NCBI GenBank assembly: GCA_029243165.1
Contig: JAQWSN010000005.1
Location: forward strand, 124,001 to 188,000
DNA from: Flavobacteriaceae bacterium
GTDB taxonomy: Bacteria > Bacteroidota > Bacteroidia > Flavobacteriales > Flavobacteriaceae
Length of the DNA stretch: 64,000 bases
Reading direction: 5' to 3'
In this document: piece after piece, positions 1 to 64,000 of the stretch
Layout of the letters: every line of letters begins with the position of its first letter
Numbering within the stretch: the stretch's first letter is position 1
The notes under the pieces: generated by a model
Database searches by the model: none
The model's input: the letters and a program-made list of their open reading frames with translations, nothing else
Told to the model about the DNA's origin: nothing
Program-made: the position numbers and the translations under genes

Positions 1-1137
1 GTTCAAAACTTTTTGAACCAACTGACAGAAAAGGCAAAACCTGCTGCAGAAAAGGAATGGGAAGCCATGAAAACTTTTGCAGCTGAAAACCTAAATCTGA
101 ATTGTTTAGAAAAATGGGACACCGCCTTTGTTTCAGAAAAACTGAAACAAGCCACACTGAATTTAGACGAACAGCAACTCAAACCCTATTTTCCTCTTGA
201 AAAAGTTCTTAAAGGGCTGTTTGAAATTGTTTACAAACTGTACGGAATTCAATTTCATGAAAACACTAAAATTGATGTTTACCATCCCGATGTCAAGGTT
301 TTTGAAGTGCACAAAAACAATGAATTTCACGCACTACTTTACACTGACTTTTTCCCGCGATCCGGAAAACGCAATGGTGCATGGATGACCAGTTATCGCT
401 CTCAAAACAAAGAACAACGACCTCATGTATCTATCGTTTGTAATTTTTCAAAACCCACAAAAACTCAACCCTCTCTTTTAACATTTCAAGAAGTTACCAC
501 CCTCTTTCATGAATTTGGTCATGCTCTTCACGGCATGTTAGCCGATACCACATACAGTTCTTTGAGTGGAACTAGTGTATTTTGGGATTTTGTTGAGCTC
601 CCTTCTCAAATCTTGGAGAATTGGTGCTACCAACCTGAGGCCTTAGAATTATTTGCAAGACATTACAAAACTGATGAAGTGATCCCCTCTGAGATGATCC
701 GTAAAATCAAAAAAGCAGCCTACTTCCAGCAGGGACTTCAAACGCTCAGACAGTTGAGCTTTGGTTATTTAGACTTATCTTTTCACAATCAAAATGCACA
801 TAAGATTAAGGATGTTAAAAATCATGAGCTAAACCAAATCGCTCATCTACAATTTACTCAAGACACATCAGAGAATTGTATGAGCACAGCTTTTTCACAT
901 ATTTTTCAAGGCGGTTATGCTGCAGGATATTACAGTTACAAGTGGGCAGAAGTTTTAGATGCTGATGCCTTTGAATCGTTCTTGGAAAATGGTGTTTTTG
1001 ATACTCAAACAGCAGCAGCTTTTCAAGAGCATATTTTATCTAAAGGAGGAACCCAACACCCGATGACTCTCTACAAAAAATTCAGAGGGAAAGAACCAGA
1101 CCCTTCAGCACTTTTACGCAGGGCAGGATTGGTTTGA
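1..1137 (+). CDS. M3 family metallopeptidase (oligopeptidase A / peptidyl-dipeptidase type), 3' part
   Basis: C-terminal part of a zinc peptidase that degrades short peptides. The reading frame is open to the left edge, so the N-terminus lies outside the window and the TTG at base 13 is not a real start. The zinc motif HEFGH is at bases 508-522, followed by the expected downstream glutamate in FVELPSQ (bases 595-597), the arrangement known for family M3. The tail (FRGKEPDPSALLRRAGL) is typical of the Dcp/OpdA end. About 378 of the usual 680 or so residues are present. M3 enzymes of this type are cytosolic or periplasmic; the missing N-terminus prevents a choice. Confidence 0.9.
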   Translation, partial: VQNFLNQLTEKAKPAAEKEWEAMKTFAAENLNLNCLEKWDTAFVSEKLKQATLNLDEQQLKPYFPLEKVLKGLFEIVYKLYGIQFHENTKIDVYHPDVKVFEVHKNNEFHALLYTDFFPRSGKRNGAWMTSYRSQNKEQRPHVSIVCNFSKPTKTQPSLLTFQEVTTLFHEFGHALHGMLADTTYSSLSGTSVFWDFVELPSQILENWCYQPEALELFARHYKTDEVIPSEMIRKIKKAAYFQQGLQTLRQLSFGYLDLSFHNQNAHKIKDVKNHELNQIAHLQFTQDTSENCMSTAFSHIFQGGYAAGYYSYKWAEVLDADAFESFLENGVFDTQTAAAFQEHILSKGGTQHPMTLYKKFRGKEPDPSALLRRAGLV

Positions 1138-1182
1138 ATTTTTGCTTCATTTTTTTTAATTTGATGTCCCAATTTTTAAAAA

Positions 1183-2181
1183 ATGAAGCCCCAGATCAAC
1201 ATTTTTGTTCTCCTTAAATGCTTTTTACTGTCCCCTTCTCTCTGGGGTCAACTTTCAATTTTTGGAGACATTTATGTAAGTGAAGAAAATCAACTTCATA
1301 TCGCATTTGAGGATACCTACTTTAACGGTGGCAAAATCATCACAGAAAAGAAAAGCATTACTGAAGGGGTTGTTTCCTTTGGCTCCAGAAGCAAGTGGCA
1401 TCAAGTTCGGGAAGCTTCCTATGTAGCGGGATCAGTCAGAATTTATCACGAAGGAGAATTTACATTCCCTGTGGGGTCCAACACAAACTTTAGCCCCATA
1501 ACACTCTACCTTTTAAAAAATAATGATTTTGTTCAGGTTCAATACCAAGACAGACCCCCTCACATATTAAGTCTAATGGATACGGCTTATGAGTCTCCAA
1601 AGTTTCATTACTGGAGTTGGAAAACAAGTGGACTAACAACTGCAAAAATTAAAATCTATTGTTGGGATTGGCACCGTCTTGACCGATTATCATTTAGTCA
1701 ATTAAATCCCAATCAACTTCACTATGGGCTTTTAAGCAATACTGGCTGGGAAGTGTTTATGGGGCATCTTATCAATAATCCATTTACTGAAAAAGAATCC
1801 ATTAGTTTGGAATATGGAGGGGCTTTACTTTTGGAACCTTTCGAATTATCAAATTACAAAGGAATCAGCTTTACCCTAGCCCATTTATCTCCAACTTTTT
1901 CAGAAAAAACGATAAGTGAAGTCATTACCCCTAATAACGATGGAATCAACGATACTTGGAAAATTAAAGGATACAGCTTTTCGCCAAAAAGCAGGATTCG
2001 AATTTACGCTATTGATGGAACCTTAGTTTATGATCATATTGGAACATATCAAAATGACTGGTCAGGAACTAAAATTATGAGCAGTGAAAAGCTCCCACAA
2101 GGAAGTTATTTTTACAGTATTGATCTGGACGGCAATCTAGCACCAAATCTCCAAGGTTGGATTTTAATCAAATATTTTTAG
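1183..2181 (+). CDS. Secreted protein with gliding-motility-type (type B) T9SS C-terminal domain
   Basis: A 332-residue exported protein. It has an N-terminal signal peptide (hydrophobic stretch ending near LWGQ, residues 1-23), a middle region I do not recognise, and a C-terminal domain of about 85 residues starting at VITPNNDGINDTW. That phrase is the hallmark of the gliding-motility-associated C-terminal domain, a type B signal for the type IX secretion system. The next gene, one base downstream, is a PorP/SprF-like protein, the usual partner of type B cargo. The domain class is clear; the cargo function is unknown. The protein is short for this class, so it may be a surface anchor or subunit. 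Confidence 0.85.
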   Translation: MKPQINIFVLLKCFLLSPSLWGQLSIFGDIYVSEENQLHIAFEDTYFNGGKIITEKKSITEGVVSFGSRSKWHQVREASYVAGSVRIYHEGEFTFPVGSNTNFSPITLYLLKNNDFVQVQYQDRPPHILSLMDTAYESPKFHYWSWKTSGLTTAKIKIYCWDWHRLDRLSFSQLNPNQLHYGLLSNTGWEVFMGHLINNPFTEKESISLEYGGALLLEPFELSNYKGISFTLAHLSPTFSEKTISEVITPNNDGINDTWKIKGYSFSPKSRIRIYAIDGTLVYDHIGTYQNDWSGTKIMSSEKLPQGSYFYSIDLDGNLAPNLQGWILIKYF

Positions 2182-2182
2182 C

Positions 2183-3067
2183 ATGAAAAAAATTCAGTCT
2201 TACGTACTCTCTGGAATTCTTTTATTATGCTTCATCGTTAGGGGGCAAGATGAGAACAATCTGTTTCTTTTAGAGGGGCAAACTCAATGGACGAATCCAT
2301 CAAATACAGGGCTGAATGGAGTGTCCTATTTGAGCTTTCTAATTGACAGTCAATGGCTCGGAATAAAAGATGCTCCAAAACAGCAAAGTGTAATTTTTGA
2401 CTCTTTTAGCCAATCAAAAAAACTAAACTTAGGAGCAATTATCCGAAATGGAAATCGTTTTGGCGAGCAAAACATCCAAACACTCCTTCAAAGTTCATTT
2501 CCCGTTCAAATCAATAAAAAAACAAGGATTCAATTGGGTCTTCAAATTATGGGTGATTTTTTCAGTTCTGAATATCAATATTTAAGAAGTGTTGATGGAA
2601 TTCAAAAAGACCCACTTTTACAACAACAAAAACGTTTTGTGCCTAACGTGGGAGTTGGATTTTCATTGGTCAAGAATAATTTCTGGATCAAAGGGTCTGT
2701 ACCGCGCCTTTTAGATCCGTTTATGATTCGAAACAAACCTACCATTTTCCTTAGAGACCAACTCCATTTTTTTACTGAAATAGGTACTCAACTTTCAGAC
2801 GAACAGCCTCTTTATGCTGTGAGAATTAGTGCTTGTTTACACAATTTGGCTTACGATCAATTGACCCTTCAACTCAAAGGAACTTTGGCGTTAAGAATAG
2901 GTGAAGTTTTAGTGGGATTGAACTCTTCAAAAAATTTGGGAACTGGATTTCAATTCAGTCTTCAAGACTTTTTTGGTGTGGGTTATTTCTTTCAATTTCC
3001 AATCTTCACATCAACCGCGCTAAATAAAACAAATCACAGCCTAAGTTTACGTTTTAAAATCTCATAA
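2183..3067 (+). CDS. PorP/SprF family type IX secretion membrane protein
   Basis: A 294-residue outer-membrane protein of the PorP/SprF family. A signal peptide (ending near VRGQ) is followed by the family opening, in which the protein describes filled positions ('QTQWTNPSNTGLNG'), then alternating beta-strand segments and a C-terminal strand (HSLSLRFKI) as in outer-membrane barrels. SprF-like proteins are known to be needed for secretion or surface attachment of type B CTD proteins, and they usually sit directly beside their cargo gene, as here (one-base gap). It probably serves the upstream CTD protein. Which cargo it serves is inference from position. Confidence 0.8.
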   Translation: MKKIQSYVLSGILLLCFIVRGQDENNLFLLEGQTQWTNPSNTGLNGVSYLSFLIDSQWLGIKDAPKQQSVIFDSFSQSKKLNLGAIIRNGNRFGEQNIQTLLQSSFPVQINKKTRIQLGLQIMGDFFSSEYQYLRSVDGIQKDPLLQQQKRFVPNVGVGFSLVKNNFWIKGSVPRLLDPFMIRNKPTIFLRDQLHFFTEIGTQLSDEQPLYAVRISACLHNLAYDQLTLQLKGTLALRIGEVLVGLNSSKNLGTGFQFSLQDFFGVGYFFQFPIFTSTALNKTNHSLSLRFKIS

Positions 3068-3096
3068 AAATTTAATTATGATTAAAAACACTGCCC

Positions 3097-4068
3097 ATGA
3101 AAACATTTGCCCAAATCCTTTTCACGCTGCTTTTTTTCTTTTCCACTCCCTGTCTAAAAGCACAAATTAAAATGGGAGACCATCCGCTCCAAATTGATCC
3201 TCATGCGATTTTTGAAATTGAAAGTGATAGTCAAGGAATACTTATTTCCAGAATGTCCCTAGAAGACCGAGAACGCGCTTTTAAAAAAAATGTCCCAAAC
3301 GGTTTGCTCATTTTTAACTCAACCTCCAATAGTTTTGAATTTTACGACCAGGAAAAACAACAATGGATACCTCTCCAAACAAAGATTCCCAGATTGAAAT
3401 TACAAGACAACACACTTGTGCTACAAGAAGAAAATTCCGTAGATCTAAGCCCTTTGTTAGATAATACAGATGCACAGCAACTTTATCTTGAAGGAACAAC
3501 ATTAAAATTAGAAAATGGAGGAAGTATTAACCTTGATTCTGTTTTTGACGAAATACAAGCCCAACAATTAAGGCTTGAAGGAACAATACTTAGTCTTGAA
3601 AACGGAGGGGCTGTAGATTTGAGTTCTCTTTTTGAAGACAAAGATGAACAACAACTCAGTATTCAAAATACAAAACTTAAACTGGAACGAGGAGGAAGTG
3701 TGGATTTGGCACCGCTATTGATCAATCCTCCCTCTCAAAAAATAGATCATTTTAAACTGGTGAGTAACACCCTTGAACTCTCTCTGTCTTCTGATGGAGA
3801 ATTACCACATAAAGTTCCCTTGGGCGCAATTAATGCAGTCAAACAACAGCTTTCGTTATCGGGTACTACACTTTCACTTCAAGATGGCGGACAAGTTAAT
3901 TTAGCTTCTTTTTATGACAATACAGATGCACAAAATATGTCCCTAAGCATCGTAAACTCTTCCACTTTAAATTTAGGCATTAGCAACGGAAACTTCCTAA
4001 CTTTCACCAATAGTGGAAGTCTTTCTTTCTCAAAAAAACAGCCACCCATACGGTTTCATTTAATGTGA
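3097..4068 (+). CDS. Repeat-rich fibre protein, N-terminal part (frame breaks before the S74 domain)
   Basis: A 323-residue frame encoding a signal peptide (cut near CLKAQ, residue 22), a short conserved opening (DPHAIFEIESDSQGILISRM) typical of Bacteroidota tail-fibre-like proteins, then 29-residue repeats. Four consecutive copies fill residues 100-215 and a fifth lies at bases 3850-3936; each follows LxLxGTxLxLxxGGxVDLSxL. The last 10 residues of this frame look unlike the family, whereas the overlapping frame continues smoothly (TATHTVSFNVT). I read this as the first half of one gene of about 597 residues joined to the next frame at the A run 4032-4038. It could be a real frameshift mutation, a sequencing error or slippage. 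Confidence 0.75.
   Translation: MKTFAQILFTLLFFFSTPCLKAQIKMGDHPLQIDPHAIFEIESDSQGILISRMSLEDRERAFKKNVPNGLLIFNSTSNSFEFYDQEKQQWIPLQTKIPRLKLQDNTLVLQEENSVDLSPLLDNTDAQQLYLEGTTLKLENGGSINLDSVFDEIQAQQLRLEGTILSLENGGAVDLSSLFEDKDEQQLSIQNTKLKLERGGSVDLAPLLINPPSQKIDHFKLVSNTLELSLSSDGELPHKVPLGAINAVKQQLSLSGTTLSLQDGGQVNLASFYDNTDAQNMSLSIVNSSTLNLGISNGNFLTFTNSGSLSFSKKQPPIRFHLM
4032..4038 (+). other. A7 slip site joining the two fibre reading frames
   Basis: Seven consecutive A read as tcA AAA AAA in the upstream frame. Slipping back one base here gives SKK followed by TATHTVSFNVT, which joins the two halves without a gap. The pattern A-AAA-AAA is a known type of slippery sequence for ribosomal or polymerase slippage. 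An indel in the run is equally possible. Confidence 0.6.
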
Positions 4069-4889
4069 CACAAAGTCCTTTCCAAAACTTGCAAAACATT
4101 ACATCAAACCGACAACAGAATTGGGCAGTAGATGATTTTGTCTTTGGCAGCACCAAACTAGACAATGATCCCTCAACAACTGACGATAATAAACGTATGT
4201 TTTTCGACAAAAGTAAAGCTGCCTTTAGGGTTGGAATGGCACAAAGTGACCAATGGGATGAAAAGAAACGAGGCACCTTCTCTGTCGCTATGGGAAGAAA
4301 TACAATTGCTTCAGGATACCACGCAACAGCCTTTGGATCAAGTACCGAATCCAATGCATGGTACACCACCACTATGGGCAGAGGAACTATTGCATTCAGC
4401 AGAGCTGAGACTGTTATCGGAAGCTTCAATACCACTTACACCCCATCAGGTGGAACAAATCTCTGGAATCCTTCAGACCGTTTATTTGTTGTTGGAAATG
4501 GGACTGGAAGCAGTACCGCCAGCAGGACAAATGCGTTAGTTATTTTTAAAGACGGAACCGCTACAACAAGCGGAAATTGGACAGGTCCAGGCTTCAATGT
4601 GCTCTCAGATCAACGTTTGAAAATAGATATCAGATCGTTAAAATCAAATAAAGAAAAAATCTTAGGGTTGAATCCAATAGAATTTAGATACAAAAATGAT
4701 CCGCAAATCCCACATTATGGTTTTCTCGCACAAGAAGTTGAAAAAATTTTTCCTGAATTGGTTTATCAAACAACTGGTTCGGATTCTATGAAAAGCATTG
4801 ATTACTTTGGATTTATTCCACTTTTAATTCAGGTTTTGAAACATCAACAACAAGAGCTAAATCAATTAAAAAAGAAAATAACGGATTAA
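4065..4889 (+). CDS. Fibre protein, C-terminal part: YadA-head-like repeats and S74 chaperone domain
   Basis: The second half of the fibre gene. The GTG at 4065 is only a formal start; the same frame extends back to the A run and matches family sequence. It holds a DFVFGS-type segment, short head repeats of the SVAMGxxTIASGxxATAFG kind seen in trimeric adhesins (roughly residues 68-110), and a C-terminal peptidase S74 domain (LSDQRLK, then YGFLAQEVEKIFPEL) with a terminal coiled coil. S74 domains are intramolecular chaperones that trimerise fibres and cut themselves off at the serine of the SD motif. The motif is intact here, so the domain looks functional if the frame is joined. Confidence 0.75.
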   Translation: MTQSPFQNLQNITSNRQQNWAVDDFVFGSTKLDNDPSTTDDNKRMFFDKSKAAFRVGMAQSDQWDEKKRGTFSVAMGRNTIASGYHATAFGSSTESNAWYTTTMGRGTIAFSRAETVIGSFNTTYTPSGGTNLWNPSDRLFVVGNGTGSSTASRTNALVIFKDGTATTSGNWTGPGFNVLSDQRLKIDIRSLKSNKEKILGLNPIEFRYKNDPQIPHYGFLAQEVEKIFPELVYQTTGSDSMKSIDYFGFIPLLIQVLKHQQQELNQLKKKITD

Positions 4890-4898
4890 GAAGATCTA

Positions 4899-5240
4899 TT
4901 ACCAATTCCTAAACCCTCCCTTGAGTTCGTAAACTTTTTTAAAGCCCATTGAATTCATTAAAGAAGCTGCTTTTGCACTTCGCCCTCCAGCTGCACAATA
5001 AATTAGAAAGGGTTGCTCTCTGTCTAATTCAGAAATTTGATCCTTAAAACTAGTGGCATTGAAATCAATATTTACCGCATTTTTTATGTGTCCTCCTGAA
5101 AATTCTTGGGGAGTGCGGACGTCAATCAAAGGATAATCCTTTTTCATAAGCTGTTGAAAACTCTCTTTTTCTACGGTTTCAACCACAGGGAGTTCTTGAG
5201 CACAAGAAACAACAAGCAGTAATAGGATTAATTTTTTCAT
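4899..5240 (-). CDS. Rhodanese-like domain lipoprotein
   Basis: A 113-residue single-domain rhodanese with a lipoprotein signal (lipobox VVSC, cysteine 13), so it is predicted to be anchored on the periplasmic side of a membrane. The domain shows the CH2A-type start (LIDVRTPQEFSGGHI), the active-site loop IYCAAGGRS with its catalytic cysteine, and the closing ELKGGFRNW. Rhodaneses carry sulfur as a persulfide; the physiological substrate is not visible. It ends nine bases from the convergent fibre gene. The family call is firm, the role open. Confidence 0.88.
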   Translation of the reverse strand: MKKLILLLLVVSCAQELPVVETVEKESFQQLMKKDYPLIDVRTPQEFSGGHIKNAVNIDFNATSFKDQISELDREQPFLIYCAAGGRSAKAASLMNSMGFKKVYELKGGFRNW

Positions 5241-5273
5241 CTTATCGCAATTGTTTTAAGGTTTAATGACATG

Positions 5274-6083
5274 CTAAAAATAATAAATTAAAAGACACCA
5301 CAATATCGGCAAGGCTTCAATCCAAAAACGAGCAAAATAAGGCGATTGGTTCTCATTACTTTTCCAAAGTCCATATCCTAAAATTAAAAAAACACAGAGT
5401 GTACTCAATGATATCCCAGTAGCAATACCAAAATTAAACACAGTTATCAAATAGCCTAAAACTAAAATTACTGAACCCATTTTTTTTACAGTAACAATAC
5501 CAAAACGTTGGGGTAAGGTTTGCAAGCACTTATCATCTGTGTTTAAATCACCAATCTCAAAAGGAAGTACAGCAACAAAAATGTAAATTCCCTGCAACAC
5601 AGCTAATTTTAAAAAAAGAACTGTATGGAATAACTCAACATAGGCAAGGGGAACGCCAACGGTAAGACAGATCCAACTCATTACAACTAAATTTAGTTTC
5701 CATCCCTTTTTCCCCCTCCAATTAGTTGCACTAGCATAAAATGGAATGGCATAACCCAACACCAAAATTCCTCCCAACAAAACAAAACCGACAGCTAAAT
5801 AGGGCATTGTAAAAAATAACCCCATGCAAGAAATCATTGCGACCAGAGTTAGTGACACAATAACCCAATCTTCAGTACCTAAATTTTGAGATGAAATCAA
5901 AGGAAAAAACTTAATAAAATTGTAGGCAGAAAGTGCTCCTAAAAAAATAAATATTAACAAAGAAGGTTCTGTTTTAAAATTTGCTACTATCAAACTGATC
6001 TTGGCAAGGGCAACAACCGATAAAGCTACGTGAATGCTGGATTTTAAGTAAAAATCGAAAAAGGTTTTTAATAACTTTTGCAC
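5274..6083 (-). CDS. UbiA-like prenyltransferase-family membrane protein
   Basis: A 269-residue protein with about eight hydrophobic helices. The second aspartate-rich motif of the UbiA superfamily is recognisable (GDLNTDDKCLQTLPQRFG), but the first, normally NDxxDxxxD, is replaced by YNFIKFF. Loss of the first motif suggests it may not bind a prenyl diphosphate like classical UbiA, or that it is a divergent flavobacterial branch. The only reasonable start is a GTG; the nearby ATG at 6083-6085 (complement) is out of frame. It lies 33 bases upstream of the rhodanese gene on the same strand and could share its transcript. Confidence 0.65.
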   Translation of the reverse strand: MQKLLKTFFDFYLKSSIHVALSVVALAKISLIVANFKTEPSLLIFIFLGALSAYNFIKFFPLISSQNLGTEDWVIVSLTLVAMISCMGLFFTMPYLAVGFVLLGGILVLGYAIPFYASATNWRGKKGWKLNLVVMSWICLTVGVPLAYVELFHTVLFLKLAVLQGIYIFVAVLPFEIGDLNTDDKCLQTLPQRFGIVTVKKMGSVILVLGYLITVFNFGIATGISLSTLCVFLILGYGLWKSNENQSPYFARFWIEALPILWCLLIYYF

Positions 6084-6178
6084 ATGTAAATATCGAAACT
6101 TTAATGCAGTTGTTTTAGATTTTTAAAAAACTTTTTATGGAATGGAAAAATCAGGATGAAAATTTCATCTAGATATCC

Positions 6179-6186
6179 TATTTTTG
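6179..6186 (+). promoter_or_regulatory. Bacteroidota -7 box (TATTTTTG) of gcvP
   Basis: Perfect match to TAnnTTTG, 17 bases before the ATG chosen for gcvP. No clear -33 box at the expected spacing. Confidence 0.5.
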
Positions 6187-6203
6187 GAAATTAATTGATG
6201 CTT

Positions 6204-9047
6204 ATGAGAACGGATAAGTTTGTTGAAAGACATATCGGACCTAATGAAGAGGAACAAAAGAAAATGCTTGCCAAAATTAATGCTAGTTCAATTGACGAAT
6301 TATTGGAAGAAACCATTCCTGCTAGTATTCGTCTGGAAGCACCACTGGATCTTGAGAGTGGGATTAGCGAACATGAATTTTTAAAGCACATTCAAGCCTT
6401 AGGGGAAAAAAATTCCAACTTCACCAATTTTATTGGTTTGGGTTATCATCCTGCAATTACCCCAGCTGTAATTCAAAGAAATATTCTTGAAAACCCTGGC
6501 TGGTACACTGCCTACACTCCTTATCAAGCAGAAATCGCTCAGGGACGTTTAGAAGCTCTTTTTAATTTTCAAACGGTGGTGTGCGATCTAACAGGAATGG
6601 AACTTGCCAACGCCTCTCTGTTAGATGAGAGTACCGCTGCAGCAGAGGCCATGACCATGCTTTTTGGAAGTCGTTCAAGAAGTCAAAAACAAAATGATGC
6701 GCATCATTTTTTTGTAGATGAAAACATTCTCCCTCAAACACTCTCATTACTTCAAACAAGAGCGGAACCCTTAGGAATTGAGCTTGTCCTTGGAAACCCT
6801 GATACCTTTAATTTTTCTGAATCTTTTTACGGTTCTATTTTTCAGTATCCTGGAAAAAATGGAGTACTCCCTAACTTAAAAAATTGGATGCTTAAAGCGC
6901 AAGAACTTGGAATCTCAACTGTAATTGCAGCAGATCTAATGAGTTTGGTTCTGCTAGAAAGTCCAGGATCTTTAGGAGCTGATGTTGTTGTAGGAACCAC
7001 TCAACGCTTTGGTATTCCTTTAGGTTATGGAGGACCACATGCTGCATTTTTTGCCACCAAAACACAATACAAAAGGAATATCCCTGGAAGAATTATTGGT
7101 CAAACTAAAGACCTTAATGAAAATCCTGCCCTTCGCATGGCATTGCAGACAAGAGAACAGCATATCAAAAGAGATCGTGCAACCTCTAACATTTGTACCG
7201 CCCAAGTTTTATTGGCAGTGATGGCTGGAATGTATGCTGTTTATCATGGCCCTAAAGGATTAAAATACATTGCAAGTCAGATCCATCGCAAAACAAGTCG
7301 ATTAAATAGTCAATTAATCAAGTTAGGTATTCTTCAAAAAAACGAATTCTTTTTTGATACACTTCAAATTAAGATTGATGCCCCAAGCATCAAAGAAATA
7401 GCAGAAGCAAGAAAGTTTAACTTTTATTATCCTAATGAAGAAACCGTTTGCATAGCTCTAAATGAAACTACCTCAGAAGACGAAATCGATCAAATTATTT
7501 CAATTTTTGCTGAATATTTAAATCAAAATATTCCTTCATCTGAGGAAAATATTGCTCAAAACATACCTGCGGATCAACAAAGAAAAAGTTCTTTTTTAAC
7601 ACATTCTATTTTTAATTCGCACCATTCTGAAACAGCATTAATGCGTTACATAAAAAGTCTAGAACGCAAAGATTTGGCTTTAAATCACTCTATGATTTCA
7701 TTAGGATCATGTACAATGAAGTTAAATGCTGCTGCTGAAATGCTTCCCCTGAGCGATCCCAATTGGGGAAACATTCACCCCTTTGTTCCTATTGAACAAG
7801 CCAAAGGATATGGTGAAATGCTAGCAGAACTCACAGAGCAACTAAATGTTGTAACTGGATTTGCAGCAACATCTTTACAGCCCAACTCAGGAGCCCAAGG
7901 GGAATATTCTGGACTGATGGTCATTCGTGCTTTTCACGAATCGCGCAATGAAAGTCATCGAAACATTTGTTTAATTCCAGCCTCTGCACACGGCACCAAT
8001 CCTGCATCAGCCGTAATGGCAGGGATGAAAGTCGTGGTTACTGGTACCGACGAAAAAGGGAATATTGATTGGGATGATCTTCATCAAAAAGCACTTGAAA
8101 ACAAGGATAACTTAGCGGGGTTAATGATCACTTACCCCAGTACGCACGGTGTTTTTGAAGCAAAAATTAAAGACATTACAAGTTTAATTCACCAATGTGG
8201 AGGACAAGTTTACATGGACGGTGCTAACATGAATGCCCAAGTAGGCTTGACCAGTCCTGCAGCTATTGGTGCTGATGTATGTCATTTGAATCTCCACAAA
8301 ACATTTGCCATTCCTCATGGAGGGGGTGGTCCGGGAGTAGGTCCCATTTGTGTTGCAAAACATTTGGCTCCATTTTTACCTAGCAATCCAATAATTAAGA
8401 CTGGAGGAAGCCAGGCCATTACCGCCATATCAGGCGCACCTTTTGGTTCTGCTCTAGCCTGTCTTATTTCTTACGGTTACATCAAAATGTTAGGAAGTTC
8501 TGGACTTCAAAAAGCAACTGAAGTCGCTATTTTGAACGCCAACTACATTCAAAAACGTATTGAAGGAGCCTACGATATTCTCTACACTGGAGAAAAGGGA
8601 AGAGCTGCACATGAGCTTATTATTGATTGTAGACCATTTAAAGAAATGGGGATAGAAGTAACTGATATTGCCAAACGATTAATGGACTACGGATTTCATG
8701 CACCTACGGTTTCCTTTCCAGTAGCTGGTACGATGATGATTGAACCAACTGAAAGTGAAAATCTAGCAGAAATAGATCGATTTTGTGACGCAATGATATC
8801 GATTCGGATGGAAATTGCTTCTGAAAATCCTGAAGATCATTCCTTATTGAAAAATGCTCCACACACACTAGCGATGATCACTTCCGATCAGTGGGACTTT
8901 CCATACACAAGACAAAAAGCAGCATTTCCATTAGATTTTGTACACGAAAATAAATTCTGGCCAGCAGTTCGTCGTGTGGATGAAGCTTATGGAGACCGTA
9001 ATTTGATTTGCAGTTGTACACCCATAGAATCCTATGCAAATAGTTGA
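6204..9047 (+). CDS. gcvP: Glycine dehydrogenase (aminomethyl-transferring), glycine cleavage P protein
   Basis: A pyridoxal-phosphate enzyme of about 947 residues that decarboxylates glycine and passes the aminomethyl group to the lipoyl arm of the H protein. It is the fused single-chain type, with an N-terminal half beginning at RHIGP and a C-terminal half carrying the PLP lysine (HLNLHKTF, K699) followed by the glycine-rich loop HGGGGPG. I chose the ATG at 6204 (MRTDKFVERHIGP) because family members begin this way; TTG 6195 and ATG 6198 are in frame but add only two or three residues. The gcvT and gcvH genes are not in the window. Confidence 0.97.
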   Translation: MRTDKFVERHIGPNEEEQKKMLAKINASSIDELLEETIPASIRLEAPLDLESGISEHEFLKHIQALGEKNSNFTNFIGLGYHPAITPAVIQRNILENPGWYTAYTPYQAEIAQGRLEALFNFQTVVCDLTGMELANASLLDESTAAAEAMTMLFGSRSRSQKQNDAHHFFVDENILPQTLSLLQTRAEPLGIELVLGNPDTFNFSESFYGSIFQYPGKNGVLPNLKNWMLKAQELGISTVIAADLMSLVLLESPGSLGADVVVGTTQRFGIPLGYGGPHAAFFATKTQYKRNIPGRIIGQTKDLNENPALRMALQTREQHIKRDRATSNICTAQVLLAVMAGMYAVYHGPKGLKYIASQIHRKTSRLNSQLIKLGILQKNEFFFDTLQIKIDAPSIKEIAEARKFNFYYPNEETVCIALNETTSEDEIDQIISIFAEYLNQNIPSSEENIAQNIPADQQRKSSFLTHSIFNSHHSETALMRYIKSLERKDLALNHSMISLGSCTMKLNAAAEMLPLSDPNWGNIHPFVPIEQAKGYGEMLAELTEQLNVVTGFAATSLQPNSGAQGEYSGLMVIRAFHESRNESHRNICLIPASAHGTNPASAVMAGMKVVVTGTDEKGNIDWDDLHQKALENKDNLAGLMITYPSTHGVFEAKIKDITSLIHQCGGQVYMDGANMNAQVGLTSPAAIGADVCHLNLHKTFAIPHGGGGPGVGPICVAKHLAPFLPSNPIIKTGGSQAITAISGAPFGSALACLISYGYIKMLGSSGLQKATEVAILNANYIQKRIEGAYDILYTGEKGRAAHELIIDCRPFKEMGIEVTDIAKRLMDYGFHAPTVSFPVAGTMMIEPTESENLAEIDRFCDAMISIRMEIASENPEDHSLLKNAPHTLAMITSDQWDFPYTRQKAAFPLDFVHENKFWPAVRRVDEAYGDRNLICSCTPIESYANS

Positions 9048-9153
9048 TTGACAATTATTAAGATTTAATTCCGTTTTGTTTTTTACTCGTTATTTAACAC
9101 TTTAGGCTTCGTAGCGATTTTTTACACCCATGTAGGTAAAACACTCAAAAAAG

Positions 9154-9161
9154 TACTTTTG
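9154..9161 (+). promoter_or_regulatory. Bacteroidota -7 box (TACTTTTG) of the FabH-like gene
   Basis: Perfect TAnnTTTG match ending 11 bases before the ATG, implying a very short untranslated leader. Confidence 0.55.
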
Positions 9162-9172
9162 CCAAATACATT

Positions 9173-10228
9173 ATGAATATTAAAATAACAGGTAGCGGGT
9201 GTAGTATTCCTCACCACATTCAGTTAAATTCGAGTTTTTCAAGTAACTCTTTTTACGATGCTGAAGGTGCGCCCATCCAAAATCCAAACGAGGAAATCAT
9301 CGAAAAATTCAAAGCCATTACTGGAATTGAACAACGAAGATACATCAAGGACGAACAAACCGTGGCCGATATCGCTATTGAAGCAGCTCAACGTGCCATC
9401 GAAGATGCTCAACTGGATGCTGAAACTCTTGATTACATAATTGTAGCACATAATGTTGGCGATATTTCTTTAAACTCCAATCAGGTCAACACACTTCCTA
9501 GCCTTGCATCAAAAGTAAAAGCAGGTCTTAGAATCAAAAGTCCTAATTGTGTAGCTTATGACATTTTATTCGGCTGTCCGGGTTGGGTAGAAGGAGTGAT
9601 TCAAGCCAAAGCCTTTATCAAAGCAGGAATGGCAAAAAAATGCCTCGTTGTAGGTGCTGATACCCTGTCTCGAATTTTAGATCAAACCGATCGAGATTCC
9701 ATGATTTACGCAGACGGTGCTGGAGCAACTGTTATTGAAGAAGTGAATGGAAATGCTGGAATTTTATCTCATAAAACTGCAACATACACTTTCGAAGGTG
9801 AGGCAGATTACATATTTTACGGGCCTTCAAACGAAACTAGAAAAGGAACAAAATACATTAAAATGCAGGGACGTAAGGTTTACGAATTTGCTTTGAGTCA
9901 TGTCCCTGCTGCCATTAAAACTTGTCTGGATGAATCGGGAGAATCCATTGATGAGGTTAAAAAAATATTTATTCACCAAGCTAACCTTAAAATGGATGAT
10001 GCCATCATTAAGCGCTTGTATCGACTTTACAAAAAACCCATGCCCGAAGGAGTACTACCCATGAATATTCATGAGTTTGGCAACAGTTCTGTGGCTACCG
10101 TTCCTACCCTATTCGATCTAATTCGAAAAGAAAACTATGGAGGACACGAATTACACCAAGGTGATTTGATCCTTTTTGCCTCGGTTGGAGCTGGTATGAA
10201 CATCAATGCAATTGCCTACAGGATGTAG
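9173..10228 (+). CDS. 3-oxoacyl-ACP synthase III family protein (FabH-like)
   Basis: A 351-residue thiolase-fold condensing enzyme. The catalytic triad is visible: cysteine 135 in LFGCPGW, histidine in IHQAN, and asparagine in FGNSSVATVP. FabH enzymes condense an acyl-CoA with malonyl-ACP to start fatty acid synthesis, but bacteria often carry extra copies for special lipids or secondary products. The active-site context GCPGW differs slightly from the usual ACAGF/NAACAG, and no other fatty-acid gene is adjacent, so I would not call it the housekeeping FabH. It has its own promoter and stands alone. Confidence 0.85.
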   Translation: MNIKITGSGCSIPHHIQLNSSFSSNSFYDAEGAPIQNPNEEIIEKFKAITGIEQRRYIKDEQTVADIAIEAAQRAIEDAQLDAETLDYIIVAHNVGDISLNSNQVNTLPSLASKVKAGLRIKSPNCVAYDILFGCPGWVEGVIQAKAFIKAGMAKKCLVVGADTLSRILDQTDRDSMIYADGAGATVIEEVNGNAGILSHKTATYTFEGEADYIFYGPSNETRKGTKYIKMQGRKVYEFALSHVPAAIKTCLDESGESIDEVKKIFIHQANLKMDDAIIKRLYRLYKKPMPEGVLPMNIHEFGNSSVATVPTLFDLIRKENYGGHELHQGDLILFASVGAGMNINAIAYRM

Positions 10229-10272
10229 CTCATAAATTGCACTTCATAAAAGTATTTTTTAGTTAAAATTGC

Positions 10273-10280
10273 TACCTTTG
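10273..10280 (+). promoter_or_regulatory. Bacteroidota -7 box (TACCTTTG) of the mlaE-mlaF pair
   Basis: Perfect TAnnTTTG match seven bases before the start codon of the permease gene, so the transcript would be nearly leaderless. Confidence 0.5.
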
Positions 10281-10287
10281 ATAGGGT

Positions 10288-11025
10288 ATGAAAGTCCTTT
10301 CAAAAATTGGTAGATACTTCCTAATGCTTAAAAGTATTTTTGGAAAATTCACCAAATGGAAAATCCTAAAACAACTTATTCTAAAAGATATTGATACCCT
10401 TATCATTGGGTCGTTAGGAATTGTATCCTTCATCTCCTTTTTTGTTGGTGGGGTTGTATCGATTCAAACGGCTTTAAACCTTGAAAACCCATTACTCCCT
10501 AAAAACTTAATTGGTTTTGCCACTCGACAGTCTGTAATTTTAGAATTTGCACCCACATTCATTTCCATCATTATGGCAGGTAAAGTAGGTTCTTACATTA
10601 CTTCTAGCATAGGAACCATGCGTGTTACTGAGCAAATTGATGCACTAGAAGTTATGGGTATTAATACCTACAACTATCTTATTTTCCCTAAGATTGTTGC
10701 GCTATCTCTCTACCCTTTGGTCATCTGTATTTCTATGTTTTTGGGAGTTTTTGGAGGGTACATTGCCTGTGTTTATGGAGGATTTTCTTCCAGTAGCGAA
10801 TTTATTGAAGGCATTCAAATGGATTTTATTCCATTTCATATTACTTACGCATTTATCAAAACCGCATTCTTTTCTTTTATTTTAGCTACCATACCCTCGT
10901 ATCATGGCTACTTCATGACTGGGGGTGCTCTTGAAGTTGGTAAAGCCAGTACGGTATCTTTTGTTTGGACCAGTGTGGTTATCATTTTACTGAATTATTT
11001 AATCACTCAAATGCTGCTCACCTAG
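10288..11025 (+). CDS. MlaE/YrbE family ABC transporter permease
   Basis: A 245-residue inner-membrane permease with about five or six transmembrane helices and the MlaE-family core (FAPTFISIIMAGKVGS, then RVTEQIDALEVMGINTYNYL). In proteobacteria MlaE works with the ATPase MlaF and the MCE protein MlaD to move phospholipids between the outer and inner membranes. The ATPase follows three bases downstream. No MCE-domain partner is encoded in this window, so it is either elsewhere or the pair works with another subunit. Confidence 0.88.
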   Translation: MKVLSKIGRYFLMLKSIFGKFTKWKILKQLILKDIDTLIIGSLGIVSFISFFVGGVVSIQTALNLENPLLPKNLIGFATRQSVILEFAPTFISIIMAGKVGSYITSSIGTMRVTEQIDALEVMGINTYNYLIFPKIVALSLYPLVICISMFLGVFGGYIACVYGGFSSSSEFIEGIQMDFIPFHITYAFIKTAFFSFILATIPSYHGYFMTGGALEVGKASTVSFVWTSVVIILLNYLITQMLLT

Positions 11026-11028
11026 AAA

Positions 11029-11826
11029 ATGATCGAAGTACAAAACATAATAAAATCATTTGACGGAACTAAAGTTCTCAAGGGAATCTCTACCGTTTTT
11101 GAAAAGGGGAAAACGAATTTGATTATTGGCCAGAGTGGATCTGGTAAAACTGTTTTTTTAAAATGCCTATTGGGACTTTTTGAAACGGATCGTGGTAAAA
11201 TTCTTTTTGAAGGAAAAAGACTTAAAAAAATGTCGGTCCTGGAACGCTCAGTTTTAAGACAAGAAATGGGGATGGTATTCCAAGGAAGTGCATTATTTGA
11301 TTCAATGACTGTAGAGGAAAACATCATGTTTCCCATGCAAATGTTTACTCAAAAAATGGACGATGAAATCCGCGAGCAAGCCAATTTAGCAATCAAGCGA
11401 GTAAACCTGATCAATGCCAACGAAAAATATCCTGATGAAATTTCTGGCGGAATGAAAAAAAGGGTAGCTATTGCACGAGCAATAGTAATGAATCCCAAAT
11501 ATTTATTTTGTGATGAACCTAATTCAGGATTGGATCCAAAAACTGCCATACTGATTGACAACCTAATTCAAGAAATTACTGAAGAATACAATATTACAAC
11601 TGTAATCAATACTCACGACATGAATTCAGTAATGGAAATTGGCGAAAAAATTGTCTTTTTAAAGGACGGTTACAAATCTTGGGAGGGTACCAAAAATGAA
11701 ATCTTTAATACGGACAATGAGGCCGTTACTGATTTTGTCTATTCTTCAGACCTCTTTAAAAAAGTACGGGAAGTTTATCTCAAAAAAGAGAAAGAGGAGG
11801 AAGAAGATGGGATGACCTCTGCATGA
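11029..11826 (+). CDS. ABC transporter ATP-binding protein, MlaF type
   Basis: A 265-residue ATPase. Walker A is GQSGSGKT (residues 34-41), the signature is SGGMKKR (from residue 139) and Walker B is LFCDEPNSGLDP. The methionine in the signature and the NSGLDP D-loop fit the MlaF/Ttg2A lipid-transport group, matching its permease neighbour. The C-terminus is a charged tail (KKEKEEEEDG) whose codons overlap the convergent SprT-like gene by 52 bases. The tail is not part of the ATPase core and could be variable between relatives. Confidence 0.9.
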   Translation: MIEVQNIIKSFDGTKVLKGISTVFEKGKTNLIIGQSGSGKTVFLKCLLGLFETDRGKILFEGKRLKKMSVLERSVLRQEMGMVFQGSALFDSMTVEENIMFPMQMFTQKMDDEIREQANLAIKRVNLINANEKYPDEISGGMKKRVAIARAIVMNPKYLFCDEPNSGLDPKTAILIDNLIQEITEEYNITTVINTHDMNSVMEIGEKIVFLKDGYKSWEGTKNEIFNTDNEAVTDFVYSSDLFKKVREVYLKKEKEEEEDGMTSA

Positions 11827-12392
11827 GGACTGAAAAGATAAACCCTTCCACTAACCCGTTCTTCACATTCAAAGCGTATGCGACGTTTTTTGATCTTAAC
11901 AAATTCTCTGCCGTTTTCAAGTTGAAATTGCTGCCCGTCTGCTAGTTCAAATAAGGGAGTGGTTTTACTCGGTGGATCGTATTTTTTAAGTGCCATTACC
12001 AAGGCGAAGTCACGATCCGTACTTGCTTTGGGATTAATCATATGTGCTGCAAATAAGGAACATAAAGGTTCTGGAAAAATGCTTGGATTTAAAAACTCCA
12101 GTACCAAATTTTTGTACGCACTTTTCCATTCCTTGCCGTGAGGTCTGATCCGATAATGTGTAGCTTGTGAAACTTTAAAATGCGCTAATTCATGGAGTAA
12201 TGTAATTAGAAATCGGTAAGGATTTGGAGTAATATTCAATGTTATCAACGAAGTGCCGTTGTGCATCTTTCTAAAATCCCCGTGTTTGGTCTGACGTTTT
12301 TTGGTGATTTTGATCCTCAGCTTAGAGGTCTCAATAAGTTGCTTTACTTGAATTCTAGCTTCTTCAGGAACAAAAGTCAAAACATCCTCCAT
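11775..12392 (-). CDS. SprT-like zinc metalloprotease domain protein
   Basis: A 205-residue protein with the SprT zinc site: HELAH at residues 67-71 and a third histidine at H85 in RPHGKEWK. SprT-like domains in eukaryotes (SPRTN) cut DNA-crosslinked proteins; the bacterial role is poorly known. The C-terminus (PSSSSSFSFLR) lies antisense to the acidic tail of the MlaF-type gene. It starts five bases after the stop of the SDR gene on the same strand, so the two are probably co-transcribed. Confidence 0.88.
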   Translation of the reverse strand: MEDVLTFVPEEARIQVKQLIETSKLRIKITKKRQTKHGDFRKMHNGTSLITLNITPNPYRFLITLLHELAHFKVSQATHYRIRPHGKEWKSAYKNLVLEFLNPSIFPEPLCSLFAAHMINPKASTDRDFALVMALKKYDPPSKTTPLFELADGQQFQLENGREFVKIKKRRIRFECEERVSGRVYLFSPHAEVIPSSSSSFSFLR

Positions 12393-12397
12393 AGTTT

Positions 12398-13075
12398 TTA
12401 GGGTGTTGATGAGGAAATGGGTAAAACTTTTCCATTAAAAAATTGCTGTCCTTCGAGAGCAAATTTCAAAACATAAGAGGCCATTTCTTCCGCAGTGAGC
12501 GGTGCTTGAAAACCAGGAAAAGCTTGAGCCAACATTTCCGTTTGTACAGCACCTAGTGCTAAGGAATTGAAAGCAGGCCCTGAATTTTTGTACTCTTCTG
12601 CTAATAATTCTGTTAAAATATTGACCGCTGCTTTACTACTGCTGTATGCCGCCAATCCAGGGAATTTTGAACTTCCCCCGATACCTCCCATACTGCTGAT
12701 ATTAACCACATGACCTTCTTCTTTGATACAAGGTAAAAGCATTCGTGTCAAAGATGCCAAACCAAAAACATTCACACGATACACAGCCTCAAAATCTTCG
12801 GTTGTGGTTTCACTAAAAGGTTTGTTGATTAAAGCGCCTGCATTGTTTATCAAAGCATCGATTTGAACTCCCTCCTTTTTCAATCGAGAAGAAAAGTCTA
12901 TCACGGCCGCTTCGTCAATAAGGTCTAATGATACGGGATGAACGAGTTCTGTTTTAAGAACATTTTGAATGTTGCGTGAAAGCGCATAAACCCGATGACC
13001 GGATTGGGCTGCAAGATGAACCAGAGCATTACCAATACCCCGACCCACGCCTGTAATAACAAGTGTTTTGGACAT
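12398..13075 (-). CDS. SDR family oxidoreductase
   Basis: A 225-residue classical short-chain dehydrogenase with a Rossmann fold. Cofactor motif TGVGRGIG (residues 8-15), NNAG (77-80), catalytic serine in NISS (127-128) and YxxxK (Y144, K148) are all intact. The substrate cannot be read from sequence. The lack of an acidic residue after the second strand (ALSRN) suggests NADP(H) rather than NAD(H), which is inference. It precedes the SprT-like gene by five bases. Confidence 0.88.
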   Translation of the reverse strand: MSKTLVITGVGRGIGNALVHLAAQSGHRVYALSRNIQNVLKTELVHPVSLDLIDEAAVIDFSSRLKKEGVQIDALINNAGALINKPFSETTTEDFEAVYRVNVFGLASLTRMLLPCIKEEGHVVNISSMGGIGGSSKFPGLAAYSSSKAAVNILTELLAEEYKNSGPAFNSLALGAVQTEMLAQAFPGFQAPLTAEEMASYVLKFALEGQQFFNGKVLPISSSTP

Positions 13076-13152
13076 GGATTAAAGGTAAGAAAATTAATGT
13101 GTTTCTGATAAAGTTTCCAGACAGTAAAATCTAACTAAGTATCATTAAAAAA

Positions 13153-14739
13153 CTAAATCACCATCGTCAAAGGATTCTCGACAAAGCTTCTTAAGGTTTG
13201 TAAAAACTGAGCTCCTGTAGCTCCATCTACCACTCTGTGGTCACATGCTAAGGTCAATTTCATGGTATTTCCAACCACTATGGCTCCTTCTTTTACTACG
13301 GGTTTTTGAACAATTGCTCCTACGGATAAAATGGCACCATTAGGTTGGTTGATGATGGAGGTAAATTCTTGAATACCAAACATTCCCAAGTTAGAAATGG
13401 TAAACGTACTTCCATCCATTTCCTCTGGCTTTAACTTTTTATCTCGAGCTCGAACCGCATAGTCTTTTACGGCTGCACCAATTTGAGGAAGGCTTTGCTC
13501 ATCTGTAAATTTAACTACAGGAACAACCAAACCGTCTTCCACTGCAACAGCAACACCCACATGAACGTGATGGTGTTGTGTGATTTGATGATCTTCCCAT
13601 TTCGCATTGACTTGTGGATGCTGTTTCAGGGCAAGCGCAACCGCTTTAACCACGATATCATTAAACGAAATTTTTGTGTCAGGAATTGAATTGTATTGTG
13701 TTCGGAAGGCAATTGCATGATCCATGTCAAACTCTACTCCCAAATAATAATGAGGGGCTGAAAATTTTGATGCTGACAAACGTTTTGCGATGGTTTTTCG
13801 CATTTGAGAATTGGCTAGTTCTGTAACCGACTCCTTACCCCTAGGAGTAAAAGCCTGAACGCTGCCACCAGCTTGAGGTTGATAATTATCAATGTCTCTC
13901 TTAATAATTCTTCCTAGATCTCCAGAACCTTGAACTCTGGACAAATCGATTCCTTTTTCACTTGCTAATTTTTTAGCAAGAGGAGAAGCAACGATTCTAC
14001 CGTTTGAATTTGCAATTGGAGCGGTTACTGGTTTTGGAGCTTCTTTAACTTCAATTACCACTTCTACCTTTTCAGGAGCAGCCGGCTTAGCTGTAACTGG
14101 AGCAGAATTATTTTGTTCTTGGGCTGCTAAGACACCACTAATGTCCGTACCTTTTTTACCAATAATAGCAAGTACACTGTCAACGGGTGCAGATTCTCCT
14201 TCATTGAGACCAATATGCAACAAGGTTCCTTGATGAAAAGATTCAAATTCCATGGTGGCCTTATCGGTTTCAATTTCGGCTAAAATATCGCCTTCATTAA
14301 CTGCATCTCCTACTTTTTTGTTCCACTTGGCTACGGTTCCTTCTTCCATGGTATCACTCAATCGTGGCATGTTGATCACTTCAACTCCTTCAGGGATTTC
14401 GGCTGGAGCAACAACTGTCGCTTCAGCGTTAGATACAGTAACTTCCTCCTTCTGATCTTCAGCTTTATCCTCGGGAGAAATTAGAGCTGAAATGTCTTCG
14501 CCCTTCTGACCGATAATTGCTAACAAGGTATCTACAGGAGCCGTTCCTCCTTCTTGGATTCCGATATGGAGCAACTCTCCTTCGTTAAAAGACTCAAATT
14601 CCATGGTAGCTTTGTCTGTCTCTATTTCGGCAAGTATGTCACCCTCATTAACTGTGTCACCTACTTTTTTAAACCATTTTGCTACAGTACCTTCTTCCAT
14701 GGTATCACTTAACCTAGGCATGTTTATTATTTCAGCCAT
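13153..14739 (-). CDS. pdhC: Pyruvate dehydrogenase E2, dihydrolipoyllysine acetyltransferase
   Basis: A 528-residue core subunit of the pyruvate dehydrogenase complex, transferring the acetyl group from the lipoyl arm to CoA. It has two nearly identical lipoyl domains (lipoyl lysines K43 and K160, each in DKATMEF), proline/alanine-rich linkers, an E1/E3-binding domain around residues 248-285 and the catalytic domain with HRVVDG (H501, D505). Its ATG directly abuts the stop codon of pdhA, so the two are translated from one message. The E3 gene is not in the window. Confidence 0.96.
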   Translation of the reverse strand: MAEIINMPRLSDTMEEGTVAKWFKKVGDTVNEGDILAEIETDKATMEFESFNEGELLHIGIQEGGTAPVDTLLAIIGQKGEDISALISPEDKAEDQKEEVTVSNAEATVVAPAEIPEGVEVINMPRLSDTMEEGTVAKWNKKVGDAVNEGDILAEIETDKATMEFESFHQGTLLHIGLNEGESAPVDSVLAIIGKKGTDISGVLAAQEQNNSAPVTAKPAAPEKVEVVIEVKEAPKPVTAPIANSNGRIVASPLAKKLASEKGIDLSRVQGSGDLGRIIKRDIDNYQPQAGGSVQAFTPRGKESVTELANSQMRKTIAKRLSASKFSAPHYYLGVEFDMDHAIAFRTQYNSIPDTKISFNDIVVKAVALALKQHPQVNAKWEDHQITQHHHVHVGVAVAVEDGLVVPVVKFTDEQSLPQIGAAVKDYAVRARDKKLKPEEMDGSTFTISNLGMFGIQEFTSIINQPNGAILSVGAIVQKPVVKEGAIVVGNTMKLTLACDHRVVDGATGAQFLQTLRSFVENPLTMVI

Positions 14740-15741
14740 CTACTTTAATTTGTGTTTGATAAAAGGATAATCTTCTTGTTCATAGACCGCATCATACATC
14801 AGACTTAAATCTGGATAAGGCGAAGATTCAGCGAATTTTTCGCATTCGGCTACACGATCTTTTATGGATTTATCTACTACATCCAACTCTTTTTGAGTAG
14901 CGTATTTTTTTGATAAAATCACCTCTTTGACCTGGGTGATAGGATCTATTTTTCGGTACTCTGCAACCTCATCTTTGGTTCTGTAATGTTGTGCATCAGA
15001 CATAGAATGCCCTCGGTAACGGTAAGTTTTCATTTCAATAAACGAAGGTCCTCCCCCAGAACGAGCCAAACGAATTGCTTTGTCCATAGTTTTTGCTACC
15101 GCAACAGGATCCATTCCATCACAAGGTTCGCATGGCATGTCATAACCTAGACCTAATTTCCAGATTTCTTCTTGTGAAGCGGTTCTGGCTACTGAAGTCC
15201 CCATTGCATATCCATTATTTTCAACCACGAATACGACAGGCAACTGCCATAACATGGCCAAGTTTAGGGTTTCGTGAAGCGAACCTTGACGTGCTGCACC
15301 ATCTCCTAAAAAACATAGGGTAACATTGTCCCGTTCAAAATATTTATCTCCAAAAGCCATTCCTGCTCCTAGCGGAATTTGACCACCAACAATACCGTGA
15401 CCCCCATGAAATTTAAATTCTTTTGAAAATATGTGCATGGATCCTCCAAGACCTTGGGACGTTCCAGTGGCTTTTCCATAAAGTTCTGCCATCACACGTT
15501 TGGGATCAACGCCCATTCCTATGGGCTGGACATGATTTCTGTAAGCGGTAATCATCCGATCCTTTCCAAGCTCCATTGCGTGAAGAGAACCCGCTAATAC
15601 TGCTTCTTGGCCGTTGTACAAATGTAAAAACCCACGAACTTTTTGCTGAATGTAGACTGCGGCAAGTTTATCTTCAAACTTTCTCCAGAAAAGCATGTTT
15701 TCATACCAATCCAAGTAAGTTTGTTTTGTTATTTTCTTCAT
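14740..15741 (-). CDS. pdhA: Pyruvate dehydrogenase E1 component, alpha subunit
   Basis: A 333-residue thiamine-diphosphate subunit of pyruvate dehydrogenase. The TPP motif runs from GDGAARQG to VVENNGYAMG, and the phosphorylation-loop region (YRYRGHSMSDAQHYR) is conserved. It is the alpha chain only; the beta chain is absent here, and in flavobacteria it is commonly encoded apart from pdhA-pdhC. The zero-base junction to pdhC supports coupled synthesis of E1-alpha and E2. Confidence 0.95.
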   Translation of the reverse strand: MKKITKQTYLDWYENMLFWRKFEDKLAAVYIQQKVRGFLHLYNGQEAVLAGSLHAMELGKDRMITAYRNHVQPIGMGVDPKRVMAELYGKATGTSQGLGGSMHIFSKEFKFHGGHGIVGGQIPLGAGMAFGDKYFERDNVTLCFLGDGAARQGSLHETLNLAMLWQLPVVFVVENNGYAMGTSVARTASQEEIWKLGLGYDMPCEPCDGMDPVAVAKTMDKAIRLARSGGGPSFIEMKTYRYRGHSMSDAQHYRTKDEVAEYRKIDPITQVKEVILSKKYATQKELDVVDKSIKDRVAECEKFAESSPYPDLSLMYDAVYEQEDYPFIKHKLK

Positions 15742-15841
15742 AAAATCCTAATAAATAGTCCCAATTATTGAGTGCAAAATTACTGATTTCTATCCTTAAG
15801 GTGAAATATTCCTAGCAATTTATTCATCTGGGTTCAACAGA

Positions 15842-17020
15842 TTATCGAATGACAACTTCGTCAGAAGATTCAGGGGCGGGGGTTTCCAAATCTAAAGTCA
15901 ATGAAAAACGGATGGTGTTTTCTAAAGGATTACGAACGTTAGAGGTAGAAAATAAATAAGAGATATCAACATCCATAAAATTTAAATCAAAACCAGCACC
16001 AAGGGTTAAATAACGACGCGATCCTTTATTTTGACTTTCATTAAAATATCCTGTTCTTAAAGAAAATACATCCTGAAACAAGTACTCTAATCCTAGGGCC
16101 ATTGTAATTTCACTTAGTTCTTCTGACAATCCATTCGGAGCGTCGCTAAATGAAGTAAAAATTCCTTTGATAAAATCAATATCGGGTTGGCGGTATCCGA
16201 GCATTGCTCCATCGTCTCCATAAACAGCAACCGGGGTGGGAACTAAAAGTTTATTAAACTCGGTGTAAATTCCCAAACTGTTTTTATCGTCAAAAAGTAA
16301 ATCCAAACCAAAACCCATTTTTAAATTAGTAGGAATAAAGCTTTTTCGGCCACCTACATCGTAATTGAGTCGAGGACCAATATTGGAAATATTGATTCCA
16401 CTTCTAAATAGAGCACTATTTTTTCCTAAATCAAAAGGATTGCTTTGGTAATACCCTGCAATGTCTATTCCGAGTGTATTTGCTGAGGAAGTGTCCGCAT
16501 CCGATGCAATTTTCAAGTCGGATCGGATGTACCTTCCCCCAACAGCCATCGAAAATTGTTCACTTAATTTCAGTGCGTAAGACAAGTCTAATGTGAGTTC
16601 TGAGGGGCGCTCTTGCCCTTGATCTACAATGGACCCAGCAACAAATTCATTAAATTGAATATTTCCTAAACTAAAATATTTAAGACTTGTTGCCCAAGAA
16701 CTTCGATCGTTCAGTTTTTTGTAAAACGTAAGATTGCCCAGGAAAATGTCGTCTACCAACTTACTAAGATATGGGGTGTAACTTATTCCAATACCCTTTT
16801 CTGAAGATGCAAAGGCATATTTAGCAGGATTCCATTGCTGAGAGTAAGCATCCGCTGGGGTGGCTACACCAAGCTCTCCCATTCCAGCTGATCTTGCATC
16901 TGGTGTAATCATTAAAAAAGGGACTCCAGTTGTAATTACACGATTTGAGTTCTGCCCAAAAGATAGCATGGTTATCAGGGTGCAGGAAAACAAAAAAAGC
17001 TTTTTAGACCAACGCTCCAT
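15842..17020 (-). CDS. porV: Type IX secretion outer-membrane protein PorV
   Basis: A 392-residue FadL-type barrel protein of the type IX secretion system. A signal peptide ends at LSFGQ; the family opening is VPFLMITPDARSAGMGELGVAT, followed by WNPAKYAF, both highly conserved in PorV. PorV binds the C-terminal domain of cargo at the translocon and shuttles it to the sortase PorU. It lies divergent to gldJ, as in related genomes, but porU, which I recall as lying between them in Flavobacterium johnsoniae, is missing from this spot. Confidence 0.92.
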   Translation of the reverse strand: MERWSKKLFLFSCTLITMLSFGQNSNRVITTGVPFLMITPDARSAGMGELGVATPADAYSQQWNPAKYAFASSEKGIGISYTPYLSKLVDDIFLGNLTFYKKLNDRSSWATSLKYFSLGNIQFNEFVAGSIVDQGQERPSELTLDLSYALKLSEQFSMAVGGRYIRSDLKIASDADTSSANTLGIDIAGYYQSNPFDLGKNSALFRSGINISNIGPRLNYDVGGRKSFIPTNLKMGFGLDLLFDDKNSLGIYTEFNKLLVPTPVAVYGDDGAMLGYRQPDIDFIKGIFTSFSDAPNGLSEELSEITMALGLEYLFQDVFSLRTGYFNESQNKGSRRYLTLGAGFDLNFMDVDISYLFSTSNVRNPLENTIRFSLTLDLETPAPESSDEVVIR

Positions 17021-17250
17021 GTTTGATAAAATTCTTGATAATTACGACCAAATGTTTATTAATGTTAACGTGTATTAGTGCAATTTCTTGTTTAAGAATT
17101 AATTTTTTTATTTTTCTGTTAGCTGTGACAATATTTTTTGAGTAAAAGCGTTGAGTATTGTGTTAAGTAAATTTAATTGAAATGCAATTCTTTCTAAAGA
17201 AAACGATTATTTGTATATTGCATAATGTTTTGAAAATAACATCGAACTAT

Positions 17251-18927
17251 ATGAAATTGAGTCAATTCAAACAACTGCTACTTCCCTGTTTCGGACTTTT
17301 TCTAATGACTTCCTGTGGTGGGGGAAATAACGCTTCCAGAGCAACGGGCTGGGATATCAACTCTAAAAAAGGAGGATTTCAATTTAATGTTGATTTTGAA
17401 GACCAAGAAACAGGTCCAGGACTTGTTTTTGTGGAGGGAGGAACTTTTACCAAAGGACAAGTTCAAGACGATGTCATGCACGACTGGAACAATACACCGA
17501 ATAAACAGCACGTAATGTCCTTTTACATAGATCAAACTGAGGTTACGAATCTTATGTACTTAGAATATTTAGATTGGTTGGAATATGTTTTTCCAACAAA
17601 CGAACCTCGCTACAGACAAATTTACGAAGGAGCACTTCCCGATACTCTCGTATGGAGAAATCAATTGGGTTATGTTGAGGAATTAACGACAAACTACTTG
17701 CGCCATCCGGCTTATGCTGAGTATCCGGTAGTAGGTGTGAATTGGCTGCAAGCGGTTCAATATGCTGAATGGAGAACCGACCGAGTTAATGAATTTATTT
17801 TAGAACGAGAAGCTTATGTTCAGAAAGATGTACGATACAACGAAGTGGAAACCAACAGCACTTTCAATACAGCTGCTTATCTGAAACGACCCGAAACTTC
17901 TTATGGAGGTAAAATGGATAGCTTAAGCGGTAAAAAAGCAGAAGTGAAAAAAGGAGATTCCATCGTAAAAGCTTATGCAGGGGTTGAGAAAGGAATTTTA
18001 TTACCTTCTTATCGACTTCCCACCGAGTCTGAATGGGAATATGCAGCACTTGCCCTTGTTGGTGATCGAGAATACAATACCTACAGAGGAAAGAAAAAAT
18101 ATCCTTGGTCTGGAGAGTACACGCGTTCTAGCGACAGAAGAACAGAAGGTGATCAACTCGCAAACTTCAAACTTGGAAAAGGTGATTATGGAGGTATTGC
18201 AGGATGGTCTGATGATGGTGCAGATATTACCATCCAAGTGAAACAGTATCCTCCCAATGATTTCGGAATTTATGACATGGCAGGAAATGTAGCGGAATGG
18301 GTTTCCGATGTTTACAGACCAATAGTGGACGATGAAGCAAATGATTTTAACTATTATCGTGGAAATGTTTATCTAAAAAATGTTATTGGTGAAGACGGAA
18401 AAGCCGTGACTATTTCTCCAGATGAATTAGTATTTGATACCTTACCCAACGGAAAGGTTTTACTAAAAAAACTTCCTGGCGAGTTGGCTCAAGTTGCTAT
18501 TGATGAAGAAGAGACCTTTCTAAGACAAAATTTCTCTGAAAGTGACAATCGTAACTTTAGAGACGGTGATGTTGAGTCCTCCAGAAGCTATGCCTCAGGA
18601 GCTCCAGATGAGGCTGATGGGGAGGGAAAACCTGAGACTTCCTTGATGTACGACGCACCACAATCTCCAAAAGTAGCTTATGATGTGGATGGAAATGTAT
18701 CTCGAGAGATTGATGCCTCATCCAAAAGAACAACTTTAATTACTGATGAAGTTCGAGTTTACAAAGGGGGATCATGGAAAGATCGAGCTTATTGGCTTGA
18801 CCCAGCACAACGCAGATACCTCCCTCAATACATAGCAACAGATTACATTGGATTCCGTTGCGCAATGTCTCGATTGGGAGCTAAGAGCAAAGTCAAAAAG
18901 ACTGCGCGCCACAAAAGACGCGGATAA
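17251..18927 (+). CDS. gldJ: Gliding motility lipoprotein GldJ
   Basis: A 558-residue lipoprotein required for gliding and type IX secretion in flavobacteria. I chose the ATG at 17251 because it gives a proper lipoprotein signal (lipobox MTSC, C22); the upstream in-frame ATG at 17182 would add 23 residues before it. The body is a formylglycine-generating-enzyme/sulfatase-modifying fold (FVEGGTFTKG, YIDQTEVTN, RLPTESEWEYAA, YDMAGNVAEWVSD, YKGGSWKDRAYWLDPAQRRY, GFRCAMSR). In GldJ this fold is thought to be structural, not enzymatic. A terminator follows at once. Confidence 0.95.
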   Translation: MKLSQFKQLLLPCFGLFLMTSCGGGNNASRATGWDINSKKGGFQFNVDFEDQETGPGLVFVEGGTFTKGQVQDDVMHDWNNTPNKQHVMSFYIDQTEVTNLMYLEYLDWLEYVFPTNEPRYRQIYEGALPDTLVWRNQLGYVEELTTNYLRHPAYAEYPVVGVNWLQAVQYAEWRTDRVNEFILEREAYVQKDVRYNEVETNSTFNTAAYLKRPETSYGGKMDSLSGKKAEVKKGDSIVKAYAGVEKGILLPSYRLPTESEWEYAALALVGDREYNTYRGKKKYPWSGEYTRSSDRRTEGDQLANFKLGKGDYGGIAGWSDDGADITIQVKQYPPNDFGIYDMAGNVAEWVSDVYRPIVDDEANDFNYYRGNVYLKNVIGEDGKAVTISPDELVFDTLPNGKVLLKKLPGELAQVAIDEEETFLRQNFSESDNRNFRDGDVESSRSYASGAPDEADGEGKPETSLMYDAPQSPKVAYDVDGNVSREIDASSKRTTLITDEVRVYKGGSWKDRAYWLDPAQRRYLPQYIATDYIGFRCAMSRLGAKSKVKKTARHKRRG

Positions 18928-18937
18928 CAAAAACATC

Positions 18938-18969
18938 AAAGCATCTTATTCCAAAGATGCTTTTTTTTT
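18938..18969 (+). terminator. Intrinsic terminator after gldJ
   Basis: Perfect 10-base inverted repeat (AAAGCATCTT and its complement, 18938-18947 and 18954-18963) with a six-base loop, followed by T through 18969. The T run ends three bases before the murF ATG. Confidence 0.85.
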
Positions 18970-18972
18970 ACC

Positions 18973-20274
18973 ATGAACATAGCACCGCTTTACACCTCTT
19001 TTCTAAACGCAACAAAAGTCTGTACGAACACACGAAAACTGGAACAAGGGGATTTGTTTTTTGCTCTAAGCGGACCTAATTTTGACGGAAATAAATTTGC
19101 ACAACAAGCCCTTAATATGGGCGCAAGTGCAGTAGTTATTGATCAGCTAAATTTGGATTTAGAAAGTGAAAATGTTTTTGTCGTAAAAAATTCACTTGAA
19201 ACACTACAAGCTTTAGCTACTTACCATCGTCAAAAATTAAACACTCCACTAATTGCCTTAACCGGAAGTAATGGGAAAACAACAACAAAAGAGTTAATTC
19301 GAGAAATTTTAGCTGCTAAATACAAGGTACTTGCTACTGAAGGAAATTTAAACAACCACATTGGAGTTCCACTAACCTTGTTGAAATTAAAACCACATCA
19401 CCAAATTGGGATCATAGAAATGGGAGCCAATCACCCAGGAGAAATTGCCCAATTATCTGAAATTACAAAGCCTAATTGGGGGTATGTAACCAATTTCGGT
19501 AAAGCTCATCTTGAAGGATTTGGAAGTCTCCAAGGAGTTATTCAATCTAAATCAGAATTGTACAAATACCTAATTTCTCAAAAACAAAACATCTTGATTA
19601 ATGGTGACGATCTAGAACAAGTCAAACAAACTCAAGGTCATAAAATAACTCGATTTGGTCATACCCAAGAAGCAGATTTTCATTGGGAAATTTTAAATAC
19701 CGATGAAGAAGGTGTCCGAATTCAATTTCAAGGCAATTCCTACCCCTCTAAACTCTATGGTGCTTACAATAGGAGCAATATTGCCGCAGCACTTTCTTTT
19801 GGGGCACTTTTTAATGTATCTGTAGAGGCTGCTCAAAAAGCACTTTACAATTACGTATCTAAAAACAATCGCTCACAAAAAATCAAAATTCACCAAACGG
19901 AATACATACTAGATGCCTACAATGCAAATCCAACTAGTATGCTCGCTGCCCTTGAAGCTTTCAATCAAGAAAAGAAATTAAAAAAAGTAGTGGTCTTAGG
20001 AGATATGATGGAATTGGGTTCAACTTCTGCAATAGAGCACCAAAATATTTTGGATCATTGCCTTGGCCTTTCCATTGAAAGAATTATCACTATTGGTAAA
20101 CAATTTTATGCTAGCTCAAATCCAAATGAAAAAATTGATAAATATGAAACCCTAAGCGCTTTTATGGAATCCTTTGAACTAGTAAATTGGGAGTTTGATC
20201 AGGTACTTATTAAAGGTTCACGTGCTCTAGAGTTAGAAAAGCTGATTTCATTTTTTAAATCTCAACAAAATTAA
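18973..20274 (+). CDS. murF: UDP-N-acetylmuramoyl-tripeptide--D-alanyl-D-alanine ligase
   Basis: A 433-residue cytosolic ligase adding D-Ala-D-Ala to the peptidoglycan precursor. It has the N-terminal domain with TDTR-like TNTRKLEQGDLFFAL, the ATP loop TGSNGKTTTKE, the central EMGANHPGEI and the C-terminal Mur ligase domain with DAYNANPTSM and VVLGDMMELG. The N-terminus matches relatives, so the start is secure although it lies three bases after a terminator. The next gene overlaps its stop by one base. Confidence 0.96.
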   Translation: MNIAPLYTSFLNATKVCTNTRKLEQGDLFFALSGPNFDGNKFAQQALNMGASAVVIDQLNLDLESENVFVVKNSLETLQALATYHRQKLNTPLIALTGSNGKTTTKELIREILAAKYKVLATEGNLNNHIGVPLTLLKLKPHHQIGIIEMGANHPGEIAQLSEITKPNWGYVTNFGKAHLEGFGSLQGVIQSKSELYKYLISQKQNILINGDDLEQVKQTQGHKITRFGHTQEADFHWEILNTDEEGVRIQFQGNSYPSKLYGAYNRSNIAAALSFGALFNVSVEAAQKALYNYVSKNNRSQKIKIHQTEYILDAYNANPTSMLAALEAFNQEKKLKKVVVLGDMMELGSTSAIEHQNILDHCLGLSIERIITIGKQFYASSNPNEKIDKYETLSAFMESFELVNWEFDQVLIKGSRALELEKLISFFKSQQN

Positions 20275-20531
20275 TGAAGAGGCTATTCTTTTTTATTTTA
20301 ATGTTTGCTTTATCAAACTGTCAAAAAGAAGATGATCGTTGTGGTCAAATCATTCAAAAAGTAACACAGAACTCCGTTTACTATTTTATTCTTCAAACGG
20401 ATGATTATCAAAATCGCTACACAGATCCTGATTTACCCGGAATCCCAGATGATGGTGTACGTCAAGGGAGCGTGAGTAAAGAAACCTACGATTCGTTTCA
20501 GGTAGGAGAAGACTACTGTTCTGAGGACTAA
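20274..20531 (+). CDS. Small lipoprotein of unknown function
   Basis: An 85-residue protein with a lipoprotein signal ending LSNC (C16). Right after the cysteine comes QKEDD, a K-(D/E)2 pattern resembling the lipoprotein export signal that sends Bacteroidota lipoproteins to the cell surface. The rest contains two further cysteines (C23 and C82) that could pair, and no domain I recognise. The ATG overlaps the murF stop, so translation is probably coupled. Confidence 0.75.
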   Translation: MKRLFFFILMFALSNCQKEDDRCGQIIQKVTQNSVYYFILQTDDYQNRYTDPDLPGIPDDGVRQGSVSKETYDSFQVGEDYCSED

Positions 20532-20532
20532 A

Positions 20533-22434
20533 TCAGGTCAGACCCGCACCTACAATAATTTGTTCAACGATTTCTGGATTGAGCAAGGTTGAAGTATCTC
20601 CTAAGTTAGTAATATCTTTACTTGCTACTTTTCTTAGAATTCTACGCATGATTTTTCCGGAACGGGTTTTTGGTAATCCTGGCACTATTTGCACGGCATC
20701 AGGTTTGGCTATGGGTCCAATAATTTTTCGAACAGTATCTTTTATTTCCTGAATGAGAACTTCAGGGTTGCCCCCTTCCGTATCACAAATCACATAAGCA
20801 TAGATCCCCTGTCCTTTTATTTCATGAGGATATCCCACAACGGCAGACTCAATTACTTTTGGATGTTCGTTAATCGCATTTTCTACTTCTGCTGTTCCCA
20901 TCCGATGACCCGAAACATTGATTACATCATCTACCCTTCCTAAAATTCTTAAATAACCATCGTGATCTCTTTTGGCTCCATCACCCGTAAAATACAATCC
21001 AGGGTAGGTTGAAAAATAAGTTTCTTTACAGCGATTATGGTCCCCATAGGTCGTTCTTAAAATCGAAGGCCAAGGGAATTTTATGCACAAATTACCCTCA
21101 ACGTTGTTACCTTCTAGTTCATTGCCTTCAGCATCAACTAAAATGGGTTGAATACCAGGTAATGGTAATGAAGCGTGTGCAGGCTTATTAGGAGTAATAC
21201 CCGCCAAAGGTGAAATCATGATGCCTCCTGTTTCGGTTTGCCACCAAGTATCTACCAAAGGACATTTTCCTTTACCGATATGATCGTGATACCAATGCCA
21301 AGCTTCTTCATTAATGGGTTCTCCTACAGAACCAATCACTTTTAAAGAAGCTAAAGAAAAAGGGGCTAAAGGTTCCAAGCCGTGGGCTTGTAGAGCTCGA
21401 ATTGCGGTAGGTGCTGTGTAAAATTGGTTTACCTGATACTTGTCCACTATTTCCCAGAAACGCCCTGCATGAGGATAGGTTGGCACTCCTTCAAACATGA
21501 GTGTTGTTGCCCCTGCTAATAGGGGTCCGTAAACGATGTAAGAATGACCTGTAATCCATCCAACATCTGCCGTACACCAGTACACGTCATCTTGCTCGTT
21601 TTGAAAAACATTGGAAAATGAATAGTGAGTGTAAACCATGTAGCCCGCAGTAGTGTGCACCACTCCTTTTGGTTTTCCAGTAGACCCAGAGGTGTAAAGA
21701 ATAAAAAGAAGATCTTCGGCATCCAAACTTGCAGGTTCATGTGTTATGTTTTCGTTTTGAATCACTTCATGCCACCATAGGTCTCTGCCTGTTTTCATCG
21801 TAACGTCCACATTTGTTCTCTTGTAAACAATAACTTTTTCAATGCAGTTTGAATTTTCTAGGGCTTCGTCCACCACAGCTTTTACAGCTATGTTTTTAGC
21901 TCCTCTAAAATTGCCGTCAGAAGTTAAAACCATTTTGGCTTGACAATCGTTAATTCGATCGGCTAAAGCAGTGGAAGAAAAGCCAGCAAAAACAACCGAG
22001 TGAACGGCTCCAACTCTAGCACAAGCAAGCATTGCTATTGCCGCTTCAGGAATCATGGGCATGTAAATAATGACTCGATCTCCCTTTTGAATTCCTTGAG
22101 ATTCCAGTGCATTTGAAAACTGACAGGTAAGTTCAAACAATTCGTTGTAAGTGATTCTTCTTTCGGCTTCGCTAGGATCATTGGGTTCCCAAATGATGGC
22201 TGTCTTTTCTCCATGACTTGCCAAATGGCGTTCGAAGATATTTTCTGTAATATTTAATTTTGCATTTTCAAACCACTTAATATCTGGTCCTTCAAAATTC
22301 CAAGAAAGCACCTTATCCCAGGGTTTCTTCCAATGAAAACTTTGGGCAATTCCTTCCCAAAAATCCTCAGGCTGTTCAATACTTTTTTGGTATTCATTAA
22401 AATAGGCTTGGAGAGATTGGATTTTTTGACTCAT
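20533..22434 (-). CDS. acs: Acetate--CoA ligase (acetyl-CoA synthetase)
   Basis: A 633-residue AMP-forming ligase converting acetate, ATP and CoA to acetyl-CoA. It shows the P-loop-like YTSGSTGKPKG, the WWQTETGG motif around the acyl pocket, YFTGDGAKRD, and the C-terminal KTRSGKIMRR whose lysine is the acetylation/catalytic site in this family. Length and tryptophan in WWQTETG fit acetate specificity. It is the last gene of a three-gene unit with a sodium:solute symporter, so the operon takes up and activates a short carboxylate. Confidence 0.95.
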   Translation of the reverse strand: MSQKIQSLQAYFNEYQKSIEQPEDFWEGIAQSFHWKKPWDKVLSWNFEGPDIKWFENAKLNITENIFERHLASHGEKTAIIWEPNDPSEAERRITYNELFELTCQFSNALESQGIQKGDRVIIYMPMIPEAAIAMLACARVGAVHSVVFAGFSSTALADRINDCQAKMVLTSDGNFRGAKNIAVKAVVDEALENSNCIEKVIVYKRTNVDVTMKTGRDLWWHEVIQNENITHEPASLDAEDLLFILYTSGSTGKPKGVVHTTAGYMVYTHYSFSNVFQNEQDDVYWCTADVGWITGHSYIVYGPLLAGATTLMFEGVPTYPHAGRFWEIVDKYQVNQFYTAPTAIRALQAHGLEPLAPFSLASLKVIGSVGEPINEEAWHWYHDHIGKGKCPLVDTWWQTETGGIMISPLAGITPNKPAHASLPLPGIQPILVDAEGNELEGNNVEGNLCIKFPWPSILRTTYGDHNRCKETYFSTYPGLYFTGDGAKRDHDGYLRILGRVDDVINVSGHRMGTAEVENAINEHPKVIESAVVGYPHEIKGQGIYAYVICDTEGGNPEVLIQEIKDTVRKIIGPIAKPDAVQIVPGLPKTRSGKIMRRILRKVASKDITNLGDTSTLLNPEIVEQIIVGAGLT

Positions 22435-22453
22435 GATTAATTCAAGTTTTTGT

Positions 22454-24151
22454 TTAATGCATCGCTGCGGTTGTATTTTCTGCGCCTCTAGGGGTGCGAA
22501 TTCGTTCCGTAAGATCTACTACCTCTTTAGGGGGTGGACTTGTCATCCTTGAAATGATCAATGCTACAGTAAAGTTAAGTAGCATCCCTAAAGTACCAAT
22601 TCCTTCTGGAGAAATTCCCCACCAAAAATTTTCAGGAAGACCAGGTCCTCCTAATTGAGGTTTAAAATAGATGATGTAACTGGTAGTAAAAAGGATCCCC
22701 ACAATCATTCCTGTAAGGGCTCCATTTTTATTCATACGTTTGTCGAAAATTCCTAAAATAATGGCTGGGAAAAAAGAAGACGCAGCCAATCCAAATGCGA
22801 GTGCAACCACTTGCGCTACAAAACCTGGTGGATTCAAGCCTGCAAGACCAGCTGCAACCACGGCCACTGCAATAGCTATTCTTGCCGCATAGAGCTCTCC
22901 CTTTTCACTGATGTCAGGTCTGAGATAATTTTTTAATAAATCATGGGAAATTGAAGTCGAAATAACCAATAATAAACCTGCAGCTGTTGAAAGTGCTGCT
23001 GCCAAGCCTCCTGCTACCACTAGACCAATAACCCAGGCAGGTAAATTTGCAATTTCAGGGTTGGCTAGTACAATTATGTCCTGATCTACTGTAAGTTCAT
23101 TCCTCACTGGATCTGCAACATACTGAATAGTACCATCTTGGTTTTTATCCTCAAAAGTCAATAAACCAGTACTCTCCCAATTGGTAAACCAACTCGGAAC
23201 TTCTTCATAAGTAGCATTTGATAATGTATTGAGAATATTGGTACGAGCAAAAACTGCTACTGCAGGTGCTGTGGTGTAAAGTATGGCGATAAACAATAAA
23301 GCCCATCCTGCTGAAATTCGAGCATCTTTAACACGAGGTACGGTAAAAAAGCGAACAATGACGTGAGGCAAACCAGCAGTACCAAACATTAATGCACCCG
23401 TAATAAAAAACATATTGATCAAATTGTTTTGATCAATATTTGTGTAAGAATCAAAGCCTAAATCCACCGAAAGTTGATTTAATTTTTCAAGCAAATAAAC
23501 TCCGTCAGTTCCACGAGATCCAAAACCTAACTGTGGGATAGGATTTCCAGTCATTTGAAGTGAAATAAAAATTGCTGGCACGGTAAAGGCAAAAATAAGA
23601 ACACAGAATTGAGCCACTTGGGTGTAAGTAATTCCTTTCATGCCTCCTAAAACAGCATAGAAAAAAACGATTCCGATTCCAATCAAAACTCCTGTGTCAA
23701 AAGGAACATTTAAAAAACGAGCAAAGGCGACTCCTACTCCCTTCATTTGTCCTACTACATAAGTGAAAGAAACAAATAGCGCACAAATCAATGCAATAAG
23801 CCTTGCGTTTTTAGAATAATAACGCTCTCCGATAAAATCCGGTACCGTAAATTTTCCAAATTTTCTAAGGTAAGGAGCCAACAAGAGGGCTAGCAGTACA
23901 TAGCCTCCTGTCCATCCCATTAAATATTGTCCTCCTGAAAATCCCATGAATGCGATCAGTCCAGTCATGGATAAAAATGAAGCTGCCGACATCCAGTCGG
24001 CTGCAGTAGCCATTCCATTTGCAATTGGACTCACGCCTCCCCCGGCAACATAAAATTCTTTAGTAGAGCCTGCCCTTGAAATAATTGCAATAATGATGTA
24101 AATAAGAAAGGTGGCGCCCACCAATAGGTAGGTCCATGTCTGTGCACTCAT
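22454..24151 (-). CDS. Sodium:solute symporter, large subunit (acetate permease ActP-like)
   Basis: A 565-residue integral membrane protein with about 13 helices, of the SSS family. Diagnostic segments are FYVAGGGVSPIANGMATAADWMSAASFLS near the N-terminus (split here only by description), the AFGLAASSFFPAIILGIF helix and GGLAAALSTAAGLLLVISTSISHDL. These fit the ActP/MctC-like branch that couples sodium to uptake of acetate or related monocarboxylates. The neighbouring DUF4212 small subunit and acs support acetate as substrate, though this is inference. Confidence 0.88.
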   Translation of the reverse strand: MSAQTWTYLLVGATFLIYIIIAIISRAGSTKEFYVAGGGVSPIANGMATAADWMSAASFLSMTGLIAFMGFSGGQYLMGWTGGYVLLALLLAPYLRKFGKFTVPDFIGERYYSKNARLIALICALFVSFTYVVGQMKGVGVAFARFLNVPFDTGVLIGIGIVFFYAVLGGMKGITYTQVAQFCVLIFAFTVPAIFISLQMTGNPIPQLGFGSRGTDGVYLLEKLNQLSVDLGFDSYTNIDQNNLINMFFITGALMFGTAGLPHVIVRFFTVPRVKDARISAGWALLFIAILYTTAPAVAVFARTNILNTLSNATYEEVPSWFTNWESTGLLTFEDKNQDGTIQYVADPVRNELTVDQDIIVLANPEIANLPAWVIGLVVAGGLAAALSTAAGLLLVISTSISHDLLKNYLRPDISEKGELYAARIAIAVAVVAAGLAGLNPPGFVAQVVALAFGLAASSFFPAIILGIFDKRMNKNGALTGMIVGILFTTSYIIYFKPQLGGPGLPENFWWGISPEGIGTLGMLLNFTVALIISRMTSPPPKEVVDLTERIRTPRGAENTTAAMH

Positions 24152-24162
24152 AAATCTAGTTT

Positions 24163-24420
24163 TTAAATTTCATCAACATCAAACTTTTTATCCAACCGAT
24201 TCATTAGGTACACATAAATAAAAATTAAAATCACAAAAGTGTAAATAGCTCCCTGGTGTGCAAACCAAAACCCGAGAGGAAAACCTGCAAGGTGAAATTG
24301 ATTAAGAGGCTCTGCCAATACAATTCCAAAAAGAAATGAAACAGTGAACCATATTATTAAAAGTATGGCAAGGTATTTTAAGTTTGTCTTCCAATAGACC
24401 TTAGAATTTTTTGTAGTCAT
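24163..24420 (-). CDS. DUF4212 protein, symporter small subunit
   Basis: An 85-residue protein with two transmembrane helices (about residues 13-35 and 50-72) and the family phrases LNQFHLAGFPLGFWFAHQG and LMNRLDKKF. DUF4212 proteins are regularly encoded just before SSS-family symporters and are named putative small subunits. It is the first gene of the acs operon. On the minus strand TATCTTTTG lies 20 bases upstream, one base off the promoter consensus. Confidence 0.87.
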   Translation of the reverse strand: MTTKNSKVYWKTNLKYLAILLIIWFTVSFLFGIVLAEPLNQFHLAGFPLGFWFAHQGAIYTFVILIFIYVYLMNRLDKKFDVDEI

Positions 24421-24584
24421 GTTTGTTTAAGTTGATGACCAAAAGATACAGAAGTTCCTTTTGAATCACTAAAAAATGACAAATTTATTCAATCTGTGAT
24501 AGGCTCTTTATTAATTGAATATTAGAAAAACTAGATAAGACACTTAAAATCATGTTTTGGATTTTGATTAAAAGTTTACCTTCA

Positions 24585-24618
24585 GGAAAAGAAAAAGGTT
24601 TCCAATTGCTTGGAAACC
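24585..24618 (-). terminator. Intrinsic terminator of tRNA-Val
   Basis: Minus-strand hairpin with an eight-base perfect stem (GGTTTCCA and complement, 24597-24604 and 24611-24618), followed on that strand by TTTTTCTTTT. It begins four bases after the tRNA end. Confidence 0.85.
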
Positions 24619-24621
24619 CTG

Positions 24622-24696
24622 TGGGTGTTGAGGGATTCGAACCCCCGACTTCTACCCTGTCAAGGTAGCGCTCTAAACCAACTGAGCTAAACACCC
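24622..24696 (-). tRNA. tRNA-Val(GAC)
   Basis: Folds as a complete 75-base cloverleaf: acceptor GGGTGTT/AACACCC, D arm GCTC..GAGC, anticodon stem CTACC/GGTAG with loop TTGACAG giving anticodon GAC (valine, GUC/GUU codons), T loop TTCGAAT, and discriminator A. CCA is not encoded. Its own promoter and terminator flank it. Confidence 0.95.
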
Positions 24697-24727
24697 TATC
24701 ATTGGATTTTGTTGTATTAATAAAGGA

Positions 24728-24735
24728 CAAATATA
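24728..24735 (-). promoter_or_regulatory. Bacteroidota -7 box (TATATTTG) of tRNA-Val
   Basis: Perfect TAnnTTTG match on the minus strand, 31 bases upstream of the mature 5' end. Confidence 0.5.
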
Positions 24736-25004
24736 TTATTTTATCATGAAAAGGATCTTAAATTAAAGCGCACAACTGATCTTTCTAGGACAATAAATCA
24801 AAATGCCTTTTTTGAAATCCTAAAAATGAGACTCCACTTAAGCTCTTTATTTACTTTCTCAATAGTAAGTGTTGCTTTTTTGAGAATTTGAGTAAATACT
24901 TCTCTTCAAAATAAAAAAATGTGATTTTAAAGTTTAATTATTGAATATTCAATAAAAATGTAGATTAAGAGCGTTTCAGTGTAAAAAAAAGGCAGATTCA
25001 ACAG
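24736..25004. other. Gene-free stretch with an imperfect inverted repeat
   Basis: No credible reading frame or RNA gene is visible. It is very AT-rich. The only structure is an imperfect hairpin at 24849-24897, made of two seven-base arms on each side (ATTTACT + TTCTCAA against TTGAGAA + AGTAAAT) with a four-base bulge and a 17-base loop. It has no T run and I cannot assign it a role. Confidence 0.5.
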
Positions 25005-25012
25005 TATCTTTG
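25005..25012 (+). promoter_or_regulatory. Bacteroidota -7 box (TATCTTTG) of a candidate small RNA
   Basis: Perfect TAnnTTTG match in the gene-free region, 68 bases before a strong terminator. A TTTC lies about 27 bases further upstream, longer than the usual spacing. Confidence 0.5.
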
Positions 25013-25017
25013 AATAA

Positions 25018-25115
25018 TAATTAATGAAACGGCGTTATTTGTTCATTTAATTCAATTTTTGTTTTTAGTTTAAGTTAATATCCGTCTAGACTTTACATCT
25101 GGACGGATTTTTTTT
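25018..25115 (+). ncRNA. Candidate small RNA with an eight-codon reading frame
   Basis: A transcript of roughly 98 bases is predicted between the promoter box at 25005 and the terminator T run. The start is estimated, about six bases after the box. It contains ATG at 25024-25026 followed by seven codons and TAA at 25050 (MKRRYLFI), so it might instead be a leader peptide transcript, but no gene follows on this strand. It ends 14 bases from the convergent DUF2147 gene and could pair with the 3' end of that message if transcription runs on. Confidence 0.45.
25080..25115 (+). terminator. Strong intrinsic terminator with no upstream gene
   Basis: An 11-base stem (25080-25090 with 25098-25108, one G-U pair), loop CTTTACA, then seven further T through 25115. 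There is no coding gene upstream on the plus strand, which is the main evidence for a small RNA. Confidence 0.85.
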
Positions 25116-25129
25116 AAAATAGTATGGAT

Positions 25130-25549
25130 CTATTTACGCTTCCATATTTGGGTTCTCCCGAGGAGTGAAAAACCAAGAAAACCCCTAACTTTTAATGTAT
25201 TGGTGTCTTCAAAATCAACATAACAATCGTAAACCTTTCCTGATTTCGGATCTAGAATGGTTCCTTCTTCCCAAGTGTCATCTTCTAATTCTAAATCCTT
25301 AATGATGATCATGCCTTCGATAGGCTGATCTTTATTTGCTCCTTTACAATTTACACACTTTTTACCTTGATCTTCAGGCAAAAGTAATTTGGTGATTTTA
25401 CCGTAAAGTTTTCCGTCTTCTTTATAAATTAACACTTCTGATTTTTGTTTCCCAGTCTCATCATCTTGGGTTACCCAAGTACCTTCTATGGGATCTGTTT
25501 GAACAGAAAAAACAATGAGGGATATTAGTAATGTGTGAAATAATGTCAT
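25130..25549 (-). CDS. DUF2147 domain secreted protein
   Basis: A 139-residue exported protein with a signal peptide (residues 1-18) and a lipocalin-like DUF2147 domain: DPIEGTWVTQDDETGKQKSEV at the start, KKCVNCKGANKDQP in the middle, and GTILDPKSGKVYDC then LKVRGFLGFSLLGRTQIWKR at the end. Members are widespread in Bacteroidota and proteobacteria; the function is unknown. The two close cysteines (CVNC) could bind a metal or form a disulfide. Confidence 0.85.
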   Translation of the reverse strand: MTLFHTLLISLIVFSVQTDPIEGTWVTQDDETGKQKSEVLIYKEDGKLYGKITKLLLPEDQGKKCVNCKGANKDQPIEGMIIIKDLELEDDTWEEGTILDPKSGKVYDCYVDFEDTNTLKVRGFLGFSLLGRTQIWKRK

Positions 25550-25626
25550 ATGCTTTGATGTTAGTTTTTATAAAATTAAAAAATCTATAACTATATTCGT
25601 GAAAATGATATTGTAAATACACAGAT

Positions 25627-25821
25627 TTGAAAAAATTTAAATTTCTACTTCTTCTTATCCCTTTAGCCTTATTCATTTCATTCCTTGATAGCGAGATACT
25701 AAAGGGATTTTTAGCTTCAGGGGAAACACTTGACCATTACAGCTACATTGGAGTATTGGTCACAGCCGTTGTAATCATCATTTATTTTGTACTCCAATTT
25801 GATAAAAAGTCAAACACTTGA
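25627..25821 (+). CDS. Small membrane protein, hypothetical
   Basis: A 64-residue protein with two hydrophobic helices (about residues 5-20 and 40-58) separated by a polar loop. The start is TTG; there is no ATG in the frame after the preceding stop at 25606. The K-rich opening and membrane topology make it look real, but it is short and I recognise no family. It lies 35 bases before the flavin reductase gene. Confidence 0.5.
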   Translation: MKKFKFLLLLIPLALFISFLDSEILKGFLASGETLDHYSYIGVLVTAVVIIIYFVLQFDKKSNT

Positions 25822-25856
25822 CTTATTATTTTCTTAGCTATCTTTAAACAAAAACT

Positions 25857-26474
25857 ATGCATCATTTTGAAAAGCAAGACCTTGAAAGCTTGTCAAAAAT
25901 TTACCGCTTAAATTTAATCAATAGTGTTACAGGTTATAAATCTGCACATTTAGTGGGTACTGTTTCCGCATCTGGAAATGAGAATTTAGCTGTTTTTAGT
26001 TCTATCATCCACCTGGGCAGTAATCCTGCTTTGATTGGATTCATTTTACGTCCTACAACAGTTCCAAGACATTCTCATGCCAATATGAAATCCACTGGCG
26101 TATTTACCCTGAATGCCATCACCAAATCTGAAATTAAAGACGCACACCACACCTCGGCAAAGTATCCTGAAGATATTTCTGAATTTGATCAAACGAATCT
26201 GAAATCTGAAAAAAAAGCAAACTGGGTTGCACCTTATGTTAAAGGCGCACCCATACAGATCGGTTGTAGTTATGTAAATGAATATCCCATAGTAGAAAAT
26301 GATACCATTTTAATCATTGGAAAAATGGAGCATATTTACATTGAAGATACGTTACTTGGAAAAGATGGTTGGGTTCAGTTAGACCGAGGCGAAATTGTCA
26401 CTATCAACGGTTTAGATGGCTATGCACTTCCTACACTTTTAGAACGATTTGAATATGCCAGACCAAAAAAATAA
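25857..26474 (+). CDS. Flavin reductase family protein (FMN-binding split barrel)
   Basis: A 205-residue flavoprotein of the flavin-reductase-like family, known for binding FMN and using NAD(P)H. The core phrase NLAVFSSIIHLGSNPALIGFILRP, followed by RHSHANMKSTGVFTLN, is characteristic of a branch common in Bacteroidota. The substrate is unknown. A near-consensus -7 box (TATCTTTA, 25839-25846) lies ten bases upstream. The next gene's ATG is inside its last 20 bases, so the two are probably translated together. Confidence 0.85.
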   Translation: MHHFEKQDLESLSKIYRLNLINSVTGYKSAHLVGTVSASGNENLAVFSSIIHLGSNPALIGFILRPTTVPRHSHANMKSTGVFTLNAITKSEIKDAHHTSAKYPEDISEFDQTNLKSEKKANWVAPYVKGAPIQIGCSYVNEYPIVENDTILIIGKMEHIYIEDTLLGKDGWVQLDRGEIVTINGLDGYALPTLLERFEYARPKK

Positions 26475-27144
26475 GAAACTTCTCACTTCGGATGGAGTAA
26501 ACGAAGACTGGTTTTCATATGCCACAGAACACAGTGAAAAAATTCCACAAATACTACTTGAACTAGAAAAAGAGACCCATCAAAAAGTACTCCAACCGAG
26601 AATGATAAGTGGTCGGCTTCAGGGTCGTTTTTTAAGTTTTATGTCTCATTTAATTCAACCCAATACCGTAGTAGAAATTGGAAGCTACACAGGATACGCA
26701 ACTTTAAGTTTAGCGGAAGGCATACCCGAGGGAGGAACAATTCATACCATTGACAGTAATGAAGAATTAGTTACTATTCAAGAACGCTTTTTTAAAAAAA
26801 GTGAAAATGCCAAAAAAATCCAAAGACATCTGGGTAAAGCCCTAGACGTACTGCCCAAAATTGATGGCCCTTATGATTTGGTTTTTATTGATGCAGATAA
26901 AGAAAATTACAATGCTTACTTTGAAGCTGTCATTCCAAAAATGCGTAAAAATGGACTCATTATTTCCGATAATGTAATGTGGAGTGGCAAAGTCCTCAGT
27001 CAAGCTAACCCTATGGACGCCGCTACCCAAGCACTGAAAGAATACAATAAAAAGATCAGGAGTGATACTCGAGTTCAAACTATTTTACTCCCTTTTAGAG
27101 ACGGTCTTAGTTTTTGTCGTGTGATTAAAGGTCTCGACGAATAG
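26455..27144 (+). CDS. Class I SAM-dependent O-methyltransferase
   Basis: About 229 residues, with the fold of the caffeoyl-CoA O-methyltransferase/TrmR group. SAM motif I is VVEIGSYTGYATLSLAEG, followed by HTIDSNEE, the metal/SAM region YDLVFIDADKENYNAYFE, and LIISDNVMWSGKV. The ATG at 26455 is preferred over the in-frame TTG two codons earlier. Relatives methylate small catechols or tRNA wobble uridine (TrmR); the sequence does not decide which. It overlaps the flavin reductase gene and, at its end, the convergent tatA-type gene by 20 bases. Confidence 0.87.
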   Translation: MPDQKNKKLLTSDGVNEDWFSYATEHSEKIPQILLELEKETHQKVLQPRMISGRLQGRFLSFMSHLIQPNTVVEIGSYTGYATLSLAEGIPEGGTIHTIDSNEELVTIQERFFKKSENAKKIQRHLGKALDVLPKIDGPYDLVFIDADKENYNAYFEAVIPKMRKNGLIISDNVMWSGKVLSQANPMDAATQALKEYNKKIRSDTRVQTILLPFRDGLSFCRVIKGLDE

Positions 27145-27397
27145 AGTCCTCAAGGTCAGTAAAATCTTTTTTGACCTCATCAACCTCTTTTTTAAATTCA
27201 CTAGTAATCGATTTTGTAGGGTTTTCTACATCAACAGATTTCTGAATTTCACTTTTAATATCATTCGTAGCTTGCCTTACCTGAGTCATTCCTTTTGCCA
27301 ATGTTCTTGCAATGGAAGGGATCTTATCCGCGCCAAAAACAAGTAAAACAATAAAGAACACAAAAACAATTTCAGCTCCACTAATGAATAAAAGCAT
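27125..27397 (-). CDS. Twin-arginine translocase TatA/TatE family subunit
   Basis: A 90-residue protein with one N-terminal transmembrane helix (about residues 6-20), the hinge FGADKIPSIARTLAKGM and a charged amphipathic tail, as in TatA-type proteins that form the channel for folded Tat substrates. TatC is not in this window. The length and the hinge favour TatA over TatB. It stands alone on the minus strand. Confidence 0.88.
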   Translation of the reverse strand: MLLFISGAEIVFVFFIVLLVFGADKIPSIARTLAKGMTQVRQATNDIKSEIQKSVDVENPTKSITSEFKKEVDEVKKDFTDLEDSIRRDL

Positions 27398-27433
27398 GTA
27401 CTAGATTTTAAGCAAATATAGAGGTTTCAAGAA

Positions 27434-27471
27434 AAATACGGTTTAAAATCAAAGGAGATTAAACCGTATTT
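27434..27471 (-). terminator. Intrinsic terminator of the M1 peptidase operon
   Basis: Perfect 13-base inverted repeat (27434-27446 and 27459-27471) with a 12-base loop. On the minus strand the stem runs into TTTTT (complement of 27432-27436). It starts eight bases after the peptidase stop. Confidence 0.85.
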
Positions 27472-27478
27472 AGACATA

Positions 27479-29749
27479 TTAACCTTTAATTTTTTCTTTA
27501 AATTTTTCAAAGTCAGAAGGAGTTTCTTTCTTAGGCCAACTGTTATTGTCGGGGTTGACATCTGCCGTCTCCTGATCAGGATCAACAGTCACTCCAACCA
27601 GTTCTTTATCCGAAGTAATAATCTTCTTAACACTTGCGTCGTTTTTTCTCCAAAGCTGAACTGGATAGGTTACTCGTTCTTTGGAACCGTCAGCATAAGC
27701 ATACTCAACGATGAGTGGCATGACCAATCCTCCTGGTTTTTCAAATTCTATCTCATAAAAATAGGTTGGTATTTTAGCCGTTTCTAAACCTTCCTCTTGC
27801 ATATTTTGTTGCAAAGCTTTAGAATCATTGATCGGATTTTTTCCTAGTACATTTGGATCAAACAATTCACTATCCTCATCAATTTTGTACAACAAATTTG
27901 AAACGTCCTGTGAATTTGATTCTTTTTTGGCCTTCTGATCAGGAGTATCAGAATAGTAGTACCGTTTTACTTTTTTCACTCCAATATCAACAACGTCTGT
28001 GGTGTAAAACCAACCTCTCCAAAACCAATCCAAATCAATTGCTGATGCGTCTTCCATGGTTCTGAAAAAATCCTCAGGTGTTGGATGCTTAAACATCCAA
28101 CGCTGGGCATAGGTTTTAAAAGCATGATCAAAAGCTTCTCTTCCCATAACCGTTTCCCTTAAAATATTTAAAGCAGTAGCTGGTTTAGCATAAGCATTGG
28201 GCCCTAGCTGATAAACATTTTCTGGGTTTGACATGATAGGTGAAATAAAATCTTGATCTCCAGCCATGTAGGAAACAATTTTTTGAGGCTCTCCTCTGCG
28301 TGATGGATACTTAGACAAACCCTTAAGGGCGTCAGGATAGGTAATTCCAAATTCCTGCTCTGTAAGATATTGAACAAAAGTATCCAATCCTTCGTCCATC
28401 CAGCCCCACTGTCGTTCATCAGAATTGACAATCATTGGGAAAAAATTATGTCCAACCTCGTGAATAATTACACTTATCATTCTAAACTTGAGCCTTTCGG
28501 AATATTTTCCGTCTTTATCTGGTCTTCCGTAGTTCCAGCAAATCATTGGGTATTCCATTCCTTGGCGTTTGGCGTGAACAGAAACCGCCTTAGGGTAGGG
28601 ATAATCAAATGTAAATTTGGAGTACGTTTTTAAAGATTGTACAACGGCTTTGGTCGAATATTCCTCCCAAAGTGGATTTCCTTCTTTGGGATACAAAGAA
28701 ACTGCCATCACTTTTTGGTTTTCTAACTGAACCGCTTGACGCTCCCATATGAATTTTCTAGAGGTTGCAAATCCAAAATCACGGACATTTTTAGCGGAAT
28801 ATTTCCACGTACTTTTCTTTTTAGAAAATGACCCTTCTTTTGCTTTAGCTTCTTCTTCAGTGACAATTAACAAGGGACTATCAAAACTTGTTTCAGAAGC
28901 CAAAAACCGATTGTATTCTTTCTTAGTCAATACCTCTTTTGGGTTTTGCAAACTTCCTGTAGCTTCCATTATGTGATCTGAAGGTACCGTAATATTGACA
29001 TCATAATCACCAAATTCAAGGGCAAATTCTCCATTTCCCCAGAACTGATAATTTTGCCAACCCTCTACGTCATTGTACACACATAATCTTGGAAAAAACT
29101 GAGCGATAACATAAGCCTTATTTCCATCTTCTTCAAAAAATTCATAGCCTGAACGTGCTCTATTTACCACATGGTTGTTGATATTGTACCACCATTTAAT
29201 TTTAAAAACATAAGACTCTCCTGGTCCAATAACTTTGGGAAGATCTACCCGCATCATGGTTTGATTTACTTTAAATGGCAGTGCCTTTCCATTTTCATCT
29301 TGCACCCAATCAATATTAAAACCCCCATCAAAAGAATCTTTTACGTAACTCTGAACAAATGCATTGGGGTCAATCGTGGCTGGATTATTCGCTGGATTTT
29401 TCTCTAAAGCGGGAGCATCCTTCTCACGGATGTTTTGATCCAATTGAATCCACAAATAGGGTAATGGATCGGGTGAGTTATTTGTATATGTAATCGTTTC
29501 CTGACCGTAAAGTTTACTTTTTTCATCGTCCAACTCAATGTCCATCACATAATCCACTTTTTGCTGAAAGTATTCAACTCCTGGTGCGCCAGATGCGTTG
29601 TGATATTTGTTAGGATCAGCAAATTGATCGTACAATTGCTTGAATTTATTATTATTAACGTGTCCTTGGGGCGTTTGTGCTTGAAGTAAAAATGAATTGA
29701 GGAATAAAATAAATATTGATATGCCCCATGGGTATTTATTAAGTTTCAT
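27479..29749 (-). CDS. M1 family zinc aminopeptidase-like protein
   Basis: A 756-residue exported metallopeptidase with a signal peptide (residues 1-24, ending LLQAQ). The zinc site HEVGH is followed by the second-site glutamate in WMDEGLDTF, the HEXXH-x18-E gluzincin pattern. The exopeptidase motif GxMEN is replaced by RQGMEYPMICW, as in the Bacteroidota branch, so the substrate preference may differ from classical aminopeptidase N. Part of a three-gene unit with a DUF6702 protein and a carboxypeptidase-regulatory-domain protein. Confidence 0.9.
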   Translation of the reverse strand: MKLNKYPWGISIFILFLNSFLLQAQTPQGHVNNNKFKQLYDQFADPNKYHNASGAPGVEYFQQKVDYVMDIELDDEKSKLYGQETITYTNNSPDPLPYLWIQLDQNIREKDAPALEKNPANNPATIDPNAFVQSYVKDSFDGGFNIDWVQDENGKALPFKVNQTMMRVDLPKVIGPGESYVFKIKWWYNINNHVVNRARSGYEFFEEDGNKAYVIAQFFPRLCVYNDVEGWQNYQFWGNGEFALEFGDYDVNITVPSDHIMEATGSLQNPKEVLTKKEYNRFLASETSFDSPLLIVTEEEAKAKEGSFSKKKSTWKYSAKNVRDFGFATSRKFIWERQAVQLENQKVMAVSLYPKEGNPLWEEYSTKAVVQSLKTYSKFTFDYPYPKAVSVHAKRQGMEYPMICWNYGRPDKDGKYSERLKFRMISVIIHEVGHNFFPMIVNSDERQWGWMDEGLDTFVQYLTEQEFGITYPDALKGLSKYPSRRGEPQKIVSYMAGDQDFISPIMSNPENVYQLGPNAYAKPATALNILRETVMGREAFDHAFKTYAQRWMFKHPTPEDFFRTMEDASAIDLDWFWRGWFYTTDVVDIGVKKVKRYYYSDTPDQKAKKESNSQDVSNLLYKIDEDSELFDPNVLGKNPINDSKALQQNMQEEGLETAKIPTYFYEIEFEKPGGLVMPLIVEYAYADGSKERVTYPVQLWRKNDASVKKIITSDKELVGVTVDPDQETADVNPDNNSWPKKETPSDFEKFKEKIKG

Positions 29750-29807
29750 AATAACAAGATGTTTTTGAGTTTAAATATACATAATTATCTAAATTTTAAA
29801 TTCTAAT

Positions 29808-30314
29808 TCAGGGCTTTAAAATAAGGGCAACTCGTGGCTTATTTTTATGAAGTAAAAAACTTTTTCGCTGATCTGATTTTTTAAAATGAACAATGTTTTG
29901 TTGATCCTCGAATAAATCAAAGAAAAGACCATTAAACAATTCTATTTCGTCTGGAACTTGATCAAGTTTTAGCTCAATGTAACATTTGACAATATCGTTT
30001 TTGTATTCCTTCCCTAAAAAGGTAAAATTTAAGGAATTTCCTTCTGAACTAAAACGAAAAGTTTTTTTAAAATAGTCTGCGATGAGTGCTTTGATTTGGT
30101 CACTATTTGAATCGGGATCCAAACTTAAATCTTCATCACGTTCTCTTAAAACCGATTCAATATCATCAGTGAAAATTTGGGAGGTAATTTCAAATGTTTT
30201 GGACTCCGTTTTAAATTCAATAGTAGTTGTACTTACGTAAAATTTATGTGTTTTAACTGAGGCAACAGAGCTGTTGACCCAAAAAAACAATGAAATCAAA
30301 AGAGTTATTGGCAT
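29808..30314 (-). CDS. DUF6702 family exported protein
   Basis: A 168-residue protein with an N-terminal signal peptide (about residues 1-20) and the family pattern HKFYVSTTTIEFKTESKTFEI, followed by IFTDDIESVLRERDEDLSL. The fold looks all-beta. I recognise the family from its regular position before M1 peptidase genes in flavobacteria; its function is unknown. It begins after a short gap from the regulatory-domain gene and precedes the peptidase by 58 bases. Confidence 0.7.
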   Translation of the reverse strand: MPITLLISLFFWVNSSVASVKTHKFYVSTTTIEFKTESKTFEITSQIFTDDIESVLRERDEDLSLDPDSNSDQIKALIADYFKKTFRFSSEGNSLNFTFLGKEYKNDIVKCYIELKLDQVPDEIELFNGLFFDLFEDQQNIVHFKKSDQRKSFLLHKNKPRVALILKP

Positions 30315-30325
30315 TGGTTGATTTC

Positions 30326-31057
30326 TTATTCTTTAATAATTTCTTTGTAGCTTTTGCTTTCATTGATCAAAAAATCGATGAGTTGAAACTGCTTACTTTG
30401 TTTGAGTAAGGCACTGGTTTTCATCTGAGTATCAATGTATTCTAAAAATCCCGTTATTTGATCTTTTTCCAACTGAAGATCATTTTCAAAGAACGAGGTT
30501 TCAAAAACAAGCGGTAAAACCTGGCTGGGTTTCATTTGCATTCGTTCTTCTTCGGGTTTTGAATTCAATGCTTTTGCAATTAGTTTAGCAATATTGACAA
30601 AATCAATTCCTTGAGTTAAAACACGATCATCTGTTAATTTGTTATTGATTCGAGTGGATTTATCTTGATCGTAGTCAAATCCCTTAAATTCCTCTTCTAC
30701 TAAATCTAAGTACTTTTCTACATCCTCAGTGGTAACAACTACCTCCTTTAGCTCCGTAATATTTTCAACTACATTTACCACCAAACGATTTTTAGCCAAA
30801 ATTTCAGGGGTAATGGTAACGGCTCTAATTTGATACTGAACTGATGAAAAAATAATCTCATCTCCCTCGGCTACTTCAATTTCAAAAGCCCCTTCACTAT
30901 CGGTTATGGTATTGATCTGAGCAGTATTGTTTACCACATTGGCAGCAACAACACTAGTGTTTTTGTAGAACAATCTTCCCTTAATTGGACGTCTTTCCTG
31001 ACCTAAAAGGATTACACTAAAGAATATGCAAACCCACAAAAAAAGAGTATTTTTCAT
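30326..31057 (-). CDS. Carboxypeptidase-like regulatory domain protein
   Basis: A 243-residue exported protein. After a signal peptide (ending LLGQ, residue 20) comes a beta-sandwich of the CarboxypepD_reg type (IKGRLFYKNTSVVAANVVN, TDSEGAFEIEVAEGDEIIFSS, then LKEVVV), the same plug-like module that begins TonB-dependent receptors. No receptor barrel follows; the C-terminal half is helical. First gene of the M1 peptidase unit. A near-consensus box (TATCTTTA, minus strand) lies a few bases upstream of the ATG. Confidence 0.75.
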   Translation of the reverse strand: MKNTLFLWVCIFFSVILLGQERRPIKGRLFYKNTSVVAANVVNNTAQINTITDSEGAFEIEVAEGDEIIFSSVQYQIRAVTITPEILAKNRLVVNVVENITELKEVVVTTEDVEKYLDLVEEEFKGFDYDQDKSTRINNKLTDDRVLTQGIDFVNIAKLIAKALNSKPEEERMQMKPSQVLPLVFETSFFENDLQLEKDQITGFLEYIDTQMKTSALLKQSKQFQLIDFLINESKSYKEIIKE

Positions 31058-31116
31058 TTTCTAAAGATAGTTCTACCAAGTGATATTGATACGCCCTTGA
31101 TGTTAATTTTTTAATA

Positions 31117-31572
31117 ATGAAAATAAAAATAAAAAAAATTCTTGCGCAAGAAGCCTATGAACTTAGACATCCTTTGCTTCGTAAAGGACAGCCATTTGAA
31201 ACGTGTCGCTTGGATAATGACGACCATCCTGAAACCCTTCACATTGGAGCATTCGTTTCTTCACAATTGGTGGGCATACTGAGTGCGTTTCCAAATCCAT
31301 GCCCTGAAAGGAAAGCACAAAATGCATTTCAACTTCGCGCTATGGCAGTACTTCCTGAATTTCAACGAAAAAAAATTGCCACCCAGCTAATTCAAAATAT
31401 TCTTTTAAGAATTAAGCAAAAATCAACTGTTCAAATTATTTGGCTTAATGCGAGAATTAATGCAAATGAGCTATATTTGAATAATGGCTTTAAAAAATTA
31501 GGAACCCCATTCGAAATCAAACCTATTGGTATGCACCAACGTTTTCTAAGAAATATTCCAAATGAATCGTAG
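31117..31572 (+). CDS. GNAT family N-acetyltransferase
   Basis: A 151-residue acetyltransferase of the GNAT fold. The acetyl-CoA motif is in LRAMAVLPEFQRKKIATQLI, with the expected beta-bulge and R/Q-x-x-K/G-like loop, and a late strand IIWLNARINANELYLNNGFKKLG typical of the family's end. The substrate is unknown. The next gene begins inside its last 11 bases, so they form a pair. Confidence 0.85.
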   Translation: MKIKIKKILAQEAYELRHPLLRKGQPFETCRLDNDDHPETLHIGAFVSSQLVGILSAFPNPCPERKAQNAFQLRAMAVLPEFQRKKIATQLIQNILLRIKQKSTVQIIWLNARINANELYLNNGFKKLGTPFEIKPIGMHQRFLRNIPNES

Positions 31573-32290
31573 ACTATTCCTTAATACAACTATGGGGTTT
31601 GCAAGTTTTCCTATTTGGTCTCCATTTAAAAAAAAGGAACCCTATTCAAAAGAGTTGCTTTTAGGTATGAGTAAACTTCCATTATTTAGCGATACCATAC
31701 CTCTAAACCTTGAGGTTGGAGAAGCCTTTATGGAAATGCAAAATGCGGCACTAAAACAAGGTGTTTTTTTAGAGATTGTATCAGGATATCGGTCTTATGA
31801 AAGACAAAAAAGCATTTGGAATCGGAAATACAAATCCAACGAATTAGTTGGCCTATCACCACAAAAAAACATAAAAAAAATTATTGAGTACTCAACACTA
31901 CCCGGTACATCAAGACACCATTGGGGAACAGACGTTGATATTATTGATGGGAGTCAGATTCGAGAGGGTGATGTATTGGTTGAAGAGAAATTTCACGATC
32001 AAGGACCCTATGTAAAGTTGAAAAAATGGATGGATCAACATGCTGAAAAATTTGGCTTTTATCTTCCCTACACACAGAATCCCAAACGAAAAGGATTTTA
32101 TTATGAGCCTTGGCATTACAGCTATGCACCACTTGCCATCCCCATGCTAAATTCCTACTTAAAATTAGATTTGAACAAAGAATTACTAACTTCGGGATTG
32201 GAGGGGAGTAACTATTTGAATGCTCAGTTCCTAGCTAAATACAAAACTGAAAATATTTTAGGCATTGCCAAAATTCTAAAAGAATTTTAA
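31562..32290 (+). CDS. M15 family D-Ala-D-Ala carboxypeptidase (VanY-like)
   Basis: A 242-residue zinc peptidase that trims peptidoglycan stem peptides. Metal ligands are seen in SRHHWGTDVDI (H and D) and EPWHYSY (H), with the upstream SGYRSYERQ arginine motif. The N-terminus MNRRLFLN resembles a twin-arginine signal (RRxFL), and a TatA-type gene lies 4 kb away, so it may be exported folded. The signal lacks a clear cleavage site, so it could stay membrane-tethered. Confidence 0.87.
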   Translation: MNRRLFLNTTMGFASFPIWSPFKKKEPYSKELLLGMSKLPLFSDTIPLNLEVGEAFMEMQNAALKQGVFLEIVSGYRSYERQKSIWNRKYKSNELVGLSPQKNIKKIIEYSTLPGTSRHHWGTDVDIIDGSQIREGDVLVEEKFHDQGPYVKLKKWMDQHAEKFGFYLPYTQNPKRKGFYYEPWHYSYAPLAIPMLNSYLKLDLNKELLTSGLEGSNYLNAQFLAKYKTENILGIAKILKEF

Positions 32291-32325
32291 AAAGTGTATT
32301 TTAGTATTAACCAAATCAAAATACC

Positions 32326-32430
32326 ATGGGAAAAGGCGATAAAAAAACCCGAAGAGGAAAAATCATCAAAGGCAGTAATGGAGTAAGACGCCCAAAAAAA
32401 AAGTCGAAAAAAATAAGCGCTAAAAAATAA
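32326..32430 (+). CDS. Small ribosomal subunit protein bTHX
   Basis: A 34-residue, very basic protein (MGKGDKKTRRGKIIKGSNG, then VRRPKKKSKK) that matches the Bacteroidota form of ribosomal protein THX, a small-subunit peptide first known from Thermus. About half its residues are lysine or arginine and there is no acidic tail. It is short enough to be missed by gene finders. It lies 35 bases after the M15 peptidase gene and its stop directly abuts the yaaA stop. Confidence 0.85.
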   Translation: MGKGDKKTRRGKIIKGSNGVRRPKKKSKKISAKK

Positions 32431-33192
32431 TTACCTTACAAAAACGGGGTTCATCTCATCAACTGTTTCTGTTGAACTGAATGCATATCCCTCTGAAGTA
32501 AAACTATGAATGTCCTCTAGTGTGGATGCATTTTGTTCGATTAAGTGACGAACCATCATGCCACGTGCTTTTTTGGCAAAAAAGGATATTATTTTAAGTT
32601 TACCGTTTTTAAAGTCTTTAAAATGCGGAGTCACAATAGCATTCTTAATCGCTTTTTCATCTATTGCGCTGAAGTACTCTTTACTTGCTAAATTTACAAG
32701 CAGCTCGCCTTCTTTCAACTCCAAATTGAGTTGTTCTGTTAGCTTATTTTTCCAAAACGAATAAAGATTTTTGTGAGCATCTAATTTTAGGGAAGTCCCC
32801 ATTTCCAGACGGTACGGACGAATAACATCCAAAGGTTTTAAAAGACCATACAATCCTGAGAGAATACGAAGTTTTTCTTGAAGTATTTCTATTTGTTTCT
32901 CTGATAGAGAATAAGCATCAAGGCCTGTGTAAACATCTCCGTTAAAAGCAAAAATAGCAGCTCTAGAATTTGTGGAATCAGATGGTGCTTTAAACACCTG
33001 ATTACGATTCCAATTCAATTCTGCCAAAGCTTCAGAAATACTCATAAGCTTGCTTAAATGCTGTGGAGATTTTTCTTTCAGTACAGAATTAATGTAAGAG
33101 GCTTCATTCTCAAAAACAGCTGTTGTTGTGATTTTACTCGGAAGTTCCTTTTTAAATTCTAATGATTTGGCAGGTGAAATTAATAGCTTCAT
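32431..33192 (-). CDS. yaaA: Peroxide stress protein YaaA
   Basis: A 253-residue cytosolic protein of the YaaA (UPF0246) family, which lowers free iron and protects DNA and proteins during peroxide stress in E. coli. Family phrases are MKLLISPAKSLEF, IFAFNGDVYTGLDA, LSGLYGLLKPLDVIRPYRLEMGTSL, LVNLASKEYF and FAKKARGMMVR. The length is normal. It has its own promoter with both boxes visible and lies convergent to the bTHX gene with no gap. Confidence 0.95.
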   Translation of the reverse strand: MKLLISPAKSLEFKKELPSKITTTAVFENEASYINSVLKEKSPQHLSKLMSISEALAELNWNRNQVFKAPSDSTNSRAAIFAFNGDVYTGLDAYSLSEKQIEILQEKLRILSGLYGLLKPLDVIRPYRLEMGTSLKLDAHKNLYSFWKNKLTEQLNLELKEGELLVNLASKEYFSAIDEKAIKNAIVTPHFKDFKNGKLKIISFFAKKARGMMVRHLIEQNASTLEDIHSFTSEGYAFSSTETVDEMNPVFVR

Positions 33193-33229
33193 AATTCAAT
33201 AGCATTAAGTAAAAAACTTATTCTTTTAT

Positions 33230-33260
33230 CAAAAGTAACTGCTTTTATCAGCCTTTGCAA
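33230..33260 (-). promoter_or_regulatory. yaaA promoter with -33 TTG and -7 TACTTTTG
   Basis: On the minus strand TTG (33258-33260) and TACTTTTG (33230-33237) are separated by 20 bases, the spacing expected for Bacteroidota sigma-ABfr promoters. The best-formed promoter in the window. Confidence 0.6.
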
Positions 33261-33288
33261 GAATTCCAAATTAAAGCTTTAAATATTA

Positions 33289-34332
33289 CTATTGCAATTT
33301 CTTATGCTGTGCATATTGACGCCACTTTTGCAAACCAAAATCCAAATCTTGAGGTACGTTAGAATCAAATATTAACTTCTCTCCTGTATCGGGATGAATA
33401 AACCCAAGTGTTTTTGCATGAAGCGCTTGGCGAGGTAAAAGACTAAAACAATTTTCAACAAACTGTTTGTACTTAGTAAAACTTGTCCCTTTTAAAATTT
33501 TATCCCCTCCATATCGAGCATCATTAAACAATGTATGACCAATGTACTTCATATGAGCTCTTATTTGATGAGTTCTACCGGTTTCAAGCTGGCATTCAAC
33601 CAAAGTTACATACCCAAATCGCTCTTTAACCTTGTAGTGAGTAATGGCTTCTTTTCCTTGAGAATTATCTTCAAAAACGGTCATTTGTAATCTGTTTTTA
33701 GGATGCCTCCCAATCGCTCCCTCTATCGTTCCTTCCTCTTGCCCAAAATCACCCCAAACCAAAGCCAAATAGGTCCGCTCGGAAGTTTTGTCAAAGAACT
33801 GTTTTGCCAGATGAGTCATTGCGTATTCTGTTTTTGCAACAACTAAAAGTCCGCTCGTATCTTTATCTATTCGGTGTACTAAACCGGGGCGATTGTTACT
33901 GTTTTTGGGTAGCTGTTGAAAATGATGTAATAAACCATTTAATAGTGTCCCTGAATAATTTCCATGCCCTGGATGAACAACAAGACCCGCTGGCTTATTA
34001 ATTACAACCAAGGTCTCGTCTTCAAAGACAATGTCCAAGTCTAATGCTTCCGGTACTAATAAGTTTTCATAAGGTGGGTGAGCAAAAAGAACTTTTACCT
34101 GATCACCAGCTTTCACTTTGTAATTTGACTTGACCACCTGATCTCCTACAAAAATACTTCCTGCCTTTGCTGCCTGTTGAATTTTATTCCGTGTTACTTT
34201 TTCGATTCGTGACATCAAAAACTTATCAACTCGCAAGGGCGATTGACCTTGATCAGCAGTGAATGAATAATGTTCATAAAGCGAATCTGAGTCAGTAGAC
34301 TCATGATCTGTTGAAAGATTATCTTTTTCCAT
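33289..34332 (-). CDS. RluA/RluD-family 23S rRNA pseudouridine synthase
   Basis: A 347-residue enzyme that isomerises uridine in large-subunit rRNA. It has an N-terminal S4 RNA-binding domain (LRVDKFLMSRIEKVTRNKIQ, about residues 35-90) and the catalytic domain with HRIDKDTSGLLVVAKT (catalytic aspartate) and the motif TGRTHQIRAHM. Length and domains fit RluD, but RluA-type paralogues are hard to separate. Its ATG lies inside the last 14 bases of the PASTA gene, so it is translated from the same message. Confidence 0.92.
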   Translation of the reverse strand: MEKDNLSTDHESTDSDSLYEHYSFTADQGQSPLRVDKFLMSRIEKVTRNKIQQAAKAGSIFVGDQVVKSNYKVKAGDQVKVLFAHPPYENLLVPEALDLDIVFEDETLVVINKPAGLVVHPGHGNYSGTLLNGLLHHFQQLPKNSNNRPGLVHRIDKDTSGLLVVAKTEYAMTHLAKQFFDKTSERTYLALVWGDFGQEEGTIEGAIGRHPKNRLQMTVFEDNSQGKEAITHYKVKERFGYVTLVECQLETGRTHQIRAHMKYIGHTLFNDARYGGDKILKGTSFTKYKQFVENCFSLLPRQALHAKTLGFIHPDTGEKLIFDSNVPQDLDFGLQKWRQYAQHKKLQ

Positions 34333-34870
34333 TTCCTAAAACTAAATCTATTTTACTTGTTTTAGGAAGTAAAACACCAGGAGTTATTGTTTTTCCTTGA
34401 TGTGCAATTTCTAAGACCATATCTTTTCCAATATTGTCTTTGTAAGTGATTTCTCCCAGCTGAAAACCAACTGCATTGATCATAGACTCTGCATTTCTTT
34501 TGGTAATCTGAATTAAGTTTGGAACCGTAATCTGTCGATATCCAGAGGGATTAACTGTAAGGTAAATTTTTCTATTCTTTTTCACTTCACTCCCAGCTGC
34601 TGGCAGGTGATCAATTACAGAAAGCGGGGGTAGATTCGGCACAAAACGTGTAGAATCAATAATCTCAAATCGTAAGTTTTCTTGGCCCATAAGATCTGGA
34701 AGTTCAGCAATTGATATCCCTTCTAAGTCAGGAACCTCTAGATACTCTTGATGGTGCGTTACGAGCTTTAATGAAAATGAGATGATCCAAAATAAAATGG
34801 GCAAGCCCAATCCCAGATAAAGCAATTGTTTGTAAAAAGTCTTACTAAGCAGAAAGCGTAAAAAATTCAT
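34319..34870 (-). CDS. PASTA domain membrane protein
   Basis: A 183-residue protein with one transmembrane helix (about residues 17-38) and two PASTA domains outside (from EVPDLEGISIAEL, about 45-112, and from TVPNLIQITKRNAES, about 115-182). PASTA domains bind peptidoglycan fragments or beta-lactams and usually belong to kinases or penicillin-binding proteins; neither is present here. I chose the ATG at 34870 because the longer frame would start inside the -7 box. It neighbours ddl, a cell-wall gene, which suggests a wall-sensing role. Confidence 0.88.
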   Translation of the reverse strand: MNFLRFLLSKTFYKQLLYLGLGLPILFWIISFSLKLVTHHQEYLEVPDLEGISIAELPDLMGQENLRFEIIDSTRFVPNLPPLSVIDHLPAAGSEVKKNRKIYLTVNPSGYRQITVPNLIQITKRNAESMINAVGFQLGEITYKDNIGKDMVLEIAHQGKTITPGVLLPKTSKIDLVLGNGKR

Positions 34871-34885
34871 GTTTCTAATTCTATT

Positions 34886-34893
34886 CAAAGATA
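34886..34893 (-). promoter_or_regulatory. Bacteroidota -7 box (TATCTTTG) of the PASTA-rluD pair
   Basis: Perfect TAnnTTTG match on the minus strand, 15 bases before the chosen ATG. It overlaps the upstream TTG alternative start, which helps reject that start. Confidence 0.5.
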
Positions 34894-34930
34894 ATAAAAC
34901 CTCGGCTTTTTAGGTTGCATTGAAATGCCA

Positions 34931-34938
34931 TACATTTG
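34931..34938 (+). promoter_or_regulatory. Bacteroidota -7 box (TACATTTG) of ddl
   Basis: Perfect TAnnTTTG match 18 bases before the ddl ATG. It lies back to back with the PASTA promoter in an 86-base divergent region. Confidence 0.5.
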
Positions 34939-34956
34939 TAATTAAGTTTTGACAAG

Positions 34957-35940
34957 ATGAGTGCAAAAAAGGTGGGGATAGTTTGCGGTGGTTTTAGTTC
35001 TGAATTTGAAATTTCAATTCAGAGCGGAAAAACTGTTTTTTTAAATTTAGATCGTAAACTTTGGGAAGTCTACCTCATCACAATAGATGCTTCAAATTGG
35101 ACTGCTGTTGACGACCATGACAATAGATTCCGTGTTTCTAAAGGAGATTTTTCTTTAAATAGAGAAAATAAACAAATTAAACTCGACGTCATTTTCAATG
35201 CTGTTCATGGAGCTCCTGGAGAAAACGGACAATTAGCAGCCTTATGGGAATTACTCCAAATCCCTTTTACTAGTTGTGACAGCTACAACGCTGCCCTTAC
35301 ATTCAATAAAAGAGATTGCCTATCTGTACTCAGAGATTGTAAAGTGCCTACCGCTAAACATTTCAGTCTTGATAAAGGAGATGCTGTAGATCTAAATAAA
35401 ATTTTAGATGTAGTGGGATTGCCCTGTTTTGTAAAAGCCAATCGTGCGGGTAGTAGTTTTGGAGTCTTTAAAGTCAATCACTTAAATGAATTTCAATCCG
35501 CAATAACAAATGCCTTTAAAGAAGACAGTCAATTAATTATTGAGAGTGCATTAGAGGGTCGGGAGGTTTCTGTAGGTGTTGCTGAGTTTAAAAATAAGAT
35601 ACAGGTTTTACCCATCACAGAGATTATTAGCGAAAATGATTTTTTTGATTTTGCTGCTAAATACGAGGGTAAAGCCCAAGAAATCACCCCAGCCGATCTT
35701 CCTGAGTCTTGGCAAGCTCAAATAGAAAAATGGAGTACCTTGATTTACAAAAAACTTGGGCTAAAAGGAGTAGTACGTAGTGAATTCATTTTTGTTGAAA
35801 ACACCCCTCACCTTCTTGAAATTAATACTGTTCCTGGATTTACAGCAAATAGTATTATCCCCCAACAGATTAGTGCAATGGGAATTGAGCTTTCCGATTT
35901 TTTTAGCTACCTTTTACAATCCGCTTTAGAACAAGAATAA
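34957..35940 (+). CDS. ddl: D-alanine--D-alanine ligase
   Basis: A 327-residue ATP-grasp ligase that makes D-Ala-D-Ala for peptidoglycan. The N-terminal glycine-rich start (VGIVCGGFSSEFEISIQSG), the FNAVHGAPGENGQLAALWELL motif, the ATP-binding KANRAGSSFG and the metal/substrate region EINTVPGFTANSIIPQQ are present. The family serine/tyrosine triad region is intact (EISIQSG). coaD follows after ten bases in the same direction. Confidence 0.95.
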   Translation: MSAKKVGIVCGGFSSEFEISIQSGKTVFLNLDRKLWEVYLITIDASNWTAVDDHDNRFRVSKGDFSLNRENKQIKLDVIFNAVHGAPGENGQLAALWELLQIPFTSCDSYNAALTFNKRDCLSVLRDCKVPTAKHFSLDKGDAVDLNKILDVVGLPCFVKANRAGSSFGVFKVNHLNEFQSAITNAFKEDSQLIIESALEGREVSVGVAEFKNKIQVLPITEIISENDFFDFAAKYEGKAQEITPADLPESWQAQIEKWSTLIYKKLGLKGVVRSEFIFVENTPHLLEINTVPGFTANSIIPQQISAMGIELSDFFSYLLQSALEQE

Positions 35941-35950
35941 CATAAAAACC

Positions 35951-36412
35951 ATGCGACGATTCGTTTTTCCTGGCTCCTTTGATCCCATCACCGTTGGGCA
36001 TCAAGAAATCATAGAAAGAGCATTGCCCTTGTGTGATGAACTGATTATCGCTGTCGGTGAAAACAGCGAGAAAAAAAATATGTTTTCTTTAGCAGAGCGT
36101 ATGAATTTCATAAAAGAAACCCATAAAAATAGCCCAAAAGTGAAGGTTGAGTCTTACGAAGGATTGACCGTAGATTTTTGTAAAAAAGTACACGCTCATG
36201 CGCTACTTAGGGGCTTGCGAAACCCTGCCGATTTTGAGTTTGAAAAAAGTGTCGCACAAATGAATAGAAGACTCTCTGGAATTGAAACCGTCTTCCTTTT
36301 AACTTCTGCCAAACACGCCTTCATCAGTAGCAGCATTGTTAGAGAAATTATGCGCTTTGGTGGTGATTATTCTTCTATTGTACCCCAAGCGGTTCAATAC
36401 AACAAAAGCTAA
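35951..36412 (+). CDS. coaD: Pantetheine-phosphate adenylyltransferase
   Basis: A 153-residue cytosolic enzyme of coenzyme A synthesis, forming dephospho-CoA from phosphopantetheine and ATP. The nucleotidyltransferase motifs FPGSFDPITVGHQEII (T/HxGH) and ISSSIVREI (ISSxxxR) are both intact, as is the family RGLRNPADFEFE. Normal length. Its stop abuts the stop of the convergent NUDIX gene without any base between them. Confidence 0.96.
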   Translation: MRRFVFPGSFDPITVGHQEIIERALPLCDELIIAVGENSEKKNMFSLAERMNFIKETHKNSPKVKVESYEGLTVDFCKKVHAHALLRGLRNPADFEFEKSVAQMNRRLSGIETVFLLTSAKHAFISSSIVREIMRFGGDYSSIVPQAVQYNKS

Positions 36413-37012
36413 TTACTTCAAAGCTGCACCAACTACAACCTTAATATTTTCATAGGCATTATCCAGTAAGCCCGAGATCTCTTCTTTATTGATCCACTCT
36501 GCTTTTTGAATATTTTCTTCAATCTGAGGTTTTAGTGGTAATGTGTATTTAGTTTTCATTAAAAACCAATGGGTCAATTTTAATTTAAATTTACCGTTGG
36601 CATTGTAAATATGATATGTTGTAGGAAGCGGCTTAGAGACAATCAAATCTGCTACACCCGTTTCTTCTGAGACTTCACGTACCGCCGCATTCAGTATGAT
36701 TTCTTTTTTTTCAATTTTGCCTTTTGGTAAATCCCATTTATCATTGCGATAAATGAATAAATACCGACCGTCTTTGTGCTCCACTAACCCTCCTGCAGCC
36801 TCAACTTTCGGGAAATGTTTAAGAAAATGTTTTTCAAGTTTTTCTTTTTTTGGATGATACAAATAAATTCCAGACACTTTCTTTGATTTTAAAGCTTTTA
36901 TTAAGCTGGTAACTGTAGTATATTTGGCAAAAAATAATGGAAACTCATCAGAATTTCCATTCCTATCGGTAGTCAAGTAAATTGGTTTCTGGTTATAAAA
37001 AACTTTATACAT
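36413..37012 (-). CDS. NUDIX hydrolase
   Basis: A 199-residue hydrolase. A conserved N-terminal extension of about 65 residues precedes the NUDIX box GKIEKKEIILNAAVREVSEETGV, which carries the metal-binding REVSEE core. NUDIX enzymes cleave nucleoside diphosphates linked to another group; the substrate is not evident. The N-terminal extension is typical of a branch found in flavobacteria beside pyrE. Its start codon faces the pyrE start only six bases away. Confidence 0.85.
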   Translation of the reverse strand: MYKVFYNQKPIYLTTDRNGNSDEFPLFFAKYTTVTSLIKALKSKKVSGIYLYHPKKEKLEKHFLKHFPKVEAAGGLVEHKDGRYLFIYRNDKWDLPKGKIEKKEIILNAAVREVSEETGVADLIVSKPLPTTYHIYNANGKFKLKLTHWFLMKTKYTLPLKPQIEENIQKAEWINKEEISGLLDNAYENIKVVVGAALK

Positions 37013-37018
37013 TTAAGA

Positions 37019-37660
37019 ATGGTATTTAATCAAAAAATTGCTCAACAAACTGCAGAGTCACTCTTACAAATTAATGCAATTAAATTGAATCCCAAAAATC
37101 CTTTTATTTGGGCCAGCGGGTGGCAATCTCCTATTTATTGTGACAATCGAGTTGCTTTATCTTATCCAAAAGTTCGAACGTACTTAAGCCAAGTACTTGC
37201 GGAAGAAATCAAAAATCAATTTCAAAACGATATTGTCATAGCAGGTGTGGCAACAGGAGCTATCGGTATTGGTATGTTGGTCGCTCAAGAGTTAGGACTT
37301 CCTTTTATTTACGTCCGTCCCGAACCCAAAAAACACGGTCGAAAAAATCAGATTGAAGGAAAGTTGGAACCCAATCAAAAGGTAGTTGTGATCGAAGACC
37401 TGATCAGTACCGGAAAAAGCAGCCTAAATGCAGTAAAAGCGCTTGAAGCGTCAGGAAATGAAATTTTAGGAATGCTAGCCTTGTTTACCTACGGCTTTCC
37501 TGAAGCATCTCATGCTTTTGACCAGGCAAATCTGAAACTACAAACCCTTTGTGATTACAATAATCTTTTAAAAGTCGCCTTAGAACAAAACAAAATCACC
37601 GAAAAAGAAGCCCAAAATTTAAGTGAATGGAGAAAAAATCCAGCCCAATGGACTCCTTGA
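37019..37660 (+). CDS. pyrE: Orotate phosphoribosyltransferase
   Basis: A 213-residue enzyme of pyrimidine synthesis joining orotate and PRPP to OMP. The PRPP-binding motif VVVIEDLISTGKSSLNAV and the dimer-loop RPEPKKHGRKNQIEG are conserved, together with FIWASGWQSPIYCDNRV near the N-terminus. Normal length. The promoter must lie inside the divergent NUDIX gene or the message must be leaderless, since only six bases separate the two starts. Confidence 0.95.
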   Translation: MVFNQKIAQQTAESLLQINAIKLNPKNPFIWASGWQSPIYCDNRVALSYPKVRTYLSQVLAEEIKNQFQNDIVIAGVATGAIGIGMLVAQELGLPFIYVRPEPKKHGRKNQIEGKLEPNQKVVVIEDLISTGKSSLNAVKALEASGNEILGMLALFTYGFPEASHAFDQANLKLQTLCDYNNLLKVALEQNKITEKEAQNLSEWRKNPAQWTP

Positions 37661-37665
37661 TACCA

Positions 37666-38412
37666 TCATTTATCATAGCACATCCTAGCTTGGGTTAGGT
37701 CAATCTCTTCCTCTTTTTTCTTCTCTAGATCAAACAGCAACAGTTTTCCTTCTCGGGTAACACCAAGAGGAATCGCTTGAAAATTCCCTCGAAGTCCATC
37801 AAAGGTACAGCTAGTATCTCTTCTCCATAAGTTAGCATTGAATTCAGCTAAGTTGGAATCTGCAACATCTAAAAAATTACAAAATAATTCCTTTTCAAGA
37901 CAAGCCAATAAAATTTCTAAAACTGTTTCTAAATTCCATTTTTTTTGAGTTACCGAAAACAACGAAGCTGCATTGGGAAGAGATTGAAAGTTTTCTTGAT
38001 TAATATTTAATCCAATCCCTACAATCGTTTCTTTCAGTTGTGAAGATTTGAACGTATTTTCAATCAAAATGCCTCCGATTTTTTGGTCGCATGACAAAAT
38101 GTCGTTAGGCCATTTTACGCTTAAATCGGGAATGCCTAACTGGTGTAATCCCTGAAGCATTGCATGAGTAACAGCCGAACTTATCTCAAAAGGGTGTTGA
38201 GGGGTATTTGTATCAAAAGCTCTGTAGATACTAAATGTAAGACTTTTTCCAGCCGTTGATTTCCAGCTTTTATCCCCTTGACCCCTACCTGCTGTTTGAT
38301 CTTTTGCCCAGATCAAATCACCATCTTGACAATTTCCTTGTGAGCGTCTTTTTTTTAAATAATCATTTGTTGATTCGGTGGCACTAAGTTTGATTAAGTT
38401 AAAATTGCCCAT
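37666..38412 (-). CDS. birA: Biotin--[acetyl-CoA-carboxylase] ligase
   Basis: A 248-residue biotin protein ligase. The catalytic GRGQGDKSW motif with its arginine, the KWPNDIL motif and GGILIENTF are intact, followed by a small C-terminal domain. It has no N-terminal helix-turn-helix, so it is the monofunctional type and does not repress biotin genes. It is divergent from rsfS across 57 bases. Confidence 0.93.
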   Translation of the reverse strand: MGNFNLIKLSATESTNDYLKKRRSQGNCQDGDLIWAKDQTAGRGQGDKSWKSTAGKSLTFSIYRAFDTNTPQHPFEISSAVTHAMLQGLHQLGIPDLSVKWPNDILSCDQKIGGILIENTFKSSQLKETIVGIGLNINQENFQSLPNAASLFSVTQKKWNLETVLEILLACLEKELFCNFLDVADSNLAEFNANLWRRDTSCTFDGLRGNFQAIPLGVTREGKLLLFDLEKKKEEEIDLTQARMCYDK

Positions 38413-38442
38413 AGAAGTGGTGAATTGCGATTTAAAAAGTAA

Positions 38443-38450
38443 TAAATTTG
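38443..38450 (+). promoter_or_regulatory. Bacteroidota -7 box (TAAATTTG) of the rsfS-ftsH operon
   Basis: Perfect TAnnTTTG match 19 bases before the rsfS ATG. A TTG at 38425-38427 is a possible -33 box with slightly short spacing (15 bases). Confidence 0.5.
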
Positions 38451-38469
38451 TTGAAAAGAGAACAGCTTA

Positions 38470-38841
38470 ATGGCAAATAAAAAAGAAAGGGACGTCCAGC
38501 TCGTTGATGAGATCATACTTGGAATTGAAAATGTTAAAGGACAAGATATTAACCAACTGGACTTGAGGGAATTAGACAATACCCCTTGCGATTTTTTTAT
38601 TGTTTGCAGTGGAAATTCAAATACTCAGGTATCCGCCATAGTTAATTCGGTTTTAAAAACAGTAAGTAAAGCATTGCAAGAAAAACCATTTCATACGGAA
38701 GGTTTAGACAACGCAGAATGGGTATTGATCGATTATGTAAATGTCGTAGTTCACGTATTTCAAAATCATATCCGTGAATATTACAACATAGAGGAACTCT
38801 GGGGAGATGCAAAAAGTACTCAAATCGCCTCAAACTATTAA
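38470..38841 (+). CDS. rsfS: Ribosome silencing factor RsfS
   Basis: A 123-residue protein that binds ribosomal protein uL14 and blocks subunit joining when nutrients are short. The family phrases DNTPCDFFIVCSGNSNTQVSAI, AEWVLIDYVNVVVHVF and REYYNIEELWGDA are complete. It starts an operon with ftsH three bases downstream, a pairing common in Bacteroidota. Confidence 0.94.
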   Translation: MANKKERDVQLVDEIILGIENVKGQDINQLDLRELDNTPCDFFIVCSGNSNTQVSAIVNSVLKTVSKALQEKPFHTEGLDNAEWVLIDYVNVVVHVFQNHIREYYNIEELWGDAKSTQIASNY

Positions 38842-38844
38842 AAT

Positions 38845-40797
38845 ATGAAAGAAGAAGAAAAAAAACCACAAACACCAAAGTTTAACGTTTACTGGCTTTA
38901 CGGCGCAATTATTTTTGCCCTACTTGGAATGAGTTTATTTGGCGGTAGCGACTCTTGGCAATCCGTAAGCAAAACCAATATTTCAAACTTTGAAAAATAC
39001 CTCAACGCTGGAGATGTTAGCGAAGTCATCGTTATTAGAAATAAAAGCAGTGTTCGCGTCACTTTAACTCAAGAAGCGCTTGGTAAGAGTGAACACCAAT
39101 CCATCAACTCCAAAAATATTTTCGGACAAAAAAATTCACGCGGCCCACACTACCAATTTGAAGTAGGTAGCCTAGAACTGTTTGAAGAAAAACTGGAAAA
39201 AGCTCGTGAAAATGGAGTTCCATTCCGTCTAGAATTTATTACTGTTGAAAACCGTTGGATTGATGCCATTATTGGATTCTTACCCATTATTATTATTATT
39301 GGAGTTTGGATTTTCCTAATGCGAAGAATGTCTGGCGGAGGTGCCGGAGGCCCTGGAGGTCAAATATTCAATATTGGAAAATCAAAAGCAAAGCTTTTTG
39401 ATAAAAACACAGATGTCAAGACCACTTTTAAAGATGTAGCTGGATTGGAAGGTGCAAAAGAAGAAATACAAGAAATTGTTGATTTTCTTAAAAATCCTAA
39501 AAAATACACCGTCCTTGGTGGCAAAATACCCAAAGGAGCCCTATTAGTGGGTCCCCCCGGTACAGGAAAAACCCTTTTGGCAAAAGCTGTTGCAGGAGAA
39601 GCAAAAGTTCCCTTCTTTTCACTATCTGGTTCTGATTTTGTAGAAATGTTTGTAGGTGTTGGAGCTTCAAGAGTTCGAGACTTGTTCAAACAAGCTAAAG
39701 ACAAGTCACCTTCCATAATTTTTATTGATGAGATTGATGCTATTGGTCGAGCAAGAGGAAAAAGCAATATCACTGGTTCAAACGATGAAAGAGAAAACAC
39801 GCTTAATCAGTTACTTACTGAAATGGATGGATTTGGAACCAACACCAACGTAATAGTGGTTGCAGCCACAAACCGTGCCGATGTTCTAGACAAAGCCTTA
39901 ATGCGAGCAGGTCGTTTTGATCGTCAAATTTATGTCGATCTACCCGATCTTTACGAGCGAAGAGAGATTTTTAAAGTTCATTTAAAACCCATTAAAGTAA
40001 TCAAAACACTTGATGTTGAATTCCTAGCAAAACAAACCCCAGGATTTTCAGGTGCAGACATTGCAAATGTTTGTAATGAAGCAGCTTTGATTGCTGCTAG
40101 AAAAAATAAAAAGTCTGTTGGTAAGCAAGATTTTCTCAACGCTGTAGATCGTATTGTAGGAGGTTTAGAAAAGAAAAATAAAATCATCACCCCAGAAGAG
40201 AAAAAAACCATTGCTTTTCATGAAGCTGGACATGCGATTATCAGTTGGTTATTAGAACACGCTGCACCTCTTGTAAAAGTAACCATTGTGCCACGCGGTC
40301 AGTCATTAGGTGCGGCATGGTACCTACCCGAAGAAAGACAAATTGTAAGAACAGAACAAATGTTAGACGAAATGTGTGCAGCTCTTGGAGGACGCGCAGC
40401 TGAAAAAGTAATGTTCGATAAAATTTCTACTGGAGCCCTAAGCGATTTGGAAAAAGTAACCCGACAAGCTAGAGCTATGGTTTCGGTTTATGGACTGAAT
40501 GATACACTAGGAAACATTACCTATTACGATTCATCTGGACAATCAGAGTACAATTTTACAAAGCCTTATTCCGAGGAAACTGCTAGGAAAATTGACCATG
40601 AAATTTCTGAAATTATTGAAAAACAATACGAAAGAGCAATTTCATTACTCGCATCTTCTAAAGATAAATTAATCCAATTAGCTGATAGACTTTTGGAAAA
40701 AGAAGTTATTTTTAAGGACGATCTAGAAAATATTCTTGGAAAAAGGCCTTTTAAATCAAATGCTGAAAAAATAGAGGAAGCCAAGGCCAAAAAATGA
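38845..40797 (+). CDS. ftsH: ATP-dependent zinc metalloprotease FtsH
   Basis: A 650-residue membrane AAA protease that degrades misfolded membrane proteins and selected regulators. Two N-terminal helices (about residues 13-31 and 133-154) flank a periplasmic domain. Then come Walker A GPPGTGKT, Walker [10 protein letters not shown], the second region of homology, the zinc site HEAGH and the C-terminal region. The proline/glycine-rich linker [12 protein letters not shown] is typical. Second gene of an operon leading into lipid-synthesis genes. Confidence 0.96.
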
Positions 40798-40807
40798 TTG
40801 ATGTATT

Positions 40808-41401
40808 ATGGGTATCTGGGACAAGTTTTTTGGCAAGAATAAAGCGCAAAAGCCAGAGAAAAGCCCTTTTCTCCCTAAAGAAGAAGATCCATTAGACATT
40901 GGTTTCGCAAAAAACTTTACAAAAAAAGGGGGAAAGTTCCTTTTTATCGAGTCCGATGTCAGTTTATTGAAAAATTTTAAGGACATCTGCCTTGAAAACA
41001 ACTGGAAACCCGAGCAGGTTTTGAGTTTAGATGAAACTTTTTCCTCTCAATTCGGTACCCGTCCTATTCCTCAAAGCTCAGGCAATCTCAAAGCCTTCAA
41101 AGCGGCTCTAATAGAATGTGAATACCTCATTTCCAATACTGGGAAAATTTTATTAAGTGAAAATCAAATCAAACATTTCAAACTTCCTGATTTACCACAA
41201 ACTATCATTGTAAAAGCTCAAATGAGTCAATTGGTAAGGGATGTCAGTCAGGGGATGACTTTCCTAAAGAATAAATACCCACAAACTATTCCCACAAACA
41301 TCACAACCCTTAAAATTAAGTCTGATACCGAGGAGGAAAAGGATACCACAGAGTACAACACTACCTCAAAAAGCATATATTTGCTCTTAGAAGATAAATG
41401 A
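40808..41401 (+). CDS. LUD domain protein (LutC/YkgG-like)
   Basis: A 197-residue protein with a LUD domain, the fold of LutC, a subunit linked to lactate oxidation. Visible family features are the EYLISNTGKILLSENQ segment and VKAQMSQLVRDVSQGM. The lutA and lutB partners are absent, and the protein sits between ftsH and cdsA, so a role in lactate use is unlikely. In Bacteroidota such lone LUD proteins recur at this locus with no known function. Confidence 0.75.
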   Translation: MGIWDKFFGKNKAQKPEKSPFLPKEEDPLDIGFAKNFTKKGGKFLFIESDVSLLKNFKDICLENNWKPEQVLSLDETFSSQFGTRPIPQSSGNLKAFKAALIECEYLISNTGKILLSENQIKHFKLPDLPQTIIVKAQMSQLVRDVSQGMTFLKNKYPQTIPTNITTLKIKSDTEEEKDTTEYNTTSKSIYLLLEDK

Positions 41402-41488
41402 TTTTATGCTGACTACTTTCAACCAATTGTCTCTATTTTTCCATAGAAAGGTATTCAGCGTTCTTTTTGTTGAAAAACTTTAATTCAT

Positions 41489-42292
41489 ATGAGAGAACTC
41501 GTTGTCAGAAGCATTTCCGGACTCTTGTATGTTACCCTTATTGTGTTTTCTGCCTATTGGTCTAATCTAGCTCTGCTGATTGTAATTTTTGTTTTTTCTG
41601 GGCTTGCACTACTTGAATTTCAGAAGTTGATTCATTACAAAAGCCCAATCTCGTTTTTGGTTTTTGGTCTTTTAGCTTATCAATTTCAGAGAAATCAAGT
41701 TCCTGAAAGTCTTCATCATGTCCTTTTGAGTTTGACCCTATTAACAAGCCTGTACCTAACTTATTGTCTGATCGCCAAAAAAAAATTTCCTTCGGCACCC
41801 TTCCAAAAAAGTGGTCTCAGCTTTTTTTACCTTGTAGGTTCCGCCTATTTCATATTAGCCACAACCAAATTAACAGGCTTGGAAAATAACAGCACTACTT
41901 TAGTGATGTACTTACTCATATGGACCAACAATAGCTTTGCTTATGTCTTTGGTAAACGTTGGGGAAAAACATTATTATTTCCCTCCATTTCACCCAAAAA
42001 AACTTGGGAGGGTTTTTGGGGTGGAGGTCTGAGCTGTATTTTACTAAGTTTGGTGTTGATGAATTTGGATACAGAACTCGCAAATTGGATCTTCCCCGTT
42101 TTAGCTATTGTCATTGTTGTGACAGCAACCTTAGGAGATCTTATCCAATCCAAATTCAAAAGAGAAGCCAAAGTAAAAGACAGTGGGTCGCTCATTCCTG
42201 GTCACGGAGGTTTTTTTGATCGTATGGACAGTGTATTGTACACTGCTCCTTTTGTTTATTTAATTTTTAAAATAACTGAATATGTTTCATAG
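41489..42292 (+). CDS. cdsA: Phosphatidate cytidylyltransferase
   Basis: A 267-residue membrane enzyme making CDP-diacylglycerol, the precursor of bacterial phospholipids. It has about seven or eight helices and the family signature near the C-terminus, KVKDSGSLIPGHGGFFDRMDS, with the catalytic aspartates. SPKKTWEGFWGG is also conserved. It overlaps psd by 11 bases, giving a phospholipid pair. An 87-base gap separates it from the LUD gene. Confidence 0.94.
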   Translation: MRELVVRSISGLLYVTLIVFSAYWSNLALLIVIFVFSGLALLEFQKLIHYKSPISFLVFGLLAYQFQRNQVPESLHHVLLSLTLLTSLYLTYCLIAKKKFPSAPFQKSGLSFFYLVGSAYFILATTKLTGLENNSTTLVMYLLIWTNNSFAYVFGKRWGKTLLFPSISPKKTWEGFWGGGLSCILLSLVLMNLDTELANWIFPVLAIVIVVTATLGDLIQSKFKREAKVKDSGSLIPGHGGFFDRMDSVLYTAPFVYLIFKITEYVS

Positions 42293-42935
42293 AGAAGGAT
42301 CCCGTATCATCATGAACTCATTCATATTAGCAGCAATTATTACTGTATTGGCTGAATATAAAATTTCAATAGAATGGCTAAAAATGCTTATCCAAATAAC
42401 AACTTTGGTACTTCTCCTATTGGTTCTTCAATTTTTTAGAAATCCTAAACGAACCACACCAATAAATGAAAAGCATCTCATTTCCCCAGTAGATGGCAAA
42501 GTAGTCATTGTAGAAGAAGTCTTTGAAAAAGAATATTTCAAAGATACACGCTTGCAAGTTTCCATATTCATGTCCCCGTTAAACGTTCATGTTACCCGTT
42601 ATGCAATGAGTGGAACTGTAAAGTTCAGCAAATACCATCCAGGACAATATTTGGTGGCGTGGCATCCAAAATCTTCAGAACTGAATGAAAGAACAACCAT
42701 AGTTCTTGAAAATGAATCTTTTGGAGAGATTTTGTACCGGCAGATTGCTGGAGCTGTTGCAAGAAGAATTGTCAATTACGCACAAGAAGGCACTCAAGTT
42801 GTCCAAGGGGAAGATGCAGGGTTCATTAAATTCGGATCTCGTGTAGATTTATTTCTTCCACTAAATACACAACTCAATGTAAAAGTTAATGATGTGGTTA
42901 AAGGTGGGGTTCAAACCATAGCACACATTGCTTAA
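42282..42935 (+). CDS. psd: Phosphatidylserine decarboxylase
   Basis: A 217-residue enzyme producing phosphatidylethanolamine. It is the short, archaeal-type form: it matures by self-cleavage at the glycine-serine of KFGSRVDLFLP, where the serine becomes the pyruvoyl group. Other family marks are SPVDGKVV and MSPLNVHVTRYAMSG. The ATG falls within the last codons of cdsA, so translation is coupled. PE is the main phospholipid in Bacteroidota, so the pair is central to membrane supply. Confidence 0.93.
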   Translation: MFHREGSRIIMNSFILAAIITVLAEYKISIEWLKMLIQITTLVLLLLVLQFFRNPKRTTPINEKHLISPVDGKVVIVEEVFEKEYFKDTRLQVSIFMSPLNVHVTRYAMSGTVKFSKYHPGQYLVAWHPKSSELNERTTIVLENESFGEILYRQIAGAVARRIVNYAQEGTQVVQGEDAGFIKFGSRVDLFLPLNTQLNVKVNDVVKGGVQTIAHIA

Positions 42936-42936
42936 C

Positions 42937-45567
42937 TTAAAGTGACTCCAAATTCTTTTCTAGCAAGCTGATTTTTTCTTTAGCGTCTGCTGCTTTTTTT
43001 CGTTCCAATTCGATTACTTTTTCAGGTGCATTGGCCACAAAACGTTCGTTGGATAGTTTCTTTTCCACCGATGCCAAAAAGCCACGTGTGTAGTTTAATT
43101 CTGTGATGAGCTTTTCTTTTTCTGCTTCTGGATCCTCAGCGGCTTGAGTAGGAATAAAGAGTTCTAAATTGAGAATTCGAAAACTCCCACCAACAAGATC
43201 CTCAGGAGGTGCAGTAAAATTTAGTTCAGATACTCCTCCTAATTTCATTAAACTGGACTCAAAACTAAAAGTACTTGCTTCAGTATTGATGTAAAGCACC
43301 ACACTTTCTTTGTAGGAAATATTTTTTTCTTTTCTAAAATTACGTATCCCTCCAATAATTTGCTGCGCCAACTCAAAGTTAGCAAGGAGTTTCTCATTGA
43401 AGTTTTTCGGTTTGGGCCAAGAAGCAACTGTCAGTGCCTCTTTCGGTTTACGATCTGCAATAAAGTGCCACAATTCTTCTGTGAGAAAGGGCATAAAAGG
43501 GTGGAGAATTCTCAAATTGCTTTCAAATAGTGCAATCACTTTATCATACGACTGACGATCAATCGGTTGACCATATTCAGGCTTGATCAGCTCCAACAAC
43601 CAGGAACAAAAATCATCCCATAGAAGTTTGTAAATAGACATTAAAGCATCTGAAATTCTGTATTTTTCAAAGTTTTCATCTACCCAAGCAAGTGTTTTTT
43701 GAAAGTGATTTTCATACCATTCCAAGGCCTCCTCTGAGGCTTTAGAGGCTTGTCTGCTTTCGTCTATCTCCCAACCTTCAATCAAGCGGTAAGCATTCCA
43801 GATTTTATTTGCAAAGTTTTTTCCTTGCTGGCAAAGAGACTCGTCAAAAAGCAAGTCGTTCCCTGCAGCAGAACTCAGCATCAAGCCCACACGAACCGCA
43901 TCGGCACCATAGTCTTCTATTAATTTAAGAGCATCAGGAGAATTTCCTAATTGTTTGGACATTTTACGACCTTTCTTATCTCGAACCAACCCAGTAAGAT
44001 ACACTTTAGAAAAAGGTTTTTCATCTCTAAATGCATAACCTGACATGATCATACGTGCTACCCAAAAGAATAAAATATCCGGTCCTGTTACTAAATCTTG
44101 AGTGGGATAATAGTATTGAATCTCCTTGTTCTCAGGATGTCGAATTCCATCAAAAACAGATATGGGCCACAACCATGAAGAAAACCATGTATCCAAAACA
44201 TCTTCGTCTTGTTTAAGATCTTCTAAATTCAAATCATAATTACCACTCTTTTCTTTAGCCTTTTCCAATGCCTTATCCTTATTTAAAGCCACAACGAAGT
44301 CTTCTTTACCTTTACCGAAATAATATGCCGGAATGCGTTGCCCCCACCAAAGCTGTCTAGAGATGTTCCAATCTCGAATATTTTCCATCCAGTGACGGTA
44401 TGTATTTTTAAACTTTTCAGGAAGAAGTTCAATATCATTTGAATTCAATACCGCATCTATTGCAGGTCGAGACAATTCCTTCATTTTAAGAAACCACTGA
44501 TCCGATAAGCGGGGCTCAATGACGGCCTTTGTTCGCTCTGAAATCCCCACCTTGTGCTTGTGTGGTTCTTTCTTGATCAATAAATTTTGCGCTTCTAAAT
44601 CCTTCGCTATTATTTTACGAGCCTTAAAGCGATCTAGGTCTTGATATTTTCCCCCATGTTCATTCAGAGTCCCATCAGCATTAAAAATATCAATAACTTC
44701 TAGCTTGTGTTTTTCTCCTAAAATCTTATCGTTTTGATCATGAGCTGGAGTAACTTTAAGACAGCCTGTTCCAAAATCCATCGCGACATAATCGTCTTGA
44801 ATAATGGGAATGACCCGATCCGTGAGCGGAACCCGAACTTTTTTCCCTTTTAAATGAAAATAGCGTTCGTCTTCAGGATGAACACAAATAGCTGTATCTC
44901 CCAATAAAGTTTCTGGGCGAGTGGTAGCGATAATGACATGCTGATCACTATCCACAATCTGATAGCTAATATGGTAGAGGTTTCCATCTTTTTCTTCGTA
45001 AAGCACCTCTTCATCCGAAAGGGTAGTTTGTGCTTCAGGATCCCAATTTACCATCCGATAGCCTCTGTAAATATGCCCATCGTTGTACAATTTTTCAAAA
45101 ACTTGAAGCACTGATTCAGTCATTTCAGGATCTAGTGTAAATTTAGTTCGATCCCAATCACAACTGCATCCCAGCTTTTTTAATTGTTCGAAAATAACAC
45201 CTCCGTACTCGTGTGTCCATTCCCAAGCATGGTTAAGAAAGGCTTCTCGGGTCAGAGCACTTTTATCAATACCCTCAGCTTTTAATTTTGCAACCACCTT
45301 GGCTTCTGTTGCTATGGAGGCATGGTCGGTTCCTGGAACCCAACAGGCATTAAAGCCTAACATTCGTGCTCTGCGGATAATAATATCTTGGAGCGAATTA
45401 TTTAGCATATGCCCCATATGCAAGACCCCTGTTACGTTAGGAGGGGGGATAACTATTGTGTAGGGTTCGCGTTCGTCTGGAATGGATTTGAAAAAGTTAT
45501 TCTCCTGCCAAAAGGCATACCATTTACTCTCTACCCCTTTAGCATCAAATTTGGAAGGAATTTCCAT
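42937..45567 (-). CDS. valS: Valine--tRNA ligase
   Basis: An 876-residue class I synthetase charging tRNA-Val. It has the HIGH-type motif HMGH (residues 50-53), the editing domain (ATTRPETLLGDTAI), the KMSKQ loop (GRKMSKQLGNSPD), the anticodon-binding domain and a C-terminal coiled coil rich in glutamate and lysine. The length is normal for bacteria. It starts from its own promoter on the minus strand and ends one base from psd. Confidence 0.97.
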   Translation of the reverse strand: MEIPSKFDAKGVESKWYAFWQENNFFKSIPDEREPYTIVIPPPNVTGVLHMGHMLNNSLQDIIIRRARMLGFNACWVPGTDHASIATEAKVVAKLKAEGIDKSALTREAFLNHAWEWTHEYGGVIFEQLKKLGCSCDWDRTKFTLDPEMTESVLQVFEKLYNDGHIYRGYRMVNWDPEAQTTLSDEEVLYEEKDGNLYHISYQIVDSDQHVIIATTRPETLLGDTAICVHPEDERYFHLKGKKVRVPLTDRVIPIIQDDYVAMDFGTGCLKVTPAHDQNDKILGEKHKLEVIDIFNADGTLNEHGGKYQDLDRFKARKIIAKDLEAQNLLIKKEPHKHKVGISERTKAVIEPRLSDQWFLKMKELSRPAIDAVLNSNDIELLPEKFKNTYRHWMENIRDWNISRQLWWGQRIPAYYFGKGKEDFVVALNKDKALEKAKEKSGNYDLNLEDLKQDEDVLDTWFSSWLWPISVFDGIRHPENKEIQYYYPTQDLVTGPDILFFWVARMIMSGYAFRDEKPFSKVYLTGLVRDKKGRKMSKQLGNSPDALKLIEDYGADAVRVGLMLSSAAGNDLLFDESLCQQGKNFANKIWNAYRLIEGWEIDESRQASKASEEALEWYENHFQKTLAWVDENFEKYRISDALMSIYKLLWDDFCSWLLELIKPEYGQPIDRQSYDKVIALFESNLRILHPFMPFLTEELWHFIADRKPKEALTVASWPKPKNFNEKLLANFELAQQIIGGIRNFRKEKNISYKESVVLYINTEASTFSFESSLMKLGGVSELNFTAPPEDLVGGSFRILNLELFIPTQAAEDPEAEKEKLITELNYTRGFLASVEKKLSNERFVANAPEKVIELERKKAADAKEKISLLEKNLESL

Positions 45568-45595
45568 GTGAAAATTTTGGTCTAATTTTTGTTTA

Positions 45596-45603
45596 CAAAA
45601 GTA
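45596..45603 (-). promoter_or_regulatory. Bacteroidota -7 box (TACTTTTG) of valS
   Basis: Perfect TAnnTTTG match on the minus strand, 28 bases before the valS ATG. TTTG lies at 45631-45634 (complement), 27 bases further upstream, somewhat far for a -33 box. Confidence 0.5.
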
Positions 45604-45676
45604 GCAACACTAATCTTATAAACATAATGACAAACAAATAAAGAAAATTTTTATTTTTATGTCCTAAAACCGTCTT

Positions 45677-46060
45677 ATGAAAACAATGAATTACCTCAAC
45701 GTCTTATTAATCCTGTTTAGCGTATCCTTGTATGCTCAACAAACTGCCCCTGAAATTGAATTTGAATCCACCACCATCGATTACGGCACCATCGAAAATG
45801 GAAGTGATGGAGAACGTGTATTTACCTTTACAAACAATGGAAATGCAGATTTGATTATTACACATATTCAATCTACCTGCGGATGTACCATTCCACAAAA
45901 ACCAGAAGAGCCTATTGCCCCCGGAGAAACGGGAGAGATTGTTGTCCGATACGACACCAAAAGAGTAGGACCTTTCAGAAAAACGATTACGGTATCTACC
46001 AATCAAGAAAACAATTCAATCATTGCTTTAAAACTTAAAGGAACGGTACTTCCCAACTAA
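45677..46060 (+). CDS. DUF1573 domain exported protein
   Basis: A 127-residue protein with a signal peptide (ending SLYAQ, residue 21) and one Ig-like DUF1573 domain (STTIDYGTIENGSDGERVFTF, then TCGCTIPQKPEEPIAPGETGEI and PFRKTITV). Such proteins are abundant in Bacteroidota and thought to be periplasmic or surface beta-sandwiches with unknown function. It is transcribed alone, between valS and an aminotransferase gene. Confidence 0.87.
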   Translation: MKTMNYLNVLLILFSVSLYAQQTAPEIEFESTTIDYGTIENGSDGERVFTFTNNGNADLIITHIQSTCGCTIPQKPEEPIAPGETGEIVVRYDTKRVGPFRKTITVSTNQENNSIIALKLKGTVLPN

Positions 46061-46142
46061 ATACAAGACTTTAAACGCTCTGAAAATCTTTAAAATTTTT
46101 ATCAACGCTAAAATATTGGTTCGTGGCGTGCTAAAAACCTCA

Positions 46143-46150
46143 TAATTTTG
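46143..46150 (+). promoter_or_regulatory. Bacteroidota -7 box (TAATTTTG) of the aminotransferase-murB pair
   Basis: Perfect TAnnTTTG match 24 bases before the ATG. A TTGG at 46116-46119 lies about 23 bases upstream and could be the -33 box. Confidence 0.5.
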
Positions 46151-46174
46151 CATTTTTGCAACTTTATTTGACTC

Positions 46175-47374
46175 ATGCCACAATTATCCAAAAAAGGAAT
46201 TGATCTTCCCACCTCACCGATTAGAAAACTTGTCGTTTATTCTGAGCAAGCCAAAGCAAACGGAATTGATGTTCTGCATTTAAACATTGGTCAGCCTGAT
46301 ATTGCAGCTCCAAAAGAAGCAACAGCAGCGGTGAAGCATTCAAATTTGGATTTATTGCCTTACGGTCCTTCGCAAGGCACCCTTTCTTACCGAGAAAAAT
46401 TAGTTGATTATTATGATAAACACCAAATCAATATTTCAACTGAGGACATTATTGTCACTACTGGAGCCAGCGAAGCTCTTACTTTTGCCCTCAATGTAAT
46501 CTGTGATGCAGGAGATGAAATTATTATCCCTGAACCGTTTTACGCAAACTACAATGGTTTTGCAAGCGCCGCTAGTGTCCGAGTAGTTCCCGTGATTTCA
46601 GAATTCCATGCTCAATTTCAACTCCCCGCATTAGAAAATATCAGCGGAAAAATTAGTGCCAAAACCAAAGCCATTCTTCTCTGCAACCCAAGCAATCCAA
46701 CAGGATATGTTTACAGTCAAAAAGAGGTGGACACCCTCTGTGAATTAGCTATTAAACACGATATTTTTCTGATTGTGGATGAAGTGTATCGAGAATTTAT
46801 TCACGGTTCAGAGCCTCATTATTCTGTTTTAAACAACGAAAGTGCAAGCGACCACACTGTTATGATCGACTCTGTTTCCAAACGTTACAGTATGTGTGGC
46901 GCACGGGTAGGTTCCCTTGTTTCTAGAAATAAAGAATTAATCCAAAACGTATTAAAATTTGCGCATCTAAGACTTTCACCTCCCACTTATGCACTCATAG
47001 CAAGTGAAGCAGCACTTTCAGCTCCAGAGAGTTATTTGAAGGGAGTAATAAAAGAGTACACCCAAAGAAGAAATGTACTGATCAAACATTTGGAGCAAAT
47101 TCCAAATGTTCAAGTATCACATCCTATGGGTGCTTTTTATTGCATCGCAAAATTGCCAGTGGACGATGCTGAGGAATTTTCTAAATTTTTACTCACCGAT
47201 TTTAATTTAAACAATCAAACGGTAATGCTAGCCCCTGCCAAAGGGTTCTATTCTTCCCCTAACGTAGGTCTCAATGAAGTTCGAATTGCCTTTATTCTGG
47301 ATCAGGAAAAACTGATCCTTGCGGCAACTATTTTAGAAAAAGCATTGGAAGCCTACAAGAAATTTGTACCTTGA
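46175..47374 (+). CDS. Class I/II pyridoxal-phosphate aminotransferase
   Basis: A 399-residue fold-type I aminotransferase. The cofactor lysine is in DSVSKRYSMCGARVG; the aspartate in IVDEVYREF, the asparagine in CNPSNPTGYV, and a C-terminal arginine in EVRIAF follow the aspartate-aminotransferase pattern. The substrate (aspartate, aromatic or other amino acids) cannot be fixed. It is 3 bases from murB and shares its promoter; a link to peptidoglycan amino acid supply is possible but unproven. Confidence 0.87.
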   Translation: MPQLSKKGIDLPTSPIRKLVVYSEQAKANGIDVLHLNIGQPDIAAPKEATAAVKHSNLDLLPYGPSQGTLSYREKLVDYYDKHQINISTEDIIVTTGASEALTFALNVICDAGDEIIIPEPFYANYNGFASAASVRVVPVISEFHAQFQLPALENISGKISAKTKAILLCNPSNPTGYVYSQKEVDTLCELAIKHDIFLIVDEVYREFIHGSEPHYSVLNNESASDHTVMIDSVSKRYSMCGARVGSLVSRNKELIQNVLKFAHLRLSPPTYALIASEAALSAPESYLKGVIKEYTQRRNVLIKHLEQIPNVQVSHPMGAFYCIAKLPVDDAEEFSKFLLTDFNLNNQTVMLAPAKGFYSSPNVGLNEVRIAFILDQEKLILAATILEKALEAYKKFVP

Positions 47375-47377
47375 ATC

Positions 47378-48385
47378 ATGCTCAAATTTAAAGAGAACAT
47401 TTCTTTAAAGCCCTACAACACCTTTGGGATTGATGTCCAGACAAAATACTTTTTTAAAATCACAAAGGCTACAGAGTTAAAAAATATTCTCACTCAAAAC
47501 AAAGAACTTCCATTTCAAATTTTAGGAGGAGGAAGCAACATCTTATTCACTAAAAATTTTGAAGGACTCACCTTGCTTATTGACACCAAAGGCATTGAAC
47601 TCATAGCAGAAAATACCGAAACGGTTGTCGTCGAAGTACAAGCCGGAGAAAACTGGCATGACTTTGTTTGTTGGTGTTTAGACCATGATTACGGTGGTGT
47701 AGAAAATCTAGCACTAATTCCAGGTAGTGTTGGTGCTGCTCCCATTCAAAACATTGGTGCCTATGGAGTAGAATTGACCTCTGTGTTCAAATCTTGTAAA
47801 ACCCTAGACCTTAATACCTTTGAAGAAAAAAAAATTCTTAAAAAAGAGTGTGAATTCGATTACAGATCTTCCATATTTAAAACACATCAAAAAGGAAAAC
47901 AAATCATCACCTCCGTATGTTTTGAACTTCAAAAACCCCCACACCGTTTAAAGCTTTCCTATGGTGCATTAAAAGCCAAGTTTGCAGACTTTTCACCCAG
48001 CATTCAACAAGTTGCAGCTGCGGTAACTGACATTCGAGAATCAAAACTACCCAATCCAAAAATTTTGGGAAATAGCGGCAGCTTTTTCAAAAACCCACTA
48101 ATCTCAAAATCACATTACGAAAAACTCAAAAATAAACATCCTGAGCTTCCTTCTTACCCAGCACTTGCGGATCAGCTAAAAGTACCCGCTGCATGGCTTA
48201 TTGATCAATTAGGATTTAAAGGAACCGCTCATGGAAATGCTGCTGTTCATGAAAAACAAGCTTTAGTTTTAGTAAATCTAGGCAATGCAAAAGGAAGCGA
48301 AATCTTAGCTTTAGCTCAAAAAATTCAAGCAGAGGTTAAAAAAGTTTTTGCTATCACACTCGAAATGGAGGTAAATGTTCTTTAA
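47378..48385 (+). CDS. murB: UDP-N-acetylmuramate dehydrogenase
   Basis: A 335-residue FAD enzyme that reduces enolpyruvyl-UDP-GlcNAc to UDP-MurNAc. The FAD motifs ILGGGSNILFT and the PGSVGAAPIQNIGAYGVE segment are conserved; the catalytic serine lies in GNSGSFFKNP and the C-terminal glutamate in the final EMEVNVL. The type I length (about 335) fits. It ends 13 bases from the convergent dtd gene. Confidence 0.95.
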   Translation: MLKFKENISLKPYNTFGIDVQTKYFFKITKATELKNILTQNKELPFQILGGGSNILFTKNFEGLTLLIDTKGIELIAENTETVVVEVQAGENWHDFVCWCLDHDYGGVENLALIPGSVGAAPIQNIGAYGVELTSVFKSCKTLDLNTFEEKKILKKECEFDYRSSIFKTHQKGKQIITSVCFELQKPPHRLKLSYGALKAKFADFSPSIQQVAAAVTDIRESKLPNPKILGNSGSFFKNPLISKSHYEKLKNKHPELPSYPALADQLKVPAAWLIDQLGFKGTAHGNAAVHEKQALVLVNLGNAKGSEILALAQKIQAEVKKVFAITLEMEVNVL

Positions 48386-48398
48386 AAGTTACGCATTA

Positions 48399-48851
48399 TT
48401 ACTCCTTGTTTTTTGAGTCTATCCAAAGAGTAACAGGACCGTCATTTTCAAGGGCTACTTGCATCATCGCTCCAAAAGTTCCCGTTGCCACTTTAGTTCC
48501 CAATACCGCTTCAGACTTTTTAACAAAAGACTCATAAAGCGGAATAGCATGTTCGTGATTTGCAGCTCTTATGTAAGAAGGGCGATTCCCTTTTTTAGTT
48601 GCAGCCATAAGGGTAAATTGACTCACCACCATCAATTCACCTTGAACATCTAATAAAGACTTGTTCATCACTCCATTCGCGTCTTCAAAAATACGCAAGT
48701 TCAACACCTTATTGACTAGCCAATCCACATCAGTTGTGTCATCTGCCATTTCAATTCCTAATAAAACTAAAATGCCTGAACCGATGTTTTCTGTACTTTT
48801 TTGTTCTATTGTCACTTGGGCTTTACGCACTCTTTGAATCACTACTCTCAT
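48399..48851 (-). CDS. dtd: D-aminoacyl-tRNA deacylase
   Basis: A 150-residue enzyme that removes D-amino acids wrongly attached to tRNA. The two family motifs are present: SQFTLMAATKKGNRPSY and GTFGAMMQVALENDGPVT, the latter holding the cross-subunit GP motif (NDGP). It follows rsgA by nine bases on the minus strand, so both are likely on one transcript concerned with translation quality. Confidence 0.95.
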   Translation of the reverse strand: MRVVIQRVRKAQVTIEQKSTENIGSGILVLLGIEMADDTTDVDWLVNKVLNLRIFEDANGVMNKSLLDVQGELMVVSQFTLMAATKKGNRPSYIRAANHEHAIPLYESFVKKSEAVLGTKVATGTFGAMMQVALENDGPVTLWIDSKNKE

Positions 48852-48860
48852 GTCTTTTTT

Positions 48861-49787
48861 TTAACGATATGTTGAATCATTTTCTAACATTTGTAAGTAG
48901 TTTTGATATCGTGTCTCTGCAACTGCTCCGTTATTCAATGCATCAATAACAGCACATTGAGGCTCATTTTGATGCAGGCAATTGTGAAACTTACAGTCTG
49001 ATTTTAACGCGATAAATTCTGGGAAATAATTTCCAATTTCTTCAAGTTTCATATCCACCACACCAAAGCCTTTGATGCCCGGGGTGTCAATTAACTTCAT
49101 TCCTTTGGGCAAGGAAAACATTTCTGCAAAAGTAGTGGTATGAATACCCTGCTGGTGTTGCTCAGAAATCGCAGCAGTTTTTAATTTTAAATCGGGAGCT
49201 AAAGCATTGATTAATGTAGATTTCCCAACACCACTATGACCTGAAAACATACTTACTTTGTCATGCATCATCATTTCAATTTCTGAAAGATTTATTCCAT
49301 CTGTTGCTGATATTTTTAAGGTTTTGTATCCTACTTTATCATAAATAGTAGCCAAGCGATCAATTTCTTTTTCTTGATTTGGAGTACAGGTATCCAACTT
49401 ATTAAATACTAATATCGCAGGAATTTGGTAAGCTTCAGCAGTTACTAAAAAACGATCGATAAAGGCAGTAAAAGTAGGAGGGTTATGAAGTGTAATGAGC
49501 AAAAAAACTTGGTCAATATTTGAGGCAATTATGTGTGTTTGCTTAGATAAATTTACTGACTTTCTAACGATGTAATTTTGGCGTTCTTCAATTGCCACTA
49601 TGGTTCCCTCGGGCTCTGAAGCGTGCTGATCGACTTCAAAAAAAATACGATCTCCAACAGCAACAGGGTTCGTGCTTTTAATTCCTTTTAAGCGAAGTTT
49701 TCCTTTAATTCTACAGGCATAAAAGATACCTTCAGATTCAACTGTGTACCAACTCCCTGTAGATCTAAAAACGAGGCCTTTTTTCAA
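48861..49787 (-). CDS. rsgA: Ribosome small subunit GTPase RsgA
   Basis: A 308-residue circularly permuted GTPase that helps mature the 30S subunit. It has an N-terminal OB fold, then NKLD (G4), GHSGVGKST (G1), DTPGIKGF (G3) and a C-terminal zinc knuckle (DCKFHNCLHQNEPQC). The start is TTG: no ATG is available and the N-terminus (KGLVFRSTGSWYTV) matches relatives. A near-consensus box (TTACTTTG, minus strand) is 12 bases upstream. Confidence 0.94.
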   Translation of the reverse strand: MKKGLVFRSTGSWYTVESEGIFYACRIKGKLRLKGIKSTNPVAVGDRIFFEVDQHASEPEGTIVAIEERQNYIVRKSVNLSKQTHIIASNIDQVFLLITLHNPPTFTAFIDRFLVTAEAYQIPAILVFNKLDTCTPNQEKEIDRLATIYDKVGYKTLKISATDGINLSEIEMMMHDKVSMFSGHSGVGKSTLINALAPDLKLKTAAISEQHQQGIHTTTFAEMFSLPKGMKLIDTPGIKGFGVVDMKLEEIGNYFPEFIALKSDCKFHNCLHQNEPQCAVIDALNNGAVAETRYQNYLQMLENDSTYR

Positions 49788-49854
49788 CTCTTTTTTTACA
49801 AAGTAACAGTTTTTTTTTCAGCTAAGCGGATTTAACGGAGAGCGGACAAATTTG

Positions 49855-49862
49855 TATCTTTG
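49855..49862 (+). promoter_or_regulatory. Bacteroidota -7 box (TATCTTTG) of gpmI
   Basis: Perfect TAnnTTTG match 11 bases before the gpmI ATG, in an 86-base region divergent from rsgA. Confidence 0.55.
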
Positions 49863-49873
49863 AAAAAAAATTA

Positions 49874-51394
49874 ATGGCCCAAAAAACACTCTTAATGATC
49901 TTAGATGGCTGGGGAAATGCCCCAGATCCAAAAGTATCTGCTTTAGATCAAGCTCACACCCCTTACATTGATTCACTCTATCAAAATTACGCTTCTAACA
50001 CCCTTCGAACCGATGGTATTCATGTTGGTTTACCCGAAGGACAAATGGGAAATAGCGAAGTAGGCCATATGAACTTAGGTGCTGGAAGAATTGTTTATCA
50101 AGATTTAGCAAAGATAAATTTGGCTGTAGATAATAATGAGCTTCAAAACGAAAAAGTATTAATTGAGAGTTTGGAGTACGCCAAGAAAGAAAATAAAAAA
50201 ATACACCTTTTAGGTTTACTCTCAGACGGAGGGGTGCATTCACACATCAAACATCTAGGGGGCCTGATCGATTTAATAGAAAAATACGAACTCCCCAAAG
50301 TGTATCTTCATGCCTTTACTGATGGCCGAGATGTTGATCCACAATCTGGAAAAGGGTTTGTAAATCAAATTGAAAATAAACTCATTGGTAAAAACACGGT
50401 ATTTGCTTCTTTGATAGGACGCTATTATGCTATGGATCGTGATCAACGTTGGGAACGAGTAAAACTAGCTTACGATCTTTTGGTTCACGGGAAAGGAAAT
50501 GCTTCTTCCAACTTCGAAGAAAGTTTACAAAAAAGTTATGATGATGGCATTACCGATGAATTTATTAAGCCCTTGGTTAAACTAAATGACAACGGAAAAG
50601 CGATTGGGAAAATTGAGGAAGGTGACGTAGTTCTATTCTTTAACTTTAGAACGGATCGTGGAAGAGAACTCACTCAAGTTCTTTCTCAACAAGCCTTTCC
50701 AGAACATGAAATGCAGCCACTTGATTTATTTTACGTAACACTCACCAATTACGACGAATCGTTTAAGGGAGTAAAGGTTGTATTTGATAAAGATAACCTT
50801 CAAGACACCTTGGGCGAAGTTTTGGCTCGGGCAGGAAAAACACAAGTGCGCATCGCAGAAACTGAAAAATATCCTCACGTTACTTTCTTTTTTAACGGAG
50901 GAAGAGAAGTTCCTTTTGAAGGAGAAGAAAGAATTTTATGCCCGTCGCCTAAAGTGGCAACCTATGACCTCAAACCAGAAATGAGCGCATTTGAAATTCG
51001 TGATGCTATCGTTGAAAAAATTAAAAATGACCCCCCAGATTTTATCTGTTTAAATTTTGCAAATCCAGATATGGTTGGGCATACTGGTGATTTACAGGCT
51101 GCCATTAAAGCGTGTGAGGCAGTGGACAGTTGTGCAAGAGCAGTGTTAGACACAGCGCTCGAAAAAGGTTATGCTAGTTTAGTTATTGCTGATCATGGAA
51201 ATTGTGAAACGATGATCAATCCAGATGGAAGTCCTAACACCGCACACACCACTAATCCTGTCCCAGTCATTTTAGTTGATCCCGAGAAAAAAGAAATCCA
51301 TTCAGGAATATTAGGGGACATTGCCCCTACCATACTCGATTTAATGGGGGTAGCAAAACCTGAAACCATGACCCAAAAATCTTTACTCCTTTAA
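49874..51394 (+). CDS. gpmI: 2,3-bisphosphoglycerate-independent phosphoglycerate mutase
   Basis: A 506-residue glycolytic enzyme converting 3- to 2-phosphoglycerate without a bisphospho cofactor. The catalytic serine S61 is in GNSEVGHMNLG; metal residues are in the opening LMILDGWG and in IADHGNCETM and NTAHTTNPVP. Length and fold are standard for the manganese-dependent type. It heads an operon with a thioredoxin-like lipoprotein two bases downstream. Confidence 0.97.
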   Translation: MAQKTLLMILDGWGNAPDPKVSALDQAHTPYIDSLYQNYASNTLRTDGIHVGLPEGQMGNSEVGHMNLGAGRIVYQDLAKINLAVDNNELQNEKVLIESLEYAKKENKKIHLLGLLSDGGVHSHIKHLGGLIDLIEKYELPKVYLHAFTDGRDVDPQSGKGFVNQIENKLIGKNTVFASLIGRYYAMDRDQRWERVKLAYDLLVHGKGNASSNFEESLQKSYDDGITDEFIKPLVKLNDNGKAIGKIEEGDVVLFFNFRTDRGRELTQVLSQQAFPEHEMQPLDLFYVTLTNYDESFKGVKVVFDKDNLQDTLGEVLARAGKTQVRIAETEKYPHVTFFFNGGREVPFEGEERILCPSPKVATYDLKPEMSAFEIRDAIVEKIKNDPPDFICLNFANPDMVGHTGDLQAAIKACEAVDSCARAVLDTALEKGYASLVIADHGNCETMINPDGSPNTAHTTNPVPVILVDPEKKEIHSGILGDIAPTILDLMGVAKPETMTQKSLLL

Positions 51395-51396
51395 TT

Positions 51397-51960
51397 ATGA
51401 AATATTTTGTTCTATCACTCTTTTTAAGCCTTGCGATTGTTAGTTGCAATCAATCCCAAACTCCGAAATACAGTTCTAAGCCTATGGATGTTAAAACCTT
51501 GGTTGGTGAAGAAGGAGAAACGGTTGTTCTGGGCTACATGAATAGGGCAAACCTCAACACAGATGAATTTTTAGCTTGGTTTCAATCAGAATACGATCAA
51601 CTCAAAATTCCTGAAGGATGGGTTGAACAGCACGCACCTCTTGCTAAAAATTTGACATTCAAGCTGTTTCTTGGAACTTGGTGTGGGGATACCCAAAGAG
51701 AATTAGGCGGAATGTTTAAACTTTTAGATGCATTAGGAATCTCCGAAGATCAAATAGAAATGTATGGTGTTTCAGAAGCAAAAGACAGTCCTCTTGGTTA
51801 TGAAAAAGAGTATGACATCTTAAATATTCCGACACTGATCTTTTTTGAAAATGGAAAAGAAAACAACCGGATTGTAGAATTTCCCGTAGAGAGTATGGTT
51901 GAAGATTTTTCTAAAATATTGAAAAAAGAAGCCTACAAAGACGCTTACGCCGATTTCTGA
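51397..51960 (+). CDS. Thioredoxin-fold lipoprotein
   Basis: A 187-residue protein with a lipoprotein signal (IVSC, C17) and a thioredoxin-like domain. The active-site motif is WCGDTQREL, with only one cysteine; the usual second cysteine of CxxC is replaced by threonine. It therefore may act as a monothiol enzyme or bind rather than reduce disulfides. It sits two bases after gpmI and one base before map, clearly in one operon. The role is unknown. Confidence 0.85.
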   Translation: MKYFVLSLFLSLAIVSCNQSQTPKYSSKPMDVKTLVGEEGETVVLGYMNRANLNTDEFLAWFQSEYDQLKIPEGWVEQHAPLAKNLTFKLFLGTWCGDTQRELGGMFKLLDALGISEDQIEMYGVSEAKDSPLGYEKEYDILNIPTLIFFENGKENNRIVEFPVESMVEDFSKILKKEAYKDAYADF

Positions 51961-51961
51961 T

Positions 51962-52786
51962 ATGTCTGGAATAATATTAAAAACTCGAGAGGAAATCGAA
52001 TTAATGCGTGAAAGTGCACTAGTTGTTTCCAAAACCTTAGGGATGTTGGCTTCAGAAATTAAGCCTGGGGTTAGTACTTTGTCTCTGGATACACTTGCTC
52101 ACGATTTCATCAAAGACCAAGGCGCAGAGCCGGGTTTTCTAGGGCTCTATGATTTTCCAAATACCCTTTGCATGAGTCCCAATGCACAAGTTGTACACGG
52201 CATACCCAATGATCAACCCCTTAAGGAGGGCGATATCATTTCTATTGATTGTGGTGCACTCAAAAATGGTTTTTATGGAGACCATGCCTACACCTTTGCG
52301 GTAGGAGAAATCTCTGAGGAAACTAAAAAACTTCTTCGCATAACGAAAGAATCACTTTACGAAGGCATCAAAGCCTTTCAATTGAACAACCGAATTGGCG
52401 ATTTAGGCTATGCAATTCAGAATTATTGTGAAAGGGAAGGCTATGGAGTTGTTCGCGAATTGGTAGGTCACGGACTGGGAACAATCATGCACGAAGCCCC
52501 AGAAGTGCCAAATTACGGGAAACGAGGACGGGGAAAAAAATTCTTAAATGGAATGGTTTTGGCAATTGAACCCATGATCAATATGGGAACACATCGGATC
52601 AAGCAACTCAAAGACGGCTGGACCATACTTACTGCCGATGGAAAACCATCTGCTCATTTTGAACACAACGTAGCTCTTGTCGATGGAAAGCCCGAACTGC
52701 TTTCTACTTTTGAATACATTTACAAAGCATTATGTATTTCTAGCGAGGAAGAGTATCCCTTTCGTGCACAGCCTTTGGTGCTATGA
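51962..52786 (+). CDS. map: Type I methionine aminopeptidase
   Basis: A 274-residue peptidase removing the initiator methionine from new proteins. The two metal centres are in place: D in SIDCGALKNGFYGDHAYT, H in VGHGLGTIMHEAPEVPNYG, E in AIEPMI and EHNVALVDG. It lacks an N-terminal extension, as in the bacterial form. It overlaps the next gene by four bases (ATGA). Confidence 0.96.
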   Translation: MSGIILKTREEIELMRESALVVSKTLGMLASEIKPGVSTLSLDTLAHDFIKDQGAEPGFLGLYDFPNTLCMSPNAQVVHGIPNDQPLKEGDIISIDCGALKNGFYGDHAYTFAVGEISEETKKLLRITKESLYEGIKAFQLNNRIGDLGYAIQNYCEREGYGVVRELVGHGLGTIMHEAPEVPNYGKRGRGKKFLNGMVLAIEPMINMGTHRIKQLKDGWTILTADGKPSAHFEHNVALVDGKPELLSTFEYIYKALCISSEEEYPFRAQPLVL

Positions 52787-53538
52787 AAATACTACTGAAT
52801 TTGATTCCAAGACCTTGGCTCATTTCAATGAGTATTTTCTTTCGTCCTGTAATTAAATGGTATTTTAAAGGAACTCGCTTTACCGATCCCATAGACGGAT
52901 CCTCCTATCGAAAATTTCTTCCTTACGGCTATCAAAAAATAAGAGAAAATGCACTTTGTCCCGGTACACTTTCACTTGAAAGACATCGCCTGTTATGGCT
53001 TTATTTAGAGAGAGAAACAAACTTTATCAATAACGCAATTAAAGTATTACATGTTGCCCCTGAGCAAGTTTTTTATCAAAAATTTAAAACTTTTTCTCAT
53101 TGGGAATATACTACAACCGATCTCCACTCTCCCTTAGCAGAAATTAAAGCCGATCTCTGTGAACTTCCCTTTCAGGATAATTACTACGATTTGATTTTAT
53201 GCAATCATGTGCTAGAACACATTCCTGAGGATCAAAAAGCCATGCAAGAAATGTATCGGGTTCTAAAACAGGGTGGAACCCTAATTGCTCAAGTCCCCCT
53301 AGAGGAAAATCGGACACAAACTTTAGAAGATAACAGCATTACGGATAAAGCAACTCGAACTGAAATTTTTGGTCAATACGATCACGTCCGAATTTATGGA
53401 ACAGATTATTACACCCGATTGGAAAGTGTCGGGTTTGACTCCCATGCAATTGATTTTCTCAAAAAACTCACAAGTCAAGAAAAACAAAAGTTTGCACTAC
53501 CCTACAGTGAAAAAATTCCAATTGCGATTAAAAACTAA
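52783..53538 (+). CDS. Class I SAM-dependent methyltransferase
   Basis: A 251-residue methyltransferase of the Methyltransf_11 type. The SAM-binding stretch is degenerate at motif I (KVLHVAPEQ), but ADLCELPFQDNYYDLILCNHVLEHIPED and the MYRVLKQGGTLIAQVP post-motif are clear. Substrate unknown. Its ATG overlaps the map stop, so it is the last gene of the gpmI unit. It ends four bases before the convergent apbE. Confidence 0.85.
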   Translation: MKILLNLIPRPWLISMSIFFRPVIKWYFKGTRFTDPIDGSSYRKFLPYGYQKIRENALCPGTLSLERHRLLWLYLERETNFINNAIKVLHVAPEQVFYQKFKTFSHWEYTTTDLHSPLAEIKADLCELPFQDNYYDLILCNHVLEHIPEDQKAMQEMYRVLKQGGTLIAQVPLEENRTQTLEDNSITDKATRTEIFGQYDHVRIYGTDYYTRLESVGFDSHAIDFLKKLTSQEKQKFALPYSEKIPIAIKN

Positions 53539-53542
53539 AACC

Positions 53543-54556
53543 TTATTCGTTATTTGGAAACCCCGAAGAAAAAAGTTCTTTCATCTCCATTTTTGAATCA
53601 GAAACAATCCAATACGCCTCAAGACTCGAATCGGTTTCAATCATTTTACGTCCCTCTTCCAAAGGCATTACCATTAAGGCAGTAGCATAAGCGTCAGCGG
53701 TCATACAATCCGCCGCCAAGACCGAAGCGCTTAATACTTTTGTAGGAATTGCTTCACCTGTAATGGGGTTGATGGAGTGCGCAATGCGAAGCCCTGTTTG
53801 TTTATCGATTGCATATTTTCTGTAATTTCCCGAGGTTGCAAGGGCTTGATTTTGAAGCGTAATTGTCCGAATAAAATTTCGTTCATCACTCTGTTGTGGA
53901 TCATCAATGGCAATTTTCCAAAACTCCCCAGAACGAGGGCTTTTTCCTTTGGCAACAATTTCTCCTCCAATTTCAACCAAATAAGAATCTAGATTCCAAC
54001 TTTTCAAATAACTCGCCAGTACATCTACAGCATAACCTTTAGCTAATGCATTGAAATCAAAATAAACATTGGGGTATTGCTTCTGAATGGTTCGTTGCTC
54101 TGTCAGTTTTGTTTTTGACCAGCCAGTAAAAGTCAATAAACTATCACGCTGAAATTGGGAAACAGTGTTTAAGGATTTTCCAGGCCCAAACCCATATGCA
54201 TTAACCAAGGCTCCAACTGTGGGATCAAAAAATCCACCCGATTGTTTCCAAACTTCAGAAGCTTTACGATAAACGTTTACAAAATGATCGTCAACAACTA
54301 AAAGGCTGTCTCCTTTATTGATTTTGGTAATATCAGAATCAGAAATATAAGTGGACATAGATTGATTTATTACCTCGATTAGAGAGTCTACCTTTTGCGT
54401 TAAGTGTTCAGGGGTAAGTGTATTGGATACGTATGAAATGGAGTAGGAAGTCCCCAATGCATACCCTTGAATCTTTTGTGATTTTTCTTGCTCTGAAGTA
54501 CAGCTCCAGATAAGTGTAAGGCAAACGAAAAGTCTACTGTATCGCTTCCAGTCCAT
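53543..54556 (-). CDS. apbE: FAD:protein FMN transferase
   Basis: A lipoprotein of about 337 residues (lipobox IWSC, C19 from the chosen ATG) that attaches FMN through a phosphoester to threonines of exported or membrane proteins. The family fold is seen in GYALGTSYSISY, FDPTVGALVNAYGFG, DFNALAKGYAVD, SYLVEIGGEI, HSINPITGE and ADAYATALMVM. Its targets here are surely NqrB and NqrC, which carry DAISGET and DAISGAT motifs. An in-frame ATG at 54571 is possible but would overlap the upstream gene more. Confidence 0.93.
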   Translation of the reverse strand: MDWKRYSRLFVCLTLIWSCTSEQEKSQKIQGYALGTSYSISYVSNTLTPEHLTQKVDSLIEVINQSMSTYISDSDITKINKGDSLLVVDDHFVNVYRKASEVWKQSGGFFDPTVGALVNAYGFGPGKSLNTVSQFQRDSLLTFTGWSKTKLTEQRTIQKQYPNVYFDFNALAKGYAVDVLASYLKSWNLDSYLVEIGGEIVAKGKSPRSGEFWKIAIDDPQQSDERNFIRTITLQNQALATSGNYRKYAIDKQTGLRIAHSINPITGEAIPTKVLSASVLAADCMTADAYATALMVMPLEEGRKMIETDSSLEAYWIVSDSKMEMKELFSSGFPNNE

Positions 54557-54893
54557 GAAAATTGACTGCATAAGGGTCCTTTTTTGTTAATGGGTAATCG
54601 TAATTTTCCGCATGGGCAAAACCCACTCCTGCAAGAAATAACTGTGCGTTATTTTTTTCTGCATGGTCTTTTACTTTTTGAATTAAATCAGCATCAAATT
54701 TTTTTGGAGCCTTTGGATATAAAGTTCCTTGAACTACAATAAAAAACAATTTTTTTTCTTTTACACAAACAAATTGAGGAGTTCGCTTGATTTGAGAGTT
54801 TACTGCCAAAAATTCATATCCTTCAGCTTCCAGATAATCGCCAACCTCTTGCATGGCTAGCTGATGGATTTCTTGTTGTGTTAACTGACTCAT
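54534..54893 (-). CDS. Uncharacterised Nqr-linked small protein
   Basis: A 119-residue protein, apparently soluble, with two conserved blocks (QIKRTPQFVCVKEKKLFFIVVQG and NNAQLFLAGVGFAHAENYDYPL). I recall databases naming homologues 'NADH-quinone reductase subunit F', but it shares no motif with NqrF, so that label seems to come from location. It lies between nqrF and apbE, overlaps the apbE start and may help assemble or flavinylate the pump. The TTG nine bases upstream is inside the promoter box; I use the ATG. Confidence 0.75.
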   Translation of the reverse strand: MSQLTQQEIHQLAMQEVGDYLEAEGYEFLAVNSQIKRTPQFVCVKEKKLFFIVVQGTLYPKAPKKFDADLIQKVKDHAEKNNAQLFLAGVGFAHAENYDYPLTKKDPYAVNFHGLEAIQ

Positions 54894-54899
54894 GTCCAA

Positions 54900-54907
54900 C
54901 AAATTTA
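54900..54907 (-). promoter_or_regulatory. Bacteroidota -7 box (TAAATTTG), nearly leaderless transcript
   Basis: Perfect TAnnTTTG match on the minus strand ending only six bases before the ATG of the Nqr-linked small protein, so the transcript would begin at or next to the start codon. Confidence 0.5.
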
Positions 54908-54949
54908 AATTAAAAAGCTTGAATGATTTAGGGTCTTATTTCTAAAACT

Positions 54950-54976
54950 AAAAAAGAGGTTAAAAACCTCTTTTTT
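54950..54976 (-). terminator. Terminator of the nqr operon (symmetric)
   Basis: Stem GAGGTT/AACCTC (54956-54961 and 54965-54970), extended by six A-T pairs, with an AAA loop. Because A and T runs flank it, it can work on both strands. It starts ten bases after the nqrF stop. Confidence 0.85.
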
Positions 54977-54985
54977 ATGTGTTGA

Positions 54986-56281
54986 TTACCCTCCGAAATC
55001 ATCAAAGCGAACATTTTCAGGAGGAACTCCAAAGTCCTCTGCCATACGTTCAATTGCCTGATTCATCAGCGGAGGCCCACAGAAGTACACCTCAATATCT
55101 TCAGGAGCGTCATGTGCGGATAAATAATTATCAATAACAACTTGATGGACAAAGCCGGTAAATCCGTCTCCGTCTCCATCCAAACCGTCCTTTTCTTTCC
55201 AATTATCGTCTTCCATAGGTTCAGACAGTGCAATGTAGAATTTGAAGTTTGGAAAATCTTTTTCCAAAGCTCTAAAATGATCGATGTAAAACAATTCACG
55301 TTTGGAACGACCACCATACCAGAAAGTTACTTTTCTTCCTGTCTTTAAAGTTCTAAATAATTCGTACAGATGAGAGCGCATTGGAGCCATTCCCGCTCCA
55401 CCACCAACGTAGAGCATTTCAGACTCAGATTCGTTTATGAAGAATTCACCATAAGGCCCTGAAATGGTCACTGCATCACCTGCTTTTTTGGAAAAAATAT
55501 AAGAAGAGGCAACTCCAGGATTTACATCACTCCATCCGTTTTTAGCTCGATCAAAGGGGGGTGTTGCTATTCGAACATTGAGCATAATTTCTTTCCCTTC
55601 GGCAGGGTAAGAAGCCATGGAATAAGCTCGCTCCACTGTCTCGGGATTTTTCATTACCAAAGGCCACAAATTGAATTTGTCCCACTCCAGTTTAAACTTG
55701 TCTGGTTCGCCAGGATGTTCTTCAGGGTGAGCAGAAATATCAATATCCTCGTATTTTACTTCACAAGGAGGAATTTCAATTTGAATATACCCTCCCGCTT
55801 TGTAATCCATTGCTTCAGGGATTTCGACTACAAACTCTTTAATAAAAGAGGCAACATTCCAATTTCGAACGACTTTAGCCTCGTATTTTTTAATTCCAAA
55901 AACCTCTTCAGGGACTTGGATTACCATGTCTTGTTTCACTTTAACTTGACACCCTAAACGCCAGCCTTCGGCTACTTCTTTTCTTGAAAAATGAGGAGCT
56001 TCTGTGGGTAAAATTTCTCCACCACCTTCAAGCACTTGGCACCTACACTGAATACAAGTTCCACCTCCACCGCAAGCTGAGGGCAAAAATATTTTATTGT
56101 TCCCAAGAGTACTTAATAGCGTACTTCCTGAAGAAACTTCAACTTCATTATCCCCATTGATTAAAAGAGAAACGGGACCCGATGGCAATAATTTTGCCTT
56201 AGCTCCCAAGAGCATTCCCACCAATAAAAAGGTAATAACTAAAAAAACTAAAATACTTGCTAATACAACTGAATAATCCAT
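54986..56281 (-). CDS. nqrF: Na+-NQR subunit F, NADH-oxidising
   Basis: A 431-residue entry subunit of the sodium-pumping NADH:quinone reductase. It has one N-terminal transmembrane helix, a plant-type 2Fe-2S domain with cysteines 70, 76, 79 and 111, and an FAD/NADH reductase half (RAYSMASYP, GGGAGMAPMRSH, FCGPPLMNQA). Electrons pass from NADH to FAD, the iron-sulfur cluster and the membrane subunits. Last gene of the six-gene operon. Confidence 0.97.
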   Translation of the reverse strand: MDYSVVLASILVFLVITFLLVGMLLGAKAKLLPSGPVSLLINGDNEVEVSSGSTLLSTLGNNKIFLPSACGGGGTCIQCRCQVLEGGGEILPTEAPHFSRKEVAEGWRLGCQVKVKQDMVIQVPEEVFGIKKYEAKVVRNWNVASFIKEFVVEIPEAMDYKAGGYIQIEIPPCEVKYEDIDISAHPEEHPGEPDKFKLEWDKFNLWPLVMKNPETVERAYSMASYPAEGKEIMLNVRIATPPFDRAKNGWSDVNPGVASSYIFSKKAGDAVTISGPYGEFFINESESEMLYVGGGAGMAPMRSHLYELFRTLKTGRKVTFWYGGRSKRELFYIDHFRALEKDFPNFKFYIALSEPMEDDNWKEKDGLDGDGDGFTGFVHQVVIDNYLSAHDAPEDIEVYFCGPPLMNQAIERMAEDFGVPPENVRFDDFGG

Positions 56282-56287
56282 CTCACA

Positions 56288-56905
56288 TTATAATTTAATT
56301 CCCATAAAACTCATAAAACCTAACGCCATTAGTCCTGTAATAATAAAAGTAATTCCCAATCCGCGAAGTGGAGCGGGAACGTTGGAATAGGTAATTTTTT
56401 CTCGTATTGCTGCAATTGCAACAATGGCCAACAACCATCCAATCCCAGATCCAAAACCGTACACTGCAGACTCTGTAACACCAGAAAAATCTTTTTGCTG
56501 CATAAACAGTGAACCCCCCAAAATAGCACAGTTCACTGCTATTAGGGGAAGAAAGATTCCCAAAGCACCGTAGAGTGCAGGAGCAAACTTTTCTACAATC
56601 ATTTCAACCAATTGTACCATTGACGCTATCACTGCAATAAACATGATAAAGCTTAAAAAACTTAAATCAAGGTCTGCGTACTGGGGACCTAACCAAGATA
56701 AGGCTCCAGATTGCAGCAAATAGGTGTCCAATAAAAAGTTAATCGGTACTGTAATTGCCAAAACAAAGATTACGGCAAAACCAAGTCCTACCGCAGTTTT
56801 AACTGTTTTAGATACCGCCAAGTAAGAGCACATACCCAGAAAATAGGCGAAGATCATGTTCTCTATGAAGATACTTTTTACAAATAAGTTTAAATACGAT
56901 TCCAT
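56288..56905 (-). CDS. nqrE: Na+-NQR subunit E
   Basis: A 205-residue subunit with six transmembrane helices, homologous to NqrD. The central segment [25 protein letters not shown] carries the conserved cysteine that in Vibrio helps hold a metal centre between NqrD and Nqr[10 protein letters not shown] is the matching N-terminal half-site. Seven bases separate it from nqrF. Confidence 0.96.
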
Positions 56906-56914
56906 AGTTGGGTC

Positions 56915-57610
56915 TTAATTTTTTTCTATTAATGTTCTGTTACGCGAACGTTGAATCCAAATCAAAATTCCTACTGTGATCAATGCCATTGGGGAAAGCA
57001 ACATCAGTCCATTATTGACATAACCCATCTCGTAAACAGCATCTGGAATGACCTGAAAACCAAACAGCTTGCCCGAACCAAACAACTCACGGAAAAAAGC
57101 TACGAGTATTAAAATTACTCCATATCCTGCCGCATTTCCAATTCCGTCTAAAAAGGATTTCCACACTCCGTTTCCAAGAGCAAAGGCTTCCAATCTTCCC
57201 ATAACGATACAGTTTGTGATAATCAGGCCAATAAAAATGGATAATTCTTTACTGACATCGTAGGCATAGGCTCTCAAGATTTGATCTACTAAAATTACCA
57301 TAGAAGCCACCACAACCAATTGAACAATGATTCGAATTCGATTTGGAATTAGATTTCTCAAAAGAGAAATGATGACATTACTTGCTGCCATAACTGCCAT
57401 TACCGAAATACTCATAACCACAGCTGGTTTCAGCTGAACAGTAATTGCCAAAGCGGAGCAAATACCCAATACTTGAACAGTAATTGGATTGTTGTCATCC
57501 ATCGGATCAGAAAGTAGCTTTCGATTCTTTTTGGAAAACAGAGGCTCTCTTTCTTTATTGACAAAAAGCAGCGTAGTTTTCTTTTCGGGCGTTGGTGTTT
57601 TTTCTTCCAT
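56915..57610 (-). CDS. nqrD: Na+-NQR subunit D
   Basis: A 231-residue six-helix subunit. The N-terminal 35 residues are charged and cytoplasmic, longer than in Vibrio NqrD. The conserved LGICSALAITVQ and FIGLIITNCIVMGRLEAFA segments each carry the cysteine of the NqrD-NqrE metal site. Nine bases separate it from nqrE. Confidence 0.96.
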   Translation of the reverse strand: MEEKTPTPEKKTTLLFVNKEREPLFSKKNRKLLSDPMDDNNPITVQVLGICSALAITVQLKPAVVMSISVMAVMAASNVIISLLRNLIPNRIRIIVQLVVVASMVILVDQILRAYAYDVSKELSIFIGLIITNCIVMGRLEAFALGNGVWKSFLDGIGNAAGYGVILILVAFFRELFGSGKLFGFQVIPDAVYEMGYVNNGLMLLSPMALITVGILIWIQRSRNRTLIEKN

Positions 57611-57614
57611 TAAA

Positions 57615-58346
57615 TTATTGGTTTAATGCCACGGTGTTTTCGTTTGCCTTGAGGTAAGGAAGGTAGTGTGTTAATCGTTCTAAGATCATATCGGTAACTC
57701 CATCTCCTGTAATGGTGGCTCCAGAAATGGCATCTACTTCGTGATCATCTTTGTCGGTATCTTTAGGGTCATTGTTTGTTTTAGAAACATTGATTCCAAC
57801 TAATTTTCCTTGAGTATTAAAAACTTTTTCCCCTACAAATCGGTCCTGAAACCACTGTTGGGTAATTTCAGCTCCTAGACCTGCAGTTTCTCCAGTATGG
57901 TCAAAAACTGCACCTTGGATCGTATTTTTATCTTCTCTCAAAGCAATGTATCCCCAAATTGCATTCCACAAACCAGCACCTCTTAATGGAACAACATAAA
58001 ATTTATTTCCATCAACATTGGCTTCGTACAGGGGAAAACGTTGTTGGTCAACGGGTTTTTTAAGTTCGTTATTCAAATTGATTTCAAACGCGCTAACTTG
58101 ATCGTCTAAATTGCCAGAAGCTGTAAGGGATAATTCTCCTGTAATGTATTCGTTGTATAAATTTTCAGCTTGTTCTCGGTCGGTTTCAATGCCGATAGTT
58201 GCTAAAATATTTTGCATTTTTTCTTTACGCACGTTTGAGGCTTGGAGGTCTTTTAATGAACTAGCCGTAAAGGCTAATGCTGATGCTACCACCAAGACCA
58301 TCAGAGTTGCGAAAATAAAAGTATATGCGTTACTGTCTCTATTCAT
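57615..58346 (-). CDS. nqrC: Na+-NQR subunit C
   Basis: A 243-residue subunit with one N-terminal transmembrane helix and a periplasmic FMN domain. The ApbE target motif is DAISGATIT, with FMN expected on threonine 211. Upstream LRGAGLWNAIWGYIAL and GETAGLGAEI are family motifs. Four bases separate it from nqrD. Confidence 0.96.
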   Translation of the reverse strand: MNRDSNAYTFIFATLMVLVVASALAFTASSLKDLQASNVRKEKMQNILATIGIETDREQAENLYNEYITGELSLTASGNLDDQVSAFEINLNNELKKPVDQQRFPLYEANVDGNKFYVVPLRGAGLWNAIWGYIALREDKNTIQGAVFDHTGETAGLGAEITQQWFQDRFVGEKVFNTQGKLVGINVSKTNNDPKDTDKDDHEVDAISGATITGDGVTDMILERLTHYLPYLKANENTVALNQ

Positions 58347-58348
58347 TT

Positions 58349-59509
58349 TTATGCAGTTTTAAGTTCTTGTGCATTACTCCATCGTTTTTTGCGTTTGTTG
58401 ATATTCGCATTGATAACATAATGATCAATGGTAGGTGCAAAAACGTTCATTAATAAAATGGCAAGCATTACTCCTTCTGGATAGGCCGGGTTAAAAACTC
58501 GGATCATGATACAGAAAATACCCGTTAAGATACCGTAAATCCATTTTCCTTTATTGGTTTGTGCAGCTGAAACTGGGTCTGTAGCCATAAATACAATTCC
58601 AAAGGCAAAACCACCAACTACCAAATGATTGATCCAAGAAAAACTCATCAACGCATTTGCTCCCCAAAGGTTGAACAAGAAGCCCATAAATGCAGCTCCT
58701 AGAATTCCTCCGGTAATGATTCGCCAGCTTCCAATTCCTGTAAGAATCAGAATCAAGGCTCCAACAGCCACCCAAAGTGTTGAGGTTTCTGCAATAGAGC
58801 CGGGAATAGCACCTTGAAACATTTCCAACATGGAGTAGTTTACTTCTTGTCCTGCAGCTAGGCTTCCAAGAATCGTTTCTCCCGAAATAGCATCTACATT
58901 ACTTGCCTCAGAAACCCAGACTTTATTTCCAGACATGTATGTGGGGTATGCAAAAAATGCAAAGGCTCTGGCAGTCAATGCTGGATTGAGAATATTCATC
59001 CCAGTCCCTCCAAAGGCTTCTTTTGCAATCAAAACAGCAAAAGCAGTTGAAATACCCACCATCCAAAGTGGAATATCGACCGGCATGATCATTGGGATTA
59101 AAAGACCTGTAACCAGATACCCCTCATTGACTTCATGTCCACGATACACTGCAAATGCAAATTCTATTGACAAACCAACCACATAAGACACAATAATCAT
59201 AGGAACAATTTTCCAAGCACCGTGGATAAAAGCATCCAGAAATGTGAACGGTGTATTTGTTTGAATGTAGTATTGATATCCCGTGTTGTAAATTCCATAC
59301 ACCAGTGCGGGAAGTAATGCGATGATGACCGTTACCATGGTGCGCTTTAAATCTACCGCATCACGGATGTGCGCACCTTTTTTTGTCGTGTGATTGGGCA
59401 CAAACAAAAAAGTATCAAAGGCATTGATTGCAGGTGCAAACTTTTCCAATTTTTCACCTTTCCCAAAAGGCTTTTTTAAAGCGTCTAAACGTTTTCTTAA
59501 TGCATTCAT
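58349..59509 (-). CDS. nqrB: Na+-NQR subunit B
   Basis: A 386-residue integral subunit with about ten helices, the likely sodium path, carrying covalent FMN. The expected ApbE motif reads DAISGETIL here, with threonine 212 as the flavin site; the usual alanine before threonine is glutamate. PALTARAFAFFAYP and the ATDPVSAA region are conserved. Two bases separate it from nqrC. Confidence 0.96.
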   Translation of the reverse strand: MNALRKRLDALKKPFGKGEKLEKFAPAINAFDTFLFVPNHTTKKGAHIRDAVDLKRTMVTVIIALLPALVYGIYNTGYQYYIQTNTPFTFLDAFIHGAWKIVPMIIVSYVVGLSIEFAFAVYRGHEVNEGYLVTGLLIPMIMPVDIPLWMVGISTAFAVLIAKEAFGGTGMNILNPALTARAFAFFAYPTYMSGNKVWVSEASNVDAISGETILGSLAAGQEVNYSMLEMFQGAIPGSIAETSTLWVAVGALILILTGIGSWRIITGGILGAAFMGFLFNLWGANALMSFSWINHLVVGGFAFGIVFMATDPVSAAQTNKGKWIYGILTGIFCIMIRVFNPAYPEGVMLAILLMNVFAPTIDHYVINANINKRKKRWSNAQELKTA

Positions 59510-59519
59510 ACGTGTAATT

Positions 59520-60881
59520 TTAACCTACTTCATTTATCATTAATTCTATTCCTTGGCGAATAATCTCCTGAGCTTCTATTTTGGAAGTATTGGCATAATC
59601 TATCAAACCAAAATCTTCTGGTACTACTTCATAAATACCTAAAGCTTCCATTTTCTCAATATCTTCTACCATACAGGCTTTAATAAGTTGCATGGGGTAA
59701 ATGTTCAAAGGAAAAACTTTCTCCATCTCTCCCGTAACCACTAGGGCGCGTTCTTCTCCGTTTAAATTGGTATCCACTTCAAAACCCTTCTTTTTAAACA
59801 AACGAGAAAAAGAAGTGTTGGAAAGACTAAGGATGTTGTTGTCTTTGAAAGGCAACCATCCGAACATTCGATAATCGTTCCCTTCTGGGATTACAGTAAT
59901 TTGATTATTAAAAAATCCTAAATGACCGTTTTCAGAACTAGTGGTCGATCCTGTGAGCACGTCTCCGTTAATAACTCTATTCTGAGGATAACGAATTTCG
60001 AATTCGTCTAGTATGGGCTTTAATTCACAACCGAGCGTGGTAACAACATACTTCGGATTGTTCAATGAATTTCCGGTAACAGCAACGGTTCTTTGAGGAC
60101 TGAATTTTCCTGTTTGAAAAAATCGTCCTATGTTGGTAACATCTTCTGGATTTAGGGTCCAGACTCGATCTCCCATATTAAGGGGCGCCAATTCTTGTAT
60201 GTGTAAACTAACATTCCCAGCAGGATGGGGACCCGCAACTGAGTAATGCTGAACTTCTTCAATCTGCTCAAAAACACCTGGGTGATCTTCGTCTACTCCG
60301 AGGAAAACATTTTGATCAACCAGCTTGTTAAGTACTTTAATACCCTCTTGAAATTCAGCGACATTTTTACTTGTTATGAACTCAAAATCTACACCCAATG
60401 GGCAGGTTTTGTGTGTTGAAACAAAAATTGCCTTAGGGGTCTCTTCAGGGTTTGCAATAATCCCATAAGGTCTTTGTTGAATAAAAGGCCAGTTCCCACT
60501 CTCCAAAAGAAGTTCTTTTAAAGCTTCTCGATTCATTTCTTGCCAGCTTTTTACTTGGTATGAAACTGAATCTTCAGCAGAGGATTTGGCAATAATAATT
60601 TTCTCAATTTTTCTTCGGGCTCCACGCTGAACCGTTTGAATCATTCCTGAAACAGGAGACACAAACTTAATTCGGGGGTTTTTTTTACTAAAAAAAATAG
60701 GTTCTCCCGCTTGAACTACCTCGCCTTCTTTTTTAATGAGCTTAGGAATGGTTCCAAAAAAATCATCGGGTTTGAGTGCAAAGGTATCTGTAGAGAGGGT
60801 TCGAGATAAAACTTTCTCAGCTTTGCCTTTGATGTTAAGCTCAGCTCCTCTTCGAGTTTGAATTTTTTTAATTATTCTCAT
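59520..60881 (-). CDS. nqrA: Na+-NQR subunit A
   Basis: A 453-residue peripheral subunit on the cytoplasmic side and first gene of the operon. It begins IKKIQTRRGAELNIKGKAEKV, the usual NqrA opening, and contains the lipoyl-like hybrid domain (GEPIFFSKKNPRIKFVSPVSG) and the LGVDEDHPGVFE segment. It binds ubiquinone-type inhibitors near NqrB in Vibrio. Ten bases separate it from nqrB. Confidence 0.96.
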   Translation of the reverse strand: MRIIKKIQTRRGAELNIKGKAEKVLSRTLSTDTFALKPDDFFGTIPKLIKKEGEVVQAGEPIFFSKKNPRIKFVSPVSGMIQTVQRGARRKIEKIIIAKSSAEDSVSYQVKSWQEMNREALKELLLESGNWPFIQQRPYGIIANPEETPKAIFVSTHKTCPLGVDFEFITSKNVAEFQEGIKVLNKLVDQNVFLGVDEDHPGVFEQIEEVQHYSVAGPHPAGNVSLHIQELAPLNMGDRVWTLNPEDVTNIGRFFQTGKFSPQRTVAVTGNSLNNPKYVVTTLGCELKPILDEFEIRYPQNRVINGDVLTGSTTSSENGHLGFFNNQITVIPEGNDYRMFGWLPFKDNNILSLSNTSFSRLFKKKGFEVDTNLNGEERALVVTGEMEKVFPLNIYPMQLIKACMVEDIEKMEALGIYEVVPEDFGLIDYANTSKIEAQEIIRQGIELMINEVG

Positions 60882-60907
60882 TAAATAAGTTAAATTCTAA
60901 AATCGCA

Positions 60908-60915
60908 CAAATTTA
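60908..60915 (-). promoter_or_regulatory. Bacteroidota -7 box (TAAATTTG) of the nqrABCDEF operon
   Basis: Perfect TAnnTTTG match on the minus strand, 26 bases before the nqrA ATG. The only such box I found upstream of this operon. Confidence 0.5.
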
Positions 60916-61052
60916 CTAATAAACCCTCTTTTTATTAAGTGATATCTTGAGGAAAAAAAGTTATTTATACTCGTTCTAAATAGATGTTTAAGGATTTCTT
61001 TCGGAAGCTCCGTATTTGGACATCACAAGGTGAACAATTACATTTACACATC

Positions 61053-62309
61053 ATGAGGATTCACAACATCAAGCTTGCCCTATTTATCATTTTTTCAACC
61101 GCTTGGACTTGTGCACAAGTACAAAATGAATATCCCGCCCCAGAATACATCAAATCCATTCAATTTAATAGCGGAAAAGAAAGAGAAATTTTCCCAGTAA
61201 TTGCCTTAGGCGAACAAATGACATTACGTTTTGACGATCTCAATGCTGATGAAGCTGATTATTACTATCGAATAAAACATTTTAATCACGACTGGACTCC
61301 ATCACAACTTTTTCAAAACGAGTTTTTAGGGGGGTATGATAACTTGCGAATCGACAACTACAGCACTTCGTTCAATACCCTTCAACGTTACACACACTAC
61401 AGACTAAATCTTCCAAATCAAAACACCCAACTTAAAGTATCGGGAAATTACATGATTGAGGTCTATTCTGCTTATGACGAATTGGTTTTTTCCAGAAGGT
61501 TTTGTGTGTTCGAAAACGGAGCTACCGTTCAAGCAGCAGTGTACAGACCGCAAAATATGGATCGCTTTAATACACATCAATCCATTCACTTTGCTGTGAC
61601 TCCCAACGATAATTTTTTTGTAAATCCCAAAGAAAACATTAAGGTTGTTTTACTTCAAAACCAACAATGGAACGATCGAATTACCGACATTAGACCTCAA
61701 TACTTTTCTGGGAATACTTTGGATTACCGCTATGAAGGACCTACTCAGTTTGAAGGAGGTAACGAATACCTTTTTTTTGACACTAAAGATCTCCGAATTA
61801 CGACGCCTAACATTAATTACACAAACCGAACCGATTTGTATGAATCTTACCTGAATACTGATATTACTCGTTCGATTTTGGACTACACCTATGCCCCTGA
61901 CATCAATGGAAATTTTGAAATAAGAAACATCATGCGTCCGGGAAATGCAAATACAGATGCGGATTACAGCTTTGTTTATTTCAGTTTGGCATATCCCTAC
62001 AAATTGGATCAAAATCAAGAAATTTACATCTACGGTGCCTTTAATAATTTTGAACTAAATGATTTGAACAGAATGTATTTCAACCCTGCCCTTGATATTT
62101 ATGAAGGGGTACTTTTAATGAAACAAGGATTTCACAATTACAAGTACGTTTTAAAGCAAAATGATACTTTATTTAAAAATGCATTGAGTGGCACTCATGC
62201 ATTGACCGAAAACGATTATCTTATCTTGGTGTACTACAGGAACATAGGGGGTCAATACGATGCTTTAGTTGGTGTGGGATATGCAAATTCATTCGAATTG
62301 CAAAATTAA
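61053..62309 (+). CDS. DUF5103 domain exported protein
   Basis: About 418 residues. I chose the ATG at 61053 because it yields a clean signal peptide (IIFSTAWTCAQ); the frame runs 69 bases further upstream without one. The DUF5103 family is seen in DFDLNADEADYYYRIKHFNHDW-like ADYYYRIKHFNHDWTPSQLF, LGGYDNLRIDNYSTSFNTLQRYTHY, and a later beta-rich part (IYGAFNNFELND, resembling a glycogen-binding-like sandwich). It is a Bacteroidota-specific, probably periplasmic or surface protein of unknown function. Confidence 0.85.
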   Translation: MRIHNIKLALFIIFSTAWTCAQVQNEYPAPEYIKSIQFNSGKEREIFPVIALGEQMTLRFDDLNADEADYYYRIKHFNHDWTPSQLFQNEFLGGYDNLRIDNYSTSFNTLQRYTHYRLNLPNQNTQLKVSGNYMIEVYSAYDELVFSRRFCVFENGATVQAAVYRPQNMDRFNTHQSIHFAVTPNDNFFVNPKENIKVVLLQNQQWNDRITDIRPQYFSGNTLDYRYEGPTQFEGGNEYLFFDTKDLRITTPNINYTNRTDLYESYLNTDITRSILDYTYAPDINGNFEIRNIMRPGNANTDADYSFVYFSLAYPYKLDQNQEIYIYGAFNNFELNDLNRMYFNPALDIYEGVLLMKQGFHNYKYVLKQNDTLFKNALSGTHALTENDYLILVYYRNIGGQYDALVGVGYANSFELQN

Positions 62310-62378
62310 GTTCAAAATTTTGTTAACTCACTAATTTTTATTACATTTATTGATCATAACTGAGTCAAATTAGATAGT

Positions 62379-62765
62379 GTGATACAACAAATTACAAAAG
62401 GCATAAAAATCTCAGTTGAGACTAAATTTGAAGGAAGCTTTTTAAAAGATCAAATCCTTCATCATGCTTTTATGTATTACATCACAATTGAAAACCAGAG
62501 TAAAGATGTGGTTCAATTGCTTTCACGCCACTGGAAAATCTTAGAATCCATCAGCAGACCTCAATACGTCAACGGTAACGGTGTTGTAGGTAAAAAACCT
62601 GTCCTCAAGCCGGGCGAAAGTCACACTTACCAATCTGGAAGCCTCATTACCTCTCCATTGGGATCCATGACGGGTACGTACATTATGATCAATTTCTCGA
62701 CTGCCAAAAAATTTAATGTTGATGTTCCGAGTTTTAAACTTAGCGTTCCTTACATACTAAATTAA
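62379..62765 (+). CDS. apaG: ApaG (DUF525) protein
   Basis: A 128-residue Ig-like protein of the ApaG/DUF525 family, linked in enterobacteria to cobalt and magnesium tolerance. The start is GTG, and the N-terminus (IQQITKGIKISVET) matches the flavobacterial pattern, so it is trusted. Family motifs are YYITIENQSKDVVQLLSRHWKI, VVGKKPVLKPGESHTYQSG and GSMTGTY. A near-consensus box (TACATTTA, 62342-62349) lies upstream. Confidence 0.93.
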   Translation: MIQQITKGIKISVETKFEGSFLKDQILHHAFMYYITIENQSKDVVQLLSRHWKILESISRPQYVNGNGVVGKKPVLKPGESHTYQSGSLITSPLGSMTGTYIMINFSTAKKFNVDVPSFKLSVPYILN

Positions 62766-62801
62766 GCCTCTTTTTTTTCTGTCTTTATTGAATTTAATCG
62801 A

Positions 62802-62809
62802 TACTTTTG
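62802..62809 (+). promoter_or_regulatory. Bacteroidota -7 box (TACTTTTG) of pruA
   Basis: Perfect TAnnTTTG match 17 bases before the pruA ATG. Confidence 0.5.
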
Positions 62810-62826
62810 ATTAAAAAAACAAAGGT

Positions 62827-64000
62827 ATGGCACATAGTATTTTCCAGGTCCCTTATCCAAGCAACGAACCCATTTTATCTTATGCCCCAGGGAGTAAAGA
62901 AAAAAAGGAAGTTTTGGAAATGTATGCTAAATTGTACAATGCTAAAATGGACATTCCCATGCGCATTGGAAATCAAGATGTTCGTTCAGGGGATACGCAA
63001 CACATGCATCCTCCTCACGATCACAAGCACTCCTTAGGAATTTATCACAAAGCGGAAGTACAGCACGTAAAGGAAGCCATTGAAGCATCCCTTAATGCAA
63101 AAGCTGCTTGGTCCAAAATGCCATGGGAGTCTAGAGCATCAATATTTCTAAAAGCTGCGGAACTTGTCGCGGGTCCTTACCGATCAAAAATAAATGCTGC
63201 TACCATGTTGGCCCAATCCAAAACCATACACCAAGCAGAAATTGATGCAGCATGCGAATACATCGATTTTCTCAGATTTAACGTGTCCTTTATGCAGGAA
63301 ATCTACGAAAATCAACCTGAGAACAGCCCTGGAATTTGGAATCGGTTAAGCTACAGACCCTTAGAAGGGTTTGTTTATGCAGTCAGCCCATTTAACTTTA
63401 CAGCAATAGCAGGAAACCTATGTGCAAGTTCAGCCATGATGGGAAATACAATTGTATGGAAGCCCAGTGATCATCAAGTTTTTTCAGCGCAAGTTCTTAT
63501 GGAGGTTTTCCAAGAAGCAGGATTGCCTGACGGAGTGATCAATATGATTTTTGGAGATCCAGAAATGATTACCAACACCGTACTGGAAAGTCCAGATTTT
63601 GCAGGGATTCACTACACAGGATCAACAGATGTTTTCAGAGGAATTTGGGGTAAAATAGGCACTCAAATTGAACGCTACAAATCCTATCCCAGAATCGTTG
63701 GGGAAACGGGAGGTAAAGATTTTATCCTCGCGCATCCTTCAGCAAAACCAAAAGAGGTAGCCACTGGAATTGTAAGAGGAGCTTTTGAATTTCAAGGACA
63801 AAAATGTTCCGCTGCTTCGAGAGTGTATTTGCCCGAATCGATTGCTGAGGAAGTCATAAGTTTCCTTAAAACAGATTTGGATACCATTAAAATGGGATCC
63901 CCAGCAGATTTTGAAAACTTTGTTACTGCCGTGATTCACAAGGGAGCATTCGATCGATTGAAGAATGCCATAGAGCAAGTTCGAAAAGACAAGGAAGCAG
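62827..64000 (+). CDS. pruA: Delta-1-pyrroline-5-carboxylate dehydrogenase, 5' part
   Basis: The reading frame stays open from ATG 62827 to the right edge (391 complete codons), so the gene is cut by the window. It belongs to the NAD-dependent aldehyde dehydrogenase family and oxidises P5C to glutamate in proline breakdown. The substrate-type motif FEFQGQKCSAASRVYLPES contains the catalytic cysteine, and the N-terminal HPPHDHKHSLG and the YAVSPFNFTAIAGNL NAD region match the bacterial P5C type. The rest, about 150 residues, lies downstream. Confidence 0.95.
   Translation, partial: MAHSIFQVPYPSNEPILSYAPGSKEKKEVLEMYAKLYNAKMDIPMRIGNQDVRSGDTQHMHPPHDHKHSLGIYHKAEVQHVKEAIEASLNAKAAWSKMPWESRASIFLKAAELVAGPYRSKINAATMLAQSKTIHQAEIDAACEYIDFLRFNVSFMQEIYENQPENSPGIWNRLSYRPLEGFVYAVSPFNFTAIAGNLCASSAMMGNTIVWKPSDHQVFSAQVLMEVFQEAGLPDGVINMIFGDPEMITNTVLESPDFAGIHYTGSTDVFRGIWGKIGTQIERYKSYPRIVGETGGKDFILAHPSAKPKEVATGIVRGAFEFQGQKCSAASRVYLPESIAEEVISFLKTDLDTIKMGSPADFENFVTAVIHKGAFDRLKNAIEQVRKDKEA

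Follow-up and report, generated by a model that had tools for sequence, protein, structure and literature searches.

A putative small RNA gene with an operator-like upstream site in one lineage of uncultivated Flavobacteriaceae

Among the described small RNAs (sRNAs) closest to the one presented here, the 14 FopS sRNAs of Bacteroides thetaiotaomicron repress translation of SusC, an effect opposed by RbpB, and the available text of that report describes canonical promoters for the FopS genes and places the repression of SusC translation by FopS-10 at the start codon (PMC11697453). As far as the accessible parts of the respective publications describe them, the Bacteroides sRNA GibS pairs with translation initiation regions despite missing Shine-Dalgarno sequences (PMC7366714), and deletion of rfp18 in Flavobacterium psychrophilum lowers two metalloprotease mRNAs (PMC9723704). 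The locus considered here lies in a 64 kb window, the whole stretch of DNA that was analysed, from an uncultivated member of the Flavobacteriaceae, hereafter the host. Bacteroidota start translation without Shine-Dalgarno pairing, and to our knowledge few sRNAs have been characterised in this phylum outside Bacteroides and Flavobacterium; the uncultivated lineage that carries the locus is presumably marine, as record names such as TMED48 and MED818 suggest.

We read the locus as a non-coding sRNA gene of approximately 99 nt (25017–25115, + strand; RNA model R1 and alignment A1), presumably transcribed, equipped with its own upstream operator and specific to one lineage, and consider it very likely that this lineage-specific gene is real. 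Its start, at approximately 25017, was placed from the position of the promoter box, taken as −12 to −5 in line with the available text of PMC9723704. The anatomy of the gene, its conservation and the absence of a conserved frame can be read from the sequence itself. With a defined box, an operator-like site, a core and a terminator, the sRNA would represent a compact and well-bounded case in uncultivated Flavobacteriaceae and a tractable new sRNA family, of a kind of regulator that is already known.

Promoter, core and terminator

The original prediction had placed a TAnnTTTG box and a strong terminator around a stretch without a gene, and both elements are present: TATCTTTG at 25005–25012 (+ strand) is, judged by motif and conservation, a −7 box of the sigma-A type Bacteroidota promoter, and a hairpin at 25080–25108 is followed by a T-run up to 25115. 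By itself, at 97 matches to TAnnTTTG on the two strands of the window, the box is weak evidence. The pair of box and terminator, on whose conservation in relatives the prediction had partly been staked, is lifted above chance by conservation, the RNA model matching 10 of 38 genus genomes.

Further upstream, an operator-like palindrome, ATTATTGAATATTCAATAAAA (24937–24957), is centred approximately 70 nt before the inferred transcription start; neither this element nor the invariant core had been part of the original prediction. The start of the palindrome precedes the −7 box by 68 nt in all nine copies compared, and the eight bases read at this distance are TAnnTTTG in six copies and TATCTTTA in the remaining three (mean pairwise identity 0.882). 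Over the same number of copies the palindrome shows a mean pairwise identity of 0.918, compared with 0.56 for the preceding 40 nt and 0.53 for the following 47 nt; palindrome and core are conserved and the sequence separating palindrome from box is variable. As the copies were located by a palindrome pattern allowing one mismatch (with G022, cut by the contig end, excluded) and by an exact 13-mer inside the core, the identities of these two elements are favoured; a BLAST-based free alignment displays the same conserved blocks as the pattern-located copies. Searched through the ten carrier genomes with up to two mismatches, the palindrome pattern yielded nine sites at the locus and one elsewhere (G021:C24, two mismatches), and at zero or one mismatch this locus is its sole location in the carriers. 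No TTG near −33 was seen in the host. The fixed palindrome and the lack of a clear −33 element predict an activator-dependent promoter: the sRNA would be transcribed from a sigma-A type −7 box, and an activator would probably bind the palindrome at approximately −70.

Within the predicted transcript, the U-rich core TTTTTGTTTTTAGTTTAAGTTAA (25056–25078, + strand) is a candidate pairing region, with a mean pairwise identity of 0.961 and 19 of its 23 columns invariant over nine copies. The consensus fold, the host centroid fold and the fold of the host 5' part leave the core unpaired; it is partly paired with the 5' region in the host minimum-energy fold, and parts of it are paired in the G033 fold. 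The 5' region itself can be drawn as an AU-rich stem-loop (25019–25052, + strand, 25019–25030 pairing with 25041–25052), which contains the ATG of the short frame discussed below. Of its cells 91.8% are paired compared with 88.6% in shuffles (19 of 500 as high), and its covariation score is reached by 13 of 500 shuffles; pairs changed on both sides number 2 of 11, a value matched by 195 of 500 shuffles and exceeded by one slid version with 3. RNAalifold does not include the stem-loop in its consensus, and in three copies the 5' part showed no advantage in folding over shuffles (z 0.99, −0.41 and −0.30), so that we treat it as a possible, weakly indicated element.

The intrinsic terminator (25080–25115, + strand), an 11-pair hairpin with its T-run, is the single terminator-like site in 24700–25140, compared with a shuffle mean of 0.1, and the hairpin stretch has a folding energy of −15.1 kcal/mol (z −6.4). 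Its stem covaries: both-side changes occur in 6 of 10 consensus pairs (shuffle mean 2.1, none of 500 as high), and 95.6% of its cells are paired compared with 83.5% in shuffles (again none of 500 as high) and with at most 40% in slid versions. In the number of further pair types alone, the stem does not surpass the shuffles (374 of 500).

Occurrence among relatives

A DNA search through 60 genomes, comprising the host, 36 further genomes of the genus and 23 from other families, returned ten strong matches including the host, all within the genus (E <= 7.2e-19; next match 2.7e-5). The covariance search across relatives that had been proposed with the original prediction, conducted with model R1 built from nine copies (the host included; the tenth carrier, G002, supplied none), gave confident matches in the same ten carriers among 38 genus genomes (E <= 8.4e-9; next match E 0.034), a single one per carrier genome. 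Likewise, no second copy of the core within two mismatches was found in the host genome. As many of the genus genomes are incomplete, some absences of the sRNA may be gaps.

Among 245 other genomes sampled from the order, searched with stricter filters which lose weak matches, no confident match was obtained (best E 7.7e-4). Weak matches occur in 22 of these genomes (E 7.7e-4 to 0.09) and were rejected as homologues, being mostly hairpins and T-runs beside apparent ends of protein genes (L050–L076, central 200 bases). In two genomes of other genera (L056 in G062 and L065 in G068) a core-like sequence lies between an apparent stop codon and a terminator, which could hint at an origin of the sRNA from a 3' end.

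The exact 21-base core was encountered in 12 genome stretches and in one viral contig. Eight of the stretches match carriers (G002, G006, G020, G021, G022, G026, G032 and G035), the other four to Prevotella, Hellea and, twice, Mangrovimonas; the five non-carrier stretches, the viral one included, all border on protein frames or sit at their ends and were rejected as sRNA copies. No Rfam family corresponds to the sRNA: in the window only tRNA reaches the gathering score, and at E up to 10 three matches alone fall into 24700–25130, all far below gathering scores. Among the open-licence papers listed in literature searches, no report of this sRNA was found.

Predicted pairing partners

The reading that we favour, with moderate confidence, is that of a stand-alone non-coding sRNA of approximately 99 nt with an activator-dependent box, composed of the possible AU-rich 5' stem-loop, the U-rich core and the covarying terminator hairpin, whose core pairs in trans with mRNA starts. 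Most likely the core would pair where translation of a few mRNAs is initiated, in A-rich regions, and would thereby block ribosome loading. Since the core is partly paired in the host minimum-energy fold, our confidence in this reading was reduced very slightly; base-pairing is, in our view, the likeliest mode of action and moderately probable.

In the whole host genome, a near-complement of the core with up to three mismatches has one site besides the sRNA itself, the start of a SusC-type gene on the opposite strand; the reversed core used as control also finds one site, so that this count is not beyond chance. Duplexes were computed between the 5' part of each carrier's own sRNA and the region from −50 to +30 around the start of each gene in the stretches sampled. 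The strongest host duplex covers the start codon of the SusC-type gene, at −33.9 kcal/mol and rank 1 of 656 sampled genes, with the second best at −26.4 and the mean at approximately −15 kcal/mol; the ranks of SusC genes are partly post hoc, as the presence of SusC-type genes was part of the reason for choosing the stretches and the SusC focus began after the first match. None of 40 dinucleotide-shuffled sRNAs reached −33.9 kcal/mol on the same genes, the best of them giving −31.9 and the average best −28.1 (sd 2.0). The encoded protein carries the Pfam domains Plug and CarbopepD_reg_2 and matches TIGR04056 above cut-off. The gene heads a unit (L177:911-10739, G000:C27) in which it is followed by SusD, by an FG-GAP/ASPIC protein and by a PAP2 protein that matches, below cut-off, the N-terminal domain of vanadium chloroperoxidase.

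Among the matches listed, and with each carrier's own sRNA, related SusC genes of the other carriers do not retain the host pairing: those of G002 (82% identical) and G035 (79%) give −17.9 and −16.2 kcal/mol respectively, and those of G020, G022, G026 and G033 (47–54% identical) −15.8 to −18.4 kcal/mol. These comparisons derive from 66 SusC-type loci (all 8 own over cut-off, plus, from each of two further searches, 29 of the 30 matches listed with a locus), with gene starts taken as the first plausible ATG; L163 and L212, in which the gene's start is absent, were left out of the 66, and L139, L153 and L155, with no usable start, dropped out of them. Over all ten carriers near-complements of the core are not enriched, with 14 besides the sRNA compared with 52 for the reversed control.

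A different SusC-type gene ranks 1 of 267 in G026, and a gene resembling TonB-dependent transporters (TBDT-like) of rank 9 in the host has a reciprocal best match in G033 of rank 4 of 209; in G021 three sampled TBDT-like genes rank 84, 237 and 252 of 327. For the TBDT-like class, assigned by BLAST to SusC-type proteins and by length and thus open to doubtful members, Mann-Whitney tests gave p values of 0.54, 0.71 and 0.38, and 0.048 in a fourth genome with one gene; the SusC class as a whole was rejected as target, with no rank enrichment in three of the four. Averaged over 23 TBDT-like genes, z is −0.40, below all 60 shuffles (0.14, sd 0.20), a value driven by a few genes. Start-region duplex values correlate across reciprocal best matches (rho 0.30, 368 pairs), a correlation for which shared sequence alone may be sufficient. 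As targets, some SusC/TonB-dependent receptor mRNAs are weakly supported, and a role of receptor mRNAs as targets appears to us doubtful.

Outside the carriers, unrelated genes of Mangrovimonas, Prevotella and a viral contig (L289, L285 and L302) have an exact complement of the 21-base core immediately upstream of their ATG, as though the core were the mirror image of a strong start region of Bacteroidota; in sampled host genes no such trend was found relative to shuffles, and the start-region form of the core complement has four host sites, one of them the sRNA itself, compared with three for reversed controls. The Mangrovimonas gene just behind the core complement, which we take to be gldL, has orthologues in 17 of 20 genus genomes searched, including 8 of the 10 carriers. 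GldL was rejected as a target, with ordinary duplex energies of −11.3 to −17.6 kcal/mol in carriers with their own sRNA and −12.1 to −21.3 kcal/mol in non-carriers with the host sRNA. In G023 the same core near-complement occurs twice (L264 and L265), in both cases less than 70 bases from where a contig ends, and, the sequence being identical at both sites, is probably a repeat.

Alternative readings and comparison with known sRNAs

The U-rich core could instead be a protein-binding site, the sRNA titrating an RNA-binding protein as a sponge rather than pairing with mRNAs. A U-rich composition, the unpaired state in the consensus fold and the missing enrichment of core near-complements in carrier genomes are in line with such a role, although the one strong host duplex lies over a start codon; we regard the sponge as improbable, yet as the most probable of the alternatives.

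Less probable still is a function tied to the neighbouring gene. The sRNA lies between a tRNA-Val (GAC) gene (24621–24696, − strand; ARAGORN and Rfam tRNA) and a convergent gene for a DUF2147 protein (25130–25549, − strand; Pfam PF09917, E 4.5e-32), both encoded opposite to it, and could run antisense to the DUF2147 mRNA in its 3' untranslated region, or its hairpin could mainly be the DUF2147 terminator. The hairpin lies, on the other strand, 21 nt past the DUF2147 stop, and the DUF2147 gene adjoins the sRNA in 9 of the 10 carriers, the contig ending there in G002. However, the T-run is on the + strand, with none following the hairpin on the − strand, the −7 box and the palindrome approximately 70 to 145 nt away are also conserved, and all 21 non-carrier regions examined keep DUF2147 without the sRNA element. 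On the other side, ARAGORN recognised the tRNA-Val in G000, G021, G026, G032 and G035, and a partial tRNA-Val sequence is present in G002 and G033; within 700 nt ARAGORN found none in G006 or G020, and the contig of G022 is cut. The tRNA-Val stands beside DUF2147 without the element in four non-carriers (ARAGORN), and a fifth, G012, has a partial tRNA-like stretch. In a DUF2147 tree of 9 carriers and 21 others a modestly supported branch (78/52) sets the carriers apart from the rest, which is compatible with one gain or one loss of the sRNA.

Box, short frame and terminator follow one another in an attenuator-like arrangement, and the locus might be a relict leader whose downstream gene was lost, or box and terminator might co-occur by chance. 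The original prediction had already judged a leader-attenuator unlikely and had seen no gene following on this strand, and both statements hold: no + strand open reading frame of at least 60 amino acids starts in 25050–25627, the same-strand downstream gene that is the hallmark of a leader peptide or attenuator was thus not found at the locus, and downstream lies the opposite-strand DUF2147 gene wherever the contig extends that far. Core conservation and stem covariation speak against chance co-occurrence, and we consider relict and coincidence alike very unlikely. The eight-codon frame MKRRYLFI predicted at 25024–25050 (+ strand) does exist in the host, with in-frame ATG and TAA, and a micropeptide gene is nevertheless very unlikely and the least credible reading, as 3 of the 9 copies have the ATG, their peptides differ in sequence and length (MKRRYLFI, MKQHYLFN and MNQHY) and no conserved coding frame was found across the nine. 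Of the two roles originally offered, the micropeptide is strongly disfavoured and the regulatory RNA acting elsewhere is supported at the level of sequence, with box, core and terminator kept together in relatives.

The base-pairing sRNA that we favour invites comparison with the known systems as far as the available text of the cited reports portrays them. Like FopS and GibS, it would be a short Bacteroidota sRNA with a conserved seed or core (PMC11697453, PMC7366714), and, as for FopS, its best predicted host duplex lies over a SusC start codon, although related SusC genes of other carriers do not keep this pairing. FopS has 14 paralogues, whereas this sRNA is single copy; by description, the seed of FopS and GibS is at the 5' end, whereas the core is located mid-molecule here; and unlike FopS and GibS the sRNA is confined to one genus among the sampled genomes. 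With Rfp18 it shares conservation between flavobacterial species (PMC9723704); compared by description, Rfp18 is strongly structured, has three or more stem-loops and targets metalloproteases, whereas one strong hairpin and one possible stem-loop are seen here. It is conceivable, if rather speculative, that the lineage has independently evolved an sRNA, present in a single copy and served by an activator site of its own, whose invariant core silences a set of SusC and other TonB-dependent receptors, variable across the lineage, via their start codons, a counterpart of the Bacteroides FopS outside the gut; should the sRNA indeed control nutrient receptors, regulating glycan uptake after transcription would be a theme that extends more widely through the Bacteroidota. 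We assign the sRNA to none of the FopS, GibS and Rfp18 families; its mode of action is plausibly similar to theirs.
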